NCBI GenBank assembly: GCA_029941865.1
Contig: JAPYTO010000001.1
Coordinates: 1 to 64,000, forward strand
Reading direction: 5' to 3'
DNA from: Fuerstiella sp.
GTDB taxonomy: Bacteria; Planctomycetota; Planctomycetia; Planctomycetales; Planctomycetaceae
DNA length: 64,000 bases
Shown: piece by piece, positions 1 through 64,000 of the stretch
Layout: each line of letters begins with the position of its first letter
Numbering within the stretch: position 1 is the stretch's first letter
Notes under the pieces: generated by a model
Database searches by the model: none
Told to the model about the DNA's origin: nothing
What the model saw: the letters and a program-made list of their open reading frames with translations, nothing else
Made by a program: the position numbers and the translations under genes

Positions 1-751
1 GACTGTCCAGCATCGTCCGCCGGGTCCTGCGTGAAACTCCGTGAGGGTCGCTGAGATACAACACAGGTTCGCTGCCTGAACGAAACTTGACGCCCTGATA
101 TCGTGACGGCAGGAAACCGGACCCCCAGTAGTATTCGTACAATGGCTGGTCACTGGGCCTCTGCATTTTTGAAACCAGCACGATGTAATCCGGCAGGTTA
201 CGATTTTCGGAACCGAGCCCGTAGCTGGCCCACGCTCCGACGGATGGGCGACCGGGAATCTGATTGCCCGTCAGCATGAACGTCATTGCCGGCGCATGGT
301 TGATGTATTCCGTGTACATCGATTTCACAAAACACAGTTCGTCGGCGACGGCCCCGATATGAGGCAGCCATTCACCGACTGCGGCGCCACTGTGTCCGTA
401 TTGGCGGAACCTTGCCCGGGGCCCCATGACGATCTGTTTTTGGCTGGCCGTCATCGAGGTCAAGCGCTGACCATTGCGAATGGAATCCGGCAGCAGAGTA
501 CCCTCCAGCTTCGCCAGGCCGGGTTTCCAATCGAACAGCTCAATCTGCGACGGCCCACCCGACTGAGTGAGATAAATGACTCGTTTTGCTTTGGCAGGAA
601 AGTGAGTCCCGATCAGACTGTCACGGTCTCCGGACGCCGAGCCTTCGGCATTCAACGCATTCAAAGCGATGGCGCCGAGACCGAAGCCGGTGCCACGTCC
701 AAGAAAGTGACGGCGTGTTGACTGAAGGATGTCGTTTGTTTGATGATGCAT
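1..751 (-). CDS. DUF1501 domain protein, 3' part cut by window edge
   Basis: This gene is absent from the ORF track because it runs off the left edge. Reading the minus strand from an ATG at 751 gives about 250 codons without a stop. The N-terminus (MHHQTNDILQSTRRHFLGRG) has a twin-arginine-like RRHFLGRG segment followed by a hydrophobic stretch, so Tat export is likely. It continues with RVIYLTQSGGPSQIELFDWK and MTFMLTGNQIPGRPSVGAWA, which are typical of DUF1501 (a sulfatase/alkaline phosphatase-fold family of unknown activity). It starts 20 bp after the PSD1 gene on the same strand, the usual planctomycete pairing. Family assignment is firm; the biochemical role is unknown. Confidence 0.9.
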   Translation of the reverse strand, partial: MHHQTNDILQSTRRHFLGRGTGFGLGAIALNALNAEGSASGDRDSLIGTHFPAKAKRVIYLTQSGGPSQIELFDWKPGLAKLEGTLLPDSIRNGQRLTSMTASQKQIVMGPRARFRQYGHSGAAVGEWLPHIGAVADELCFVKSMYTEYINHAPAMTFMLTGNQIPGRPSVGAWASYGLGSENRNLPDYIVLVSKMQRPSDQPLYEYYWGSGFLPSRYQGVKFRSGSEPVLYLSDPHGVSRRTRRTMLDS

Positions 752-771
752 AGCAGTTCTGCGGATTCGGC

Positions 772-3700
772 TCACTCGTGTGTGATTGCCTCATCAAGAT
801 TCAGGATCGTGCTGGCCAGTATCATATACGCAGCGACTTGACGGGGATCCTTCGTATCCGTATCGACGACTGACTGCCCAACAGAGATCACGGCTTCGGC
901 GGCGTTCAGGTCCTCTTTGTACTCGTCGAGATGTTTGTGTAGTTGGTGAGACAACACCGCAAGCTCATTCGTGGTTGGCTGACGCAACAGCACCCCTTCG
1001 AAAATGTCGCGGATACGATCGTCCATCGCCTTATGCCGGCTGATGGCAGAGTCAGCGAGCATTTTTGCCGCTTCAGCGAACGACTCGTCGTTCATTAGTG
1101 TCAGGGCCTGCAGAGGCGTATTCGTGCGCACGCTGCGGACCTCGCAGACACGCCGCTTGGAGGCGTCAAACATTCCGGTCGGCCCGACAGAGCGTCTCCA
1201 GAATGTGTAGATGCTGCGACGATAAAGATCCGAACCAACGCTGGCTTCGTAGCGAAATCGGCCCATCGTGGCGTCCAACCAGGCTCCGACCGGCTGAAAA
1301 GGAAACACGGGCGGGCCGCCGATTCGTTCTGACAGAAGTCCACTGGACGCCAGTGCTGCGTCGCGGATCATCCAACTGGGCAGTCGAAATCGGGTCGCTC
1401 GCGCCAGTTGCCGATTGTTCGGATCCAGCAACAGCTGTTCCGGCGTTGCGTTCGAACTCTGCCGATAGGTCGCACTGGTGACGATGAGTCGTTGCATATG
1501 TTTGACGTCCCAGCCGGATTCCATGAATTCCGCCGCCAGCCAGTCCAGCAGTTTCGGATGCGTTGGCGGTTCTCCCTGCGTTCCGAAATCACCGGGCGTG
1601 CGCACGAGTCCGTAGCCGAAGTACATTTGCCAATATCGATTCACGGCAACACGCGCCGTCAAAGGATTGTCCCGACTGACAAGCCACTGCGCCAATGCAA
1701 GGCGATTGCCGGGGACGGAATCTGCCACGGAGATCGCAGTCAGTGTGGCGGGCACAACATGGTCCCCCTTATTGTTCCAGACACCGCGAACAAGGATGTG
1801 CATATCGCGAGGACGATCACGTTTCTTCAGCACGGTAACGCTTTGCGCTTTAGTTGCGGCATCGTAGGTCCTTTTGCGTCGCTTCCCTTTTTCCACAGCG
1901 TCTAAAGCCGCACGCATGGAAGGTCGGTCGGCAAGGAATTGAGCTTCCAGCAGTTTGCGCAGATCGGCGGGAACGTCGTTTTTCCGGCTGACAGCAGAAG
2001 TGAATCGATACGTTGCTCGGTGTTTTGAATCGATGGAAACAGTGGCTTGCCATGACGCCAAACGTTCCAGTGGCGTCCTGTCCAGCGCCTTCGCTGCGGG
2101 ACCGGCCTCATCGGTGAATTCCAGCGTGAATCGCTGCAGGTTCGAGTAACCGCGCAACGACCGCTGCCGAAGTTCGACCACCAGACTCTCGCCAGCGGTC
2201 AGGACAATCGGTTCCGCAAAAACGAATGCAGCAATCTTGCGTTCGTCAGCCCTGCTGCCGGTCGTCATCCAGCCACTGCGCGGATCATCGTCCAGGACGG
2301 TGTTGACAGGTCCATAGATGCGACCGCTTTTTGCTGCTTCGTACGTCGCGACGGCTTCGCTGATTGCGACGTCACCTTCCCGAGTCCCGTCGGCTGAACG
2401 CCTGCGGACCTTCAGGTTGGTCAGAATGATGTGCCCGTCCTTAAAACGTGACAGATTTCCGTTGGCACTCGGTGAGGGCAGCACGGTGAGCCGCATACCG
2501 GTCACGCGCCGCAACTGCGGAGCGACGGTGATCAGATAATCGACGTGTCTCGGATCCTGCCCCGAGACGCTGAAAATGAGATCCTGCTGCTGCAGGCTTG
2601 TTCCGCCGGTTGTATTGATGCGAGTTGCGGCAACGGATTTCCACGAAGAGTAGCCTTCCGCTGCTGCGGAAATGCGTCTTTCCTGTTCCGCCAACCATTC
2701 GTCAAAACCCTGCAGCTCTTCTTCGCGAACCCGCTGCAGACGCGATTCAACCTGTTTCAACCAGGCGACGCTGTCTTTGAGACCATCCGCGACGTACGGC
2801 GACTGATACTTCAGGAACGGACCGGCGCCGCCGCCAGCCTTGCCGTTTTCGTCGATGCTGTTGAAGAATGCATTCAACTGATAGTACTCTGTCTGTGAAA
2901 TCGGATCGTACTTGTGGCTGTGGCACTGAGCACACCCCAGCGTTAAACCAAGCCAGACAGTACCGATGGTGTTGACTCGATCAATGACGTATTCCGTGCG
3001 TGATTCTTCCGGGTCGCGACCACCTTCACCGTTGTGCATATGATTGCGATGAAAACAGGTTGCCAGGATCTGTTCCTGTGTGGCGTCCTGCATCAGGTCA
3101 CCGGCAAACTGTTCGACCGTAAACTGGTCGAACGGCATGTTGCTGTTGTAAGCATCAATGACCCAGTCGCGCCATGGCCAGTTCTGACGAGTCGAATCGG
3201 CCTGATAGCCGTCTGAGTCCGCGTACCGAGCGGCGTCCAGCCACCCCATCGCCATGCGCTCACCGTAGTGCTTCGACCGCAGCAACTCAGCGACCAGTTT
3301 TTCGTACGCGTCGGGCGATGTGTCGTCCACAAAACGCCGCACGCGTTCCGGATTTGGCGGGAGGCCCGTCAGGTCGAACGAGACACGTCGCGCCAACGCC
3401 TCTTTACTGGCCGCCGGCGATGGCTGCAACTGTTCGCGTTCCAGCTGTCCCAACACGAAATTGTCGATAGCATTCTTCGGCCATGAGCTGTCGCTGACGG
3501 ATGGTATCGAGGCCTTCACTGGCCGTTCGAACGACCAGTGTTTCTCCCACTCGGCACCACCGTCAATCCAACGTTTGAGTAATTTAATCTGCTCCGGCGT
3601 GACTTCTCTGCCGGAGTCTGGCGGTGGCATCACTTCATCGGGATCGGTTGAAACCAAACGACGAATCAGCTCGCTTTCCGATGAATTGCCCGCAACAATC

Positions 3701-3936
3701 ACACTTTCATTTGCGTTCGATTCCCGGTCCAGTCTCAGATCCGCCTCGCGAGTGCCGGGATCAGGGCCATGGCAGTGAAAGCACTTGTCGGCAAGGATCG
3801 GGCGGATGTCGCGATTGAAGTCGACCGCCTGATCATCACTTGCTCCGGCACTGCCCGTGATCGGGAGACCAAACAGAACGAAGGTGATCAGCAGAACTTC
3901 AGCGAAGTGGCGCAAAAATGAGTCGTGTAAGAACAA
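772..3936 (-). CDS. PSD1 and planctomycete cytochrome c domain protein (DUF1549/DUF1553)
   Basis: The 1054-residue product has an N-terminal hydrophobic signal segment (residues about 10-30), then a cytochrome-like heme motif CFHCHG near residue 52 inside the planctomycete cytochrome C domain (NRDIRPILADKCFHCHG). DUF1549 follows (about 150-360), with a second CxxCH-type motif in GCAQCHSHKYDP. DUF1553 is at the C-terminus (about 740-1000, for example NPLTARVAVNRYWQMYFG). The protein is probably exported and heme-binding; the substrate is unknown for the family. The track start is a TTG and no ATG lies nearby, so the exact start is uncertain. It is followed after 20 bp by the DUF1501 gene and the two probably form an operon. 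Confidence 0.93.
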   Translation of the reverse strand: MFLHDSFLRHFAEVLLITFVLFGLPITGSAGASDDQAVDFNRDIRPILADKCFHCHGPDPGTREADLRLDRESNANESVIVAGNSSESELIRRLVSTDPDEVMPPPDSGREVTPEQIKLLKRWIDGGAEWEKHWSFERPVKASIPSVSDSSWPKNAIDNFVLGQLEREQLQPSPAASKEALARRVSFDLTGLPPNPERVRRFVDDTSPDAYEKLVAELLRSKHYGERMAMGWLDAARYADSDGYQADSTRQNWPWRDWVIDAYNSNMPFDQFTVEQFAGDLMQDATQEQILATCFHRNHMHNGEGGRDPEESRTEYVIDRVNTIGTVWLGLTLGCAQCHSHKYDPISQTEYYQLNAFFNSIDENGKAGGGAGPFLKYQSPYVADGLKDSVAWLKQVESRLQRVREEELQGFDEWLAEQERRISAAAEGYSSWKSVAATRINTTGGTSLQQQDLIFSVSGQDPRHVDYLITVAPQLRRVTGMRLTVLPSPSANGNLSRFKDGHIILTNLKVRRRSADGTREGDVAISEAVATYEAAKSGRIYGPVNTVLDDDPRSGWMTTGSRADERKIAAFVFAEPIVLTAGESLVVELRQRSLRGYSNLQRFTLEFTDEAGPAAKALDRTPLERLASWQATVSIDSKHRATYRFTSAVSRKNDVPADLRKLLEAQFLADRPSMRAALDAVEKGKRRKRTYDAATKAQSVTVLKKRDRPRDMHILVRGVWNNKGDHVVPATLTAISVADSVPGNRLALAQWLVSRDNPLTARVAVNRYWQMYFGYGLVRTPGDFGTQGEPPTHPKLLDWLAAEFMESGWDVKHMQRLIVTSATYRQSSNATPEQLLLDPNNRQLARATRFRLPSWMIRDAALASSGLLSERIGGPPVFPFQPVGAWLDATMGRFRYEASVGSDLYRRSIYTFWRRSVGPTGMFDASKRRVCEVRSVRTNTPLQALTLMNDESFAEAAKMLADSAISRHKAMDDRIRDIFEGVLLRQPTTNELAVLSHQLHKHLDEYKEDLNAAEAVISVGQSVVDTDTKDPRQVAAYMILASTILNLDEAITHE

Positions 3937-4205
3937 GGCGGGGGTTTCCAGACGTGAGAGCAGATTCTCTGAATCTTATCCACGTTGGCATGCAGAGAGT
4001 AGCGAACGATCAACGACTGCAGCGTCAACACTGGAAACGGGGGGTTGTGCTTCGTGCGGATTCGTTTAACGGTGACCCGGAGGCGTCAGCTTTTCGGGCC
4101 AAATCGAAGTCGCCTGCGGCTTGCCGTTAAACAAACCATCCCCCGGAACTAAAGCTTGACGAACCAGTACGTTGTTTCCTGTGAATATGTGATCGGCAAG
4201 AAACC

Positions 4206-4886
4206 ATGAAACGCACCAAATCTCACATCATCGTGGCTCCGTTGAAGAAACTGGCAAATGATCTGGAACAGACGTTCTTTCGGATCGAACGGGCCAACAG
4301 CTGGCAGGCCGCCGTTGTCAACGGCGTGATTGCCGGAGCAGCTGTGGCGCTGGTGGCGTGGCTGTTGACGACTCTGGAAGAAGGAGATCTGCTGCTGTTC
4401 GCGTGTCTGGGATCTTCTGCCGCAAGTGTCGTCTTCGCTCCGCTGGCCAAGACGAACAGTCTACGGTCAATCGTCGCCGCCTACATGATCACGTCCGTTG
4501 TCTGCGTGATTCTGTCACCGGTTCACGACCATGAATGGCTGCCATTACCGCTGCAGTGCTTTCTGGCGGTCGCCATTCCGATCACCCTCATGCGACTGAC
4601 CGACACAATGCACCCCGCCGCGATCGGTAGCGCACTGGCATTTATTATTTATGACCGACCACCTCAGCTGCTGGTCATGTTGCTACTGGCGATCGTCGGC
4701 CTGTTGACAGTCGTCAAGATCCTTGCCTATGCATACCTCGAAGAACTGACGTTCAAAACATTTGGACGCGAATTTCGTCGCAGCTACTACGGCCAGGAGA
4801 TGCTGGTCACGATTGTGGAGACGAAATCAGAACCACAGGACGCTGCCGAGTCCCCATCGGCTGCAGGTGGCGACGGTGCGACATAA
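4206..4886 (+). CDS. HPP family membrane protein
   Basis: The 226-residue product has about four to five hydrophobic segments: VVNGVIAGAAVALVAWLL, LLLFACLGSSAASVVFAPLA, a pair around IVAAYMITSVVCVILSP and LPLQCFLAVAIPITLM, and LVMLLLAIVGLLTVVKILAY. The DTMHPAAIGSALAFII segment corresponds to the HPP signature, although the canonical second proline is alanine here. HPP proteins are integral membrane proteins; some are implicated in nitrite transport, but the substrate cannot be read from this sequence. A charged tail of about 50 residues follows the last membrane segment. It stands alone on the plus strand between minus-strand genes. Confidence 0.8.
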   Translation: MKRTKSHIIVAPLKKLANDLEQTFFRIERANSWQAAVVNGVIAGAAVALVAWLLTTLEEGDLLLFACLGSSAASVVFAPLAKTNSLRSIVAAYMITSVVCVILSPVHDHEWLPLPLQCFLAVAIPITLMRLTDTMHPAAIGSALAFIIYDRPPQLLVMLLLAIVGLLTVVKILAYAYLEELTFKTFGREFRRSYYGQEMLVTIVETKSEPQDAAESPSAAGGDGAT

Positions 4887-4933
4887 GATCGCCGTGTGCG
4901 AGGTCAAAGGGGCAAACCGCTCTTAAGGATTGA

Positions 4934-4964
4934 TGGGACACGAATTCTCCGAATTGATGTCCCA
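4934..4964. terminator. possible weak terminator hairpin after the HPP gene
   Basis: TGGGACA and TGTCCCA form a 7-bp inverted repeat around a 17-nt spacer, 47 bp after the HPP stop. It is followed by a pyrimidine-rich CCATTTTCTCTTT. The stem is short and the loop long, so this is only a candidate. Confidence 0.3.
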
Positions 4965-5033
4965 CCATTTTCTCTTTGCGGTAGATGCAGGAAGTCCGGC
5001 GTTACAAGACAGCCGGGCATGCTTTGCAGCAGA

Positions 5034-6107
5034 CTACGCAGACGGTCGCTCTGGATCTCCAGCCAGAGGCAGACGGACAGTTTGCTTTGTCCATGCGGCC
5101 TGATAAATGGCAAGAATGATTTCGACACTCTTACGACCATCGATGCCGTCGACTCGCGGAGTGCCATTCTGCTGAATGGCCTCGACGAAGTCCTGCAACT
5201 GGTCCTTATGTCCCACGTGTGAAATCGCCTTCGGGTCAGCAGCACCACCCGTATTGGCGGAACCGGGTTTGAATTGGTCCCGAATTTTTGCGTCGTCAGG
5301 GGCTTCGTCTTCGAACTCCCAACGCAACACGTCGTCCTGCTCGACGATGGCCGTCCCTTTGGTACCGTGGATTTCGGTTTTTTTCATCAGCCCGGGCCAG
5401 ACGGCCGTCGTTGCTTCAATAACGCCGATTGCTCCGTTGGCAAATCGTAACGTGGCCACGCCGACGTCTTCCACTTCAATGCGTTCGTGAGCCAGCGTGT
5501 CCGTCATGCCATTGACTTCCACCACATCGCCCATCAGCCAGTACAGCAGGTCGACCTGATGAATAGCCTGATTCATGTAGGCTCCGCCACCGTCCATGCC
5601 CCATGTCCCACGCCATCCGCCGCTGTCGTAATACTCCTGAGTTCGCCACCACTTGACGTAGGTATCGCCCAGCGTCAGTCTGCCAAAACGACCATCTTCG
5701 ACGGCCTTCTTCAGCTCCATGTTCACAGCACTGAACCGTGACGGGAAGATGGCACAAAGTCGAACGTTGTTTTCTTTGCAGGCGTTGATAATGTCGTCGC
5801 AGCGAGCGAGCGTAATCTCTAACGGTTTTTCCACGACAACGTGCTTGCCGGCATTGGCCGCGGCAACGGCAAGATCCCGGTGAGCGCCACTGGGCGTACA
5901 GACGTTGACGATGTGCACGTCTGCATCGGCCAGCATGTCGTCGATATTCGTATAGGCTTTGCAGCCATATTCATCGGCGAAGCTGGTGGCTCGTTCTTCG
6001 ATCGTGTCGCAGCACGCGACAACACTGGCACCGGTAATTTCGGCGATGGCCTTCGCGTGAAAATGCGAAATCATGCCGGTGCCGACAATTCCAAATCCTG
6101 TTGACAT
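5034..6107 (-). CDS. Gfo/Idh/MocA family oxidoreductase
   Basis: The 357-residue product begins with a Rossmann nucleotide-binding motif (GIVGTGMIS, near residues 6-14). The family EKP signature follows in KHVVVEKPLEIT (near residue 95), and the catalytic-region segment GGGAYMNQAIHQVDLLYWL is near residue 175. These proteins are NAD(P)-dependent dehydrogenases, usually acting on sugars or inositols; the substrate cannot be deduced. There is no signal peptide, so it should be cytoplasmic. A copy of a dispersed non-coding element sits immediately upstream of the ATG in the same orientation and may carry its promoter or a leader. Confidence 0.9.
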   Translation of the reverse strand: MSTGFGIVGTGMISHFHAKAIAEITGASVVACCDTIEERATSFADEYGCKAYTNIDDMLADADVHIVNVCTPSGAHRDLAVAAANAGKHVVVEKPLEITLARCDDIINACKENNVRLCAIFPSRFSAVNMELKKAVEDGRFGRLTLGDTYVKWWRTQEYYDSGGWRGTWGMDGGGAYMNQAIHQVDLLYWLMGDVVEVNGMTDTLAHERIEVEDVGVATLRFANGAIGVIEATTAVWPGLMKKTEIHGTKGTAIVEQDDVLRWEFEDEAPDDAKIRDQFKPGSANTGGAADPKAISHVGHKDQLQDFVEAIQQNGTPRVDGIDGRKSVEIILAIYQAAWTKQTVRLPLAGDPERPSA

Positions 6108-6118
6108 AGGGTTTCCTT

Positions 6119-6220
6119 CACAGCGAATTTCGCTGACTCATGGCCGCGATTAACGCGTTTTGATAGCAGAACGGCTGCCCCCACGAGCCAGAACCGGTTC
6201 CGCGAATTTGTAAACTGCTC
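6119..6220 (-). repeat. dispersed 5'-leader element, copy A
   Basis: Read on the minus strand, this about 102-nt segment starts with GAGCAGTTT, passes through CTGGCTCGTGG and TCGCGGCCATGAGTCAGCG, and ends in the hairpin CAGCGA-AAT-TCGCTG. It matches two other segments in the window (9294..9396 and 44366..44467) along its whole length. It ends 11 nt before the start codon of the Gfo/Idh/MocA gene. The function is unknown; a promoter, an RNA leader or a mobile repeat are all possible. Confidence 0.65.
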
Positions 6221-6260
6221 CTGGGACGCAAAAGTCGTAGACGTCAGCTGTCGTACTGAT

Positions 6261-6324
6261 GTGTGCCACTGGCTCCGCCAGTGCCATGCACCTCATGAAA
6301 ACACTGGCGGAGCCAGTGGCACAC
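6261..6324. repeat. nested palindromic (REP-like) element
   Basis: GTGTGCCACTGGCTCCGCCAGTG (6261-6283) and its exact reverse complement (6302-6324) flank an 18-nt spacer. Each arm is itself a small hairpin (CACTGGC-TCC-GCCAGTG), so the unit can fold as one long 23-bp stem or as two short ones. It lies about 50 bp beyond the tyrS stop and could terminate or stabilise that transcript. There is no T-run, so a REP-like dispersed repeat is more likely. Confidence 0.75.
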
Positions 6325-6374
6325 AATACCTCACTTAAGTCACAGACAAAATGAACTGGCCAGGCACTCGCTGC

Positions 6375-7646
6375 CTACGTCAGGATGACGCGACAGAACC
6401 TTTTTTTGCCGGCCCACACGAGCATACCGTTTTCGATGGTGATTTTCTGGTTAGCGTCACCGATGACTGTTTTTTCTTCGCCAAGTTTTCCACCTCCCTG
6501 AGCAATCAGCCGTCGAGCTTCGCCGTTTGACGACTGCAGCCCGAGTTTCACCAGCAACAGATAGGCCGGCAGGCCGCCGTCGTCCAGCTCACCGGCCGCA
6601 AGTGTGACTTCCGGAATGTCTGCCGGAAGGCCGCCACCTCCAATCTCTTTTTGCCAGCGTTCCGCCGCGGCAACGCCCTGTGCGGCGTCGTGGTATTGCC
6701 CAATGACCGTCTGCGCGAGTTTCACTTTGGCCTCCTTGGGGTGACCCGCCAGCAGTTGATCGGCTTCTTCCATAGGCAGATCGGTCAACAGTTCGAAGTA
6801 CATCTTCATCACGTCATCGGGAAGCTGCATGAACTTCTTCATCATCTCGTACGGCGATTCACTGATACCAATGTAATTGCCGAGACTCTTGCCCATGCGT
6901 TTAACACCGTCCAGGCCGACAAGAATGGGCGACATCATGCCGATTTGCTGATCGATGCCCTGCTGAGCCTGCAGATCACGGGCGAGCATAAAGCTGTACA
7001 ATTGCTCGGTGCCGCCGAGTTCGATATCGGACTTAATTTCAACGCTGTCCCACGCCTGCATGACGGGATACAGACACTCGTGCAGAAAGATGGGCTTCTC
7101 TTCGCGATAACGCTTTGCGAAGTCATCGCGAGTCAGCAACTGAGCGACGGTCACTCGCCCGCACAGATTCAATACTTCGGCAAACGACATTTTTCCGAAC
7201 CAGTCACCGTTGCGATGGATTTCCGCTCGATCCAGATCAATCACTTTGCCAACCTGCGTCAGATAGTCGCGTGCGTTGGCTTCAACCTGATCCTCGGTCA
7301 GTCGTTTGCTGCGAGCTTCATCGCGACCGCTGGGGTCACCGACCATCGCCGTGTAGTTGCCGATAATGATCACGGCCTGGTGGCCGAGTTCCTGAAACTG
7401 GCGTATTTTCCGCAACGGCACGGTGTGCCCAAGATGCACGTCGATGCCGGTGGGGTCGATCCCGTATTTCACTCGCAGCGGCGTTCCCGTGTCGTGACTG
7501 TGCTGCAGCTTCTTCGCCAGCTCTTCTTCAGGAACGATCTTCTCAACACCACGACAAATGATACTGAGTTGTTCCTGGACGGAAGGGAATGAGATGGTCA
7601 ACGGTTTCGCTCGGACGGGCTGAAGAAAACGGGGATCGAAAAACAC
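6375..7646 (-). CDS. tyrS: tyrosine--tRNA ligase
   Basis: The product attaches tyrosine to tRNA-Tyr in the cytoplasm. The class I signature HLGH (HIGH motif) occurs in GIDPTGIDVHLGHTVPL near residue 70. The KMSKS equivalent is in GVKRMGKSLGN near residue 250, and the C-terminal S4-like RNA-binding domain contains LQSSNGEARRLIAQGG. At up to 423 residues it resembles the longer (TyrZ-type) bacterial enzymes. The first 18 or so residues look unlike the family, and a TTG at LTISFPSVQEQ could be the true start. It is followed by a large palindromic element. Confidence 0.95.
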   Translation of the reverse strand: MFFDPRFLQPVRAKPLTISFPSVQEQLSIICRGVEKIVPEEELAKKLQHSHDTGTPLRVKYGIDPTGIDVHLGHTVPLRKIRQFQELGHQAVIIIGNYTAMVGDPSGRDEARSKRLTEDQVEANARDYLTQVGKVIDLDRAEIHRNGDWFGKMSFAEVLNLCGRVTVAQLLTRDDFAKRYREEKPIFLHECLYPVMQAWDSVEIKSDIELGGTEQLYSFMLARDLQAQQGIDQQIGMMSPILVGLDGVKRMGKSLGNYIGISESPYEMMKKFMQLPDDVMKMYFELLTDLPMEEADQLLAGHPKEAKVKLAQTVIGQYHDAAQGVAAAERWQKEIGGGGLPADIPEVTLAAGELDDGGLPAYLLLVKLGLQSSNGEARRLIAQGGGKLGEEKTVIGDANQKITIENGMLVWAGKKRFCRVILT

Positions 7647-7712
7647 CTACGGACCGCAGGTTAACAGGCGAACGACCACTGTTCCACCGCCCGAACATCA
7701 GTGCATCTCTGA

Positions 7713-8939
7713 TTACATCAGGGATGCACCTGCAATGACCATATTAAAGCCGTTGAACAGCAGGTGAACCAACATCACCGTTCGATAGCTGCGACGACGC
7801 ATGTAGACATAGCCAATCGCAAATGCCAGCGGCAGCAGCGCGATACTGTCCGGAAAACCGTGAGCAAACCCAAACAACACAGAGGATACGATCCAGCCAG
7901 GAATCAGCCATCCCTGTTGCATCATGCCGCCAAGAATTGTGACGCGGTACAAAAGTTCCTCAACCAGCGGCGCCACGATGACGGCCATGATCGCGATCAG
8001 CGACATTGTTCCCCAGTCCACACCTTCGTTGATCATCTCAAGAAATGGGTGCGAAGGAGCCTCAGGCAGCAGCGACACCATCAGAATTCGAATAGCGGCT
8101 GTTGGCAGATAGGCGACAAGAAACGTCTCGAAAGCAAAACGGAGTTCGCGGCTGAATTTCCAACGTTCCTGTTCCGGCGGCAGTTTCGGACCAGACTGAT
8201 CACTGGGTGTCGTTGTCCCGTCATCTGCGGAATCAGCAAGCGTACCAAATGGCTTAGGCGGAGCGTATGGGCTGTCCAGACTGGCGGAAGGAACTGACAT
8301 CACCACATCAGGCGGCGCATCCAGATCACCAAACGGAGGCACTGATGGTGTCGTTATAGCTTCCTGTTCGGCCGTATAGGTCAGATCGTCCGCCGCCCCC
8401 GGGACACGGGACCATCCCTGTTGAGCCAGGAAAATGGCCGTCCCAAAAATCACAAACATGGTCAGGTTCATCGTCAGTGTCCCAACCAGCAACTCTCGAA
8501 GTTTTGCCGCATTCTTCAAAGCCACGTCTGGTGCCTGTACGACATCGACGGCCGGTTCAGTCTCAGCGACGTCAGCGACAACAACGTCAGCGGTATCCGC
8601 ACCGGTGATTTCCTCGACAGGGGTTTCCTCGGCCGACTCCGGTGACATGACAGCATCCAGCGCCCCATCCGGTGTGTTGGCCACCATCGTCGCCATCGCC
8701 ATCGTCAGCGCCAGGCCACACAACAGCAGCAGCACCGGCACACAAAGTGGTTTTCGCGCTGCGGCTGGCAGGGCTGGGGCGCCCTCCCCCATGCGTTCCG
8801 CCCACACGGCAATCATGGCAAGGCTGCCGACCAATGCCGACAGAACCAGCAGCCCCGAGATAATCTGACCTACTGTGACCTCGATGTCCTGCAGGGCGTC
8901 CGCATTCACCTGAGCAACTAACAAAACATCGGGCGGCAT
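7713..8939 (-). CDS. CPBP family intramembrane metalloprotease
   Basis: The 408-residue membrane protein has two N-terminal membrane segments (about 25-45 and 65-90), an acidic, proline-rich linker, another membrane segment, and a C-terminal CPBP (CAAX protease/bacteriocin-processing) domain. The conserved family motifs are visible: EELLYR (EExxxR), FAHG (FxxxH-type) and the final HLLFNGFN. These are the glutamate and histidine metal-ligand positions of the ABI/CPBP fold. The unusually long N-terminal region with its low-complexity linker is typical of planctomycete versions. The substrate is unknown. The gene lies 66 bp upstream of tyrS on the same strand. Confidence 0.85.
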   Translation of the reverse strand: MPPDVLLVAQVNADALQDIEVTVGQIISGLLVLSALVGSLAMIAVWAERMGEGAPALPAAARKPLCVPVLLLLCGLALTMAMATMVANTPDGALDAVMSPESAEETPVEEITGADTADVVVADVAETEPAVDVVQAPDVALKNAAKLRELLVGTLTMNLTMFVIFGTAIFLAQQGWSRVPGAADDLTYTAEQEAITTPSVPPFGDLDAPPDVVMSVPSASLDSPYAPPKPFGTLADSADDGTTTPSDQSGPKLPPEQERWKFSRELRFAFETFLVAYLPTAAIRILMVSLLPEAPSHPFLEMINEGVDWGTMSLIAIMAVIVAPLVEELLYRVTILGGMMQQGWLIPGWIVSSVLFGFAHGFPDSIALLPLAFAIGYVYMRRRSYRTVMLVHLLFNGFNMVIAGASLM

Positions 8940-9171
8940 AGGGTGCGAATTCAGATTTGAATGTCATCGAAAGGAATGAGCCCCGGCCTCTACGAGAGAT
9001 CGGAGCCTGAGTTTCAGTATACCACCAGGCGAACCGCCGAAATCCGGCTTGAATTCCATGCCAAACCCTCAGCTCGCCGCCGCCGGCGGTTGCTCACACC
9101 GTCCTCAGACCACCAGTGCCAGCCTGGATGCGGCAGCGGGACGCAACATCGTGACGACTCGATACTAGTGC

Positions 9172-9288
9172 ATTGTCACAGTCAAATGTTTGGGTTGCAG
9201 ATTCGTGGCGTAAGTTTCCAGCTTGCGATTCATCAGGAGAAACACACGGCAAGCAGGATACTTACCCCACTTTTTGACAGTGACAAAT
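9172..9288. repeat. inverted-repeat-bounded segment, possible MITE or IS remnant
   Basis: ATTGTCACAGTCAAA (9172-9186) is mirrored by TTTGACAGTGACAAAT (9273-9288), with one inserted base and one mismatch. The enclosed 117 bp has no gene. The terminal-repeat layout resembles a miniature transposable element, but no target-site duplication was confirmed. Confidence 0.4.
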
Positions 9289-9293
9289 CACCA

Positions 9294-9396
9294 GAGCAAT
9301 TTCCTTATTGTCGAAAACACGACTGGCTCGTGGCAGCAACAAAACTACAACCAAAAAGCATCATTCGCGGCCATGAATCAGCGAAATTCGCTGTAA
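9294..9396 (+). repeat. dispersed 5'-leader element, copy B
   Basis: The segment runs from GAGCAATTT through CTGGCTCGTGG and TTCGCGGCCATGAATCAGCG to the hairpin CAGCGA-AAT-TCGCTG and GTAA. It is nearly the same length as copies A and C and aligns with them throughout. It lies in the same orientation as trpC, about 108 bp upstream of its start. Confidence 0.65.
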
Positions 9397-9504
9397 CCGC
9401 GTGGCCGTGTTGTATCGCCAAACGTCAAGGATATCATCTGATCCCCGTGCAGATCACAGATTGCTCAGAAAACTCAAAACCGCCAGATACAGCGGAGCCC
9501 GACA

Positions 9505-10296
9505 TTGACAACCGTTCTTGACGAAATCGTCGCACACAAGCAAACCGAAATTGCTGCAGCAAAAAAGCGACTTCCCGCGGATCAACTTGAAGCTCAGCTG
9601 CCGCATGCGCCGCCGGTGCGGTGTTTTCTGACAGCATTGTCGGCCGGCGCACGGCCTGGATTAATCGCGGAAGTGAAGAAAGCCTCGCCGTCGGCCGGAA
9701 TCATCCGGCCGGACTTTTCCCCGGTTCAGATTGCCAGGTGCTACGAAATCGCGGGAGCTCAGTGCCTGAGCGTGCTGACGGACGAAAAGTACTTTCAGGG
9801 CCACCTTGACTTCCTGAAGCAGATCCGGACTCAGGTTCAGATTCCCGTGATGCGAAAAGAATTCATCGTCGATCGCTATCAGATTCTGGAGGCTCGCGTG
9901 GCGGGCGCAGACTGCGTGTTGCTGATTGCGGAATGTCTTGACGACGTCCAGCTACAGGATCTGCACGATTATGCACAGGGACTGGGCATGAAAACTCTGA
10001 TTGAACTCTACGAACCGCAGAATCTTTCGCGAGTTCTGAAAACCGGTGCGCGGTTAATTGGCATCAACAACCGAGACCTGCGAACCTTCGTCACGACACT
10101 GGAACACACCTTCGACCTGAAGAAAGATGTTCCCGATGATGTTGTCCTCGTCAGCGAGAGTGGTATCGGCACTCACGAGGACATCGTCCGGCTTCGCGAA
10201 GCCGGCGTCGGAGGCGTTCTGGTGGGCGAGTCTCTGATGCGACAGCCGGATATTGTTGCGGCTGTGAAGTCGCTGATGCATGGAACCGCCGCGTAG
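9505..10296 (+). CDS. trpC: indole-3-glycerol phosphate synthase
   Basis: The enzyme closes the indole ring in tryptophan synthesis, converting carboxyphenylamino-deoxyribulose phosphate to indole-3-glycerol phosphate. Recognisable TIM-barrel segments are IAEVKKASPSAGIIR (catalytic lysine loop), VMRKEFIVDRYQILEA, GINNRDLRTF, LVSESGI and the phosphate-binding GVGGVLVGESLM. The 263 residues match the usual length. Translation starts at a TTG, preceded by GGAG with about 6 nt spacing. No other trp gene is in the window, so the pathway genes are dispersed. The NUDIX-like gene follows 54 bp downstream. Confidence 0.96.
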   Translation: MTTVLDEIVAHKQTEIAAAKKRLPADQLEAQLPHAPPVRCFLTALSAGARPGLIAEVKKASPSAGIIRPDFSPVQIARCYEIAGAQCLSVLTDEKYFQGHLDFLKQIRTQVQIPVMRKEFIVDRYQILEARVAGADCVLLIAECLDDVQLQDLHDYAQGLGMKTLIELYEPQNLSRVLKTGARLIGINNRDLRTFVTTLEHTFDLKKDVPDDVVLVSESGIGTHEDIVRLREAGVGGVLVGESLMRQPDIVAAVKSLMHGTAA

Positions 10297-10350
10297 TGCC
10301 TCTTTGAGGCCTGATCGACACTCACACATTACTTTGAAGGAGTCAAACTC

Positions 10351-10977
10351 ATGACGGAAACAGCGACCACCAATGCCGTTGATGCGCCTGTGGAACAGGT
10401 GCTCGTAATCCCGACTGCCGTGTTCCACGAGATCGGCCACTTCCAGGGATTCTGCGGCGACATGGATCGGTATCTCGATGTCATTCTCGATCCCATTCAC
10501 GCGAGCTACCGACCTCGCAACGAAATGGAAGAAGATCCTTCTTTCAAACAGCTGATCCCGTATTGCATCTTTCGCAGCGGCGGCAGCGTGTTCAACTATC
10601 GCCGCGGCAACGACCAGGGAGAAGCCCGGTTGCATGCCAAACGGTCGGTCGGTGTGGGCGGTCATGTCTCAACACTGGATTTGAATGGAGTGGGTTCACC
10701 GTATTCTGAAGGAATGAAGCGGGAGATCGAAGAAGAAATCCATCTGGACGCCGAATGGACAGAGCGATGCGTGGGACTGATCAATGACGACGAAACGGAC
10801 GTGGGAAAAGTCCATTTGGGAATTGTTCACATTTTCGACCTGGACTCCCCCAAAGTTGCGCCACGTGAAAAGTCGATGATAGACGCAAGGTTCGCGCAAC
10901 CGGAAGAACTGCTGCGTGAACTGGATGAGTTTGAGACGTGGTCCCAAATCTGCCTTACGGCTCTGTTCGACCAATAG
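10351..10977 (+). CDS. NUDIX-like predicted phosphoesterase
   Basis: The 208-residue product has a modified NUDIX box: [10 protein letters not shown] is followed after a short insertion by [13 protein letters not shown]. This gives the glutamates expected to bind metal (REIEEEI in place of REUxEExGU). It resembles the predicted phosphoesterase group within the NUDIX family. The substrate is unknown. No signal peptide is seen. A good ribosome site (GAAGGAG) lies about 8 nt before the ATG. It follows trpC closely and may be co-transcribed with it. Confidence 0.75.
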
Positions 10978-11136
10978 TACCAGTGAGTGTCGGCAGGATC
11001 TGCGGAACGCAGCGACCTGACGTCACGATCTGCAGGAAGACAACGTTACAGAATGACCGGGACAACTTCCCGTTCTGTGACGCGAGCGCTGCGGGACAGT
11101 GCTCATCCGCTGGATTAATGCGAAGGAGTGCAAACC

Positions 11137-11781
11137 ATGAAATTCACCTCAGCGGTTCTCCTGCCGATTCTGCTGCTTGCCAGCAGTGCGACAGGACAGG
11201 ACGACACAAGCACACTTCTGCCCGGCGCTCTTACCGAAGAGTCACTTGGGCAGGTGCTGATCACCATTGGCCTGAAGCCGATCCGAACCGAGAAACGGTA
11301 CGACTTCGCGTTCAAGACGAAGGTTCGCGGCGAAGAGTGGAAGTTCAGTATGTCGACGGTGCTGAGCCGCAACGGAGAGTCGGTATGGGTGATGGCGTGG
11401 CTGGACCAGATTCCCGAAATGGCAAACGACGTCCCCCGCACGGCCCTGCTGCGTCTGCTTGCTGCCAACGACCGACTCGGCAACGGCAAGTTCTTCGCCT
11501 ACATCCCGAACAATCGACGTTTCGTCTTGCAGCGGGTCCTGCGAAATGAACAGATGAGTAACAAACGCCTGATGGAAAGCCTGCAGGATCTTGCCGTCAG
11601 CGTGGCTGATGAGTATCCGACCTGGTCCGTCGCAAGCTGGGCACCAAAAACGGATGCTCAGAAACCTCAGATCGCTGCAGGCACGTCAGGCAGCCAGAGG
11701 AATACAACAGCGGGCAATCGCAGCCAACCGACGCAAACGTCCGAGACCGCTTCCAAGTTTGGCAATCGTCAGGTTCAATGA
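11137..11781 (+). CDS. secreted conserved hypothetical protein
   Basis: I chose ATG 11137 because AAGGAG lies 8 nt before it; the track's GTG at 11128 would overlap that site. The product begins with a signal peptide (MKFTSAVLLPILLLASSATG). A compact domain of about 140 residues follows (LTEESLGQVLITIGLKPIRT ... LRLLAANDRLGNGKFFAYIP), loosely reminiscent of YbjN or secretion-chaperone-like folds. The tail is polar and Gln/Ser/Thr-rich. No catalytic motif is visible. It overlaps the next gene by 4 bp (ATGA), so the two are probably translationally coupled. Confidence 0.65.
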   Translation: MKFTSAVLLPILLLASSATGQDDTSTLLPGALTEESLGQVLITIGLKPIRTEKRYDFAFKTKVRGEEWKFSMSTVLSRNGESVWVMAWLDQIPEMANDVPRTALLRLLAANDRLGNGKFFAYIPNNRRFVLQRVLRNEQMSNKRLMESLQDLAVSVADEYPTWSVASWAPKTDAQKPQIAAGTSGSQRNTTAGNRSQPTQTSETASKFGNRQVQ

Positions 11782-12206
11782 CTGAAGATGACGCATCAGG
11801 TTCTCAGACTTCGTTTGAAGAATTAGCGGCCTCTCGTCGACAGTGGATTGACGACGTGCTTCGTCCATGGTGTCGACAGGCAACGCTCAAACAGCTGCGC
11901 CAGGCCGAAGTCGAATGGCTGGACATCGCGGGTCGCGTAGACATCCAGGCAACTCTGTGGACATGGACCTGGGAACGCTTCGATGTCCTGACGCACCCTG
12001 ACATGGCGGGCGTCAATGAATCGCACGAGGTTCAGGTGACTCTGAAGGACGGAACCGTCGTCCAGGGATTTCCCGATTCGCGGGAGAGTCAGCGAGGAAC
12101 GCTGCTGCTCGTGCCTTTCGGCGCTGAATCCGAAGAGCCTCAGATTCTCGGTCCTTACGCCGTGGATGACGTAGCTGCTGTTGTACTGGTCCCGGCCCGG
12201 ACGTAG
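11778..12206 (+). CDS. conserved hypothetical protein coupled to the preceding gene
   Basis: The 142-residue, acidic, probably cytoplasmic protein has no signal peptide or membrane segment. The first half is helical (RRQWIDDVLRPWCRQATLKQ). The second half looks like a small beta barrel (HEVQVTLKDGTVVQGFPDS ... GTLLLVPFG). No family was recognised. Its ATG overlaps the stop of the upstream secreted protein (ATGA). Confidence 0.6.
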   Translation: MTEDDASGSQTSFEELAASRRQWIDDVLRPWCRQATLKQLRQAEVEWLDIAGRVDIQATLWTWTWERFDVLTHPDMAGVNESHEVQVTLKDGTVVQGFPDSRESQRGTLLLVPFGAESEEPQILGPYAVDDVAAVVLVPART

Positions 12207-12695
12207 TCAAAGTCACGGAACTTTGGGAAACCAACGTCGCACAGAAGTGGCAGCTGGCAAACGCAACGGTTCGCCCGCACCCACGCAGCACAGGTAGACC
12301 CATGAGATGAACGCTGCGAAGAAAAGAATGGAGCCTGGCCCGCATGTCATTCTTCCACCGTCACTGGGTTGGTGGCGTCCTCGGCACCTTGTGCAACGGG
12401 TTTGTGACGAACAGCGTTGTCGGCCGCGTCGATGAATGCGGTTTGAATTCGGCGAGCCTTAGCGCCCTGATGTGCAGCGACCAGTGGATTCACCACTGAA
12501 AGACTCTCGGAACCTGAACACCATCCGTTACAGTATCCATTCTCATCCGCCGGACGCCTGACAGCCTGACCCCGTTGAGCCGACACAGTACAGGTGCATA
12601 CTTCAGGGACTGGCCCAACATCCTGAATCAAAACCCACTGACGCGTTAGATTTCCCCAATCGTCTGTAGCGGCATATGGTGTGGGAATTATTTCC
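12207..12695. other. 489-bp intergenic stretch, no gene supported
   Basis: A 135-codon minus-strand ORF (12347..12754) runs through part of this stretch and into the next gene. It has no recognisable domain and unconvincing composition. I see no RNA gene or clear terminator. The promoter of the COX2-like/beta-helix/Sco genes presumably lies near its right end. Confidence 0.4.
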
Positions 12696-13199
12696 ATGAA
12701 ACTGACGACATTATTGGGCACGCCGACGGTGCTCTGTTTCATGGCGGGCGTCACAGGTCTGATCGCATGGCGAGTTTTATCGACGTCTGCGTCGGATCAG
12801 GCCTGGTCCCCGACGGCGCTCAAGACTCCGATTCAGGTACAGGTCGTTGGGCATGATTTCATCTGGCGATTCCGCTTTCCGGGTCCTGACGGAAAGTTCA
12901 ACACGAAAGACGACGCGAGTGTCGAAAAAGAGCTCCACTTGCCGCTAGAACGAGATGTCGTCTTTTTGGTGACCAGCGACGACTACGTGTACACTATGGC
13001 AATCCCTGATCTTGGCCTGCGTCAGATTGCCGTTCCGGAACTCACATACCTCCTCGAATTCCGAGTCACGGAGGAGCGTTCGATTGATATCATTGCGGAC
13101 CCGTTGTGTGGAGTTCGGATATTTCACGATGAAGACATGGGGAAAGTAATCGTTCAATCCAAAACTGCATTTGACTCCTGGTACAAAGAGATCCAATGA
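12696..13199 (+). CDS. cytochrome c oxidase subunit II-like cupredoxin with degenerate CuA site
   Basis: I chose ATG 12696; the track's GTG lies 15 bp upstream. One N-terminal membrane anchor (TVLCFMAGVTGLIAWRVL) is followed by a COX2-like periplasmic domain: VQVVGHDFIWRFRFPGPDG, ELHLPLERDVVFLVTSDD and LCGVRIFHDEDMGKVIV align with the subunit II core. In CuA domains the ligands are a His after the S/T-D strand and a CxExC...H..M loop. Here the first His position reads VYTM, the first Cys is absent and the C-to-H spacing is longer, so canonical CuA binding is doubtful. It overlaps the beta-helix gene by 4 bp. Confidence 0.7.
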   Translation: MKLTTLLGTPTVLCFMAGVTGLIAWRVLSTSASDQAWSPTALKTPIQVQVVGHDFIWRFRFPGPDGKFNTKDDASVEKELHLPLERDVVFLVTSDDYVYTMAIPDLGLRQIAVPELTYLLEFRVTEERSIDIIADPLCGVRIFHDEDMGKVIVQSKTAFDSWYKEIQ

Positions 13200-14374
13200 A
13201 GCTCTCCACCAATGTGGTATTTCAGTGCTCGCTGGGCCTCGCACTTCTTGCTGGTTGTTCCGATGACACGTCGCCCCCTCGTTTTTCTGCCGTGGCTCCG
13301 GGGAACGACGGCGTCTACCACATTCATCCTGGTGAAAACATTCAGTCTGCGATCGAATCGGCAGCGAAGGATCCGGTCAACAAAACTGTTCGCGTTCATG
13401 CCGGAACCTATCGCCCGTCGAGCGAAGGCCAGGCATTGATTTGGTTCAATCGCAAACACGACGGCGTGGTGCTTGAGGCCGAAGGGGACGTGGTTCTGAC
13501 GGCAGCAAACAAAGAGATCGCGGACAAATCCGCGAAGAGTTACCCGGCAGTTGTCAATCACGTCATTTTTTTCGGCGACGGCGTGACCGAAAAAACAATT
13601 ATCCGAGGCTTCAAAGTCACGGGAGCGAACAACTTTGTAGTCACAACAGAAGGGCCGGCCTCCATTGAACCGGACTCCCGGATTCCTGCACTGGAAAAGG
13701 GGTTATTCTTCTACGCGGACGGCGGTGGGATCAAAGTGTTTGGACGGTCGTATCCCACGATACTCAACATGGAGATTTCAGACAATTACACCAGCCCGTG
13801 CGGTGGAGGAATATCGATCGAACAGGTGGGCTTCAACACACATCCGGTAACGATCAGGAATTGCATCTTTCGCAATAACCGTTGTCAGATTACGGGGTCT
13901 GCCGTCGATGTTCTGGTCGGCAGTTCCGCAAAGATAAGCAACTGCCTGTTCACAGGTAATGTGTCGAACACCGGCGTAAACTACATTGGTGGTTCGGATA
14001 ATCCGTACAACGAAGAGCACGGCTGTGGCGCGCTGACCGTATTCCCGAACTCCCGAGTCACCGTCGATCGCTGCACATTCACGGACAACTGGAACGGGGC
14101 TGACGACAAGGGAACCGAAAACACATACATAAACTCCATTTTCTGGATGAACACAAGGAAGGGCGGTATTTCGCGCGAAGACCGGTACGAGCTTGATCTC
14201 CTTGACGGATCAAATGTTCGAGGCTGCTTTCTTGGAGGAAGCACAAGTGATCTGCGCGGGACAATTGACTCGTCAGCCAATACACTCGATGCGTCAGATC
14301 CGGACTTTGATGATTTGTTTGTGCCTCAGTCGGTAGAATATTCAGACGTCGGCTATCGACCGGATTCACTGTAG
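13196..14374 (+). CDS. beta-helix repeat lipoprotein
   Basis: The 392-residue product has a lipoprotein signal peptide ending in the lipobox LLAGC (Cys near residue 21). A right-handed parallel beta-helix follows, with repeated short strands such as PTILNMEISDNYTSPCGGGI, PVTIRNCIFRNNRC, AKISNCLFTGNVS and RVTVDRCTFTDNW. DGVYHIHPGENIQSAIESAA near the start is typical of DUF1565/pectin-lyase-like entry segments. It is probably anchored on an outer surface. No lyase catalytic residues are evident. The gene starts inside the stop of the COX2-like gene (ATGA), so the two are probably made together; NosD-type beta-helix proteins of copper enzymes offer a distant parallel. Confidence 0.8.
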   Translation: MKLSTNVVFQCSLGLALLAGCSDDTSPPRFSAVAPGNDGVYHIHPGENIQSAIESAAKDPVNKTVRVHAGTYRPSSEGQALIWFNRKHDGVVLEAEGDVVLTAANKEIADKSAKSYPAVVNHVIFFGDGVTEKTIIRGFKVTGANNFVVTTEGPASIEPDSRIPALEKGLFFYADGGGIKVFGRSYPTILNMEISDNYTSPCGGGISIEQVGFNTHPVTIRNCIFRNNRCQITGSAVDVLVGSSAKISNCLFTGNVSNTGVNYIGGSDNPYNEEHGCGALTVFPNSRVTVDRCTFTDNWNGADDKGTENTYINSIFWMNTRKGGISREDRYELDLLDGSNVRGCFLGGSTSDLRGTIDSSANTLDASDPDFDDLFVPQSVEYSDVGYRPDSL

Positions 14375-14432
14375 CGGCAACGTCATTTCGGAGCGACAAC
14401 GGATCGTTTCCGAGCGGTAGCAGGAATTTGGG

Positions 14433-14451
14433 TCAACGGCCATGCCGTTGA
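14433..14451 (+). promoter_or_regulatory. hairpin immediately before the Sco-VCBS start codon
   Basis: TCAACGGC-CAT-GCCGTTGA forms an 8-bp perfect stem with a 3-nt loop, ending 9 nt before the ATG at 14461. No clear Shine-Dalgarno sequence is present. The hairpin could modulate translation or be the end of a longer leader. Confidence 0.4.
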
Positions 14452-14460
14452 AACCTTCCC

Positions 14461-16962
14461 ATGAGAAAAGTAATCGCAATTTTTTTCTTCGCGCTGCTTA
14501 GCGGCTGCGGTTCCGAGACAGCGCCCGTTTCAACAGAAACGCTAGGCGAGAAGGAAGTCGTTCCCGTGGTGGAAAAACCACCGGTTCTGATGCGTGCCCC
14601 CGACTTTTCTCTGACGGATCAGTCCGGGCAATCGTATGGTTCAGACCAACTGCTGGGCCGTGCGTGCGTTGTGAATTTCATTTTTACGCGATGCCAGGCA
14701 ACCTGCCCCGTGCAGACAGCACGGTTGGCCGAACTTCAGGAGGAATGGAAGAGTCATCCGGCCTGGAACGACATCCGCATGCTCAGCATAACTGTCGATC
14801 CCGAGTATGACACGCCGGAGGTTCTGATGGAATATGCAGTGGCCGCCAAGGCTGACATGCATCACTGGAAATTTCTGACCGGTCCGAAGGACACGATATT
14901 GGCATTAACCAGGCAGGGCTTCAAGCTGCCGGTGGAAGAAGACAAAAATGCCAAAGGAGCTCCGATCACGCACAGTCCTGAATTTGTGTTGATCGACCCG
15001 CAGGGCCACATCCGAGGCTTCTACGACAGCGGTTCTGCGACGGAACTCGAACAGATGAAGCGCGATCTTTACACGGCACTGGAGGAACGCCTTCTGATTC
15101 ATAACGACCTGCTGAATCCAACGTGGGTGGAAAAACGGCGTGAGGCTCAACTCGCCACGGTCGACAAGTTCAATGTGTTTCACGATTTTTCGTTCTTCGA
15201 TCGTCGTCGCGAGAGTGGCATTACGTTCCGAAACCGCATCGTCGACGACGCGGGTCGCGAGCACAAACCATGCCACTACGATCACGGAAACGGTATTGCC
15301 ATCGGTGATGTTGACGGTGACGGATTACACGATGTGTACTTTGTCACACAGGTGGGAGGCAACGAACTGTGGAAGAATCACGGGGACGGAACTTTCGAGA
15401 ACATGACTGAAACCGCTGGCGTTGCGGTCAGTGATCGGATCGGTGTGTCAGCGTCGTTTGCGGATATCGACAACGATGGAGACGCTGACCTGTACGTTAC
15501 GAATGTACGCAGTCCCAACGTTCTTTTCGAGAACGACGGCAAGGGAAACTTCACCGACATTTCTTCGGCGTCCGGTCTCGACTACGACGGGCATTCGTCA
15601 TCCGCCGTGTTCTTCGACTATAACCGTGACGGTCGACTGGATTTGTTCCTGGTGAACGTCGGTAAGTACACAACGGATAAATCGACAACGGTCATTAACG
15701 ATCGGTTCACCGGTCCTGATGACCGTGCATATTCATACAACGTGGCCAACCCGGATGCGTTTGCGGCACACCTGAAGCCCGAGCGTTCTGAAAGCAGCGT
15801 CCTGTTCGAGAATCAGGGGGGCAATCGATTTGTCGATGTTTCCGCCCGAGTCGACCTGCAGGATTCATCGTGGTCGGGTGATGCCAGTCCACTGGACGTT
15901 AACAAAGATGGCTGGCCCGATCTTTACGTGCTGAATATGCAGGGACATGACGAGTACTATGAGAATGAAAAAGGGCAACGATTCGTAAAGAAGAGTCGCG
16001 AGATATTTCCTGCGTCGCCATGGGGGGCAATGGGAATTAAGGTCTTCGACTTCGACAACGATGGTCGGCTCGACATCTATCTGACCGATATGCACACAGA
16101 CATGGGCGATCTTGCCGATCCGAAAAACGAAAAGCTCAAGACACCCAAAGAGCAGTTTGCGCCGGAAATATTAAATTCCGATGGCAATCACGTCATGGGG
16201 AATGCGTTCTTTCAGCAGCAGCAGGACGGCACTTATAAGGAAATCTCCAGTCGCATTGGAGCGGAAACTTACTGGCCGTGGGGCCTGAGCGTTGGCGATC
16301 TGAATGCCGACGGCTTCGAGGACGTGTTTGTAACTGCCAGTATGAATTTCCCATTCCGCTATGCCATCAATTCCGTGTTACTGAACAATGAAGGCCGCGA
16401 GTTTCTGGATGCTGAGTACCTGCTGGGTGTCGAACCGCGACGTGCCGATCGGACGGCCGTCCCTTGGTTCGAATTTGATGTAGCAGGAAAGGACCGCGAG
16501 TTAGCAGAAGCGTATCGAGCCAAGGGTGCAAATGTCACGCGAATCGCCGCATGGGGCGCGCTAGGGACACGTTCGTCCGCTATTTTTGATATAGATAACG
16601 ACGGTGACCTCGACATTATCACTAACGACTTTAATTCCGAGCCCATGGTGCTCGTCAGCAATCTGATGGAGAAAGAACACCGGAATCATTTCCTGAAGAT
16701 TGACCTGACGGGAATATCATCAAATCGTGACGGTTTGGGGGCCACAGTTACCGTCCACACAGCAACGCAACGCTATGTAAAGGTCTACGATGGCAAGTCA
16801 GGGTACCTGTCGCAAAGCAGTTGCCCTCTGTACTTCGGCTTGGGTACGTCCAGCGATGTCGATCGCATCGAGATCCAATGGCCGTCCGGGCAATCACAGA
16901 TCGTGACCGGCCCGGTTACTGTGGATACGGTGCTTGAGATAACGGAACCCAAGGCACCGTAA
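14461..16962 (+). CDS. Sco/SenC copper-chaperone domain fused to VCBS repeats and ASPIC/UnbV
   Basis: The 833-residue lipoprotein (lipobox LLSGC, Cys near residue 16) carries a Sco1/SenC thioredoxin-fold domain at about 45-205. It has CQATCP (CxxxC copper/redox motif), SITVDPEYDTPE and the conserved His in HSPEFVLIDPQG. Seven or so calcium-loop-like VCBS/FG-GAP motifs follow (DVDGDGLHD, DIDNDGDADLY, DYNRDGRLDLF, DFDNDGRLDIY). A C-terminal ASPIC/UnbV domain contains LYFGLGTSSDVDRIEIQWPS. Sco proteins deliver copper to CuA of COX2, which fits the COX2-like gene two positions upstream. The fusion suggests a surface-attached copper or thiol-redox function. Confidence 0.9.
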   Translation: MRKVIAIFFFALLSGCGSETAPVSTETLGEKEVVPVVEKPPVLMRAPDFSLTDQSGQSYGSDQLLGRACVVNFIFTRCQATCPVQTARLAELQEEWKSHPAWNDIRMLSITVDPEYDTPEVLMEYAVAAKADMHHWKFLTGPKDTILALTRQGFKLPVEEDKNAKGAPITHSPEFVLIDPQGHIRGFYDSGSATELEQMKRDLYTALEERLLIHNDLLNPTWVEKRREAQLATVDKFNVFHDFSFFDRRRESGITFRNRIVDDAGREHKPCHYDHGNGIAIGDVDGDGLHDVYFVTQVGGNELWKNHGDGTFENMTETAGVAVSDRIGVSASFADIDNDGDADLYVTNVRSPNVLFENDGKGNFTDISSASGLDYDGHSSSAVFFDYNRDGRLDLFLVNVGKYTTDKSTTVINDRFTGPDDRAYSYNVANPDAFAAHLKPERSESSVLFENQGGNRFVDVSARVDLQDSSWSGDASPLDVNKDGWPDLYVLNMQGHDEYYENEKGQRFVKKSREIFPASPWGAMGIKVFDFDNDGRLDIYLTDMHTDMGDLADPKNEKLKTPKEQFAPEILNSDGNHVMGNAFFQQQQDGTYKEISSRIGAETYWPWGLSVGDLNADGFEDVFVTASMNFPFRYAINSVLLNNEGREFLDAEYLLGVEPRRADRTAVPWFEFDVAGKDRELAEAYRAKGANVTRIAAWGALGTRSSAIFDIDNDGDLDIITNDFNSEPMVLVSNLMEKEHRNHFLKIDLTGISSNRDGLGATVTVHTATQRYVKVYDGKSGYLSQSSCPLYFGLGTSSDVDRIEIQWPSGQSQIVTGPVTVDTVLEITEPKAP

Positions 16963-17124
16963 GAGTTGTATTGTGATCTGGTCGATGGCAGAATAATAAT
17001 CATCGGAGATTTCTGCGACGGGTGACGGGCGTCGCTAACCCGTCAACTCCGTGGAAAAAGCATTTGACCGATCATTTTTGTCGTCGTCTTGCCGTGTCCG
17101 AATAAGTTCTAACTGTGGTGAACC

Positions 17125-17937
17125 ATGTCGGAAGACAAACCAAACAAAAACGACGGGGATGCGGTTGCTGGAGAAACCAGTGCTGAGCAGATATTGCCCG
17201 GTAGCCTGTCGGCTCCGACGCTGGTTGGAGAAAACGCTCTCTTGTTATCGCCGATCCCAGGCTTGATCCTCTCGGGGCTTGTCGCCTGCCTGGTCTGGGG
17301 GGCACTTGAGGTCCTGCCGCCCGTCTTTCAAATCCAAGAGCACTTACGCGACTTAGAGGGAAATCTTACCACAGCTCAGAGTAAGGAAATAGCGGATGCC
17401 TCCGTGGCTGCGAGCAACAAAAATGCTGCGTTTTCGCTCGCGCTGTTGGCATCAACGATGGGACTGTTCCTGACGATCGCCGAAGTAAAGATTCGCCGTC
17501 AGGGGTTGCGAGCGATTTGGGCGGCGCCGCTGGCCGTTTTGATTGCCGGCGTTTTCGCTGTCGGTGGAGGAATCCTCGGTGGCATGCTCACTGCATCTCC
17601 CGCTCTACCTGAAGATCCGCTTACCAGGACAATAATCGTGCAGGGCACCATGTTCGGACTCGTAGGATTGGGTGTCGGGGCAGGAGTTGGGTTGGCAGTT
17701 ACGTTGCCGATGTTTGGACCTCGGCTGTTGTCAACCTGCATTGCCGGCGGGACTCTTGGGGGCCTGCTCGCCGGTTTGATTTTCCCGTTTGCGGCCAGCG
17801 TTTTCCTGCCGAATGCACGAACTGAAGTCTTGATGCCTGACCCGGGAGTCAGTCGATTGCTTTGGCTCGCACTGGCGTCGTGCGCGATTGTCCTGCCCCT
17901 GACCGGCATGGGAAAAGGGGAGAAGACGGGGACATGA
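17125..17937 (+). CDS. multi-pass membrane protein of unknown function
   Basis: The 270-residue product has a polar N-terminus of about 45 residues and then about six hydrophobic, glycine-rich segments (for example LILSGLVACLVWGALEVL, FSLALLASTMGLFLTIA, LAVLIAGVFAVGGGILGGML, GLVGLGVGAGVGLAVTLPMF, LLWLALASCAIVLPLTGM). No family was recognised. It lies 162 bp after the Sco-VCBS gene on the same strand and could belong to the same group. Confidence 0.7.
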   Translation: MSEDKPNKNDGDAVAGETSAEQILPGSLSAPTLVGENALLLSPIPGLILSGLVACLVWGALEVLPPVFQIQEHLRDLEGNLTTAQSKEIADASVAASNKNAAFSLALLASTMGLFLTIAEVKIRRQGLRAIWAAPLAVLIAGVFAVGGGILGGMLTASPALPEDPLTRTIIVQGTMFGLVGLGVGAGVGLAVTLPMFGPRLLSTCIAGGTLGGLLAGLIFPFAASVFLPNARTEVLMPDPGVSRLLWLALASCAIVLPLTGMGKGEKTGT

Positions 17938-18131
17938 GGGACGAGAACCGTGTGGTTTATACTCATCCCCCGGGCAACATTGAACGCGTGCACCCTGGAT
18001 AGCACAGAGGAGAAGTTGCTTGAAGTGTCAGAGTTTGTCCATGAGTGTTTGAATCGCCCGATGGAATGAGTTGAATTCGATGTCAGCAGCCGTTCTAATG
18101 ATGTGGCCTAGCCTGAGTTTCTACACCTAAA

Positions 18132-18157
18132 TAGTTCCGCCAATTAGTTCCGCCAAT
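18132..18157. repeat. 13-bp direct tandem repeat
   Basis: TAGTTCCGCCAAT occurs twice in a row about 40 bp upstream of the small lipoprotein gene. It may be an operator-like tandem or a replication-slippage product. Confidence 0.6.
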
Positions 18158-18197
18158 TGTCTACAACACGTTTTTAAGATTTAAGAGGGGCTCTTCG

Positions 18198-18398
18198 ATG
18201 ACTCGTATTTCACTGTTGCTGGTCGCGTTTGTTTGTTTCACATTTGCAGGTTGTGGTGGCGAACCAGGGTCCGGAAATCTCGACGCGCCTGATCCAGCAA
18301 CAGACACGACCCCGATTGAAGACGACTTGGCATCTTCCGGCATGGAAGGCATGACGGACGCAGAATACTTAAGTGGCGGCAAGGCGAAAGAAGAGTAG
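18198..18398 (+). CDS. small lipoprotein
   Basis: The 66-residue product is a signal peptide with a clear lipobox (FAGCGG, Cys near residue 19) followed by an acidic, flexible tail of about 45 residues (LDAPDPATDTTPIEDD). Small GCGG-type lipoproteins of this kind are common in Planctomycetota and have no known function. AGAGGGG lies about 5 nt upstream of the ATG, supporting the start. Confidence 0.7.
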   Translation: MTRISLLLVAFVCFTFAGCGGEPGSGNLDAPDPATDTTPIEDDLASSGMEGMTDAEYLSGGKAKEE

Positions 18399-18532
18399 TG
18401 CGGGCGTCCCGCGAAGTTGAACAGTGATGGAGTCGCTCGATTTCGTCAGCGTCTAATATATCTTCCGTATTGGTCGGCCCTTTTCTATGTGGTTTTGGGC
18501 CAACCCTGTTCAATTCCGAGTCTGTGACAGCG

Positions 18533-19165
18533 ATGACTCAAGTCACTCGACGCGCGCGACCAATCGACCGTTCGGCGCAATTGTTTGTCGTGGGAAATGT
18601 GCTACTCGCCGTGCTTCTTAGTGGAGGAATCGCCCATTCAGTGATCAGCGATGGGCGGCCGCCAAAGATTCGTGTTGGTTTCGCCGACACCCATCGGCAT
18701 CTCATTGACACAAGGAAGCACGCTGAGATCATCCCTGACTTACAGACCGCCGCGTCCATCAATTTTGACGACGGCGTTACTCAACTTCAGTTACTCTCCA
18801 CGGCATACAAAGCTCACGACACGGATAGCATCGTTCTGGGACTTCGTGGACTGCTGAACCATGCGCCTGACGATTCTGAATTACATGGCGAACTCGCCAC
18901 TGTTCTGCTCGGAATTGGACACGCTGAAGACGCACTGCGACACGCTGAAGACGCACTGCGACACTTTGAAGACGCATTGGTCCACAGCAGCGTTGCCGTC
19001 AGACTCAATCCTGACTCTTCCCGGTTGCAGATCACGCAGGGGGCGGTCATGCTGGCGCTGGAGCGGAACCAGGAGGCGGCCGCTTCCTATAGAAAGGCTC
19101 TTGAACTTAACCCAGATTCAGAACCTGCACAACGCGCCCTGAAATATCCCTTAAAAAACTACTGA
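18533..19165 (+). CDS. membrane-anchored TPR protein with an internal 7-residue repeat
   Basis: I chose ATG 18533; the track extends 63 bp further upstream. The product has an N-terminal membrane anchor (LFVVGNVLLAVLLSGGIAHS) and tetratricopeptide-like helices, clearest at NQEAAASYRKALELNPDSEP near the C-terminus. Between them lies HAEDALRHAEDALRHFEDAL, encoded by three tandem 21-bp units, which lengthens one helix. The stop overlaps the next start (TGATG), so the membrane protein downstream is probably translated with it. Its role is probably protein-protein interaction outside the cytoplasm. Confidence 0.75.
   Translation: MTQVTRRARPIDRSAQLFVVGNVLLAVLLSGGIAHSVISDGRPPKIRVGFADTHRHLIDTRKHAEIIPDLQTAASINFDDGVTQLQLLSTAYKAHDTDSIVLGLRGLLNHAPDDSELHGELATVLLGIGHAEDALRHAEDALRHFEDALVHSSVAVRLNPDSSRLQITQGAVMLALERNQEAAASYRKALELNPDSEPAQRALKYPLKNY
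18918..18980 (+). repeat. three tandem 21-bp units inside the TPR gene
   Basis: GACACGCTGAAGACGCACTGC occurs twice exactly and a third time with four changes. The 21-bp period keeps the frame and adds seven residues (HAEDALR) per copy, so copy number could vary without breaking the gene. Confidence 0.9.
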
Positions 19166-20286
19166 TGCGTTACCGCGCGAACTCGAACACGTCCGGCGGG
19201 CTGCGGAGAAATTGTCCAATGGCTATCAGTTCCACCTTGCGTTCCATGGGATTGATCGGACGTTGTTTCGTTCATCCAATCTTCGACTATCTTGTGATCG
19301 GAGGTGGCCTGAGCTTAATCGTAATTCCCGCGGTCTACTTACTCGCTGATCCGCCAGTGATGCGCGACTTCACCATGTTGCCGTGGTTCATCCTGTGCAG
19401 CAACAGTGCACATTTTGCCGCGTCGACAGTCCGCCTGTATACGAAACCCGGGTCACGGGACGCCCTACCATTCCTGACGATGGTTTTCCCGACAGTAACC
19501 CTGGGCGTATTGACATTGTGTATGTTTGAGGCGGATGTCATAGGTCGATACGTACAATTGATTTACCTTTCGTGGTCGCCCTACCATTACGCAGCGCAGG
19601 CGTATGGTCTTGCCGTGATGTATTGCGTTCGTTCTGGTTGTGAGCTTACTCAGAATCAAAAACGATTTCTGTGGTGGATCGCAATTCTCCCTTTCTTCAA
19701 GGTGCTGCTTGTCGCGACTTCAAAGCACGTCGTCGCATGGCACATACCCGAACAACTGGTGTGGAGCCAGGTCGACTGGCGCGGAGGGGTGAATCTGGTG
19801 ACCGAAGTCCTGGGAGTTCTGGCAATGGCATTGCCATTGGTGCTGTTCGCGCAGGTGTGGTTGACCAATCGCCGCAGCATGCCGCTGATCAGCCTGCTGG
19901 TAATTATGACGAACGGAGTGTGGTTTGTCGTTTTCCCGCTGATTGATGGATTCGTCTGGACGACCATCTTTCACGGAATCCAGTACCTGGCGATTGTCAT
20001 GATCTTTCATGTGCGCGACCGTGTGGCCCGCCCGGAGAACAAACGGGGCGTGGTGTTTCACACAATTTGTTTCTACGGAATGTGCCTGGTTCTCGGCTAC
20101 GCGTTGTTCAATTGCCTTCCGTACGGCTATCAAATGCTGGGGTTCGGCGCGGCGGAAAGTGTCTTGCTGGTGATCGCCGCAATAAACATCCACCATTTCA
20201 TCGTCGATGGATATATCTGGAAGCTGGGCCGGGGTGACGCTAATCGGCGCGTCGTCGAAACCGTCGCCATAGGGACCGGGGCGTGA
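19165..20286 (+). CDS. histidine-containing multi-pass membrane protein, unknown function
   Basis: The product of up to 373 residues has about nine to ten hydrophobic segments. Histidines recur at membrane-segment ends: NSAHFAAST, SWSPYHYAAQAYGL, TIFHGIQYLAIVMIFH and the closing NIHHFIVDGYIWKL. Such a pattern can bind iron or heme in membrane oxygenases and desaturases, but no named family was recognised. The track start (19165) shares a base with the TPR stop (TGATG); ATG 19219 (MAISSTLRS) is an alternative start giving 355 residues. It lies between a TPR gene and a multiheme cytochrome gene. Confidence 0.75.
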   Translation: MRYRANSNTSGGLRRNCPMAISSTLRSMGLIGRCFVHPIFDYLVIGGGLSLIVIPAVYLLADPPVMRDFTMLPWFILCSNSAHFAASTVRLYTKPGSRDALPFLTMVFPTVTLGVLTLCMFEADVIGRYVQLIYLSWSPYHYAAQAYGLAVMYCVRSGCELTQNQKRFLWWIAILPFFKVLLVATSKHVVAWHIPEQLVWSQVDWRGGVNLVTEVLGVLAMALPLVLFAQVWLTNRRSMPLISLLVIMTNGVWFVVFPLIDGFVWTTIFHGIQYLAIVMIFHVRDRVARPENKRGVVFHTICFYGMCLVLGYALFNCLPYGYQMLGFGAAESVLLVIAAINIHHFIVDGYIWKLGRGDANRRVVETVAIGTGA

Positions 20287-20658
20287 CAGTGCGACCGCGT
20301 GGTTCGTCGCCGGTTGCTATCGGACACGACGACTGTCGTTAGCCGCGAAATTTCTTCCGTCGGTTTCACCCACGGCTAAGTGCTTTTGCGGCTCCGCCGC
20401 AGGTTGTTTACATTGTGTGTCAACGTCAGTCCGCCGCTGCTGATAATCACTGGGCGGTTACGTCTGCGAGCCTCAAAGCGAACCTGGACCGACCTGCAAC
20501 GCTCTCACTCCCTGCAGATACCTTCGGCTCAGACTCTTGATTTTTCCTGATCAAACACTTGTGTGGTACAGTGAGCCCCACTCAGCGGATGAACCGTTGC
20601 GGCACCATCGATTCTCCGACGTTTTGTTGTCTAAGTCATAATCTGATAAAATGAACGC
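20287..20658. other. 372-bp intergenic stretch with a small hairpin
   Basis: No gene is supported. TGCGGC-TCC-GCCGCA (20387-20401) is a compact 6-bp GC-rich hairpin followed by GGTTGTTT. It could end transcription from the upstream membrane protein gene. The promoter for the cytochrome gene presumably lies to its right. Confidence 0.4.
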
Positions 20659-21837
20659 ATGAAAACGCCCAGATCGTTGATTGCCCGATGGCCGCTGCTT
20701 AGCACTGCCGGAGCGTTGCTGCTCATCAGCATCTGGTGGTTTGCTGGCAAGTCCGCGCCGCCACCTGAACCGCATGGCCCGCCAGATCCGCCTGCGTTAA
20801 TCGCCAGAGAGACCAGATTCCTTGGTTCGGCGAAGTGTGGAGAATGCCACGACAAGCAATTCCAGCACTATTTAACCAGTGGCCATTCAAAAACGTTGTC
20901 GTCCACACGCGATTTTCCGTTCCGTGATCGATTCGAGGGTATGACGTTTGCCGATGCAGAACGCCAAAAGACGTTTCACTATTTCCCGGAAGACGTCGGC
21001 ATGGAAGTGGTGGTTCCAGGGCTGTTTGGTGGAGACCGATTTCCTCTGCAATTCGCGTTTGGATCAGGAGAACACGCAATTACGTTTGTGACGCTGACTC
21101 CGGATGGCACGGAGGTGCCGGCAGGAATTGAACACCGTGTTTCGTGGTTCACTGGCCAGGACCAGGCTGGTCTCACTCCTGGCCAACTCGGCGGGCCGGC
21201 CCATCAGGACATCGAATATTTCGGCCGCGTTATTCGAGGAGAGACTCTGGAGCGTTGCTTCGAATGCCATACCACTTCGGGGAGGATTGAAGGTGACCAT
21301 CTGGTCGACCTCATTCCGAATGTCGGCTGCGAAAGCTGCCATACCGACAGTGCCCCCCACGCGGCTTTGATGCAGGATAGGAATCCGGCTGATGCTGACG
21401 CCGGTTTTGAACAACGACCATGGCGTACCACGGACCAAATACAGATATGTGCTCGATGTCATCGCGGCGAGGACTCAGTCAGGAAGAGTGAGATCACGCG
21501 GGAAAATCCGAAAATCGTACGGTATCAGCCAGTCGGCCTGGGGCAGTCGAAATGCTACGTCCAGTCCGGGCAACGACTGCTGTGTTCTACCTGTCATAAC
21601 CCTCATCAGCATGCAGCCCGACAGGCGACCGTGCAATACGAAAAAAAGTGCCTGCAATGTCATTCCGTGTCGCCGCATTCCGCGCGGTGCTCCGTGTCGC
21701 CGGATTCCGGGTGCATTTCCTGTCACATGCCTCGCGTCGAGATTCATCCGTCAATCTCGTTTCACGATCATTGGATCCGAGTACGGAACGACACCGATCC
21801 TCCTGCCGTCCAGGGTGAGACTGATGTCAGACAATAA
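20659..21837 (+). CDS. membrane-anchored heptaheme cytochrome c
   Basis: The 392-residue product has an N-terminal membrane anchor (WPLLSTAGALLLISIWWFAG) and a proline-rich linker. Seven CxxCH heme-attachment motifs follow: CGECH, CFECH, CESCH, CARCH, CSTCH, CLQCH and CISCH, the last in CISCHMPRVEIHP. The spacing resembles cytochrome c554-like or tetraheme-type multiheme cytochromes that carry electrons outside the cytoplasm. The partner is unknown. The gene overlaps the following SGNH/TPR gene by 14 bp in another frame, so the two are probably one transcript. Confidence 0.9.
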   Translation: MKTPRSLIARWPLLSTAGALLLISIWWFAGKSAPPPEPHGPPDPPALIARETRFLGSAKCGECHDKQFQHYLTSGHSKTLSSTRDFPFRDRFEGMTFADAERQKTFHYFPEDVGMEVVVPGLFGGDRFPLQFAFGSGEHAITFVTLTPDGTEVPAGIEHRVSWFTGQDQAGLTPGQLGGPAHQDIEYFGRVIRGETLERCFECHTTSGRIEGDHLVDLIPNVGCESCHTDSAPHAALMQDRNPADADAGFEQRPWRTTDQIQICARCHRGEDSVRKSEITRENPKIVRYQPVGLGQSKCYVQSGQRLLCSTCHNPHQHAARQATVQYEKKCLQCHSVSPHSARCSVSPDSGCISCHMPRVEIHPSISFHDHWIRVRNDTDPPAVQGETDVRQ

Positions 21838-23683
21838 CCGGAATCGAAAACGCAAGTCCGCGATCGAGTGTCAGGCATCGTCACCAACGCAGCGGCCTGC
21901 CGTTGGGAGGTCGAATCGCCGGATATGGTATTTTCGAATTGGGGCACTGGTGTTGCCGATAGCCCTCATTCTGTTCGTAGAGACACTGCTCGTCTCGTTT
22001 GACATCGGCAACGACCTGGGCCTCTTCGTAAAGGTGCCAGGAGCCCCCAAAATACTTGACTATCAGGTCAATCCGCGGGCGGAGGAGAGCTACTTTTCGG
22101 GGCGCAAACTGGCTGGACCGGAGCCGAAGCGATTCGACCTTCCACGGCCTGATGGCGTTTATCGGATTGTCGTTGTCGGGGGCTCAACAGTGCTGGGATT
22201 CCCCTATCCGCCCGAACTTTCGTTTCCACGGCAAGTGGAGGTCTTGCTGAACCAGCAGAGCTCGCCCGAAAGATTCGAGATCATCAATGTTGGAATGGTC
22301 GCCATCAATAGTTTCAGTGTGGCAGACGTTGTCAAACAGTCCGTTGTGATGCAACCCGATCTGATCATCGTGCACACCGGCCACAACGAGTTTTACGGGC
22401 CGGAGGGAGTTGCGTCCACAACCGCGACAGCGCTAAAGTCTCAGTCTTCGCTGGCTGCAAAGGTCCGGCGACTGCGCCTATTCCAACTGATTGCCTCCGG
22501 ATTTGTCGATGAGCCATCCGACCAGAAAGATTTGATGGCAGAGCTGCCTGCGAGCGTGACCATTCCGCGAGATGGGCCTGCCTTTAAGCGGGCAGAACAG
22601 TACTATCGAGAAAACCTGGAGCGGATCGTCGCCACGGCATCCTCCGCGAAAATTCCGATCGTACTTACGACGGTGGCGTCAAATTTGAGCGGTCATTCTC
22701 CAGTTAGTTTTCATCTACCGGAACAACTCGCTGCCGACGAATTGAAACACTGGAGGGCGTTTTTCGACCGGGGACGGCAGCTCACAGTGGAGAAACTGTG
22801 GCAGGAGGCGCATGACCAACTCAAACAAGCTGAGGCGATTTCGAACGATTCCTCGCTATTGCATTTCCGCATGGGGCAATGCCTGGAAGCATTGGAGCAA
22901 TATCCGGAATCGCGAAAGGAGTTTGAGCTGGCCCGAGACCTTGATGGCTGCCGATTTCGGGCTCCCGGCTCGTTCCGCGGGATCGTTCGCGACGTGGCGA
23001 CGCAGACAGCTCAGTCCAACGTTTTCTTTTTCGATTCCGCCGAACAGTTGGCCGTCGAAGCTGGTCCCGCGGCGCTTGGGTCCAACTTCTTTCTCGAGCA
23101 CGTCCACTACAATCTTGATGGTCACCGGCGGCTGGCCATCATTCTGAGTCGCTTTGTCCAGCAGCAGGTCTTGCAACGACGGTGGAATGTCGCCGCAGTC
23201 CCGACGGACCTGGGACTTGACCAGCTGCTGGGACTGCTGCCGGAAGACCGCGTATCAGGGCAGTCCTATGCGCTAAAGGTAATGAACGTCTTTCCGATGA
23301 CGAAAACATTTGACGTCAACGTACATCGGGACGCGATTGTCGTGAAAATCCAGCGGGAACTCAGCATGTTGGACACGGAACAGCAACAGATCTTTGCGAG
23401 TCTTTCGCTGGATGACATGGCCTCCCGGCTCGCGGCAGCGCTCGCGGACTGTTTTCGCGACAAACGACAATTCACTCGGGAGTTGTTCTATCGCCGCTGC
23501 GATCAAATCCGCCGACCATGGGAGTCCGACGTCGCCTTTCGCCTCGCCCGCTGTCTGGCCGAATCAGACGACCATCTGAATGAGGCAATTGAGCGTTGTC
23601 GGCGGACACTGCAGTTGAACCCGCAACTCGCTGCGGCAGAAAAACTATTGACGCAATTGACGGCAGGCTTGCCACAGGAATGA
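21824..23683 (+). CDS. membrane-anchored SGNH-like protein with TPR segment
   Basis: The true start is ATG 21824 (MSDNNRNRKRKSAIE); the first 144 residues of the track ORF are a shadow of the cytochrome gene. An N-terminal membrane segment (LVLPIALILFVETLLVSF) is followed by an SGNH/GDSL-like domain with GGSTVLGFPYPPE (nucleophile block), IIVHTGHNEFYGP (Asn block) and HVHYNLDGHRRLA (DxxH-type block, with Asn-Leu-Asp-Gly-His). A TPR-like stretch lies in the middle (LLHFRMGQCLEALEQYPESR) and another at the C-terminus. Such proteins may modify polysaccharides or lipids at the membrane. It overlaps the heptaheme cytochrome gene. Confidence 0.8.
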   Translation: MSDNNRNRKRKSAIECQASSPTQRPAVGRSNRRIWYFRIGALVLPIALILFVETLLVSFDIGNDLGLFVKVPGAPKILDYQVNPRAEESYFSGRKLAGPEPKRFDLPRPDGVYRIVVVGGSTVLGFPYPPELSFPRQVEVLLNQQSSPERFEIINVGMVAINSFSVADVVKQSVVMQPDLIIVHTGHNEFYGPEGVASTTATALKSQSSLAAKVRRLRLFQLIASGFVDEPSDQKDLMAELPASVTIPRDGPAFKRAEQYYRENLERIVATASSAKIPIVLTTVASNLSGHSPVSFHLPEQLAADELKHWRAFFDRGRQLTVEKLWQEAHDQLKQAEAISNDSSLLHFRMGQCLEALEQYPESRKEFELARDLDGCRFRAPGSFRGIVRDVATQTAQSNVFFFDSAEQLAVEAGPAALGSNFFLEHVHYNLDGHRRLAIILSRFVQQQVLQRRWNVAAVPTDLGLDQLLGLLPEDRVSGQSYALKVMNVFPMTKTFDVNVHRDAIVVKIQRELSMLDTEQQQIFASLSLDDMASRLAAALADCFRDKRQFTRELFYRRCDQIRRPWESDVAFRLARCLAESDDHLNEAIERCRRTLQLNPQLAAAEKLLTQLTAGLPQE

Positions 23684-24350
23684 CATCAGAATGAACGCCT
23701 GTGGAATTCCGTCGCGATCAGAACCTCGTGCCGCCGCTGGCCCACTGAAAGAAGTGGCCGCAGCGAGTTGGTTGCTCTCACCGGCCAATCTACATACAGG
23801 GGGGGGACTGGCCTGATGCACCGCTAAGAAATATGAGACACGGCATTGTTGCGCTGCGGCTGGCCTCGGAGAGGCCGAAGCACGTAGCCGTGGGCTTCCA
23901 GCCCAGGGAACGGATACGACATTAACAGGAGGCCGTGAAACGGCCAAAGCCATTCTGTTCCGCAAACGATAACCCCGGTCGCCGTTTCACGGCGAACGAA
24001 TCCATTCCCCACGCAAACCATGGGCCGAAGCCCATGGCTATGTGCTGCCGCCACTCCGTGGCGAGTCACAGACTTCTGTCCACAGCGCGCAACAGGTTTC
24101 CGTCTTCCCCGCAAGCCCAATTTTCCCGTTCTTCGCTCTGTGCATCACGCCTGGGGGGGGGGGACCCCTGAGGAATTGTTTCGCCCCCCCCTAGTGTCGT
24201 TTTCTTGTGAGCGTGGTTTTTTTCGGTAGCACGACCGAGGTTTTCCTGAAAAATTCGTATTTGGCTTGATTATCGACGGGTTTCTTAAGAGCATATGTGA
24301 AGCGATAGACCCAGACCGTTTTCTTTACACATGCCAAGGGGAGTCTGCTT
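23684..24350. repeat. palindrome-rich non-coding stretch upstream of the DUF1559 gene
   Basis: This 667-bp stretch holds several inverted repeats: GGCCGT-GAA-ACGGCC (around 23933), GCCGT-TTC-ACGGC (around 23981), CCATGGGC-CGAA-GCCCATGG (around 24018), and the related GCCGTGGGCTTCCAGCCC (around 23889). The minus-strand ORF across it (23824..24120) translates these repeats and is not a gene. Short GC-rich motifs of this sort are often dispersed in planctomycete genomes. Confidence 0.6.
24153..24191. repeat. homopolymer tracts (G11 and C8)
   Basis: A run of 11 G (24153-24163) and a run of 8 C (24184-24191) lie 20 bp apart, about 160 bp upstream of the DUF1559 start. They could form a weak stem, could vary in length by slippage, or could partly reflect assembly uncertainty. 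Confidence 0.7.
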
Positions 24351-25415
24351 ATGAACTTTTTTACACTACGTCGTCGTCGTCGTCGGGCCTTTACGCTCAT
24401 CGAACTGCTTGTCGTAATTGCAATTATAGCGATTCTAATTGCGTTACTGCTGCCTGCAGTGCAACAGGCACGTGAGGCAGCTCGACGGACACAATGCAAA
24501 AACAACTTGAAGCAGATCGGCGTGGCCCTGCACAATTACCATGATGTGCATTCTATGTTTCCGCAGGCAAAAGTCGTTGGCGATATGAATTACAACGGAT
24601 GTCCAGGATGGATTGAAGGTTCAGGATTCAGCTGGCGAGTGATGATCCTTCCGATGATCGAACAGGCACCGCTTTTCAATGCAAATACTGACTTTGACGT
24701 GGGCATTTCGACCTGCGGACCGTTTCGCCCTGGTGCCGCCCGACGGCTGACGTTACTCAGAACAACGATGCCCGCTTTTCTCTGCCCAAGCGATGCCACC
24801 CTCTTTTTTCGAACTGAAAAACCAACAAATTACCCCGGTATCGCAGGTTCGAGAGGTGAACGTATTACAGGCCAAAGTGTCAATACAAGCGCCCACCATT
24901 GGAAAGCTCTCCAGGCAAATCAGGGAATGATGTCGTGGCGGGGCACTAGTTTTCGAGACGTCGTGGACGGGACGAGTAACACCGCGATGGTGGGAGAAGT
25001 TCATCGCGGCGTGCTGTTCAACCGTTACAGTGGCGGGCCCAGCAACGTTACCGGTCAGCGATGCAAATGGTGGGCTGCCGAATCCGGCTTCTGCGGTGCC
25101 GACACTTGGCGTTCGCCAAATGCCGCCAACCCCACCAAAGGCAACAACAAAGGTCAGACGGCCCCTCAGAACGGCACGGCCAATGACGATGCCTGTACAG
25201 GCGGCAGCGGTCCTTGCGCCGATCAGGTGTCCTGGGTTGACGACCTGGCAAACAACACGCCTGGGAATCGAGGTGTGTCAAGTGCACATACGGGCGGTGC
25301 TCAGATTTTGTTCGGTGACGGTAGTGTCCACTTCGTTAACGACAGCATGGACACGGGTGTGTGGAGGGGCGCTGGCACCATGAATGGTGGTGAAACCGAC
25401 AATATACAGTTCTAA
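24351..25415 (+). CDS. DUF1559 pseudopilin-like protein
   Basis: The 354-residue product carries a type IV pilin/type II secretion pseudopilin leader: an arginine run, then [19 protein letters not shown], with cleavage expected before the Phe. This is followed by [20 protein letters not shown], the hallmark of the DUF1559 family expanded in Planctomycetota. The C-terminal H-x9-DG motif is present ([12 protein letters not shown]). The arginine run is encoded by tandem CGT codons. AAGGGGAG about 10 nt upstream supports the start. The role of the family is unknown; export through a type II-like system and assembly at the cell surface is an inference. Confidence 0.95.
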
Positions 25416-25449
25416 GTAACACTTCAGTTGTTTAGACGCGAGTATTTCG

Positions 25450-25477
25450 AGACCCGGTGTCTGCGGACACTGGGTCT
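25450..25477 (+). terminator. intrinsic terminator after the DUF1559 gene
   Basis: AGACCCGGTGTC-TGCG-GACACTGGGTCT forms a 12-bp stem (one G-T pair) with a 4-nt loop, followed by TTGTATTTG, 35 bp after the DUF1559 stop. It isolates this gene from the CRTAC1-type gene downstream. Confidence 0.85.
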
Positions 25478-25541
25478 TTGTATTTGACGTGTATTCTCCT
25501 GTTGGTGACATGATAAGAATAAATGGTTTTCGCCCGGTTCC

Positions 25542-27308
25542 ATGCTAATGAGTTTCGTCACACGGGTCCCGGAAACTGGTGTACGGCCCCGACGACTGGG
25601 GGCGATTGGGCACCAAATTATTCTAACCGCCATCGGATTGACTCATTCGACTGCACTTCTTCACCCGGTTGAGGCTGCGCTCCCGGCCACTCAAAACGCT
25701 ACAACGTTTGTAAACGCAACAGACGAATCCCGGATTCAATTCGTCCACAATTCGCCAGCCACTCAGGACCGACATACTCATTTGGCATTCGGCTCCGGCA
25801 TCGGCTGGGTGGACTTCGACCACGACGACCTGCCGGACCTCTATGCTGCCCAGGGAGTTGCGTTCAAGCCAAAACGCTCTCCCAACCCTAACCTGGCATC
25901 AGACTGTCTCTATCGCAATCTGGGGGACGGTCGGTTCGAGGACATCAGCAAAGTCTGCGGACTTAACGACAATGATTATTCAATGGGGCTCTCAGTCGGA
26001 GACTTCGACAACGACGGTTTCCAGGATATTCATGTCACAAACTTCGGACGTAATCGACTCCTCAGCAATAACGGTGACGGAACCTTCACCGAAATTGCCG
26101 CGGCCTCGGGTGTTGCTGACACAGACTTCGGGGCGTCTTGTACGTGGGTCGACCTGAATGACGATGGCAGCCTGGATCTGTTTGTAGTCAACTACGTAAA
26201 ACTCGATGCGAACGACTACGAATTGTGCACACTCGAGTACAAAGGTAAACGTCACGGCATCACCTGTCATCCTCGTTCTCTCTTGCCGACTCGTGACGTT
26301 TTGTTTCGCAGTCACGGTGACGGACAGTTTTCTGATGCGACCTTACAGGCGGGTATGCAGCGGAGTCCGGCGGCACAAGGACTGGGTGTCCTCGCGACCG
26401 ACCTCGATGCTGACGGTGACATCGATGTATATGTCGCCAACGATTCGGTCGCCAACGATCTGTGGATCAACCAGGGGGACGGCCAACTGAGAAACGAAGC
26501 CATGTTGTCGGGGACCGCGTTCAACCGTGCCGGACGACGCGAAGCCGGCATGGGCGCGGTCGTCGGTGACGTCGACGGGGACGGACTCCCGGATCTGTTT
26601 GTGACGAATTACTACGGCGAGACGAACACACTCTACCGGAACGAGGCCGCAGGTCTGTTTCTGGACGTCACCGATGAATTTGGTTTGGGAAGTTCGAGCC
26701 GATTGAAACTGGGCTTTGGTACGTCATTATTCGATTTCGACAATGACGGTTGGCTGGACCTGTTCGTCGCCAATGGACACGTGCATGACCGACGCGAAAT
26801 CAATGGTCGGGATGAGCCGTTCGCGCAACGTCCGCAATTGTTCAAGAATCACGGCGGGCGGCGTTTCACGGACGTCTCAGATTCCGGCGGTTTGTATTTT
26901 CAACGCCACGTTGTGGGTCGAAGCTGTGCAGTAGCGGACTACGACCGCGACGGGTGGCAGGATCTGGCTGTCGGGCACCTCAATTCAAGCTTAGTGCTGT
27001 TGCACAATCAGACGCACGATACGCAGATGAATAGTTTGCGAATAGAACTGGTTGGCGTCCGGTCCAACCGCAGTGCGATTGGTGCGGTCGTCAATGTTCG
27101 CATTGGTGAAAATCAGCTGACACGGTTCCGCGTCGGTTCATCCGGGTATTTATCCTGTGATGAGGGCTGCCTGACAATTGGTGTCGGAACCTTCGGGACA
27201 CCAGTTGACGTCACCGTACGTTGGCCTGGTGGAGAAAGCCAAACCTATCGGTCTTTACAAACCGGACGGCGGCATGTTCTCATTCAGGGTCGCCAGCCCA
27301 TGCAATAG
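25542..27308 (+). CDS. CRTAC1-type VCBS/FG-GAP and ASPIC/UnbV protein
   Basis: The 588-residue, probably exported protein has a weak hydrophobic N-terminus (HQIILTAIGLTHSTALLHPV). Repeated calcium-loop-like VCBS motifs follow (DFDHDDLPDLY, DFDNDGFQDIH, DLNDDGSLDLF, DLDADGDIDVY, DVDGDGLPDLF, DFDNDGWLDLF), and the C-terminus is an ASPIC/UnbV domain (RSNRSAIGAVVNVRIG ... TVRWPGGESQTYRSL). These repeats build a beta-propeller; adhesion or ligand binding is usual but unproven. No CxxCH or redox motif is visible. The next protein of the same type begins 92 bp downstream. Confidence 0.9.
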   Translation: MLMSFVTRVPETGVRPRRLGAIGHQIILTAIGLTHSTALLHPVEAALPATQNATTFVNATDESRIQFVHNSPATQDRHTHLAFGSGIGWVDFDHDDLPDLYAAQGVAFKPKRSPNPNLASDCLYRNLGDGRFEDISKVCGLNDNDYSMGLSVGDFDNDGFQDIHVTNFGRNRLLSNNGDGTFTEIAAASGVADTDFGASCTWVDLNDDGSLDLFVVNYVKLDANDYELCTLEYKGKRHGITCHPRSLLPTRDVLFRSHGDGQFSDATLQAGMQRSPAAQGLGVLATDLDADGDIDVYVANDSVANDLWINQGDGQLRNEAMLSGTAFNRAGRREAGMGAVVGDVDGDGLPDLFVTNYYGETNTLYRNEAAGLFLDVTDEFGLGSSSRLKLGFGTSLFDFDNDGWLDLFVANGHVHDRREINGRDEPFAQRPQLFKNHGGRRFTDVSDSGGLYFQRHVVGRSCAVADYDRDGWQDLAVGHLNSSLVLLHNQTHDTQMNSLRIELVGVRSNRSAIGAVVNVRIGENQLTRFRVGSSGYLSCDEGCLTIGVGTFGTPVDVTVRWPGGESQTYRSLQTGRRHVLIQGRQPMQ

Positions 27309-27400
27309 AAGCGTGACTTCATCACCGAATCTTCATGTGTTCGCAGCCGGTCAACGCACGCGTGAGTTCCGAAAACGTTCGCTCTTGAATTCGCCCACAA

Positions 27401-30379
27401 ATGTCAAAGATGCATTTCTCGCTTCAATCACTTTTCCGGGGGCGTATTGCGTTTGTCATTACGCTCTCGTCTGTCGCAGCCGGCTTGTTCTGGGTCTGGA
27501 GCCAGCGACCAGACACCGATGCACTAGCAGGCCAGGTGTATGACGCGATTCAGAAAGGAGATTTCGATTCAGCGCGGCAGACACTCCGCGAACTGCATCA
27601 ATACGACCCAGAGGACGCTGACGTAATCGAGTGGCTGGCCGAGGTATGCCTCAATGCCGGAGACGAAGCAGCGGCCATCGATTGGTTGGAGAAGATTCCT
27701 GACACATTCCCGCAAAGAGCGGTCAAAGGGGCCTTTCGCGGCGCTCAACTCTCCATGAAATCGCACCAGGCTGCCAGGACTCGTCTATGTCTTGATCGCT
27801 GTCTGCGATTGGCCCCCGATCACGAACCGGCGCGACGTTTGCTGATTCACCTGGAATTGATTCTGACACGGTGGGAAGCGATGCTTGCTCAGATTGCTGA
27901 GCTGGACCGGCGCGGGCAGGCAACGCCGGCGGATGTGGCTTTGTTTTGTGTCGGAAGGAATTTCTACTGGGAGGACGATTCGCATTTTGAGTGGTTGGAG
28001 GCTTGCGTTGAGAATACACCGGAAGACTGTCTGACTCGCACCGCTCTGGCCTACTACTACAGTTCGCAAGGCCGACGTCACGACGCGTTCGCACTGTTGC
28101 ACAGTTCAGACGTTCCACAAACCGGGTTCGAAAGCTGGCGCATTACCCTGGGAATGATTGAGAACCACATCGATCACGATAACTTATCGACGGCTCACGA
28201 AGGATTATCCCGAATGCCACCGGAAGCGGACACAATCCTGCGAACGTGGCTGGCGTATGCCCGGATCTTCGCCGAACAGAATGAAATCGAACTGGCAATC
28301 GTCGCCTATGACAATGCATCCCTGCTCAGTCCCCTCGATCCCGAACCTGTTTCGGCAATGTCGCGGTTGCTGACGCGCCAAAAAAAACACGACGAAGCAT
28401 CTGAGTGGGCTCTCCGCGCGCAGTTAAACAGCCAATTGTGGCAGATTCTAAGCCATGCAAAACCACTCGCCCCGCAAGGGCCATCCGCAAAAACCGTGAT
28501 GGAGATGGGACGCCTTTTACAGACACTCGGACGGCACAGAGAATCGATCATCTGTTTCGAATCTCTGTTCGGCCATTTTGAATTTGGAGGCGAAGCGAAG
28601 CGACTGGCGGAAATCACGCGCCAGGCCAGCAATCAACAGCGTTATCTCGAAGTTGTGAAGGTGCAGGATCTCGACTGCAGCGTTTCAGTAGCAGGCACAC
28701 GAAGCGAAACAGCCCCGTGGGAGGCAACCGGAGAAAAGTCGGACGGGGCTGGTGCCGAGACAACCATCGAAATGCGGGACATTGCGGCAACGGTGGGGCT
28801 GGACTTCACATTTTTCCGTGGGGATGCCGTGGAAGACTTTCTTGCGGAAACGCTCGGTGGAGGCGTTGGAGTCATCGACTTTGACATGGACGACTGGCCC
28901 GACGTGTTCCTGACGCAGGGGACCTCGCTGCCGGTCTCGCCCCAGAGCATGTATTCCAATCGTTTATTCCGTAATGTCAACGGGACGTTGGCGGTCGATG
29001 TCACCGCCGAAACCGGCGTGACCCATGGCGGCTACGGACAAGGCTGCGCCGTCGCGGACATTAATAATGACGGGTTCCCCGATCTTTTGATATGTAATCA
29101 TGGTGAAAATGTTCTTTATAACAACAACGGGGATGGAACGTTCAGTGATGTGACACGTGAATCCGGACTGCAGGGGCAGCAATGGAGCACAAGTGCGTCG
29201 TTCGCTGATTTTGATGGCGACGGAGACCTGGACTTATACAGTGTGAATTATGTTCGCATCCCGGAGGGAGACCTGAAGCGGTGTCGAACGGGAAACTACG
29301 TTGGACCGTGCCGCGTCATGGATCATCCGGCCGAGCAGGACACCTTTTGGATCAACCAGGGCGCCGGTACGTTTCAGGATCGCACCGATTCCGTGGGAAT
29401 TCAAGCAGCCGACGGCAAGGGGCTGGGAGTCATCTCGGCCGACTTTGACAATGATGGCTGGGTCGATCTGTTCGTCGGTAACGACACCACCGGGAATTTC
29501 CTGTTTAAGAATCTTGGAACCGGGACGGCACCGGCGGAAGTGGCTGAGTCCGAATGGCGTGGTTTCCAGGAGATTGGTGTGCTGGCGGGCGTTGCCTTCA
29601 ATCGCGATGGCAAAGGCGAAGCCTGCATGGGTATTGCCTGCGAAGATCTCAACCATGACGGGCTGTTCGACCTTTTCGTGACAAACTACGAAAAGGAAAC
29701 GAATACGTTCTATGCGAATCTGGGGAACCTGAGCTTTGCGGATCAAACGCATCGCCTGAATCTGGCCGACGCAAGTCGCCCGATGTTGGGCTGGGGAGCC
29801 CAATTCATCGATCTGGACGCCGACGGCAACCGGGACCTGTTCGTCGCCAACGGCCACTTGTACACCATACCGATGCGTTCGCAGTTGTTCCTCAATCGTT
29901 CCGGTCAGTTCACGGAAATATCCGGTCGTGCCGGTAAGTTTTTCGAAGCAAAAAGATTCGGGCGGAGCACTGCAATCTTAGATTGGAACCGCGATCTGGC
30001 GGCCGATTTGACCGTCAGTTTTCTCAAGAGCCCAGTGGCACTGCTTACGAACAACATTCCGAACGGAAACCGGTTGTCTATTCGATTGATCGGTGTCGCA
30101 TCAACTCGGAGCATCCAGGGGGCACGTCTGTCGGTAACTGCAGGTCAGCGCGTGATGCATTTTCGAAACAGTTCAGACGGTGGATACTTTGCATCAAATG
30201 AAAACGATGTGAAAATAGGACTCGGACCGCACAAGCAGATAAAGACGCTTGAAGTGAAGTGGCCATCAGGCAGGGTTCAGACCTGGAATCACCTCCCCGC
30301 CGGCAGGAAATACGCGTTGATAGAAGGCAGACAAAGTCCCCTGGTCTTACAATCGGCTGTTGATGACGCCTTCCCATAA
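27401..30379 (+). CDS. TPR plus CRTAC1-type VCBS/ASPIC protein
   Basis: The 992-residue product has an N-terminal membrane anchor (IAFVITLSSVAAGLFWVW) and a tetratricopeptide region of about 380 residues (LAGQVYDAIQKGDFDSARQT, LGRHRESIICFESLFG). A VCBS/FG-GAP region lies at about 450-860 (DFDMDDWPDVF, DINNDGFPDLL, DFDGDGDLDLY, DFDNDGWVDLF, DLNHDGLFDLF, DLDADGNRDLF), followed by a C-terminal ASPIC/UnbV domain (LEVKWPSGRVQTWNHLPAG). It is probably a membrane-anchored scaffold with an external propeller. It overlaps the next TPR gene by 17 bp, so the two are probably co-translated. Confidence 0.9.
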   Translation: MSKMHFSLQSLFRGRIAFVITLSSVAAGLFWVWSQRPDTDALAGQVYDAIQKGDFDSARQTLRELHQYDPEDADVIEWLAEVCLNAGDEAAAIDWLEKIPDTFPQRAVKGAFRGAQLSMKSHQAARTRLCLDRCLRLAPDHEPARRLLIHLELILTRWEAMLAQIAELDRRGQATPADVALFCVGRNFYWEDDSHFEWLEACVENTPEDCLTRTALAYYYSSQGRRHDAFALLHSSDVPQTGFESWRITLGMIENHIDHDNLSTAHEGLSRMPPEADTILRTWLAYARIFAEQNEIELAIVAYDNASLLSPLDPEPVSAMSRLLTRQKKHDEASEWALRAQLNSQLWQILSHAKPLAPQGPSAKTVMEMGRLLQTLGRHRESIICFESLFGHFEFGGEAKRLAEITRQASNQQRYLEVVKVQDLDCSVSVAGTRSETAPWEATGEKSDGAGAETTIEMRDIAATVGLDFTFFRGDAVEDFLAETLGGGVGVIDFDMDDWPDVFLTQGTSLPVSPQSMYSNRLFRNVNGTLAVDVTAETGVTHGGYGQGCAVADINNDGFPDLLICNHGENVLYNNNGDGTFSDVTRESGLQGQQWSTSASFADFDGDGDLDLYSVNYVRIPEGDLKRCRTGNYVGPCRVMDHPAEQDTFWINQGAGTFQDRTDSVGIQAADGKGLGVISADFDNDGWVDLFVGNDTTGNFLFKNLGTGTAPAEVAESEWRGFQEIGVLAGVAFNRDGKGEACMGIACEDLNHDGLFDLFVTNYEKETNTFYANLGNLSFADQTHRLNLADASRPMLGWGAQFIDLDADGNRDLFVANGHLYTIPMRSQLFLNRSGQFTEISGRAGKFFEAKRFGRSTAILDWNRDLAADLTVSFLKSPVALLTNNIPNGNRLSIRLIGVASTRSIQGARLSVTAGQRVMHFRNSSDGGYFASNENDVKIGLGPHKQIKTLEVKWPSGRVQTWNHLPAGRKYALIEGRQSPLVLQSAVDDAFP

Positions 30380-31436
30380 ACAACGCAGTTTCCCGATTCG
30401 CGCCGCCATGATTGCATTGGTTGCGGTGTGTGTGGCTTTCGTGGCGTTCCGTTCGCCTGGTTCCAACCGGCTCGAACAGGCCCGGCAGGACGTTGCACGC
30501 GGTACCAGGCACAGTGCAGTTAAGAATTACCTTGGCTACCTGAAAGGTTCCCCTGAAGATCATGGCGTACGCCTCGAACTCGCCGAGTTACTGAAGCCGC
30601 TCGACTCGGAATTTGCACTTGAGCAGTTGCAGCACATTCCTCCTTCAGCCACAGAATATTCCGAAGCCATCTGGCATATCGCACATATTGCGATCATTGG
30701 TAAACAAGACGTCCTGGCCGAAGATGCGCTCCGAAAACTGGATGAGGTCCGCCCGGAAAACGCCGGGGTCGCTTTAAGCCTCGCCGAGCTTTACTACCGC
30801 ACAGAGCGATACTCTCAATCGCTGCCGTGGGTGCAGCAGGCGGCCCGGCTTCAGCCTGACCGAGCACTCACCTGGCTTCTATTGGCCGAAGTTCTGGACC
30901 ACCTCAAACGGCCCGGGGAAATGCTGCAGCCGTTGAGAAAGGCGATTGAACTGAATCCCGATCTTTATCCGGCCCATGCGAATATGGCCTATGCGTTACA
31001 GTTTTCCGGAAACCCCAAAGAGGCCGAAACAGAGGCTCGGTGGTGTTTGGCTCGGCAGCCCGATGATATTCGAGTTCGTCGCTGGTTATCGATGATTCTT
31101 CGAGATCACGGTAAATACGATGAAGCAATGGATCAGATCAGGCTGGCGCTCGCAGGTTCTCCGACGGATGTCGACTGCCGGATGGTTGAAGCCGACCTGC
31201 TCCTGTTTCGGCGAGAAGCTGAAGAAGCCTACAACGCGTTGATGCCATTGTATCGTGTCCATTCGAATCGACGGGATTATCTCAGCAGTCTGGCCCGTGC
31301 GGCAGCAATGTCTGGTCGTCGCGAAGAATCACGCCGTTACCAGCAGGAAATCGTGAATATCATTGAAGGGCAAGCGGCCCGGATGAATCCGACGCCCCCC
31401 GTCCCGGAAGCCCCGCCCATGGGAGTGCATCCCTGA
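30363..31436 (+). CDS. membrane-anchored TPR protein
   Basis: I chose ATG 30363; the track uses the TTG just before it. The product (357 residues) has an N-terminal membrane segment (AAMIALVAVCVAFVAFRS) and about eight tetratricopeptide-type helical pairs, for example LEQLQHIPPSATEYSEAIWH, PENAGVALSLAELYYRTERY and MLQPLRKAIELNPDLYPAHA. The C-terminus is proline-rich. It overlaps the end of the TPR-VCBS-ASPIC gene and ends exactly where the opposing candidate selenoprotein gene ends, with no base between the stop codons. Confidence 0.85.
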   Translation: MTPSHKQRSFPIRAAMIALVAVCVAFVAFRSPGSNRLEQARQDVARGTRHSAVKNYLGYLKGSPEDHGVRLELAELLKPLDSEFALEQLQHIPPSATEYSEAIWHIAHIAIIGKQDVLAEDALRKLDEVRPENAGVALSLAELYYRTERYSQSLPWVQQAARLQPDRALTWLLLAEVLDHLKRPGEMLQPLRKAIELNPDLYPAHANMAYALQFSGNPKEAETEARWCLARQPDDIRVRRWLSMILRDHGKYDEAMDQIRLALAGSPTDVDCRMVEADLLLFRREAEEAYNALMPLYRVHSNRRDYLSSLARAAAMSGRREESRRYQQEIVNIIEGQAARMNPTPPVPEAPPMGVHP

Positions 31437-33857
31437 TTATTCCGATGTCACCGGAGCGAGCAACTCGAACTCCTCTGCTCCCTCAACAATCTTAATGGCG
31501 CAGTCAACCGGCAGGTCCTCGAATACCTGCCGTTTGCCCGTGGGCCAGCGGATTGTCAGCTTGTCGATGCGATCTGCCGTCCCCACGGCAATATTCAGGC
31601 GGGCCGGGCCCTGGCCCATGAATCCATTCGGCGCAAAAAGATCGCGGACGATCGTTTTGCCGTTGGCTTCGGCAATCGCTCGCGCACCGATCGCCCTGTG
31701 GTTGCTTGCGACACCCCTTAATCGAAGTTCGACGCGGTGATTTCCTTCAGGAAACTGATTCAGGAATAGTCGTAACGGCCCACCACCGACGGACCCGACC
31801 AGCAAATCGGGCGCGAGGTCGCCATCGAAGTCCCCGACCATCACGGATCGCGAATCAGAATCAATACTAGCCTGCGATGCAAACGACGCATCCAGAAACC
31901 GTGTGCCGTCAACATTCAGAAACAGACGATTCGTCTCAAAGGCACTCAGGTTGTCTCTCTGCTGTGGCATGGCGAACGGATGCGTCCAAAACTCACCGGC
32001 AGCCGAGTCGATTTTTCCGAGCGGCTCTATCTTGCACGTACGGTCCAAAGGCTGTGACACGACAGCCCTCCACAAGCACGTTCATCCATCCGGTTTGTGA
32101 CGATTAAAGCTCAGGAAACCCGTTGTTGCATACAAGTCCAGCAATCCATCGCCGTCAAAATCCGCGACGGCGGGAGCGTACGCCCAGCCAACGGCGTTGA
32201 CACCAAGCTGTTCACTGAGTTCCTGAAACTGCCGCACATCGCCCTGAGTCGAATACATACGATTGCCTGCGCAGGATCCTACCAACTGCTCGTAGATCCC
32301 CGCAGGATAATCCGGGGCGGAAACCTGCGAAATAATTCTCCGCCCCATTTTTGAATACATGTTTGCGACATATATTTCCGGTACGCCATCTCCGTTTATG
32401 TCTCCGGAAGCGACTCCCATGCTCGTGGCAAAATCACCCACTCCGGAATCGTCGGCAACGTCTTCAAAAGAACCATCACCCTGATTGATCAACAGTGAAT
32501 TCCGGGCAAAGTCATTTGCAACATACAGGTCGGGATAATGATCATCGTTAGCATGCAACCATGTGGCCGCAAAACTGTGCCGTTTGCCGCTGGTGGCCTT
32601 CGCGAAACGCGCCATTTCGATGAATGTCCCGTCACCTCGGTTGCGCCACAGTTGATTGACGGCTCCGGTATCGTCATCGCCGACCCACGCTGGTGGCTTT
32701 CCGTCCCGGATCGCGTCACCGTTTTTGTCTCGCTGGTAGAGCACGTATAAGTCCAGCAAACCATCTCCGTCGTAGTCCGCAACGACGCACCCCATCGGGT
32801 TAAACGCAAATCTGAGGCCGCCATTGTTTGCGACCGGCTCAAAACTTTTACCCTCGACGTTTCGAAATAAAGATTCTCCCAATATCAAATCGACGTCTCC
32901 ATCATTATCAAAGTCAATCCAGCAGGCCAAATAGGCACGCCTGTCCGTCTGGAACGCGTTCGATAGTCCCAGCGTCTCTGCAACGTCCTCGTATTGCCCC
33001 ACTTGTGAGTTCCACTGCAGCACGAATCGCTGCTGATCCGCGGTCGCGAGGGCAATATCCAAAAAACCATCGGAATTGAAGTCCTCGACCGCGGTCTGAA
33101 AACGATACTGTCGCACCATTTCAGACCTGCAAGTCCAGTTGTCCGTGATCGGCAGTCGGTCCAATCCAACGCGGGACGTGGCCTCATGCATCAATGCCTG
33201 TCGGCCGCTCCGGACTGTTTCCGAATCGATACGCCAGGACTCGATGATCCGCCCGGCGACAATGTCGTCGTCATCGGAAAATCGGCAGCGCATACTGCCA
33301 TTTGACATGTATGTAATTGGCTCGCCTGCCGAGTTGGTGCCACTGAAGGTGAGCAACACGTTTAACTGCCACGTGTCCACCGAATCTTCATCCACGACAT
33401 GAGCGATCTGCAATACGCGAAACCGCCCATTTCCATTTTCTGGCACTGCGTGGATGCCCTCGATCAGGAATCGGGAAAAACCATCGGCATCAACGTTTGT
33501 CGAGCCGGTCGTGCCCACAGCGTAGGTGGTCTCGGTAATTGACGATTTTTCGACGGTGGTTGCAGAGGTCCGTTGCGGCACGACGCCGGAAAATCCAGCA
33601 TGGAAAAAACCGGCCAACTGATCTGTGGAGCGTTTCTGAAGTTCGGCCACCAGTTTGCGTCCGACGTGCGTTTCGATTTCAAACGTTACGTGCTCGGCGT
33701 CCCAGATTTCCTTCTGTTTCGCTTCCCCCAAACCGGTGAATCCAGTGGGGATATCAACCTTCAGTGGCGAAAGCCGCCGCCACTGCCTCGACTGCCACCA
33801 ACCTGCGCCAGCGCAAAGAATCAGTAGCGTCAGAATTAGAACTCGATGTTGTTTCAT
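31437..33857 (-). CDS. CRTAC1-type VCBS/ASPIC protein with in-frame TGA (candidate selenoprotein)
   Basis: The track shows two minus-strand ORFs (33857-32082 and 32075-31437). They share one frame and are separated only by a TGA at 32084-32082. Joined, they give 806 residues: a membrane anchor (VLILTLLILCAGAGWW), an N-terminal domain of about 200 residues of unknown type, VCBS motifs (DFNSDGFLDIA, DFDNDGDVDLI, DYDGDGLLDLY, DINGDGVPEIY, DFDGDGLLDLY, then DFDGDLAPDLL after the TGA), and a complete ASPIC/UnbV C-terminus (DKLTIRWPTGKRQVFEDL). The TGA is codon 592, in KPDG-U-TCLW. A hairpin 12 nt later fits a bacterial SECIS. The alternative is a nonsense-mutated gene. Confidence 0.8.
32048..32069 (-). 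promoter_or_regulatory. SECIS-like hairpin downstream of the in-frame TGA
   Basis: On the mRNA strand AGGGCUGU-CGUGUC-ACAGCCUU forms an 8-bp stem (one G-U pair) with a 6-nt loop. The loop begins 20 nt after the UGA and has G at its second position followed by U. Known bacterial SECIS elements have a small apical loop with an early G, about 16 to 37 nt from the UGA, so the geometry fits. The hairpin lies inside the coding sequence, as bacterial SECIS elements do. Confidence 0.6.
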
Positions 33858-34084
33858 ACGAAAAACGACGCCGGAAAATGGGATGCCTGAGGAGGATCTG
33901 AATCCTGTGTTATTTTCCCTCAGTCACAGGGCTGTGATTCTCGATTTCAGTGTATTTAGACGCGACGGCACGGTCAATGGCGACGGGAGCCTGAACTTGA
34001 TTGGTCGACAGGCTTAAGACAGGTTCAACTTTGGTGGCACAGGCGGGAGCCCACCCGCTGACTGGCGAGTTGTCTCCGAGCAAT

Positions 34085-34249
34085 TCATTTCATTCTCCAT
34101 CGCATTGCTTCGTCCAGCTCGGGCTCGGCGAACGCGAACAGGTGGATGAATTGACGATCCGCTGGCCGAGCGGACTGATTGAAACGCTGCAGGGAATTTG
34201 GGCTGACCGCCATCTTCTCATCGAGAAAAACCGTAACGAAGTGAAATCT
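34085..34249 (+). pseudogene. remnant of an ASPIC/UnbV domain
   Basis: The plus strand encodes CFVQLGLGEREQVDELTIRW and PSGLIETLQGIWADRHLLIE, which is the end of an ASPIC/UnbV domain, inside a 116-codon ORF with no VCBS region in front. The rest of the gene is missing; the 230 bp before it contain nothing recognisable. It is probably the decayed 3' end of another CRTAC1-type gene. Confidence 0.7.
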
Positions 34250-34264
34250 GTTGTTCGAGGAGAA

Positions 34265-35110
34265 TCAGAAATTCTGTCGTCGGCCAGTGGCGCGCTTGCG
34301 ATCATCATTCAGGTCAGAGGGTGGTTCGTCAAACACCAGAAAGTCGTCTGATCGCCGGTAGGCGAACGTCAGAGTCAGCGCGTCCTGGCCGATGTGCCGT
34401 AACGAAGTGTACTGACCGAAGGCGTCGACGACGACATTGACCCTTGTCGGCAAGGCAGGCAGTTGTCGCTTCAAAAACTCAACGATGAGTTTTTCATCAT
34501 CGATCTTCTCAATAATCTGTTGTACTGAGATGACGGCCTTCGGGTGTCGGGCACGCAGATCCTTGCGAAAGAGGTCTCGCACTTTTGAATAATAGGGATC
34601 ATGGAACCGAACGTACTCGTTTACACAAAACGTTCCGTCGACAATCTGAGTGATTCGCAGATCATGCCCCGCCCCATCTCTGCGCCAAAGTCGAATAGCG
34701 TCGGCGACGGTGGATCGCTCGCACTGCCCGAAGTAGCCCCCCAGACACACAACGTGAGCGACGTGTAAAAATTCGATGTCGAAGTGACCGACGTCTGATG
34801 CCAGAAACGCGGTTGGGTTCCAGTCGTCGTACAGATACATCCAGCCGGGGTTTTTTGAGTTGTATCGATCGTGGAGATAAACGACCGGCAGCCCGGAACG
34901 TTTCATCGTGGCGACAACCTGAACAACACCATTTCGTGTCGTCCCCAGCGGGTCAAAATAACGAGAGCCGTGAGTGACCATCGCCACCGTTGATTCCACG
35001 ATGTGCAGCTCCGACGGTTCGGTGAACTTTGGTTGCCAATTGTACGGTTCAAACGTTTCCGCAATCGGCAAACGCAGCGACAGGACGGCAATGGACAGCA
35101 GTTTCAACAT
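34265..35110 (-). CDS. secreted protein of unknown function
   Basis: The 281-residue product has a short hydrophobic N-terminus (MLKLLSIAVLSLRLPIAE). The middle has an alternating strand/helix pattern: STVAMVTHGSRYFDPLG, VQVVATMKRSGLPVVYLHDR and HVVCLGGYFGQCERSTVADA. These arrangements recall the isochorismatase-like hydrolase fold, where a Cys near CERSTVADA would be the nucleophile, but similarity is too weak to assert. No neighbour suggests a role. The gene runs convergently into the ASPIC/UnbV remnant. Confidence 0.6.
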   Translation of the reverse strand: MLKLLSIAVLSLRLPIAETFEPYNWQPKFTEPSELHIVESTVAMVTHGSRYFDPLGTTRNGVVQVVATMKRSGLPVVYLHDRYNSKNPGWMYLYDDWNPTAFLASDVGHFDIEFLHVAHVVCLGGYFGQCERSTVADAIRLWRRDGAGHDLRITQIVDGTFCVNEYVRFHDPYYSKVRDLFRKDLRARHPKAVISVQQIIEKIDDEKLIVEFLKRQLPALPTRVNVVVDAFGQYTSLRHIGQDALTLTFAYRRSDDFLVFDEPPSDLNDDRKRATGRRQNF

Positions 35111-35329
35111 CGAACCACACTCGGACAGGTCGAATTCGTATCAGAGCGAGCGATTACCCGCAGAGGCAACACCATGCACGATGGTGACCAGGGAAACGTA
35201 CACTGTCTGCCTCATGGTGTAGCCGGCACAAAAGTCGTTGGCAGAGGGAGTGACCGGTATCGAGGAACCGTGTTGCATCAGGTACGCGTGAAACCCAATC
35301 GTACACTCAACCGATGTCTGCGGGAAAGC

Positions 35330-36310
35330 TTATCTTTTTCTGCGACACGAGCTGTCCATATTCATGCCCCCCAGAGGTTCGCGGTTGCGAGCACGACGCT
35401 GTCGAACCTTCGCGCTAATCGTCGCCAGGATTCGTTGAGCTCGCTGCGTACCATTCTGCTGCGCACCCTGTAGTGCGGCGTTCATGGACTTCTGCAGATT
35501 CACCATATCGCGCCGATACGTTTCGAATTCACGATGGTACCGGTCCATGTCGTTGTTGGGGACTCGCGGTTCTATGACCTCTTTAAAGACCTGCTCGATC
35601 CAGTTGCGATGGCCGGCCGCACTGGTGGTCCCGATGTCGTACGATTTCAATTCCCGGTGGCATTTGGCCGCCAGATCCCGCATCCACCGTCGCGCGTCGC
35701 GCCAGGCGTCACGGTCCTCTCGGTCTGCTGCCACCCGCTCATCCGGACCAAGGTCGCGATCCAGCTTGCCAAGGCTGGCCAGCATTGCCGAGAGCTTCTG
35801 TCGAGCACCGGCAAGTTGCCGCTCAATCTGAACGCTGGCACGCCAGGCACTTTCAATCCGTTCAAACATTCGCCCGGGCTTTGGGGCTGACGCTCCCGAT
35901 GCCAAAGCCGGTTCCATCACAGCGTCGCCGACGGACTCGCCCGGCGCGGCGACAACCGACATACCGTCGGACAGGAGAATCGAGATCTCCCGGCAACCGT
36001 CAAGTGTCGGCAGCGGGACTGGACAATTCAGATACGCGCCGTAAACCGAAACCTGTTGCCATTCCGTGCCGAACAACGATACCGCCTGGAACTGGTTTGG
36101 GGCGATTGCGGCGGCAGCAAGAATATCAGCCAACGTAAATGGCAGGCCAGCCGGGTAAGCTGCAAGGACCTCGGCCGGTATGCTGACCATAAATCCACTC
36201 GGAAGACTTTCCGGCCGATCCCATGCCCATAGCGCCATGCCGGGAAGTCGCGGCATGGTGAACGGCTCCCACTGCACGGAGGGCGGTCTTTGTGAAAACG
36301 CTGTTTGCAC
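35330..36310 (-). CDS. hypothetical protein with C-terminal coiled-coil region
   Basis: The 326-residue product starts at a GTG. It has an N-terminal domain of about 130 residues (FTMPRLPGMALWAWDRPESL ... FTLADILAAAAIAPNQFQAV) and a long, charged helical half rich in Arg/Glu/Gln (ERIESAWRASVQIERQLAGA, HREFETYRRDMVNLQKSMNA), consistent with a coiled coil. No signal peptide or membrane segment is seen. No family was recognised. Confidence 0.6.
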   Translation of the reverse strand: MQTAFSQRPPSVQWEPFTMPRLPGMALWAWDRPESLPSGFMVSIPAEVLAAYPAGLPFTLADILAAAAIAPNQFQAVSLFGTEWQQVSVYGAYLNCPVPLPTLDGCREISILLSDGMSVVAAPGESVGDAVMEPALASGASAPKPGRMFERIESAWRASVQIERQLAGARQKLSAMLASLGKLDRDLGPDERVAADREDRDAWRDARRWMRDLAAKCHRELKSYDIGTTSAAGHRNWIEQVFKEVIEPRVPNNDMDRYHREFETYRRDMVNLQKSMNAALQGAQQNGTQRAQRILATISAKVRQRRARNREPLGGMNMDSSCRRKR

Positions 36311-36504
36311 GTGGATTCTCCCGACAGTTCACACTCTTTCAACCAGTACCAAACGCGTGGATTGTCGCTGCCGCGACATTCTATACTATGAGCGGAGCGG
36401 ACGTCCTTTCTGTCTAAGGATTCCGCTGCATCTGCTGGCTTTCCTCGAAAACCTGTGAAGCACGTTCGTTGCTTTATTAATGCCTGAATTTTGCGGAATT
36501 ACAC

Positions 36505-37944
36505 ATGACACCACTTCGACTCGTATGCCTTCTGACGGCAATATCACTGTCATCATCCGTTTCCGCAGAAAAGCCACACAACGTGCTGTTTATCGCGATT
36601 GACGATCTGAATGACTGGGTCGGGTGCCTGGGCGGCCACCCGCAGGTCAGGACACCGCACATCGATTCACTGGCGGCACACGGAGTCAACTTCACCAACG
36701 CGCATTGCCAGGCTCCCATCTGCAATTGTTCGCGAGTCAGCATGCTGCTGGGCAAATTGCCGTCGACGACGGGAATGTATTTTCTGGGGCCAAACTTTCG
36801 GCAGGTTGACGGCACAAAAAATGAAGAAACTTTGTTTCAGTATTTCCGTCGCCACGGTTACTACGCGTCAACTCGCGGAAAGATCTTTCACGGCAAAGTC
36901 GATCAGGAATCGTTTGACCACGTCAAACCAACGAAAGGCTGGCGGCGCAACAAGGAAAAGATCAGCTACAAACTGCCGAAGTCAAATCCTCTGTGGGACT
37001 GGGGACAGGTGGATGTTCCCGATGAAGAACAGCGAGACTATCTCACTGCGGAATGGGCCGCCCGCGAGCTGCCAAAGCTGGCCAAACAGGAGAAACCCTT
37101 CTTTCTGGCGGTCGGCTTTCATCTGCCTCACGTGCCGATCTATGCGTCTAAAAAGTGGTTCGACATGTACCCGCTGGACAACGTGCAGTTGCCGCCGGCA
37201 CTTGCCACTGACCGCGATGATCTCAGCGAATACTCACAGCTGCTGACCCTCAACCCAACCGGCCCGCGGCATTCGTGGATGGTCGAGAACAAGGAATGGA
37301 AGCACGCCGTTCAATCCTATCTGGCCACGAACAGCTTTGTCGACAGCCTTGTGGGCATGGTTTTGGACGGGCTGCAGGACAGCGGAGAGGCAGACAACAC
37401 GATCGTCGTTCTCTGGAGCGACCACGGCTTCCATCTTGGCGAAAAACTACGCTGGGCCAAGCGAACTCTGTGGGAGGAAACCACGCGAGTCCCCCTGATC
37501 TTTGCCGGACCGGGCATCACCAGCGGTATCTGTTCGCGACCGGTTGGACTGCTGGACGTTTTCCCCACACTGGCAGAGCTGTGTGAACTGCCGGCAAAGG
37601 AAGATCTGGAAGGACGGTCACTCACCGCGCTGCTGATCGATCCGGCAAAGAAGTGGAACCGCCCTGCCCTGACCACCTTCGGTCCCAACAATCACACGCT
37701 CCGCACGGACAACTGGCGTTACATTCGCTACAGCGACGGCAGTGAAGAATTGTACGATCACCGCACAGACCCCAACGAATGGCGGAATCTGGCTGACGAT
37801 CCGCAGCACGAGAATCTGATCGCCGGACTTCGACGCTGGCTGCCCAACACGAATGTAGATCCACTTCCAGGTAGCCGAGGCTCGGACTCACCGCTCTACG
37901 GCGAAGGCGGCGACGTCCCAATGCACAAACTGATGAAACGTTGA
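36505..37944 (+). CDS. secreted sulfatase, iduronate-2-sulfatase-like, with CNCSR active site
   Basis: The 479-residue product has a signal peptide ([16 protein letters not shown]). The sulfatase core starts with [19 protein letters not shown], with the metal-binding Asp pair. The formylglycine site reads [18 protein letters not shown], where most iduronate-2-sulfatase-like enzymes have C-x-P-S-R; the third residue here is Cys. [20 protein letters not shown] carries the expected distal Asp/His metal ligands. It should hydrolyse sulfate esters of polysaccharides outside the cytoplasm if the Cys can be matured. A second sulfatase follows directly. Confidence 0.92.
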
Positions 37945-37997
37945 GGCCCCAACACTTCTGCCAAGCCATTCGAATCCCTTTCCAGTCAGAATCCGCC

Positions 37998-39503
37998 ATG
38001 TTCCGTTCTTCACTATTGTGTCTGCTGTTGTTCACATTCCCGGCCATCGCCGCCGCTGGTCCACGGGCCGCAGACCGCCCCAACATCATTTTCCTGATGG
38101 CAGACGATCAGGCCACCTATTCAATGGGCTGCTACGACACTCCGGGGGCGAAGACGCCAAACCTGGACAAGCTGGCCACTGACGGAATGATCTTCGACGC
38201 TCACTACGACACGACCGCCATTTGCATGGCCAGTCGAGCCAATGTGATGACGGGAATGTTTGAATACAAGTCGGGTTGCAATTTTGATCACGGTGCCCTG
38301 CTAACCGATCATTGGGTGCAAACATATCCCATGCTCTTGCGCGAAGCCGGGTATCGAACGGGGTTCGCCGGCAAGTTTGGATTCGAAGTGACGGACACGC
38401 CAGGAAAGAAAGGCGTACTGCCGGAAGGTGACTTTGACCTATGGGGAGGCGGACCTGGCCAGACGTCGTACGACACCAAAAAGAACAAGTCGATGTCGAA
38501 ATACGCTGACGAGTACCCTCATTCGACATTGTCGTACGGAGCGTTTGGACGGGATTTCGTGACCGAATCGGCCGCCGGGGACAAGCCGTTCTGTCTGTCG
38601 ATCAGCTTCAAAGCACCTCATCAGCCAGTACAGCCGGACCCGAAGTTCGATGACGTTTACCGGGACATGACATTCTCAAAGCCCGGCAACTACGGTCGTG
38701 AATTCGGAGAACACTTCAGCGAACAGAGCCGCCAGGGACGTCAGTACGAACGTTTTCACAGTTGGAAATACAGCACCGAATACAACGAGGTCATGGCGAA
38801 GTACTTCCAGCAGATTTACGCAATCGACGTTGCGGTCGGCATGATTCGCGACGCACTTGATGCGGCAGACGTCACGGAAAACACGGTGATCATTTACACG
38901 TCTGACAACGGCTTCATGAATGGCTCGCACGGCTACGGAAGTAAAGTACTACCGTACGAGGAGTCAACACGAGTTCCACTAATCGTGTTGGACCCACGGC
39001 ACCCGAACAGTGGAAAGCAGCTGCGCTGTGGTGCTCTGACCGGTAATGTGGACTTCGCACCAACGATTCTGAAATTGGCGGGCCTGCCCGTGCCCGGCAG
39101 CATGGACGGCGGAGACCTGATGGCACTCTACGACGCCCCCAATGCCACTATTCATGAATCTCTGCCACTGATCAACGTCTGGGGGCCAAAGGAAGTCCAC
39201 AGCTTTGGCGTCGTCACCAAAGACTGGAAATATGTCTATTGGCCGTACGCCGAAGGCGATTTCGAAGCGACCGAAGAACTTTTTGAGCTGGTCAACGATC
39301 GACTGGAATTGGCCAACGCGGTCGGTGACCCTCAACACAAAAGCACGCTGGCCAAAATGCGGTCGACCTACGACCAGGCTGTCGTTCACTGGGCTGACAC
39401 CGCAGTCGACTATCACAACTACAAACCATACGGCACGATCTTTGATCGAAGTGTCGAGTGGTCGGCCAAGGCCGGGCTGATGCGGAGCAAAAAAAAGAAG
39501 TGA
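37998..39503 (+). CDS. secreted sulfatase with CMASR active site
   Basis: I chose ATG 37998 because it gives a clean signal peptide ([20 protein letters not shown]); the track's TTG overlaps the upstream stop. The sulfatase core has [19 protein letters not shown], the formylglycine site [11 protein letters not shown] (Ala replacing Pro, a variant seen in other sulfatases) and [20 protein letters not shown] for the distal metal ligands. The 501-residue length is normal. Its position 53 bp after another sulfatase gene suggests a two-enzyme sulfated-polysaccharide operon. Confidence 0.92.
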
Positions 39504-39594
39504 TGTCGCTGGACGCGTTTTCAACGTCCGAGCGATTCACGTTTCGGTGTTTGCGTTCGTAGTTGCAGAACGAAAGTGGCGAGGCCCGAGCTGC

Positions 39595-42504
39595 CTATTG
39601 CTTCGGCGATAGACTACGGATGAATGCGACCAGATCAGCCGCTTCCTGAGCTGTCAGGTCGGTCAGTACACCTTCCGGCATCAGCGACGTTCTGCTCTGC
39701 TGCTGCTCCTCGATGTCCAATTTGCGTACGGTAATCATTTTTCCGTCAGCAGTTCGCAGTGTGACGCTCTCGACGGTTTCTGCCTGCTTCAGTCCGGTCA
39801 GTACTTTGCCGTTACTCGTGACGACAATCCACGTGACATATTTGACGTCCACCTTTTCGGACGGCTTCACGATGTGCTGCAGCAGTTCTGCTCGGCGTGG
39901 ATACTTCTTCGCAACGTCAGTCAATGTCGGCCCGACCGACCGGTCAGCGTGAGTCACATCGTGACAGGCTCTGCATCGTGCGTCGCTCGCAAAGAAAATC
40001 AACTTTCCACGACGAGCATCTCCGTCTCGGGAGAGTACCAGCTGAGGATCAAAGGTGCGGCCCAGAGTCCTTTTGCGTTCGGCTTCGGGAATGAAATGAT
40101 CAAACAAGCCCCGAATATTGCTGTTGGCATTCTTCGCGATGGTAATCGCAGCCGACCGATCTTTAGACGTGAGCTGCCCTGCGTGAAGTCGCGTGATCAG
40201 TGCCAGCGAACCTTCGGTGGAGCGTGCAAGCGTGGCCACGGCCGCATCTCGTTGTGCCTGAACTTTGCTGGCAACAAGAAACGCTAACGCCTTCGCTTCC
40301 GCCGAACGGGCAACCAGCGGCGGAGATGTTTCTGCGGATCTTTCATCGGACAAAGAACGGATCCACTCGGCAATCAATGCAACACCTTTGCTGTCGACCA
40401 CCCGTGAGCCGACATACGGCATTCGCGAATAACCCAGCTTCGCCATGCGATACATCAGGACGGATCGGTACGGGTCGCCAGGGGTGACGATCTTCGCGTT
40501 CTGCATGCCAAACGTGCCGATGCCGGTGCCCTTATTCGTATTGAGTCCTTCAAATGACAGCTCACGATTCAGATAGAAGGAAACAATTGCGTTACCCTTT
40601 TTGTGGTGGCAAATGCCGCAATTTGCGTGCAGGTACGAACGAGCTCGATGGTTCAGGTCCTGCTGCTCGTCGTGCGGATCCACCAGTACAGCAGCTTTAT
40701 CGACTGCACCGGGCGTTTTCAGGATGCCGGCCCGTTGCAGAGCAAGGTGATGTGTTGTCGCGTTCCCGCCACTTCCCATCTTCTTCTGCAGCTGGTTCGG
40801 CCTGAAGCCAAGAACGAACTTTGATCCCGCGTTGTGGCAGAGTCGGCATTCGTTGGTGGCGCTGGCGCGCCATGTTCGATTAGAGCCCGACGCAGCCCCA
40901 CCGTCATCCGGCCAGCTGACAGACTTGTTGGCGCCGATGGATGTCACCAACTGTGCATCCGTGCCATCGTCGCGCCAAAGATAACTGTAGGGATTCCAGA
41001 CGCCGTTGTCGTAGTGCAACACCTGGGTTTCGAGCGGCGTTGGTGGCATTGAGGGAATGACCAGGTGCTTGACCAGCACCGTTCCGTCGGGGTATGCGGG
41101 ATTGCGGCTGTCGACGTCGCCGCCGATCGATTCGAGGCCGGGCACAGCCACCCAACGTTTCGCCACGGCGCCGTCCTGCCAGCGGGGAACAACCACGTCG
41201 TAGTTCACAACTCCGGCGGCAGGCTTCAGCTCTCTGACGGATTCGAACAGCCCGGTCTCGCTTAGCAATCTCGGAAACTGAGCAGACAAATCTTCGACGT
41301 CGTTGGGCAACAGTTCATAGATGCCCCCCGTGTAGTCGTAATCCAACACGAAAAGTTCTCCGTCGCTGCCTTGAGTGAAATCCACGATGCGAAGATCGGT
41401 GTCTACAATATCGCGGTAAACATAGTCGTCACCGTCCGGCTTCAGGCCCCAGATCGTTCCGGTAATGTAGTCGCCATAAACGAAGAAACCGCTCAGGCCA
41501 CTAAGTTTTCCGCCGCGATAAACCGGGCCGCCGATGACCGAGTTGGCTTCCGAATGATGATGATCTCGCGCGGGCGGAACGATAGGCGTGGGGCCGACTT
41601 TGACTTCTGTGCGAAGATGAGCACGTCCCTCCATCACGGGCCAGCCACAGTTTTGACCGTTCTTCACGTGGTGCACCATCTCCCACGTTTCCCAGCCGTT
41701 GTCGGCCACCAACACTTCGCCCGTCTGTGAATCGATACCAAACTTCCAGGGATTGCGAAGACCGTAGGCGAAAATCTCAGCACGGGCGTCGTCGCTTTCG
41801 ACAAACGGGTTGTCGGCGGGAATCGCGTAATTCAAATCTCCCGCGTTTCGATCGACGTCGATTCGCAGAATTGCTCCCAGTAGATCGGTGACGTCCTGGC
41901 CAGTGGTACGCCCGTCCGGAGGATTCGGCCCGGAACCATCGCCGGTGGAAATATACATCAGTCCGTCTGGTCCAAAGCGAAGACATCCCCCGTTGTGTCC
42001 GCCCGATGGCCATTTGATAAGGACCTGTTCGCTGTCTCCGTTCAGCACCAGTCGGCCAGCGGTGTTTCTGGTGGTGGAGTATCGTGACACGCGCGTATGA
42101 CGCCCGCCTTCCGGATGCACGAGACAAACATACAGGTAACCGTTGTCCGCAAAATCGGGGTGCAATGCTGCGCTGAACAGGTTGACACCGCCACCTGCCA
42201 GCCCGGCAAGTTCTGCAACTCGGTGTTTGTCTGCCGAGTCACTTGATTTCGGGATGGTCAGAATGATGCCGTTCATCTGTGTGACCAGCATCTCGCCGCT
42301 CAAGGGTATCTCCTGAATGCTGGTCGGATGATCAAAACTGTGCCTGGCAAAGACACGGCTGGTCCTGTATTCCGATGGCGGCGTTGGCGTACCCTTCAGT
42401 CGGGAGGTGGTCCACGGCTTTCGCGGCTGGGCCTTCGCGTCAGACCCCGCGGCCACTGTCAGAACGATCAGCAAAGTTGTCAGAAAGAAATCGAGACGTA
42501 TCAT
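39595..42504 (-). CDS. glucose/sorbosone dehydrogenase-like protein fused to cytochrome domains
   Basis: I chose ATG 42504 (MIRLDFFLTTLLIVLTVAAG, a signal peptide) over the track's GTG. Domain order is a PQQ-type glucose/sorbosone dehydrogenase beta-propeller at about 50-410 (GEMLVTQMNGIILTIPKS, SGGHNGGCLRFGPDGLMYIS, EIFAYGLRNPWKFGIDSQTG). A middle region holds two heme-type motifs (CRLCH and CGICH). The C-terminus is a Pirellula/Verrucomicrobium-type heme-binding domain with CRACHDVTHADRSVGPTL. The fusion would oxidise a sugar and pass electrons to its own hemes outside the cytoplasm. At 969 residues it is long because of the cytochrome parts. Confidence 0.88.
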   Translation of the reverse strand: MIRLDFFLTTLLIVLTVAAGSDAKAQPRKPWTTSRLKGTPTPPSEYRTSRVFARHSFDHPTSIQEIPLSGEMLVTQMNGIILTIPKSSDSADKHRVAELAGLAGGGVNLFSAALHPDFADNGYLYVCLVHPEGGRHTRVSRYSTTRNTAGRLVLNGDSEQVLIKWPSGGHNGGCLRFGPDGLMYISTGDGSGPNPPDGRTTGQDVTDLLGAILRIDVDRNAGDLNYAIPADNPFVESDDARAEIFAYGLRNPWKFGIDSQTGEVLVADNGWETWEMVHHVKNGQNCGWPVMEGRAHLRTEVKVGPTPIVPPARDHHHSEANSVIGGPVYRGGKLSGLSGFFVYGDYITGTIWGLKPDGDDYVYRDIVDTDLRIVDFTQGSDGELFVLDYDYTGGIYELLPNDVEDLSAQFPRLLSETGLFESVRELKPAAGVVNYDVVVPRWQDGAVAKRWVAVPGLESIGGDVDSRNPAYPDGTVLVKHLVIPSMPPTPLETQVLHYDNGVWNPYSYLWRDDGTDAQLVTSIGANKSVSWPDDGGAASGSNRTWRASATNECRLCHNAGSKFVLGFRPNQLQKKMGSGGNATTHHLALQRAGILKTPGAVDKAAVLVDPHDEQQDLNHRARSYLHANCGICHHKKGNAIVSFYLNRELSFEGLNTNKGTGIGTFGMQNAKIVTPGDPYRSVLMYRMAKLGYSRMPYVGSRVVDSKGVALIAEWIRSLSDERSAETSPPLVARSAEAKALAFLVASKVQAQRDAAVATLARSTEGSLALITRLHAGQLTSKDRSAAITIAKNANSNIRGLFDHFIPEAERKRTLGRTFDPQLVLSRDGDARRGKLIFFASDARCRACHDVTHADRSVGPTLTDVAKKYPRRAELLQHIVKPSEKVDVKYVTWIVVTSNGKVLTGLKQAETVESVTLRTADGKMITVRKLDIEEQQQSRTSLMPEGVLTDLTAQEAADLVAFIRSLSPKQ

Positions 42505-43061
42505 GACTGTGCAATTCACTGTGGAAGTCAGAACCCGGACGCCAACGTCAGCATTGCACGATCTAAGCCAGGATAATTCAAGCGACGTGCTAATTCTCGG
42601 CAGTAGACGACCAGAACTGCTGGTGAGTACTCATGAGGCTTTGCCGTTTTTTTGATACAAGCACGCAGCGCAAGCAAGAGTGTTTCACGGGTGTACAAGA
42701 CCCACTCGCTGGCGCTTCGAGCTAGTATTGCGCCCCTTCCTCATGCCACAGGTTCTGCTGGTGGTTCTGATTGTCTGTGATTCACGACGGGGTGTCGTAC
42801 TTCAATCAGACTTGCGTGTCCGGAGTGACTCCGTCACCGCCGCCAGTTCATCCGCACCAGATCCCGGTCCGCTTAGAGGCAGTGGCGAAAACACTTTCCT
42901 GACTGAGAAAATGTTGCTCCGGGGACCGCGAGTGTACACACCCATGAGAAATGTGCGTTAGACTCCGTATGGCCTGGCTGTAACGGCGGGCGCTCTGCAG
43001 GTCGCGCCGAAATCGGCTCGCAGATCCCGACACGTGTCATGAACACGCTCTGTCTGATGAG
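42505..43061. other. 557-bp divergent intergenic stretch, no gene supported
   Basis: It lies between the divergently transcribed dehydrogenase-cytochrome and DTW genes and must hold both promoters. The ORFs in the track (for example 42680..42961) have no recognisable domain. I see no RNA gene or strong hairpin. Confidence 0.5.
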
Positions 43062-44306
43062 ATGTTCGAAGTTGGAAAAGACTCCTCTATCAATTCTCTA
43101 TACGCCGTGAATTCTTCAACATCACCGATATCGCACTCTGCCGAAAATGCGGACCCTGACGTGCCCGAGCATCGCGAACGCTGTTACGTTTGTTACCGAC
43201 CCAGGACAGCCTGTTTTTGCGACGTGATCCCATCGATCAATAATCGCACGCACATCCTGATTCTGCAGCATGTCAAAGAACGATTCCACGCCTTCAACAC
43301 GGCTCGGATCGTGAAGCAGGCGCTACAGAACAGCGAACTGCGTGTTAACCAGACAGCAAACCTGGCCGCTGCCACGCTGCCACTTCATGAATCGACCGGC
43401 GTACTGTATCCCGGACCGGACGCGAAATTGTTGTCGGACCTTTCGGTCGACGACAGGCCCACTCAACTGATCATTCTGGACGGCACCTGGCACCATGCCA
43501 AAACATTGATGCGAGACATCCCTGCCCTGCACCGGCTGCCTCGTTATTGCCTCGATCCCATTGCGCCCAGCACTTATCGGATTCGCAAAGAACCCACCGA
43601 GTCTGCCTTGTCGACCCTCGAAGCGACCGTGGATGCATTGCGAGTTCTGGAGCCAGAGACCGAGGGGATCGGGCAACTGCTGGGAGCCTTTGAACGGATG
43701 ATTGACGATCAGGTCAAACACCCCAGGCAGATCGGACGACTGCGCCGAGCGACAGGACCACCGCGCCCGACCGTCAATATTCCGTCCGCGCTGATCCACG
43801 ACATTGACAACGTTGTCGTGGCGTACGGTGAAGCTTCTTTCGGGGCAAAAGGGAAACATCGGGCAGATCAATCCCCGGTGTATTGGGTCGCTCAGCGGTT
43901 GGGTACGGGCGAATCATTTGAATGTGCGATTAAGCCGGTGGAACCCTTTGGCATCGGTTTCCTGCAATATCTTCGGCTGAACGAAAAAGACTTTCAGCAG
44001 GCATTGTCTGTCGACGCCTTTCGCCACGCGTGGCAGGACTTCATCAAGCCCACAGACACGCTTTGTGTTTATAATGAAAGCACGGGACGACTGCTTGGTC
44101 ATGTTGGCGCAAGTCCAGTCCCGTCGGTAACGCTAAAGTCGGTCAATGTGCATCCGGGCAGTCGAAAGCTGCACAATGTGATCTCGTCACTCAATCTGAA
44201 ACCGCCGACGGTCCCTCAAAAAGGCCGCGCCGGTGCGCGTCTGGCGAACGCGATTGCATTTGCCCGGTATCTGCACCAGCATTCCCTGGCAGCGAGCTCG
44301 CGGTAG
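43062..44306 (+). CDS. DTW-domain tRNA-uridine aminocarboxypropyltransferase-like protein with extra C-terminal domain
   Basis: The N-terminal half (about 40-230) is a DTW domain. It has a Cys cluster, CYVCYRPRTACFCDV, the segment THILILQHVKERFHAFNTAR and the name-giving DGTW in LIILDGTWHHAKTLMRD. SAPSTYRIRKEP-type residues are seen as APSTYRIRKEPTESALST. The family transfers an aminocarboxypropyl group from S-adenosylmethionine to tRNA uridine. A further 180 residues follow (DNVVVAYGEASFGAKGKHRA ... GRAGARLANAIAFARYLHQH). They are absent from short family members and could be a nucleic-acid-binding or RNase H-like fold; this is unproven. Confidence 0.85.
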   Translation: MFEVGKDSSINSLYAVNSSTSPISHSAENADPDVPEHRERCYVCYRPRTACFCDVIPSINNRTHILILQHVKERFHAFNTARIVKQALQNSELRVNQTANLAAATLPLHESTGVLYPGPDAKLLSDLSVDDRPTQLIILDGTWHHAKTLMRDIPALHRLPRYCLDPIAPSTYRIRKEPTESALSTLEATVDALRVLEPETEGIGQLLGAFERMIDDQVKHPRQIGRLRRATGPPRPTVNIPSALIHDIDNVVVAYGEASFGAKGKHRADQSPVYWVAQRLGTGESFECAIKPVEPFGIGFLQYLRLNEKDFQQALSVDAFRHAWQDFIKPTDTLCVYNESTGRLLGHVGASPVPSVTLKSVNVHPGSRKLHNVISSLNLKPPTVPQKGRAGARLANAIAFARYLHQHSLAASSR

Positions 44307-44365
44307 TCAGTTTTTTCCGACCAGAACGCGTTCTCCGCATGCACATCCGAACGGATTCCACATTA

Positions 44366-44467
44366 GAGAAATTTACTTTTTGTCGTGAACGATGCTGGCT
44401 CGCGGGAGTAACGAAACTGCTGTTAAAAAGCGTTCTTCGCGGCCACAAGTCAGCGTGAAACGCTGTA
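44366..44467 (+). repeat. dispersed 5'-leader element, copy C
   Basis: The segment runs from GAGAAATTTACTTTTTGTCG through CTGGCTCGCGGGAGTAACG and CTTCGCGGCCACAAGTCAGC to the hairpin CAGCGT-GAA-ACGCTG. The closing pair of the stem is T-A here and A-T in copies A and B, a compensatory change. It lies 53 bp upstream of the SGNH/hydrolase start in the same orientation. Confidence 0.65.
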
Positions 44468-44519
44468 GAATGGATTCTGTTGAAACGCTGCTGCAGTAAA
44501 TCCTTCCTCCGCTTCCACG

Positions 44520-46688
44520 ATGGCCACTATGAAACGCTCAGTCTCCTGCCCTGCCCTGTTAGTTCTTTCCCTTGCCCTGCACACGGCTGCGGCTGAAGAT
44601 TCCTTTCCGCTGAAGGCGAAGCGGATCCTGTTACTCGGTGATTCGATTACCAACTCCGGCTATTACGTCGCGGACATCGAAACACAGTTGCGTATCCAGG
44701 GCGTCAATCCGATGCCGGAGATCGTCAACATCGGGCTACCGAGCGAAACCTGTAGCGGGCTGTCTGAACCGGATCATCCGTTTCCTCGACCGGACGTACA
44801 CGAACGTCTGGATCGGGCATTGGCAAAAGTTAAGCCGGATGTTGTTGTTGCCTGCTACGGAATGAATGACGGAATCTACTATCCGTTCAGTGCAGACCGC
44901 TTCAAAGCCTATCAGGCCGGAATCAATAAGCTTGTCGACAAGGTGCACGCCGCTGGTGCAAAGATCGTGCTGGTGACGCCGCCTCCGTTCGATCCGACAC
45001 CGCTGCAGAACAAGGAAGGTAAATTGCTGCCCGCCGGATCCGAGAAGTTTGCGTGGTTTGCCATCTATGAAAACTACGACAAGGTATTGCAGCGCTACGG
45101 CAAATGGATTCTGGAACAAGGGGACAAGGCAGAGATGGTCATCGACGTACACGCGCCGGTGACAGAGTTTCTGGCTGAGCAGCGCAGGACAAATCCGAAG
45201 TTTCATGTGGCGGCGGACGGTGTTCATATGAATGAGGCAGGCCATCACATCATGGCGGCAGCGATCCTGAAGGCCTGGGGCGTGGCATCGTGGGAGGAAC
45301 CTGCGGCCGAACTGCAGCAATTGATGAAGCAGAAAGAGAAGGTACTGCACGATTCCTGGTTGTCCTACGTCGGCCACAAGCGGCCGGGAGTGAAAGACGG
45401 ACTGCCGCTGAACGAAGCGACGGCTAAGGCGAATGAGCTGAACACAAAGATTGAGCCGCTGATTAAGGCAGCGCGCCAGCCAACCACTTCGAAGCGACCG
45501 GCAACCGGAGGCACGGTGCACCAGATTCATTACCCTGCCAGTGTGCACGATGGTGAACTGCGGCTGTACGTCGACTACTACCTCTGGATTCCAACCGGTG
45601 TGGACAAACTTCGGGGCATCATCGTACATCAGCACGGTTGCGGCCCGGGAGCATCGATCGGCGGCCAAACCGCCGCCGACGATCTGCACTGGCAGGCCCT
45701 GGCGAAGAATCAAAGTTGCGGGCTGATGGGTTCGTCGTATGAACCTCGCAAGGGGGTCAACTGTCGACTGTGGTGTGATGCTCGCGATGGTTCCGAGCAG
45801 CGTTTTCTGCAGGCGATTGACCATTTTTCGATGGCGACCGGGCGGCAGGAATTGAAGACGGCGCCATGGTGTCTGTGGGGACATTCGGGAGGTGCGTTCT
45901 GGGCATCGCTGATGCAGACGATGCATCCGGACCGCATCGTTGCCATCTGGCTGCAGTCCGGAACGGCCTTTGGATACTGGAAGAATGGTCAGATCGAAAC
46001 GCCGGACATTCCTGCAGCAGCGTTCGGTGTTCCTGTCATGGGCAATCCCGGACTGAAGGAGAAAGACCACGAACGCTTCCGCGTCGCGTACGACGGTACG
46101 AATGCCATGCGAAATGAGTATCTTTCCGCGGGCGCAGCATTCTTCGAATTCGCCCCCGACCCCAGGACGGCACATGAATGTGGTGATTCACGTTATCTGT
46201 CCATTCCGTTCTTCGATTTCTGGCTGACTCACCGGCTGGCTGACGATGGCTCGTGCAAGCTGAAGCCTGTCGACGACGCAGTGCTGGCGGCATGGAAACG
46301 GGATGTCGCTCCTCAGCTGGACGAATTCATCAGGACCGGTGCCGTCAACGACACAACTCCTCCGGATGCGCCCGGAAAGGTCACAGCCAGACGTCTTGAG
46401 AACGGCAGCGTGCAACTCACGTGGACAGCCGAGGCCGACTTCGAAAGCGGGATTCGCAGCTTTTCAATCGAACGCGAAGGACGGCGGGTTGCTCAGATTC
46501 CGGAGAATCCCGTCGGCCGCTTCGGGCGGGCCCTGTTTCAGTCAATGTCTTACCACGACACGCCCGAGCAGCCGTTGCTGAAAATGGAGTATGTCGACAG
46601 GGACGCTCCGTCCGATCGGCTGCCGAAGTACGGTGTACGTACAATTAACAGCGTTGAATTGATTTCGGATGCAACTGTTTCCAAATAG
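44520..46688 (+). CDS. secreted two-domain hydrolase: SGNH domain plus alpha/beta hydrolase
   Basis: The 722-residue product has a signal peptide (CPALLVLSLALHTAAA). The SGNH domain (about 35-275) shows ILLLGDSITNSGYY (Ser block), VVVACYGMNDGIYYPF (Asn block) and DGVHMNEAGHHIMA (DxxH block). A second, alpha/beta hydrolase-type domain follows (about 320-600), with an oxyanion segment IIVHQHGCGPG and a nucleophile elbow WGHSGGAFWA. A fibronectin-III-like end (TTPPDAPGKVTARRLENGSV) closes it. Both domains suggest ester cleavage, perhaps deacetylation of polysaccharides. It overlaps the PSD1 gene by 20 bp, which places it in that operon. Confidence 0.85.
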   Translation: MATMKRSVSCPALLVLSLALHTAAAEDSFPLKAKRILLLGDSITNSGYYVADIETQLRIQGVNPMPEIVNIGLPSETCSGLSEPDHPFPRPDVHERLDRALAKVKPDVVVACYGMNDGIYYPFSADRFKAYQAGINKLVDKVHAAGAKIVLVTPPPFDPTPLQNKEGKLLPAGSEKFAWFAIYENYDKVLQRYGKWILEQGDKAEMVIDVHAPVTEFLAEQRRTNPKFHVAADGVHMNEAGHHIMAAAILKAWGVASWEEPAAELQQLMKQKEKVLHDSWLSYVGHKRPGVKDGLPLNEATAKANELNTKIEPLIKAARQPTTSKRPATGGTVHQIHYPASVHDGELRLYVDYYLWIPTGVDKLRGIIVHQHGCGPGASIGGQTAADDLHWQALAKNQSCGLMGSSYEPRKGVNCRLWCDARDGSEQRFLQAIDHFSMATGRQELKTAPWCLWGHSGGAFWASLMQTMHPDRIVAIWLQSGTAFGYWKNGQIETPDIPAAAFGVPVMGNPGLKEKDHERFRVAYDGTNAMRNEYLSAGAAFFEFAPDPRTAHECGDSRYLSIPFFDFWLTHRLADDGSCKLKPVDDAVLAAWKRDVAPQLDEFIRTGAVNDTTPPDAPGKVTARRLENGSVQLTWTAEADFESGIRSFSIEREGRRVAQIPENPVGRFGRALFQSMSYHDTPEQPLLKMEYVDRDAPSDRLPKYGVRTINSVELISDATVSK

Positions 46689-49600
46689 TGTTCGCGTTCT
46701 TTGCTTCCATGCCTTTCTGGCGTCTGTTGCCGGCGCAGATGAAGCACAGCTTGATTTTGCGCGCGATGTGGCTCCGATCTTTCAGTCCCATTGTCTGCGC
46801 TGCCATACAAATAGCGACGCCAAAGGTGACTTGTCGCTGCAGACGTCGCGCGGGCTTCGTGACAATGAATACGTAATTCCGGGTAAACCTGCGGAAAGTC
46901 ATCTGCTGGATCTCGTGACTTCACAGGGAAACAAAACACCTGCCATGCCGAAGGAAGGCACACCGTTATCCGACAGGCAGGTGGAGACGTTGCGACGCTG
47001 GATTCAGTCAGGAGCGAACTGGCCCGCGGCCGTCGTTTTGCAGCAACAGTCCAAAGCGGACGCATCGTGGTGGTCGCTGCAACCCTTGCGATCTGTGAAA
47101 GTGCCGGAAGCAGCGACATTCACGGGAGAACATGCGGCCACGTCTGACCACCCCATCGACCGGTTTATTCGAGCGAAACTCGCGGAGAACAATCTCTCAC
47201 CATCGGCGCGGGCTGATCGTCGCACTCTTATTCGCAGGCTGTACTTTGACCTGCTCGGCTTGCCGCCTGAACCGGAGATCGTCGCAGACTTTGTGACGGA
47301 CACTAATCCCCGGTCATACGAAGACCTGGTTAATGAACTGCTGCGGTCACAACATCTGGGTGAACGCTGGACGCAACACTGGCTGGATATCGCCCATTAC
47401 GCGGACACGCACGGTTTTGAACGAGACAAGCTTCGTGACAACGCGTGGCGGTATCGCGATTACGTGATTCGGTCGTTCAACGATGACAAGCCTTACGATC
47501 AGTTTCTGCGAGAACAGATTGCCGGCGACGTGCTTGCTCCGAACAACGACGAATCTGTGATCGCAACCGGATTTCTGGCTGCCGGACCGTGGGACTTTGT
47601 CGGCCAGGTGGAAACGAAGAGCCCCCTGTTGCGCCGAGCGTCCAGAGCTCTCGACCTCGACGACATGGTGACGCAGGTGATGACCGCCACAACGGCGATG
47701 ACCGTCAACTGTGCTCGGTGTCACGACCATAAACTCGACCCAATCACGCAGCGAGAATATTACCAGCTGACTGCGGTCTTTGCGGGTCTGCAACGCAGCG
47801 ATCGCGATCTGGGAAAGAACGCTCGCCTGAAATACGAAACAAAACTCGCACAGCTGGAATCAGAGATCAACGACGTGTCGATGGTGATCGGCCGACTGGA
47901 AGGGCACGCGATTGACCTGGCAGACGTTGTCGGCGGCGGTACGGGCTTCGGGACAGGTCGCAAAGGAGTGGGACTTGATGCCCGCACGGGAAAGACTCAG
48001 GACCGACCGTTTGGAGATCTCGGCAACGTTAAACCGGGCAATTATGCAAAGGTCGATCACTTATACATTGATGGCGTGTTTGTCCCGGCGAACACTGAAA
48101 CACAGATCAGTTCGACCGGATTGATGGCGACGGGACTGCCAACAAACCGCGGTGAAGCATGGGACATGATTCGCAACGGTCCTGTGTCGAGTCAGTTTTC
48201 CACAAAGCTTGGCACGGTGGACTACAACACCGCCGGCCATTCGATGATTGGACTGCACGCCAACGCGGGAATCACATTTGATCTCGTCGCTATCCGCCGG
48301 GCCATTACCGGCAACGATGCCGAAACAAAGTCGGACAAAGTGAAAGCTGCCACGCTGGGGTTCACAGCGGTCGCGGGTTATGGCGGAAGACCGGAAGAGC
48401 CGAGTGCTGAGTTTCATGTTTTTCTGGACGGGACACTTCGGCAACACGGGAGAATCGGCCGCAATGACGCTGTCCCGATTCAACTCTCAATCCCCTCGTC
48501 CGTTCAGTGGCTGACGTTGATCTCAACGGACGGCGGCAACGGCTATGGACATGACCAGATAAGTTTCGGCGATCCGCACATTCACACGGAGTCTGCGGTA
48601 AAACGTACCACGACGCAGGAACAGCAGCTGGCAGAGCTTCGTCGCGACAGGAAACGCCTTGAACAACAGCTTTCAGAATCTGGTGAGCCACCCGTATTCT
48701 TTGGTGTCGTCTCGGAAACGCCGCCAGCCGTACACGTGCTGGACCGCGGCGATCCGGAATCGTCCGGGGCGGTGGTCAACCCGGGATCGTTGGCATGGAA
48801 CGGAACGCCTGTTGAATTTGGCACGACAGAAACGTCGGATGCACAACGTCGAACTGCGCTGGCCAACTGGATCACCAGTGAAACGAATCCATTGACGGCT
48901 CGAGTGATCGTAAATCGTCTGTGGCACTGGCATTTCGGGCAGGGAATCGTGTCGACGCCGAGTGACTTTGGGTACGGTGGCGGTCGGCCTTCTCATCCCG
49001 AGTTGCTGGACTGGCTGGCGACGGAACTGATCACGCACAACTGGAGTCTAAAACACATTCACAGACTTATTGTAACATCAGAAACGTACCAACAGGAAAG
49101 CGTGGAGCGCGCGGCAGGTCGGCAACCCGTTCCAGATTCAGGCAAACGGCAGGCTGAAGATCTGTCCCGCGAAAACGAAAAACGACCGTCAGAAATTGAC
49201 GACGACAATCGGCTTCTTTGGCGAATGAATCCGCATCGGCTGGAAGGGGAAGCCGTGAGAGATTCCGTTCTGGCCGCAGCCGGTAAACTCAATCAACAAA
49301 TGTTCGGCCCGGGCTATCGGGATTTTGACTACAAGGAAGCGTACGCTCCGATTTATACGTACCAAACCGCAGACTCGCCGGAACTATGGCGACGGAGCAT
49401 CTACAGATTCATTGTCCGCACAACACCGCCACAGTTCATGACGACGCTGGACTGTCCCGATCCGGCAAATCTGACTCCAAAGCGAAACGTCACGACAACT
49501 CCCCTGCAGTCTCTGGCGTTATTCAATAACGAGTTCATGCTGAAGCAAGCCGAGTACTTTGCTGAGCGGCTGCAGGCCGAACATCCAAATGACGTCCCGC

Positions 49601-49749
49601 GGCAGGTGGCGCGCGCCTTTGAACTGGCATTTGCACGGCATGCGACAATCAATGAACTTCAGTACGCTGTACAGCTTGTGCAACGAAATGGGCTGCTGCA
49701 CCTGTGCCGCGCATTGTTTAATGCGAATGAGTTTGTGTATGTGGACTGA
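46669..49749 (+). CDS. PSD1 and planctomycete cytochrome c domain protein (DUF1549/DUF1553), second copy
   Basis: The 1026-residue exported product begins with a signal segment (VLCFHAFLASVAGA). The planctomycete cytochrome C domain has FARDVAPIFQSHCLRCH. DUF1549 (about 160-370) contains the second heme-type motif NCARCHDHKLDPITQ. The middle region holds a possible concanavalin-like or carbohydrate-binding segment, and DUF1553 is C-terminal (NPLTARVIVNRLWHWHFGQG). It overlaps the hydrolase gene and precedes a DUF1501 gene by 114 bp. The gene order hydrolase-PSD1-DUF1501 suggests a joint function in carbohydrate use. Confidence 0.93.
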   Translation: MQLFPNSVRVLCFHAFLASVAGADEAQLDFARDVAPIFQSHCLRCHTNSDAKGDLSLQTSRGLRDNEYVIPGKPAESHLLDLVTSQGNKTPAMPKEGTPLSDRQVETLRRWIQSGANWPAAVVLQQQSKADASWWSLQPLRSVKVPEAATFTGEHAATSDHPIDRFIRAKLAENNLSPSARADRRTLIRRLYFDLLGLPPEPEIVADFVTDTNPRSYEDLVNELLRSQHLGERWTQHWLDIAHYADTHGFERDKLRDNAWRYRDYVIRSFNDDKPYDQFLREQIAGDVLAPNNDESVIATGFLAAGPWDFVGQVETKSPLLRRASRALDLDDMVTQVMTATTAMTVNCARCHDHKLDPITQREYYQLTAVFAGLQRSDRDLGKNARLKYETKLAQLESEINDVSMVIGRLEGHAIDLADVVGGGTGFGTGRKGVGLDARTGKTQDRPFGDLGNVKPGNYAKVDHLYIDGVFVPANTETQISSTGLMATGLPTNRGEAWDMIRNGPVSSQFSTKLGTVDYNTAGHSMIGLHANAGITFDLVAIRRAITGNDAETKSDKVKAATLGFTAVAGYGGRPEEPSAEFHVFLDGTLRQHGRIGRNDAVPIQLSIPSSVQWLTLISTDGGNGYGHDQISFGDPHIHTESAVKRTTTQEQQLAELRRDRKRLEQQLSESGEPPVFFGVVSETPPAVHVLDRGDPESSGAVVNPGSLAWNGTPVEFGTTETSDAQRRTALANWITSETNPLTARVIVNRLWHWHFGQGIVSTPSDFGYGGGRPSHPELLDWLATELITHNWSLKHIHRLIVTSETYQQESVERAAGRQPVPDSGKRQAEDLSRENEKRPSEIDDDNRLLWRMNPHRLEGEAVRDSVLAAAGKLNQQMFGPGYRDFDYKEAYAPIYTYQTADSPELWRRSIYRFIVRTTPPQFMTTLDCPDPANLTPKRNVTTTPLQSLALFNNEFMLKQAEYFAERLQAEHPNDVPRQVARAFELAFARHATINELQYAVQLVQRNGLLHLCRALFNANEFVYVD

Positions 49750-49863
49750 CTTTACGGACGTTGTCGCCGACCGCAGTTTCGTTCTGCTACGTTGCCCAGT
49801 GCGATTCTGTTGCGGGCATTCCTTTGTGAGCATTCAGGTTTCTGAAGACATGGTGACTTCGCT

Positions 49864-51288
49864 ATGAGTGATAGCCCGGGTACAGATGTCCTGTCTCGAC
49901 GAAGAGCACTGCAGCTTGCTGGCGGCGGCTTTGCTGCGACAGCATTTGATTCGATGCTCAGCGCAGGCGAATCGCCGCATCACCAGCCAAAGGCCACTCG
50001 CGTCATTCAGATCTTCTGCCCTGGCGGTATGAGTCAGGTCGACACATTCGACTACAAGCCGGAGTTGCAGCGACGTGCAGGACAGCCCTTCGACCCTGAT
50101 GGCAAACTGCAGTTCTTCGCGTCAAAGCCCGGCAACTGTCAGCCAGGATTCTGGAGATTCCGGCAGCATGGCGAATCCGGTCGATGGATTTCCAGCCTGT
50201 TCCCTGGCCTGGCCAGGCACGTCGACGAAATGGCGTTTATCTATTCGATGCATAGTAAATCGGCGCTGCATGGCCCCGGTTGCTTCATGATGAATACCGG
50301 CTTCACATTGCCGGGGTTTCCCAGCATGGGCTCATGGGTCACGTACGGACTGGGCAGCGAATCCAATGATCTGCCTTCGTTTGTTGTCCTGCCGGATCCC
50401 AGTGGTTTGCCACCGGGCGGGATCATTAACTGGGGTGCCGGATTCCTGCCGGCAGTTCACCAGGCGACAACACTGAACACAAAATCAGGCCAGCAGCCCA
50501 TCGCGGATCTGTTTCCGCCAACCAGCTTTGCCGAAGTCAATCGCGCAGCTGACACGGCGGGACTCAGATTTCTCGAAAGGCTGAATCGTCGGCATCTTGC
50601 CGAGCGAAACGGCAACAGCGATCTGGACGCTCGCATCAAAGCCTACGAACTGGCTGCCAGGTTGCAGCTGAGTGCGCCGGAAGTGACCAACCTGTCATCC
50701 GAACGCGATTCGACTCAGCAGATGTACGCCATTGAAGACAAAGCCGTCGGGCCATTTGGGCGGCAGTGCCTGTTGGCCAGACGACTGATCGAGCGTGGAG
50801 TCCGCTTTGTTCAGATTTACTGCGGTGCGGAAAACACTCAGGCAAAGGAGATTCGACCGAATTGGGATTCACACGAAGACCTCGTTCGCGATCACGGGTA
50901 CTGGGGACGAGTTCTGGACACAGGTGCGTCTGCGTTGCTGGCCGATCTGAAACAACGCGGGTTGCTTGATGAAACGCTGGTCATGTGTACGACGGAATTC
51001 GGTCGTCAGCCAGCAGCTCAGGGGAAACGTGCAGCCGGACGAGACCACAACGCCGGCGCATTTACGTCATGGCTGGCCGGAGGCGGCATCAAGGGCGGCG
51101 TTGGCTACGGAGCAACGGATGACCTTGGCTTCAAAGCGGTCGACCACCCGACGTATAGCTACGATCTACACGCCACGGCACTTCACCTTCTCGGTATCGA
51201 CCACACCAGATTGACGTTCTATCACAATGGAATTGAACGACGTCTCACCGATGTGCACGGTCACGTCATCGACGAAGTGCTGGCGTGA
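49864..51288 (+). CDS. DUF1501 domain protein, second copy
   Basis: The 474-residue product has a twin-arginine leader (SRRRALQLAGGGFAATAF), so Tat export is likely. The DUF1501 core follows: VIQIFCPGGMSQVDTFDYKP, FMMNTGFTLPGFPSMGSWVT, WDSHEDLVRDHGYWG and TLVMCTTEFGRQPAAQGKRA, where the DUF1501 metal-site-like Glu/Asp/His residues lie (GRDHNAGAFT). This is a sulfatase/phosphatase-fold family of unknown substrate. It is the usual partner of the PSD1 protein encoded just upstream. Confidence 0.93.
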   Translation: MSDSPGTDVLSRRRALQLAGGGFAATAFDSMLSAGESPHHQPKATRVIQIFCPGGMSQVDTFDYKPELQRRAGQPFDPDGKLQFFASKPGNCQPGFWRFRQHGESGRWISSLFPGLARHVDEMAFIYSMHSKSALHGPGCFMMNTGFTLPGFPSMGSWVTYGLGSESNDLPSFVVLPDPSGLPPGGIINWGAGFLPAVHQATTLNTKSGQQPIADLFPPTSFAEVNRAADTAGLRFLERLNRRHLAERNGNSDLDARIKAYELAARLQLSAPEVTNLSSERDSTQQMYAIEDKAVGPFGRQCLLARRLIERGVRFVQIYCGAENTQAKEIRPNWDSHEDLVRDHGYWGRVLDTGASALLADLKQRGLLDETLVMCTTEFGRQPAAQGKRAAGRDHNAGAFTSWLAGGGIKGGVGYGATDDLGFKAVDHPTYSYDLHATALHLLGIDHTRLTFYHNGIERRLTDVHGHVIDEVLA

Positions 51289-51367
51289 AACGGCATCACT
51301 TCAGCATCGGCAACATGCCGCAGATGCGGAGAATTGCGACCACAGATGCCGAAGGCCAATGGACAGT

Positions 51368-52912
51368 CTACTTCAGAGCGAACTGCTGCAAGTCGCCCCA
51401 TGTTGTAGGCGTTTCGGCCTCTGACGGCGGCGACGTGATACCCAGTTTTTCACGTCGAAGTTCCTGGATGAGTGACGCCAATTCGAACTCAAAAGCTTCC
51501 AGCCCGCCAATCAAATCACTCATCCATTTACAGATTGAGCCTTCACCGACGGCTCCAGCCACGCGGAGGTGTCCGACTCGCATGCCCTGCACAATTAATG
51601 GAATCTCAGATTTCCATTCCTCGTGTGCTTCAGTTTTTGTCTTCCGTTTCCAGCTCGCATGGTACTCCTCACCAATGAGCGGCAGATTGACCATCAGCTC
51701 TACCGTATCCATCTCGAATCGTTCAGCAAACTGAGTCAACGTTTCCCAAAGTTGCTGCCAGTTGTAGTCTCCGTTAAGACGAATCTCTTCATCGTAAAGC
51801 ACCGTTCGATCGGGAGCAGATCGCCGCAACATCGAACCAGTCAGCCGACGAAGGCGATTGGTCAGCAGGCTCATTTCCGTGTGGCCGAAGGAACGAGTGA
51901 GAACCAACAGCGACAACGAAGTGCCGACGCCCACATACGCGATCGATTCCCGACCAGTGTATGTGGCGACAACGGCACCCATACCGGTGATCGCACACAG
52001 CAACGCCATGAGCACCAACAGCCATACGCCGTCCACTCCTTTTCGTGCCAGGCAATGATGAAGATGACCGCGGTCGGTGGTATAGATACTTCGTCCCGTC
52101 AGCTTTCGTCGAACAATGGCCATCGCAACGTCGAACATCGGAATGGCCCAGATCGCTGTCGGCAGAATCAACGCCATAGCCGCATATTGCTTGATGGAAC
52201 ATTTCAATGCGATCGCTCCAAGGATGAGGCCGATCAGCATGCTGCCGGAATCGCCCAGGAACATTCTGGCGGGAGGAAAATTGAAGATCAGGAATCCTGA
52301 GAGTGCTCCAGCAAGGATTAGCGAGATCATTAAGCCGTCGGGGCGACCACCAAGAATGAAAAGCACGGCAGCGACCGAAAGACTCAACACGATCCCCGTC
52401 GTACTCGCCAGACCATCCACGCCGTCGATTAAGTTCAGCGCGTTGATGGCTCCCACCAGCCATAACAGGGTCATCAGCGGTGCAAGGTCACCAAACGATA
52501 TCGTAACGCCAAAGCCGCTGACTTCGCGGACGATGATCCCGGACGGAAGCAGAACTAACGCCGCTAAGATCTGGCCAGCCAGCTTCTGACGTCCCCGCAG
52601 CCCGTAACGATCGTCGATCATTCCGATCGCCACAATCAATCCACCGGAAACGAAAAGCGAAGCCAGAAACTTCGCATCGTTAACCGTTGGCTTAAGAAGC
52701 CCGGGATACAACCACAGAGTGATGGTGACAGCAACGATCGCTGAAATCAGGATCGTGGGCCCTCCCGTAAGGGGAATGGGACGTTCATGAAGCTTGCGGT
52801 GATCATCTGGCTGGTCGAGCAGGCCAACGCGACGAGCAAACCGAGCCACGAGGGGCGCAAGGATAACACTGGCAACGAACGCCGTGAGAAATGCGGCAGG
52901 GCCAAATGGCAT
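51368..52912 (-). CDS. undecaprenyl-phosphate sugar-1-phosphate transferase, WecA/MraY family
   Basis: The 514-residue membrane enzyme has about ten to eleven hydrophobic segments. The family motifs are all visible: GLLDQPDDHRKLHERPIPLT, AIGMIDDRYGLRGRQKL (Asp-Asp), NALNLIDGVDGLA (catalytic Asp region), RMFLGDSGSMLIG and TDRGHLHHCLARKG. The enzyme moves a sugar-1-phosphate onto undecaprenyl phosphate to start a surface polysaccharide. A soluble C-terminal region of about 160 residues is extra and of unknown role. No other glycan gene is adjacent. Confidence 0.9.
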   Translation of the reverse strand: MPFGPAAFLTAFVASVILAPLVARFARRVGLLDQPDDHRKLHERPIPLTGGPTILISAIVAVTITLWLYPGLLKPTVNDAKFLASLFVSGGLIVAIGMIDDRYGLRGRQKLAGQILAALVLLPSGIIVREVSGFGVTISFGDLAPLMTLLWLVGAINALNLIDGVDGLASTTGIVLSLSVAAVLFILGGRPDGLMISLILAGALSGFLIFNFPPARMFLGDSGSMLIGLILGAIALKCSIKQYAAMALILPTAIWAIPMFDVAMAIVRRKLTGRSIYTTDRGHLHHCLARKGVDGVWLLVLMALLCAITGMGAVVATYTGRESIAYVGVGTSLSLLVLTRSFGHTEMSLLTNRLRRLTGSMLRRSAPDRTVLYDEEIRLNGDYNWQQLWETLTQFAERFEMDTVELMVNLPLIGEEYHASWKRKTKTEAHEEWKSEIPLIVQGMRVGHLRVAGAVGEGSICKWMSDLIGGLEAFEFELASLIQELRREKLGITSPPSEAETPTTWGDLQQFALK

Positions 52913-53346
52913 ACTAGGGAAGCCTGAAAGACTAAATTAACCTGAGAGGAATGGGCGACGGCACTTGGCGGTAGGGCAATCACTACTACATTGTCACGCG
53001 GTGACTATGGCGGTTGCAAGCGTGTAATTCGTCAATCCGAAAAACACCCTGGATCTTCACCGACTGTCACAAGCGGCAGAGGGACACGAGTGCAGCATTT
53101 TCTGAGTTGTTGCGAATCGGCATCGCCAGGATCATGCCGTGATTCACATCCTCACCGTCACGTCGACAGACCTTCCCGCTGGGAATGCGAAAGCATCCCC
53201 CGGCAGCTGCAACGACGACCGCTGGCAGCAGCGGTAGAGAACCCGGAGTTGCCGCGAACATGAGCGATGACTCGGGATTCGTCCGCCGAATCTTATCGAC
53301 CGCTCAATGGACGACGACCTACCAGACGCGTTCTGCGCCCCGGAGC
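52913..53346. other. 434-bp intergenic stretch, no gene supported
   Basis: It lies between the transferase start and the cysH stop, both on the minus strand. It contains the small palindrome GTCAC-GCG-GTGAC near 52995 and no recognisable gene. It presumably carries the promoter of the transferase gene. Confidence 0.45.
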
Positions 53347-54138
53347 TTAGATCATGTAATCCGTTGACCGGCCGAGAATTCGGTCGACGAGGTCCTGAGA
53401 AAACTCAACGGTAGGCGACCGTTCGGGGTCGAGGTCCGTAGGATTGATCCCACAATAAACGGACCAAGGCCCCAGGTGCCGCCAGCGTCCGGCTCTCTGC
53501 GGCTCGTTTGGCAGCACAGGAGTGGTGCAGCGATTGCAGCCGATTGACGAGTATCCCTGATCGTGCAGCGGATTTGTGATGACTTTGTTTTCGCTGATAT
53601 ATGCGGCCAGCTGATCGTCATCAAAATTCACAAGCGGATTGATTCTCACGCAGTTCAGACGAGTATCCACCGACAGGATGGGGCAAGCGCCACGGGCACC
53701 TCCATCCGACCGACGTAGACTGCTGATCAATGCATCGTATTGCCCGGCAACGGCGTCCAGCGGAGCGGATTTTCGCAGTTCGCAGCATTCCTTCTGCCCT
53801 TCGGGAGTCAGATACAGGACGCCACGTTCCGCCGACTGTTCTGCCATTGACTGTTCCGGCGCCAATGTTTTGATGGTCAACCCATATTCCGTGGCAAGAC
53901 GATCCCGAGTTTCCAGCGTTTCCGGGAACAGAACGCCCGTATCGACAAACAGAATGGGCATGTCAGCCGATACGGCCTGCAACATGTGGCAGATCGTGTT
54001 GCCGGATTTCTGCATAGAAGACAGCGCAGCAATCCGATTGCCAAACGTACTCTGCGCCCACGAAAGCAATTCCTGAGGCGATCGTTCCTCAAATGTGCGG
54101 TTCACTTCAATCAGGTCTGCCTGACTCAGCCGTGCCAT
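53347..54138 (-). CDS. cysH: assimilatory adenylyl-sulfate reductase, iron-sulfur type
   Basis: The 263-residue PAPS/APS-reductase-family protein reduces activated sulfate to sulfite in cysteine synthesis. The two cysteine pairs that bind a 4Fe-4S cluster, ECCELRK and GCNRCTTP, are both present. They mark the APS-using type rather than the cluster-free PAPS type. [20 protein letters not shown] is the conserved nucleotide-binding region. It sits alone, so the rest of the sulfate pathway lies elsewhere. Confidence 0.93.
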
Positions 54139-54544
54139 TTCAAATATTTCTCGGTAAAAACCTATTGTGCTTCATTAAAGTTTGGTAACCAGCGGCAGCG
54201 GCCCATCTGGTGCCGAGCGTCAGCTCGAATCGGCTTGCGGACGGTCCCGCATCCCTGCCTGCAACATTCCGTGGGCGACTAATTAACCCGCCCATTGACC
54301 GCTTAATGATAACGGTTAGGCCCATATCCGCCAGCACCAGATTCACCAGAGACAAGTCGCGGCGACGGCACAGAAAGCGGCAATTGGTGATTGTCAGTGG
54401 TGCCAATCGTCACGGCCACTACGATACAAATGCCGCACGCGCCGACGACTTGAATACCATATGGCCCGAGCCACGACACGTTTCGAACACCAACAGCACA
54501 CCCGACTGATTGCCGACCAGGCGTCTGAAGAAAAAGGAATTACC
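54139..54544. other. 406-bp divergent intergenic stretch
   Basis: It separates the divergent cysH and M20 peptidase genes and should hold both promoters. The track extends the peptidase ORF back to 54461, but those 28 residues look unlike the family. Nothing else was recognised. Confidence 0.5.
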
Positions 54545-55717
54545 ATGCAATCAATTGACAAAAGCAAGGCGATCCACCGCGTCATGGAGTTAATGGCCAT
54601 ACCCGGACAGAGTTGCGAAGAGTCGAAGGTTGCCACGTGGCTGCGCGAAGAGCTCATCCGTGCCGGCGTCCCGAAATCCGCAATTTCGTCGGATACGGCT
54701 CACCGCCGGAGTCCCGCTGGCGGACAGGTTGGCAATCTGATCGTAAAACTGAAGGGCAACATTCGGGCCCCCCGCCGATTGCTGATGGCTCATCTGGACA
54801 CCGTTCCACTGGCCGTCGGTTGCAAACCAGTTCGCAAGGGCGATTTGGTCCGTCCCGCCGGCAAAACCGCTCTGGGTGGCGACAACCGCGCTGGCTGCGC
54901 TGTGGTCCTGACTGCGGTTTCCGAGATTCTGCGACGGAAGCTGCCGCATCCGCCGTTAACATTGTTATTTACGGTCCAGGAAGAAATCGGCCTGCGTGGC
55001 GCGCGATTTCTGACAGCAGGCAAGCTTGGCCGCCCGGAACTGTGCTTCAACTGGGATGGCAGTGATCCGGCAAGCCTGATCATCGGTGCCGTTGGAGCGA
55101 CGAACCTGTCGATCACCATTGAAGGGATCGCCAGCCATGCCGGTGCCCACCCGGAAAACGGAGTCAATGCTGCAGTCGTTGCCTCTCTCGCGATCGCGAC
55201 ATTGCAACGTGATGGATGGCACGGGCTTGTCACAAAGTCGAAAAAACGTGGTGCCAGCAACGTTGGCGCGATCAATGGCGGAGCTGCAACCAACGTTGTG
55301 ATGCCCGATGTGGTGATCGAAGCCGAAGCACGCAGCCATCAGCCGGCCTTTCGCAAACGCATCGTGAAGGAGTATCGCAAAGCATTCGAAGCTGCGGTCC
55401 GTTCAGTCACAAACATCACCGGAAAACGTGGCAAATTGACGTTTGAGGAAGACACGCGATACGAAGCATTCAGCATTCCCGAAAGCTCAGCGTGTGTCAA
55501 CGTAGCCAAGGCTGCCGTGCGACAAATGGGGCTGCGACCACTGCCCCGTGATTGTGACGGCGGACTGGACGCCAACTGGATCTCTGCCCACGGTTACCCC
55601 GCAGTGACATTAGGATGCGGTCAGGCGGGAATTCACACCGTCGACGAAACACTGTTTATCCCGCAGTTTCTTGACGCCTGCCGCATCGCTACCGCCATCG
55701 CTGCGAATGTGGCGTGA
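54545..55717 (+). CDS. M20 family zinc peptidase, tripeptide aminopeptidase-like
   Basis: I chose ATG 54545 because AAGGAA lies about 8 nt before it and the domain starts there (MQSIDKSKAIHRVMELMAIP). The 390-residue product has the M20 metal-site motifs MAHLDTVPLA, GGDNRAGCAV and TVQEEIGLRGARFL (catalytic and metal-binding Asp/Glu), and a dimerisation-type insert around GAVGATNLSITIEGIASHAG. It is closest to PepT-like cytoplasmic peptidases by motif order. No signal peptide is seen. The flavin reductase gene converges on it with a 6-bp gap. Confidence 0.88.
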   Translation: MQSIDKSKAIHRVMELMAIPGQSCEESKVATWLREELIRAGVPKSAISSDTAHRRSPAGGQVGNLIVKLKGNIRAPRRLLMAHLDTVPLAVGCKPVRKGDLVRPAGKTALGGDNRAGCAVVLTAVSEILRRKLPHPPLTLLFTVQEEIGLRGARFLTAGKLGRPELCFNWDGSDPASLIIGAVGATNLSITIEGIASHAGAHPENGVNAAVVASLAIATLQRDGWHGLVTKSKKRGASNVGAINGGAATNVVMPDVVIEAEARSHQPAFRKRIVKEYRKAFEAAVRSVTNITGKRGKLTFEEDTRYEAFSIPESSACVNVAKAAVRQMGLRPLPRDCDGGLDANWISAHGYPAVTLGCGQAGIHTVDETLFIPQFLDACRIATAIAANVA

Positions 55718-55723
55718 TCGCTA

Positions 55724-56332
55724 TCAGGCGGGCCGCGGGAGGTCGAACCGGTCCTTCGTTCTGCAATAGCTGAGCCCACCCATTCGACCGACAGCGTCCA
55801 GCAAATCGGGATCAACCAGGTCTTTCGCACCAATCACGTTGTCGTCGATGTGTACGTGAACGATACTCCCGACGACAATATTGGCACCACCCGGACCGTC
55901 GCCGATATTCAAAATGTGCATTTTGCAGCATTCGAATTGAACGGGCGATTCCGACACTCGCGGAGCAGTGATTTTCACACTGGACGACGCCGTCAGTCCG
56001 AAAACATCAAATTCGGATTCCTCCGGCGGCAGCGAGGCTGCTGACGCGTTCATGGCTTTCGCAACCGACGACGAAACAATGTTCACCACGAAATCACCGG
56101 TGTCCTGAATATTCCTCAGCGTATCTTTGGGTTCGCCGTCCCTGTTGTTGGCCGGACAGAAAAGCAAACTGGGCGGGCGTGAGCCAACTCCGGTGAAGTA
56201 GCTGAACGGAGCGACGTTCGTGATGCCGTCAATTGAGATCGTCGAGACCCACGCAATCGGTCGGGGCACAATACAATGAATCATCTGCTGATAGAACACG
56301 GACGCACGCACGTCGGCAGGATCGAAATCCAT
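55724..56332 (-). CDS. flavin reductase-like FMN-binding protein
   Basis: The 202-residue product is of the flavin reductase-like (DIM6/NTAB) type. It begins YQQMIHCIVPRPIAWVSTIS, then ITNVAPFSYFTGVGSRPPSL, with FMN-contacting residues typical of the split-barrel fold, and continues with GGANIVVGSIVHVHID. It probably binds FMN and reduces it or another small substrate in the cytoplasm. The neighbours do not suggest a partner oxygenase. Confidence 0.9.
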   Translation of the reverse strand: MDFDPADVRASVFYQQMIHCIVPRPIAWVSTISIDGITNVAPFSYFTGVGSRPPSLLFCPANNRDGEPKDTLRNIQDTGDFVVNIVSSSVAKAMNASAASLPPEESEFDVFGLTASSSVKITAPRVSESPVQFECCKMHILNIGDGPGGANIVVGSIVHVHIDDNVIGAKDLVDPDLLDAVGRMGGLSYCRTKDRFDLPRPA

Positions 56333-56351
56333 CGGATTGACTTTCCATCAG

Positions 56352-57035
56352 TTATGCAACGTCGTCCAATGGTATCAGCTTTGGAACAGCGACTCGCAAT
56401 CCGACGACGGGACCACGGGCCTTTCGCAGACCATGAAAATCGTGTTCAAGAAACTTCCGCAGCAGGGCAGGTGCTTTCGTCCGAACGTACTGATTCACGA
56501 ATGTTTCCATCTGACGGTCGTAGTTGGCCTGACTGCCTGTGTGCATATAACAGCCACCTTTAAACCTCCGAATGTCGCCGTCGAACGCGGGACTGATGTG
56601 ATACAACTCGTGAAAGGTTGTGACCAGCTTCTCCGTGTACGTCTGGTTCAGGAAGCGAGGCAGATAGAACGTGAGAATGTAGAGCATCTCCTGGCCATCA
56701 TGGTACAACCGTTGAACGGTCCACTTTCGGCCGTCTCTGCGTTCCGTCAGAGCACCACGTTCAAATCGCATGGGGGTCAGCTTCGCCTGCATGCCCCATT
56801 CCACCGGCGACCGTGTCTGTGCGAATGTCACGGCCACCCGGCTCATGTCAATGTGACGAAACTCCGGATGACGTCGACAAACGTCTTCACAGAGTCGCCT
56901 CATGGCGGCACAAAAATCAAACGCCTTACCGGGCAATTGACTGACCTCGGGCAATCGGGGGGAACGGCTTCCGTGAGTCCGCTCTCCGGACCACTGCAGA
57001 TTCTGAAGGCTATTCGCTTCCTCGTTCTGCGGCAA
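56352..57035 (-). CDS. putative HExxH metallopeptidase
   Basis: The 227-residue product contains HELYH (HExxH) in TTFHELYHISPAFDGDIRRF, a zinc-protease-type motif, and an aromatic, basic middle region (YILTFYLPRFLNQTYTEKLV). It resembles short uncharacterised (phage-type) metallopeptidases by motif only. No signal peptide is visible. The track start is a TTG (MPQNEEANSL); a later start is possible. It lies between the ribosomal-cluster terminator and the flavin reductase gene on the same strand. Confidence 0.65.
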   Translation of the reverse strand: MPQNEEANSLQNLQWSGERTHGSRSPRLPEVSQLPGKAFDFCAAMRRLCEDVCRRHPEFRHIDMSRVAVTFAQTRSPVEWGMQAKLTPMRFERGALTERRDGRKWTVQRLYHDGQEMLYILTFYLPRFLNQTYTEKLVTTFHELYHISPAFDGDIRRFKGGCYMHTGSQANYDRQMETFVNQYVRTKAPALLRKFLEHDFHGLRKARGPVVGLRVAVPKLIPLDDVA

Positions 57036-57054
57036 TATCGGCTTTCAACGAAAA

Positions 57055-57079
57055 CAGGCCGCTCCGATGGAGCGGCCTG
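57055..57079 (-). terminator. intrinsic terminator of the ribosomal protein cluster
   Basis: CAGGCCGCTCC-ATC-GGAGCGGCCTG (minus-strand reading) is a perfect 11-bp stem with a 3-nt loop, followed on the minus strand by TTTTCGTTG. It lies 36 bp after the rplQ stop. Confidence 0.9.
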
Positions 57080-57114
57080 TCGTGTAATCCGGGCCTACGA
57101 CCTGAATGTCCCTG

Positions 57115-57780
57115 CTATTCAGTAGCTTCTTTTGCCTCAGCATCCGCCGATACGGCCTTTTCAGAATCCGTGACCGGTTCATCCTGCTGCGGAGCAGGCT
57201 CGTCACTGACAGGCTCATCACTGACGACCGGAGCGGTTCGCTTCCTGGACTTCACGCGATCCCGTTCGCCGACGAATTCGATCAAGGCCTGCTGGCCCGC
57301 ATCGCCAAGTCGAACGTTGGGAAGCCGCACGATTCGCGTGTACCCACCGTCGCGATCTGCGAACCGCTCAGCCAGTTCGTCGAACAGAATTGAAACGGCA
57401 TCATTGTCTCGCAGCAGCGAAAATGCCTGCCGACGAAGTGCGACGGCCGGAGAAATGGTCTGCGACCACTTCTGCCATTTGTCAGATGTCCGCCAGTCAC
57501 GCCATGCGTCAGACCCCTTCTCGGCATCTGTCGCAAACTCGGCCGCGGCCTGCTCGTGAGCAACGGCCTTCTTGCCAAGCGTGACCAGTTTTTCAACGAA
57601 CGGGCGAAGCTCTTTAGCCTTCGCAACCGTTGTGACGATGCGTCCGGCCACGCGTGGCCGCAGCGGATCGTCCTCGTCCACGCGCACCGTCTTTATCAGA
57701 CTGGCCGCCATGTTGCGAAACATCGCCTTACGGTGAGATGCATTTCGCCCAAGTTTTCTTCCACGCAGTCGATGTCGCAT
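57115..57780 (-). CDS. rplQ: 50S ribosomal protein L17 with long C-terminal extension
   Basis: The N-terminus is classical L17 ([20 protein letters not shown]). The end of the core is also typical ([20 protein letters not shown]). At 221 residues it is nearly twice the usual 115-130: there is an insertion around [20 protein letters not shown] and an acidic tail of about 50 residues ([20 protein letters not shown]). It is the last gene of the cluster, directly after rpoA as usual. Confidence 0.96.
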
Positions 57781-57836
57781 GGCGACAAATCTCTCAATCG
57801 TAGTCTAAGGAAATTCTGTAATCTTACTTCCGCGGC

Positions 57837-58850
57837 CTAGCCAATGGCTTGTTGGTTCGGAAGTCGCATGCCCAATGCCAGTTCGATCTCTTCCAGACGT
57901 TCTCGCACTTCGTCGAGCGTCGTTTCACCGAAGTTGCGAACCTGCAGGAGCTCATCTTCCGATCGCACAACAAGATCGCGGACGGTATTGATACCGACGG
58001 ACTCCAGACAGTTTGTCGCCCGTACCGAAAGATTCAGTTCGGCCAGACTCTTGTTCAGCTTCTCTTCCAATTCCATGTCCACCGGCGAGTATCCAGTGGA
58101 TTCCATCATCCCCTTCAGCCCACCATCCTGGTTCGCTTCCGGACCAGGCTCACGGTACGTAATGAAGCAGTTAAGATGCTTCCGTAGGATTTTGGCCGCT
58201 TCGACAAGTGCCATGGATGGAGAAACAGTTCCGTTGGTCCAGATTTCCAGGTTGAGTTTGTCGTAGTTCGTCCGCTGGCCTACACGCGTTTCCTGAATCT
58301 GATGCCGGACACGCGTAATCGGCGAGAACGCTGCGTCCAGGGGAATAAGGCCGACCTCCGGATCGTTCTGATAGTGTTCCGACGCAGGCACATAACCGCG
58401 CCCGTTCTCCACCGTCATCTCGATATTGAAGGGGACATCGTCAGTCATCGTAGCAATCACCAGATCCTTGTTGATGACCTCAACCTGATCATCGCAGATC
58501 ACATCCGCACCAGTGACCACACCCCGAGTGTTCTTCTCAATGCGCACTGTCTTGACAGACGCGCTGTAGTTCTTCAACACCAGTGACTTCAGATTGAGGC
58601 AGATGTCGGTCACATCTTCCACCAGCCCTGGGATCGTAGTGAATTCGTGCTGCACGCCCTGCACCCGCACTTTGGTGATCGCGGCACCTTCGAGGCTGGA
58701 CAGCAGGATTCGCCGCAGACTATTGCCCACAGTCGACCCAAAGCCACGTTCAAACGGCTCGGCCACAAACCTGCCATACTCCGCCGTCAGGGACTCCCGA
58801 ACCGGGAAGACCCGACTGGGAAGTTCCAAACCACGCCATCGAATTCGCAT
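57837..58850 (-). CDS. rpoA: DNA-directed RNA polymerase subunit alpha
   Basis: The 337-residue product has the alpha N-terminal assembly domain ([40 protein letters not shown]) and the C-terminal DNA- and activator-binding domain ([20 protein letters not shown]). Length and domain order are normal. It lies 70 bp after rpsK; rpsD, which commonly sits between them, is absent. Confidence 0.98.
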
Positions 58851-58920
58851 TATGTATTCTCCTGAAACCGGGGCTCTTGTTAGTCAGACCGCGTCAACCG
58901 CGTAAAGAAAAAACGTCAAC

Positions 58921-59304
58921 TCAGACGCGACGCTTTTTCGGGGGACGGCAGCCGTTGTGCGGCAGTGGGGTGACATCTTCGATTGACCGCACAGTGATAC
59001 CTGAAGACTGTAGGCCCGTAATGGCGCTTTCGCGTCCCGAACCGGGTCCCTTAACCCGAATCTCGATCTCCTTCACGCCACACTTCGCCGCTCGTTCGGC
59101 AACAGTCTCGGAAGCTCGCTGCGCTGCAAACGGTGTGCTTTTGCGACTCCCCTTGAACCCGACGGTGCCCGCAGTGGCCCAACACAAAACGTCACCATTT
59201 GTGTCGGTCATGGTCACAATAGTGTTGTTGAAGGTTGCTTTGATATAAGCGATGCCCTTCGTTACGTTGCGACGGACTCGCTTTTTTTGCTTTACTTTTG
59301 CCAC
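58921..59304 (-). CDS. rpsK: 30S ribosomal protein S11
   Basis: The 127-residue product shows S11 features: [60 protein letters not shown] and the basic end [11 protein letters not shown]. Normal length, and follows rpsM by 54 bp. Confidence 0.98.
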
Positions 59305-59358
59305 GATTCAATTTCTCACAGATTAACGGAAGTCAGAGGGCCATTAAGCAACACAGAC

Positions 59359-59745
59359 TTAGTGTTTGGCGTCCTTTACGCCCTTCTTTCCGGCGACGGT
59401 CTTTTTTCGACCCTTTCGAGTCCTCGCGTTGGTCTTCGTCCGCTGTCCACGGACCGGAAGGCCTCGGCGATGCCGCAGCCCTCGATAACACTGAATCTCA
59501 CGCAGCCGACCGATATCCTGCTGAACTTTTCGCCGCAGTGGTCCTTCAACCGTGTAATTCTTGTCCAGATGATTAGTGATTCGACTCACTTCATCTTCGG
59601 TCAACGCACTCGCCCGAATATGCGGAGCGATCCCCAACTCATAGCAGATATTGACCGACAGAACACGACCAACACCGAAGAGATAGGTCAACGCAATATA
59701 CGTTGGCTTATTGTTTGGGATGTCCACACCAAGAATACGAGGCAT
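59359..59745 (-). CDS. rpsM: 30S ribosomal protein S13
   Basis: The 128-residue product begins [20 protein letters not shown] and contains the helix-turn-helix segment [19 protein letters not shown]. The C-terminal basic tail [20 protein letters not shown] contacts tRNA in the family. Normal length. Confidence 0.98.
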
Positions 59746-59881
59746 CGAAGCTCACTCCAACTAACAAAACAATTCTGAGCCGTCACAGACGGACCGCACG
59801 CGAACAACGGGTTCTTTTCCGGATGCAGTCCAAATGCCGCATCGTCGAACAATCACGACCGTCGCCCCTATATTAACTCAA

Positions 59882-59998
59882 TCAACCCTGACGCTGCTTA
59901 TGGCGAGGATTCGCAGTGCAGACAACGTAGGTGCGGCCACGACGACGAACCGTCTTGCAGTGCTCACAAATTCGTTTGACGCTTGACCGAACTTTCAT
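59882..59998 (-). CDS. rpmJ: 50S ribosomal protein L36
   Basis: This gene is too short for the track. Reading the minus strand from ATG 59998 gives 38 residues: [20 protein letters not shown], then [18 protein letters not shown] and TGA. It has the zinc-type Cys/His set of L36 (CEHC ... C ... H). It lies between secY and rpsM in the position usual for rpmJ; infA, often next to it, is missing. Confidence 0.97.
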
Positions 59999-60042
59999 CG
60001 AACCAACTCCCACGGGCAAATATCTAAAACCGTTTTCCGCAG

Positions 60043-61404
60043 CTAATCATCAGTGTCCAACAGACCTGAGTAATTTCGCATGATCAAATGCGAATCAATT
60101 TTCTGCACCAGATCCAAAGCCACGGAAACAATAATCAAAAGACCGGTCCCCCCGAAGAAACTCGCGATCGCGTAGTCTCCCGTAAGGGTTGTGGAAATCA
60201 CCGTTGGTATCACGGCGATAATCGCAAGAAACGCCGCACCCACATAGGTAATTCGCATCATCACCTGTTCCAGATGTGACGCCGTGCGACCTCCCGGTCG
60301 ATAACCGGGAATAAAGCTTCCCATGTCCTTCAGATTCTCCGACATATCTTTGGGATTGAAAGTAATGGCCGTCCAAAAATAGCAGAAGAAGTAGATCAGA
60401 AAGATATAGGTTAGATTATAAACGAATCCCTGACCAGGACTGAACGCACCGCCCAGCACCCTCAGGATCTCGCTGTTTGGCCAGATGTTTGCCAACTGAT
60501 TAAAGACGAAAAACGGCAGCAGAAGCAAACTGGAAGCAAAGATAATCGGCATGACTCCCGCCTGATTCACCCTCAGTGGCAGCCACTGTCGTTGGCCACC
60601 CATCACTTTTCGACCGCGAACATGTTTTGCACTTTGAATCGGGATTTTGCGTTGCCCTTGGGTAATGAACACCACCCAGACAATCACAATCACAAACAGA
60701 GCTGCCAAAACCAATAGAATTTCGACACCCTTTCCGCCGCCCAGCTGCAAACCGTGTTCCAGGATCCCGCTCAGAAAACCACCTGCGGCAGCCGGCATTC
60801 TCGCCAGAATCCCGGCCATGATCAGCAGGCTGATTCCGTTACCGATTCCGTAGGCATCAATCTGCTCGCCAATCCACATCAGAAACACGGTGCCGCATGT
60901 CATCACCACAGTTCCAACCAGGCACCAACCCGTTGTGTTGTAACCGTCCAACAAAACGCTCTGCCCCGTGAGTGCCCCTGCAGCGAGCCCCTTTATCAGG
61001 AAGAAACTCTGCAGAAAACAAATGACCACAGTGGCATAGCGAGTGTATTCGTTCAACCGACGGCGCCCGGACTCGCCTTCTTTCTGCAACTGTTCCAGTG
61101 GTGGGTACACGGTCCCCAACAGCTGAAAAACAATTGATGCCGTGATATACGGCATGATTCCCAGGCCGAATATGGAACCATTGGTGATGCTGGAGGCCGA
61201 GAACATAGACACGACCTGCAACAGGTCGGCGATCCCTTTACCGTCAGAACTACCATTGTCGAACACTTCCTTAAGCGCGGCATGATCCATAAACGGCAAC
61301 GTGATCGAAAACCCCATACGGTAGACCGCTAACAGGAATAATGTCAGCAGGATCTTCTGTCGGAGTTCCGGAACACGGAACACGGTTAATAATTTTGAGA
61401 GCAT
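60043..61404 (-). CDS. secY: preprotein translocase subunit SecY
   Basis: I chose ATG 61404 ([20 protein letters not shown]), since GAGAGGA lies 5 nt upstream; the track's TTG start adds seven residues. The 453-residue product has the ten membrane segments of SecY and conserved stretches such as [20 protein letters not shown], the pore region, [20 protein letters not shown] and [20 protein letters not shown]. It forms the channel for exported proteins in the cytoplasmic membrane. adk and map, common after secY, are absent. Confidence 0.97.
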
Positions 61405-61465
61405 ATATCCTCTCCGAAACTTCAATCCTTAGAAGTTTCTGCGAACGCCACCGTTCGTACGCCTG

Positions 61466-61912
61466 TCAAACTCGTTCAAACTTACCGCCCGCTGCGACAA
61501 TTTTTTCTTCGGCACTGCGAGAAAAACGATGTGCAATGACGGTCAGTTTCTTGTTCAGCTCACCGTCACCGAGCACCTTCAGGGCATCGTGCCGACTCGG
61601 AACGATGCCTTTGGCAACAAGTGTTTCCACGTTGATTTCCGCACCATCTTCGAAGGACTTTTCCAGCTGACCAACGTTGACGATCACCACTGTGTCGGCA
61701 AAGGCCTTATTGTTGAAGCCCCGCTTCGCGACACGCCGGAACAGAGGCGTCTGGCCTCCCTCAAAGCCCGCGCGACGTTTCGAACCCGACCGGCTGAAGT
61801 AGCCGTTATGTCCTCGTCCACTGGTTTTACCGTGGCCGGACCCTGGACCGCGTCCGATGCGTTTCCGAGGTTTTCTTTTCTGTATGCCTGTATGTACGTC
61901 GTTCAAAATCAT
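61466..61912 (-). CDS. rplO: 50S ribosomal protein L15
   Basis: The 148-residue product has the L15 start [20 protein letters not shown], the Gly/Arg-rich [20 protein letters not shown] and [20 protein letters not shown]. Its start overlaps the rpsE stop by 4 bp, so no rpmD gene lies between them. Confidence 0.97.
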
Positions 61913-62394
61913 GACAGCGACACTCCTCTCAGACGTGCGACTTCTTCTTTCGTCTGAAGCTGTGACAGAGCATCAAACGTCGCTTTCACCAGGTTGAGCG
62001 GATTGGTTGAGCCGTAGCTTTTTGTAAGGATGTCAGAAATCCCTGCGGCTTCCAGCACCAGTCGCACACACTCGCCGGCGATTACGCCTGTACCGGGTTT
62101 GGCCGGCAACAAAAGTATGCGAGAAGCTCGAAACTCTCCCATGACCTGATGCGGAATCGTTGTTCCCACCAGCGAAAACGGTGTCATCGACCGGTTCGCC
62201 GCCTTTGTGGCCTTTTCAACGGCCAGCGGAACTTCGATCGCTTTACCGTAACCATAGCCGACACGACCGTTTCGATCACCCGTCACCACCAAAGCGGCAA
62301 AGCTGAACCGACGACCGCCCTTGACTACGCACGCGCAACGGCGAATCTGTATGACTGATTCGCCCGCGTCTCTTTGTGTATCTGTTGACGACAC
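61909..62394 (-). CDS. rpsE: 30S ribosomal protein S5
   Basis: The 161-residue product has the S5 double-stranded-RNA-binding segment [20 protein letters not shown] and the C-terminal region [20 protein letters not shown] with [17 protein letters not shown]. Normal length, and overlaps rplO by 4 bp. Confidence 0.97.
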
Positions 62395-62425
62395 ATTTCA
62401 CCTCAAATCTGAAACCGAAGCTGGC

Positions 62426-62797
62426 CTAGAATCGCAGACCCTGTTCGCGAGCGGCATCTGCCAACGCCGCCACACGACCGTGGTAGCGGAAACTGCCACG
62501 GTCAAACACAACGTCTACGATGCCTTTTTCCTTTGCTCGTTCGCCCAGCACTTTGCCGACCGCCTGAGCCATATCACAGTTGCTGGCCACTTTTCCCGCA
62601 CCGGCGATAGACGATTCCACTGTGCTGGCAGCAACCAACGTCTGCCCTGCAACGTCATCGATAATCTGTGCGTACATGTGGCGATTACTTTTGAACACCG
62701 ACAGCCGAGGCCGGCCGTGTGCATCGCGTCGAACACGATTTCCCACACGAAACCGCCGTCGCACTTTTCGCTTTATTAATCGCTTCTGAGCCTTCAT
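62426..62797 (-). CDS. rplR: 50S ribosomal protein L18
   Basis: ATG 62797 ([20 protein letters not shown]) is preferred to the track's TTG nine bases earlier. The 123-residue product contains [20 protein letters not shown] and the C-terminal [20 protein letters not shown], both typical of L18, which binds 5S rRNA. Confidence 0.97.
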
Positions 62798-62834
62798 TGA
62801 TCTCAACCAACCTTAATAGCTACACGGGCCAACA

Positions 62835-63383
62835 CTACTTGGAACCGAATGCTTTACCGGACTTACGCCGAACCTGTTCGTTCTCGTACCGAATACCTTT
62901 GCCCTTATACGGCTCAGGAGGTCGTACCTGACGGACATTCGCCGCAAACTGACCAACAGCCTGTTTATCCGCACTTCGCACAATCACACTGGTGGGAGCA
63001 GGCACTTCAACGTCGACACCAGGCGGAACTTCAAGCACGACGGTGTTCGCGAATCCTACCTGCAACGACAACTTCTTTCCCGCCAGCGACGCATTGTAAC
63101 CGACGCCGACCACCGTGAGACGGCGTTCAAACTGCTTCACCACGCCCTCCACCATATTTTGAATCAGGCTGCGAGTGAGCCCGTGCAAAGCACGATTTTC
63201 GCGAAGATCGTTCGGCCGCGAAACCTTGACGACGCGATCAGCATCGTTCACCTCCAACGACATGTTGGGGTGCACGGTCAGCTTCAGGTCACCCTTTGCT
63301 CCCTTAACACTGATCTCCTGACCAGCGAGAGTCACGGTTACTTCAGCCGGAAAATTGATCGGCTTATTTCCAATTCGAGACAT
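62835..63383 (-). CDS. rplF: 50S ribosomal protein L6
   Basis: The 182-residue product begins MSRIGNKPINFPAEVTVTLA and contains the duplicated L6 fold, with VGFANTVVLEVPPGVDVEVP and the signature PEPYKGKGIRYENEQVRRKS near the end. Normal length. Confidence 0.98.
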   Translation of the reverse strand: MSRIGNKPINFPAEVTVTLAGQEISVKGAKGDLKLTVHPNMSLEVNDADRVVKVSRPNDLRENRALHGLTRSLIQNMVEGVVKQFERRLTVVGVGYNASLAGKKLSLQVGFANTVVLEVPPGVDVEVPAPTSVIVRSADKQAVGQFAANVRQVRPPEPYKGKGIRYENEQVRRKSGKAFGSK

Positions 63384-63425
63384 TGCCCAAATACCAGTTG
63401 TTGGATTGAATCGTGTGAAGGAGAC

Positions 63426-63827
63426 CTACCAGACCTGACAGAGAAGCTCTCCGCCAACACCTTCTTTTCGCGCCTCACGGTTACTCAAAACGCCCTTGGA
63501 GGTCGACAGAATTGAAATGCCAAGGCCCTGACGGACTTCCTTCATTTCTGACGTTCCAATATATACGCGGCGGCCTGGTTTGCTGATTCGCTCGATGTGC
63601 TGAATCACATGCTCGCCATTCGGCCCGTACTTCAAATTCACCCGCAGAAAAGCAGTCGGAGCACCTTCCACTTCGACGATCTCGTGGTCCCAGACGTAAC
63701 CTTCGCGTTCCAGCGCCTGCACAACCCGGACCTTCTGCCGCGATGTCGGCATATCAACATACGGCCGCTCCACGTGGATGCCATTGCGAATTCGGGTGAG
63801 CAGATCTGCGATCGGATCAGTCATCAT
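63426..63827 (-). CDS. rpsH: 30S ribosomal protein S8
   Basis: The true start is the ATG at 63827 (or the ATG next to it, 63824): MMTDPIADLLTRIRNGIHVE is a standard S8 beginning. The first 56 residues of the track ORF are a shadow of rpsN. The end of the protein, GLGISILSTSKGVLSNREAR with GELLCQVW, is typical. The resulting 132-133 residues match the family. Confidence 0.97.
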   Translation of the reverse strand: MMTDPIADLLTRIRNGIHVERPYVDMPTSRQKVRVVQALEREGYVWDHEIVEVEGAPTAFLRVNLKYGPNGEHVIQHIERISKPGRRVYIGTSEMKEVRQGLGISILSTSKGVLSNREARKEGVGGELLCQVW

Positions 63828-63888
63828 GGGACAGGTACTCGTGTGTTCTTGTATTGCTTCTGTCGCCCCTGGACGAGGCAGGACCGTA

Positions 63889-64000
63889 TTACCAACTGGC
63901 CTTCCTGGCCCCTGGAACCAATCCATCCAGACATAGATCGCGAAAACAGATTCGGCAGACCTTAAACTTGCGGTACACGGCGCGAGGACGACCACAAAGA
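63889..64000 (-). CDS. rpsN: 30S ribosomal protein S14 (type Z), 5' part outside the window
   Basis: Reading the minus strand from the window edge gives [20 protein letters not shown], then [16 protein letters not shown] and TAA. The CGRPR, CRICFR and GARKASW segments are S14 hallmarks, and the cysteine spacing fits the short zinc-binding type. The N-terminus lies beyond position 64000. It precedes rpsH as in most spc-type clusters. Confidence 0.95.

Follow-up and report, generated by a model that had tools for sequence, protein, structure and literature searches.

A dispersed ~100-bp repeat of Fuerstiella, probably a MITE family with IS630-type ends

We analyzed a 64,000-nucleotide stretch of the Fuerstiella sp. 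genome (the window; contig JAPYTO010000001.1, positions 1 to 64,000). Three noncoding segments in it are very likely, with a probability of about 0.93, copies of a ~100-bp non-autonomous element (MITE) mobilized by IS630-type transposases. The element is repeated through the genome, occupies a defined target, is missing from orthologous sites in sister species, shares an end with IS630 elements, and lies in random orientation to genes. The window copies and their parts are as follows.

6121-6220, minus strand: copy A (A-subfamily), flanked by TG (6119-6120) and AG (6221-6222); its right end adjoins the Gfo/Idh gene's AAGGA box
9294-9393, plus strand: copy B, a diverged copy upstream of trpC, with CA at 9292-9293 and TA at 9394-9395
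44366-44465, plus strand: copy C (C-subfamily), upstream of the GDSL/SGNH hydrolase gene, with TA on both sides (44364-44365 and 44466-44467)
6121-6135, minus strand: right-end hairpin of copy A, CAGCG-A-AAT-T-CGCTG
9379-9393, plus strand: right-end hairpin of copy B, CAGCG-A-AAT-T-CGCTG
44451-44465, plus strand: right-end hairpin of copy C, CAGCG-T-GAA-A-CGCTG
44366-44376, plus strand: left end of copy C, related to the IS630 end GAGCA(G/A)TTTAC

Each copy measures 100 nt between its flanking dinucleotides, and the core pattern matches the window three times versus 0.00 times expected from 100 shuffles. The first-pass annotation had described three similar segments of about this length at these places, each ending in a CAGCG/CGCTG hairpin with a closing pair of A-T in copies A and B and T-A in copy C, next to genes for a Gfo/Idh/MocA oxidoreductase, trpC, and an SGNH hydrolase. 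All of this is borne out, with Pfam identifying the downstream genes as Gfo/Idh/MocA, IGPS (trpC), and GDSL/SGNH hydrolase. Its interpretation, a promoter with a structured leader or a dispersed regulatory repeat, survives as far as the dispersed repeat is concerned, while random orientation and empty sister sites speak against the promoter or leader.

In the first DNA searches of the host genome (G000), which gave 185 and 194 first-look candidates, the best 40 were scored in each. A sequence-only model (R1), built from 41 copies (alignment A2), found at least 150 copies in this genome, the weakest listed match having E = 4e-13. When 58 genomes were searched together, the host included, nine had a match: G000, G001, G003, G004, G005, and G007 within the genus, each with at least 66, and G011, G014, and G027 in the family outside it. 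Two further members of the genus, G002 and G006, had no match in this search although their sisters hold at least 66 copies, and this absence reflects either loss or lineages that were never colonized. Among 170 genomes of the family, 19 had a match, spread over 9 of 58 genera. G004, a single 8.92-Mb contig, carries at least 150 copies; among the matches listed, the strands are + 41 / - 22 between 1.5 and 6.0 Mb versus + 30 / - 56 elsewhere (p = 0.0004, with split points chosen afterwards). This strand shift may follow replication or gene direction.

A regulatory reading would make the segments a structured 5' leader (regulatory RNA) or a promoter common to these genes, multiplied by duplication and retained to control expression. 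The placement of copies A, B, and C, each upstream of a gene and in its direction, is what such a leader would show, as are two conserved stems. We looked at gene context with a purpose-made gene caller (codon bias from 25 window ORFs), run around 114 host copies. Four overlapped a called gene, 101 had both neighbors, and 9 lacked a neighbor on one side. Among the 101 copies, 34 lay with and 29 against tandem genes (p = 0.61), 20 between divergent genes, and 18 between convergent genes; a gene start stood at the right-end side 55 times and at the left-end side 52 times. Placement in the direction of the gene thus describes the three window copies but not the genome, and a fixed orientation to genes has to be given up.

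Once the empty sites of 92 copies were restored, 65 insertions proved intergenic, 16 lay within a stop codon, and 11 fell inside a called gene; these 11 include a copy nested in another one and copy A, next to which the caller had misplaced the gene start. Of the 561 background YTAR sites in those stretches, 241 were intergenic, 37 in a stop codon, and 283 in a gene. Insertions therefore fall outside gene bodies far more often (81/92) than background sites do (278/561, p = 4e-13), in keeping with the earlier expectation that copies would not lie inside genes. The 16 of 92 insertions exactly within a stop codon count against a leader, and a search of the window against Rfam at the gathering score returned zero matches. 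A preference for stop codons was considered and rejected, as 16/81 nongenic insertions versus 37/278 background YTAR sites show no excess (p = 0.16). In stop-codon insertions such as those at loci L041, L057, and L062, the element's own TAG restores the stop; 12/92 insertions are in this orientation and 4 in the other.

The orthologous sites of copies A, B, and C lack the element in sister species G001 and G007. At copy A, the empty site reads CCC-TG-AAGGAAACC in G007 and CCC-CA-AAGGAAACC in G001, compared to CCC-AG-(element)-TG-AAGGAAACC in the host. At copy B, the conserved sequence of the sisters (CTAAC, then GTGTTGTATCGCC and onward) starts at the element's end, and the left flank has diverged; the empty site of copy C in G007 is CCA-TA-GAATGG. 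An element scan of sister loci from seven genomes (7 trpC, 7 TyrS, and 9 hydrolase-matching loci) found no copy at orthologous sites, with the limits that locus L213 offers 242 bp upstream only and that G003 and G004 match the hydrolase in part. The sole match in these loci was weak (14 bits, E = 0.0026) and lay inside the coding region of L196. Because the element is missing at these sites, control of these genes does not include it as a conserved component. Taken with the random orientation, this makes a shared promoter or leader highly improbable, while an individual copy, such as copy A beside the ribosome-binding site, could affect its gene.

The MITE reading is corroborated by the insertion target. 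Across 92 full-length host copies, the target is a palindromic YTAR with TA at either side: the left flank has Y in 92%, T in 85%, and A in 76%, and the right flank has T in 96%, A in 78%, and R in 87%. Strong conservation ends at YTA and TAR, beyond which the next two positions on the left show a weaker preference (A 49%, C 42%). An exact TA occurs on the left in 63/92 copies, on the right in 68/92, and on both sides in 45/92. In locus L014 (1445-1645), a C-type copy is nested in an A-type copy, and removal of the insert plus one TA restores GTGTTTTAATAGCAG, the sequence of other A-type copies; the C-type was thus active after the A-type had inserted there. A TA target with a 2-bp duplication fits the flank profile, the nested copy, and the empty sites; formally, the flanking TA might instead belong to the element itself and not be a duplication. 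It requires decayed flanks at copy A (AG and TG) and on one side of copy B (CA).

The left end connects the element to IS630. A DDE_3 search of 11 genomes gave matches in G001, G004, G005, G007, and G014 and none for an IS630 transposase in the host or in G003, these being draft assemblies. G001 holds two IS630 elements at TA sites, L174 (1032 bp) and L179 (1033 bp), with TAGAGCA at each end; L179 encodes HTH_Tnp_IS630 and DDE_3 domains in overlapping frames. The MITE consensus opens with 13 bp, TAGAGCAGTTTAC, that are identical to one L179 end. We compared the left-end consensuses of six genus genomes (seven sets, with the host A- and C-types separate) with 14 IS ends. Over the 31 bases after TAGAGCA, the Fuerstiella left ends agree with the G001 L174 end at 16-21 positions, more than or as many as with any of the other IS ends; in G005 the top value, 17, is shared with an IS from a different genus (G060). 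For the G011-type left end, the closest match is a G091 IS630 end (20/31). Two lineages thus have left ends whose closest counterpart is an IS630 end from the same or a related genus. The terminal inverted repeat TAGAGCA...TGCTCTA is present in most G011-type copies and partially matched in Fuerstiella copies, where the right end is weakly similar to the left end or to IS ends and the terminal inverted repeat is accordingly poor. Derivation of the core from an IS was ruled out, as the IS match ends at the element termini.

A transposase search of 170 genomes found relatives in 45. Within the genus these were G001 and a fragment in G004 only, the latter at a locus that carries the TAGAGCAGTTTAC end, so that co-occurrence of transposase and MITE is loose. 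The same search found no transposase of this IS630 subgroup in the drafts of G005 or G007, though both hold many copies. Host copies differ by ~7% from their subfamily consensus, and the host assembly yielded no IS630 transposase; here the family may have lost its mobility, its copies perhaps being fossils.

In sum, the element inserts at YTAR sites with TA at both sides. The left end, TAGAGCA(G/A)TTTAC and ~20 more similar bases, is an IS630-type transposon end, and the outer arm of the short right-end hairpin forms the other terminus. From ends and target we infer that it was most likely moved in trans, by cut and paste, by DDE transposases of the IS630 family. Surviving copies are found mainly outside genes and in random orientation. 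A single-strand (HUH) element, an IS200/IS605- or RAYT-dependent repeat whose hairpins are recognized substrates and which makes no target duplication, could account for the end hairpin and for the other stem, which has a bulged T, as well as for the strand bias along the G004 chromosome, where the split points were chosen after looking. Such an element is hardly credible given the palindromic YTAR target and a left end that equals an IS630 end over 13 bp and tracks IS630 ends between lineages.

Structure was examined on alignment A3, whose 79 rows comprise 10 host copies, 10/13 from G001, 11/11 from G003, 14/31 from G004, 9/9 from G005, 7/7 from G007, 9/9 from G011, 9/10 from G027, and 0/1 from G014. 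In the omitted G027 copy (L241, 1488-1650), a 34-base insert containing an inverted repeat of its own separates the left end from the core. Two stems, one of 9 pairs that includes a bulged T and the other the 6-pair end hairpin, are kept across genera, as the first-pass annotation would lead one to expect. Together they are paired in 94.0% of cells versus 88.9% in shuffled alignments, and the covariation score of 0.184 was reached by 0/500 shuffles. Four pairs have two-sided changes, a number that 77/500 shuffles reach and that by this measure lends weak support. These changes are mostly lineage-wise, G-C to C-G in G011 and C-G to A-T in G027, with T-A to A-T in the host A-type and G003. The G011 hairpin TAGAGCA-AAC-TGCTCTA lies in another register and was scored largely unpaired on A3. 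Folding of six single sequences gave z from -0.29 to -3.00, weak evidence in which the best fold is sometimes not the conserved one.

Either a folded strand or paired sites for protein binding could lie behind the co-changes in the stems. We regard it as unlikely that selection maintains the core as a nucleic-acid structure, made up of an end hairpin and a bulged stem enclosing a rapidly changing loop, with compensatory changes in several genera preserving both, and that it acts as RNA or as a folded substrate. If it were, the core as RNA might be, for example, an RNase III site or an mRNA stabilizer at gene borders; as a folded substrate, it would let the element parasitize changing IS630 transposases efficiently.

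Two other features of the window were observed. Between TyrS and Gfo/Idh, at 6259-6323, lies a long palindromic pair, TGTGTGCCACTGGCTCCGCCAGTG...CACTGGCGGAGCCAGTGGCACACA; G007 and G001 carry similar sequence at the corresponding position. Its core has 6 distinct matches in 441 kb of host loci (overlapping loci counted in bases), and it is perhaps a terminator or another repeat family. At 15462-29846, a few genes contain many repeated DFDNDG-type coding units (families D1-D3), probably calcium-binding or FG-GAP-like repeats.

The MITE family explains many dispersed noncoding repeats in Fuerstiella and its relatives. Its filled and empty sites are precise enough for dating insertions, and the family allows a non-autonomous element's ends to be set beside IS630 ends from several lineages. 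For annotation, the results caution that upstream repeats of this kind are not to be read as riboswitch-like leaders. Judged by title or abstract start, no published description of this repeat family was found in the literature, and the main text of the Fuerstia genome paper does not mention transpos-, insertion sequence, repetitive, mobile, or IS630. This is a new MITE family of the IS630 type in the taxonomic family of Fuerstiella, of a well-known kind. To our knowledge, the RUP sequence differs from that of the Fuerstiella element and the ERIC sequence is unrelated to it. REP/GTAG repeats, treated in PMC3733652, were considered and set aside; their layout seems to differ.

In the parts of the cited papers that we draw on, ERIC/IRU of enterobacteria has short imperfect inverted repeats (7 bp), TA termini, and many intergenic copies (PMC2229807), all of which resemble the Fuerstiella element; those parts of PMC2229807 do not name a mobilizing IS for ERIC. 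Correia/NEMIS of Neisseria is described there as a small TA-flanked MITE, often beside genes, with transcripts that can fold (PMC2229807, PMC10969869). The Fuerstiella element is likewise small, TA-flanked, frequently adjacent to genes, and foldable, whereas Correia has 24-bp inverted repeats and reported promoters and no long inverted repeats were found in the Fuerstiella element. RUP (repeat unit of pneumococcus), paired with IS630-Spn1, is given in the excerpted text as ~100 bp, intergenic, and present in ~100 or more copies, with a TA target and IS630-like ends (PMC2229807). On that description, size, copy number, intergenic placing, target, and ends are common to both; the Fuerstiella element differs in its host phylum, its weak terminal inverted repeat, and its two conserved core stems. 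Less usual for such a MITE is a core that is not IS-derived and whose two stems pair across genera, with some compensatory changes.
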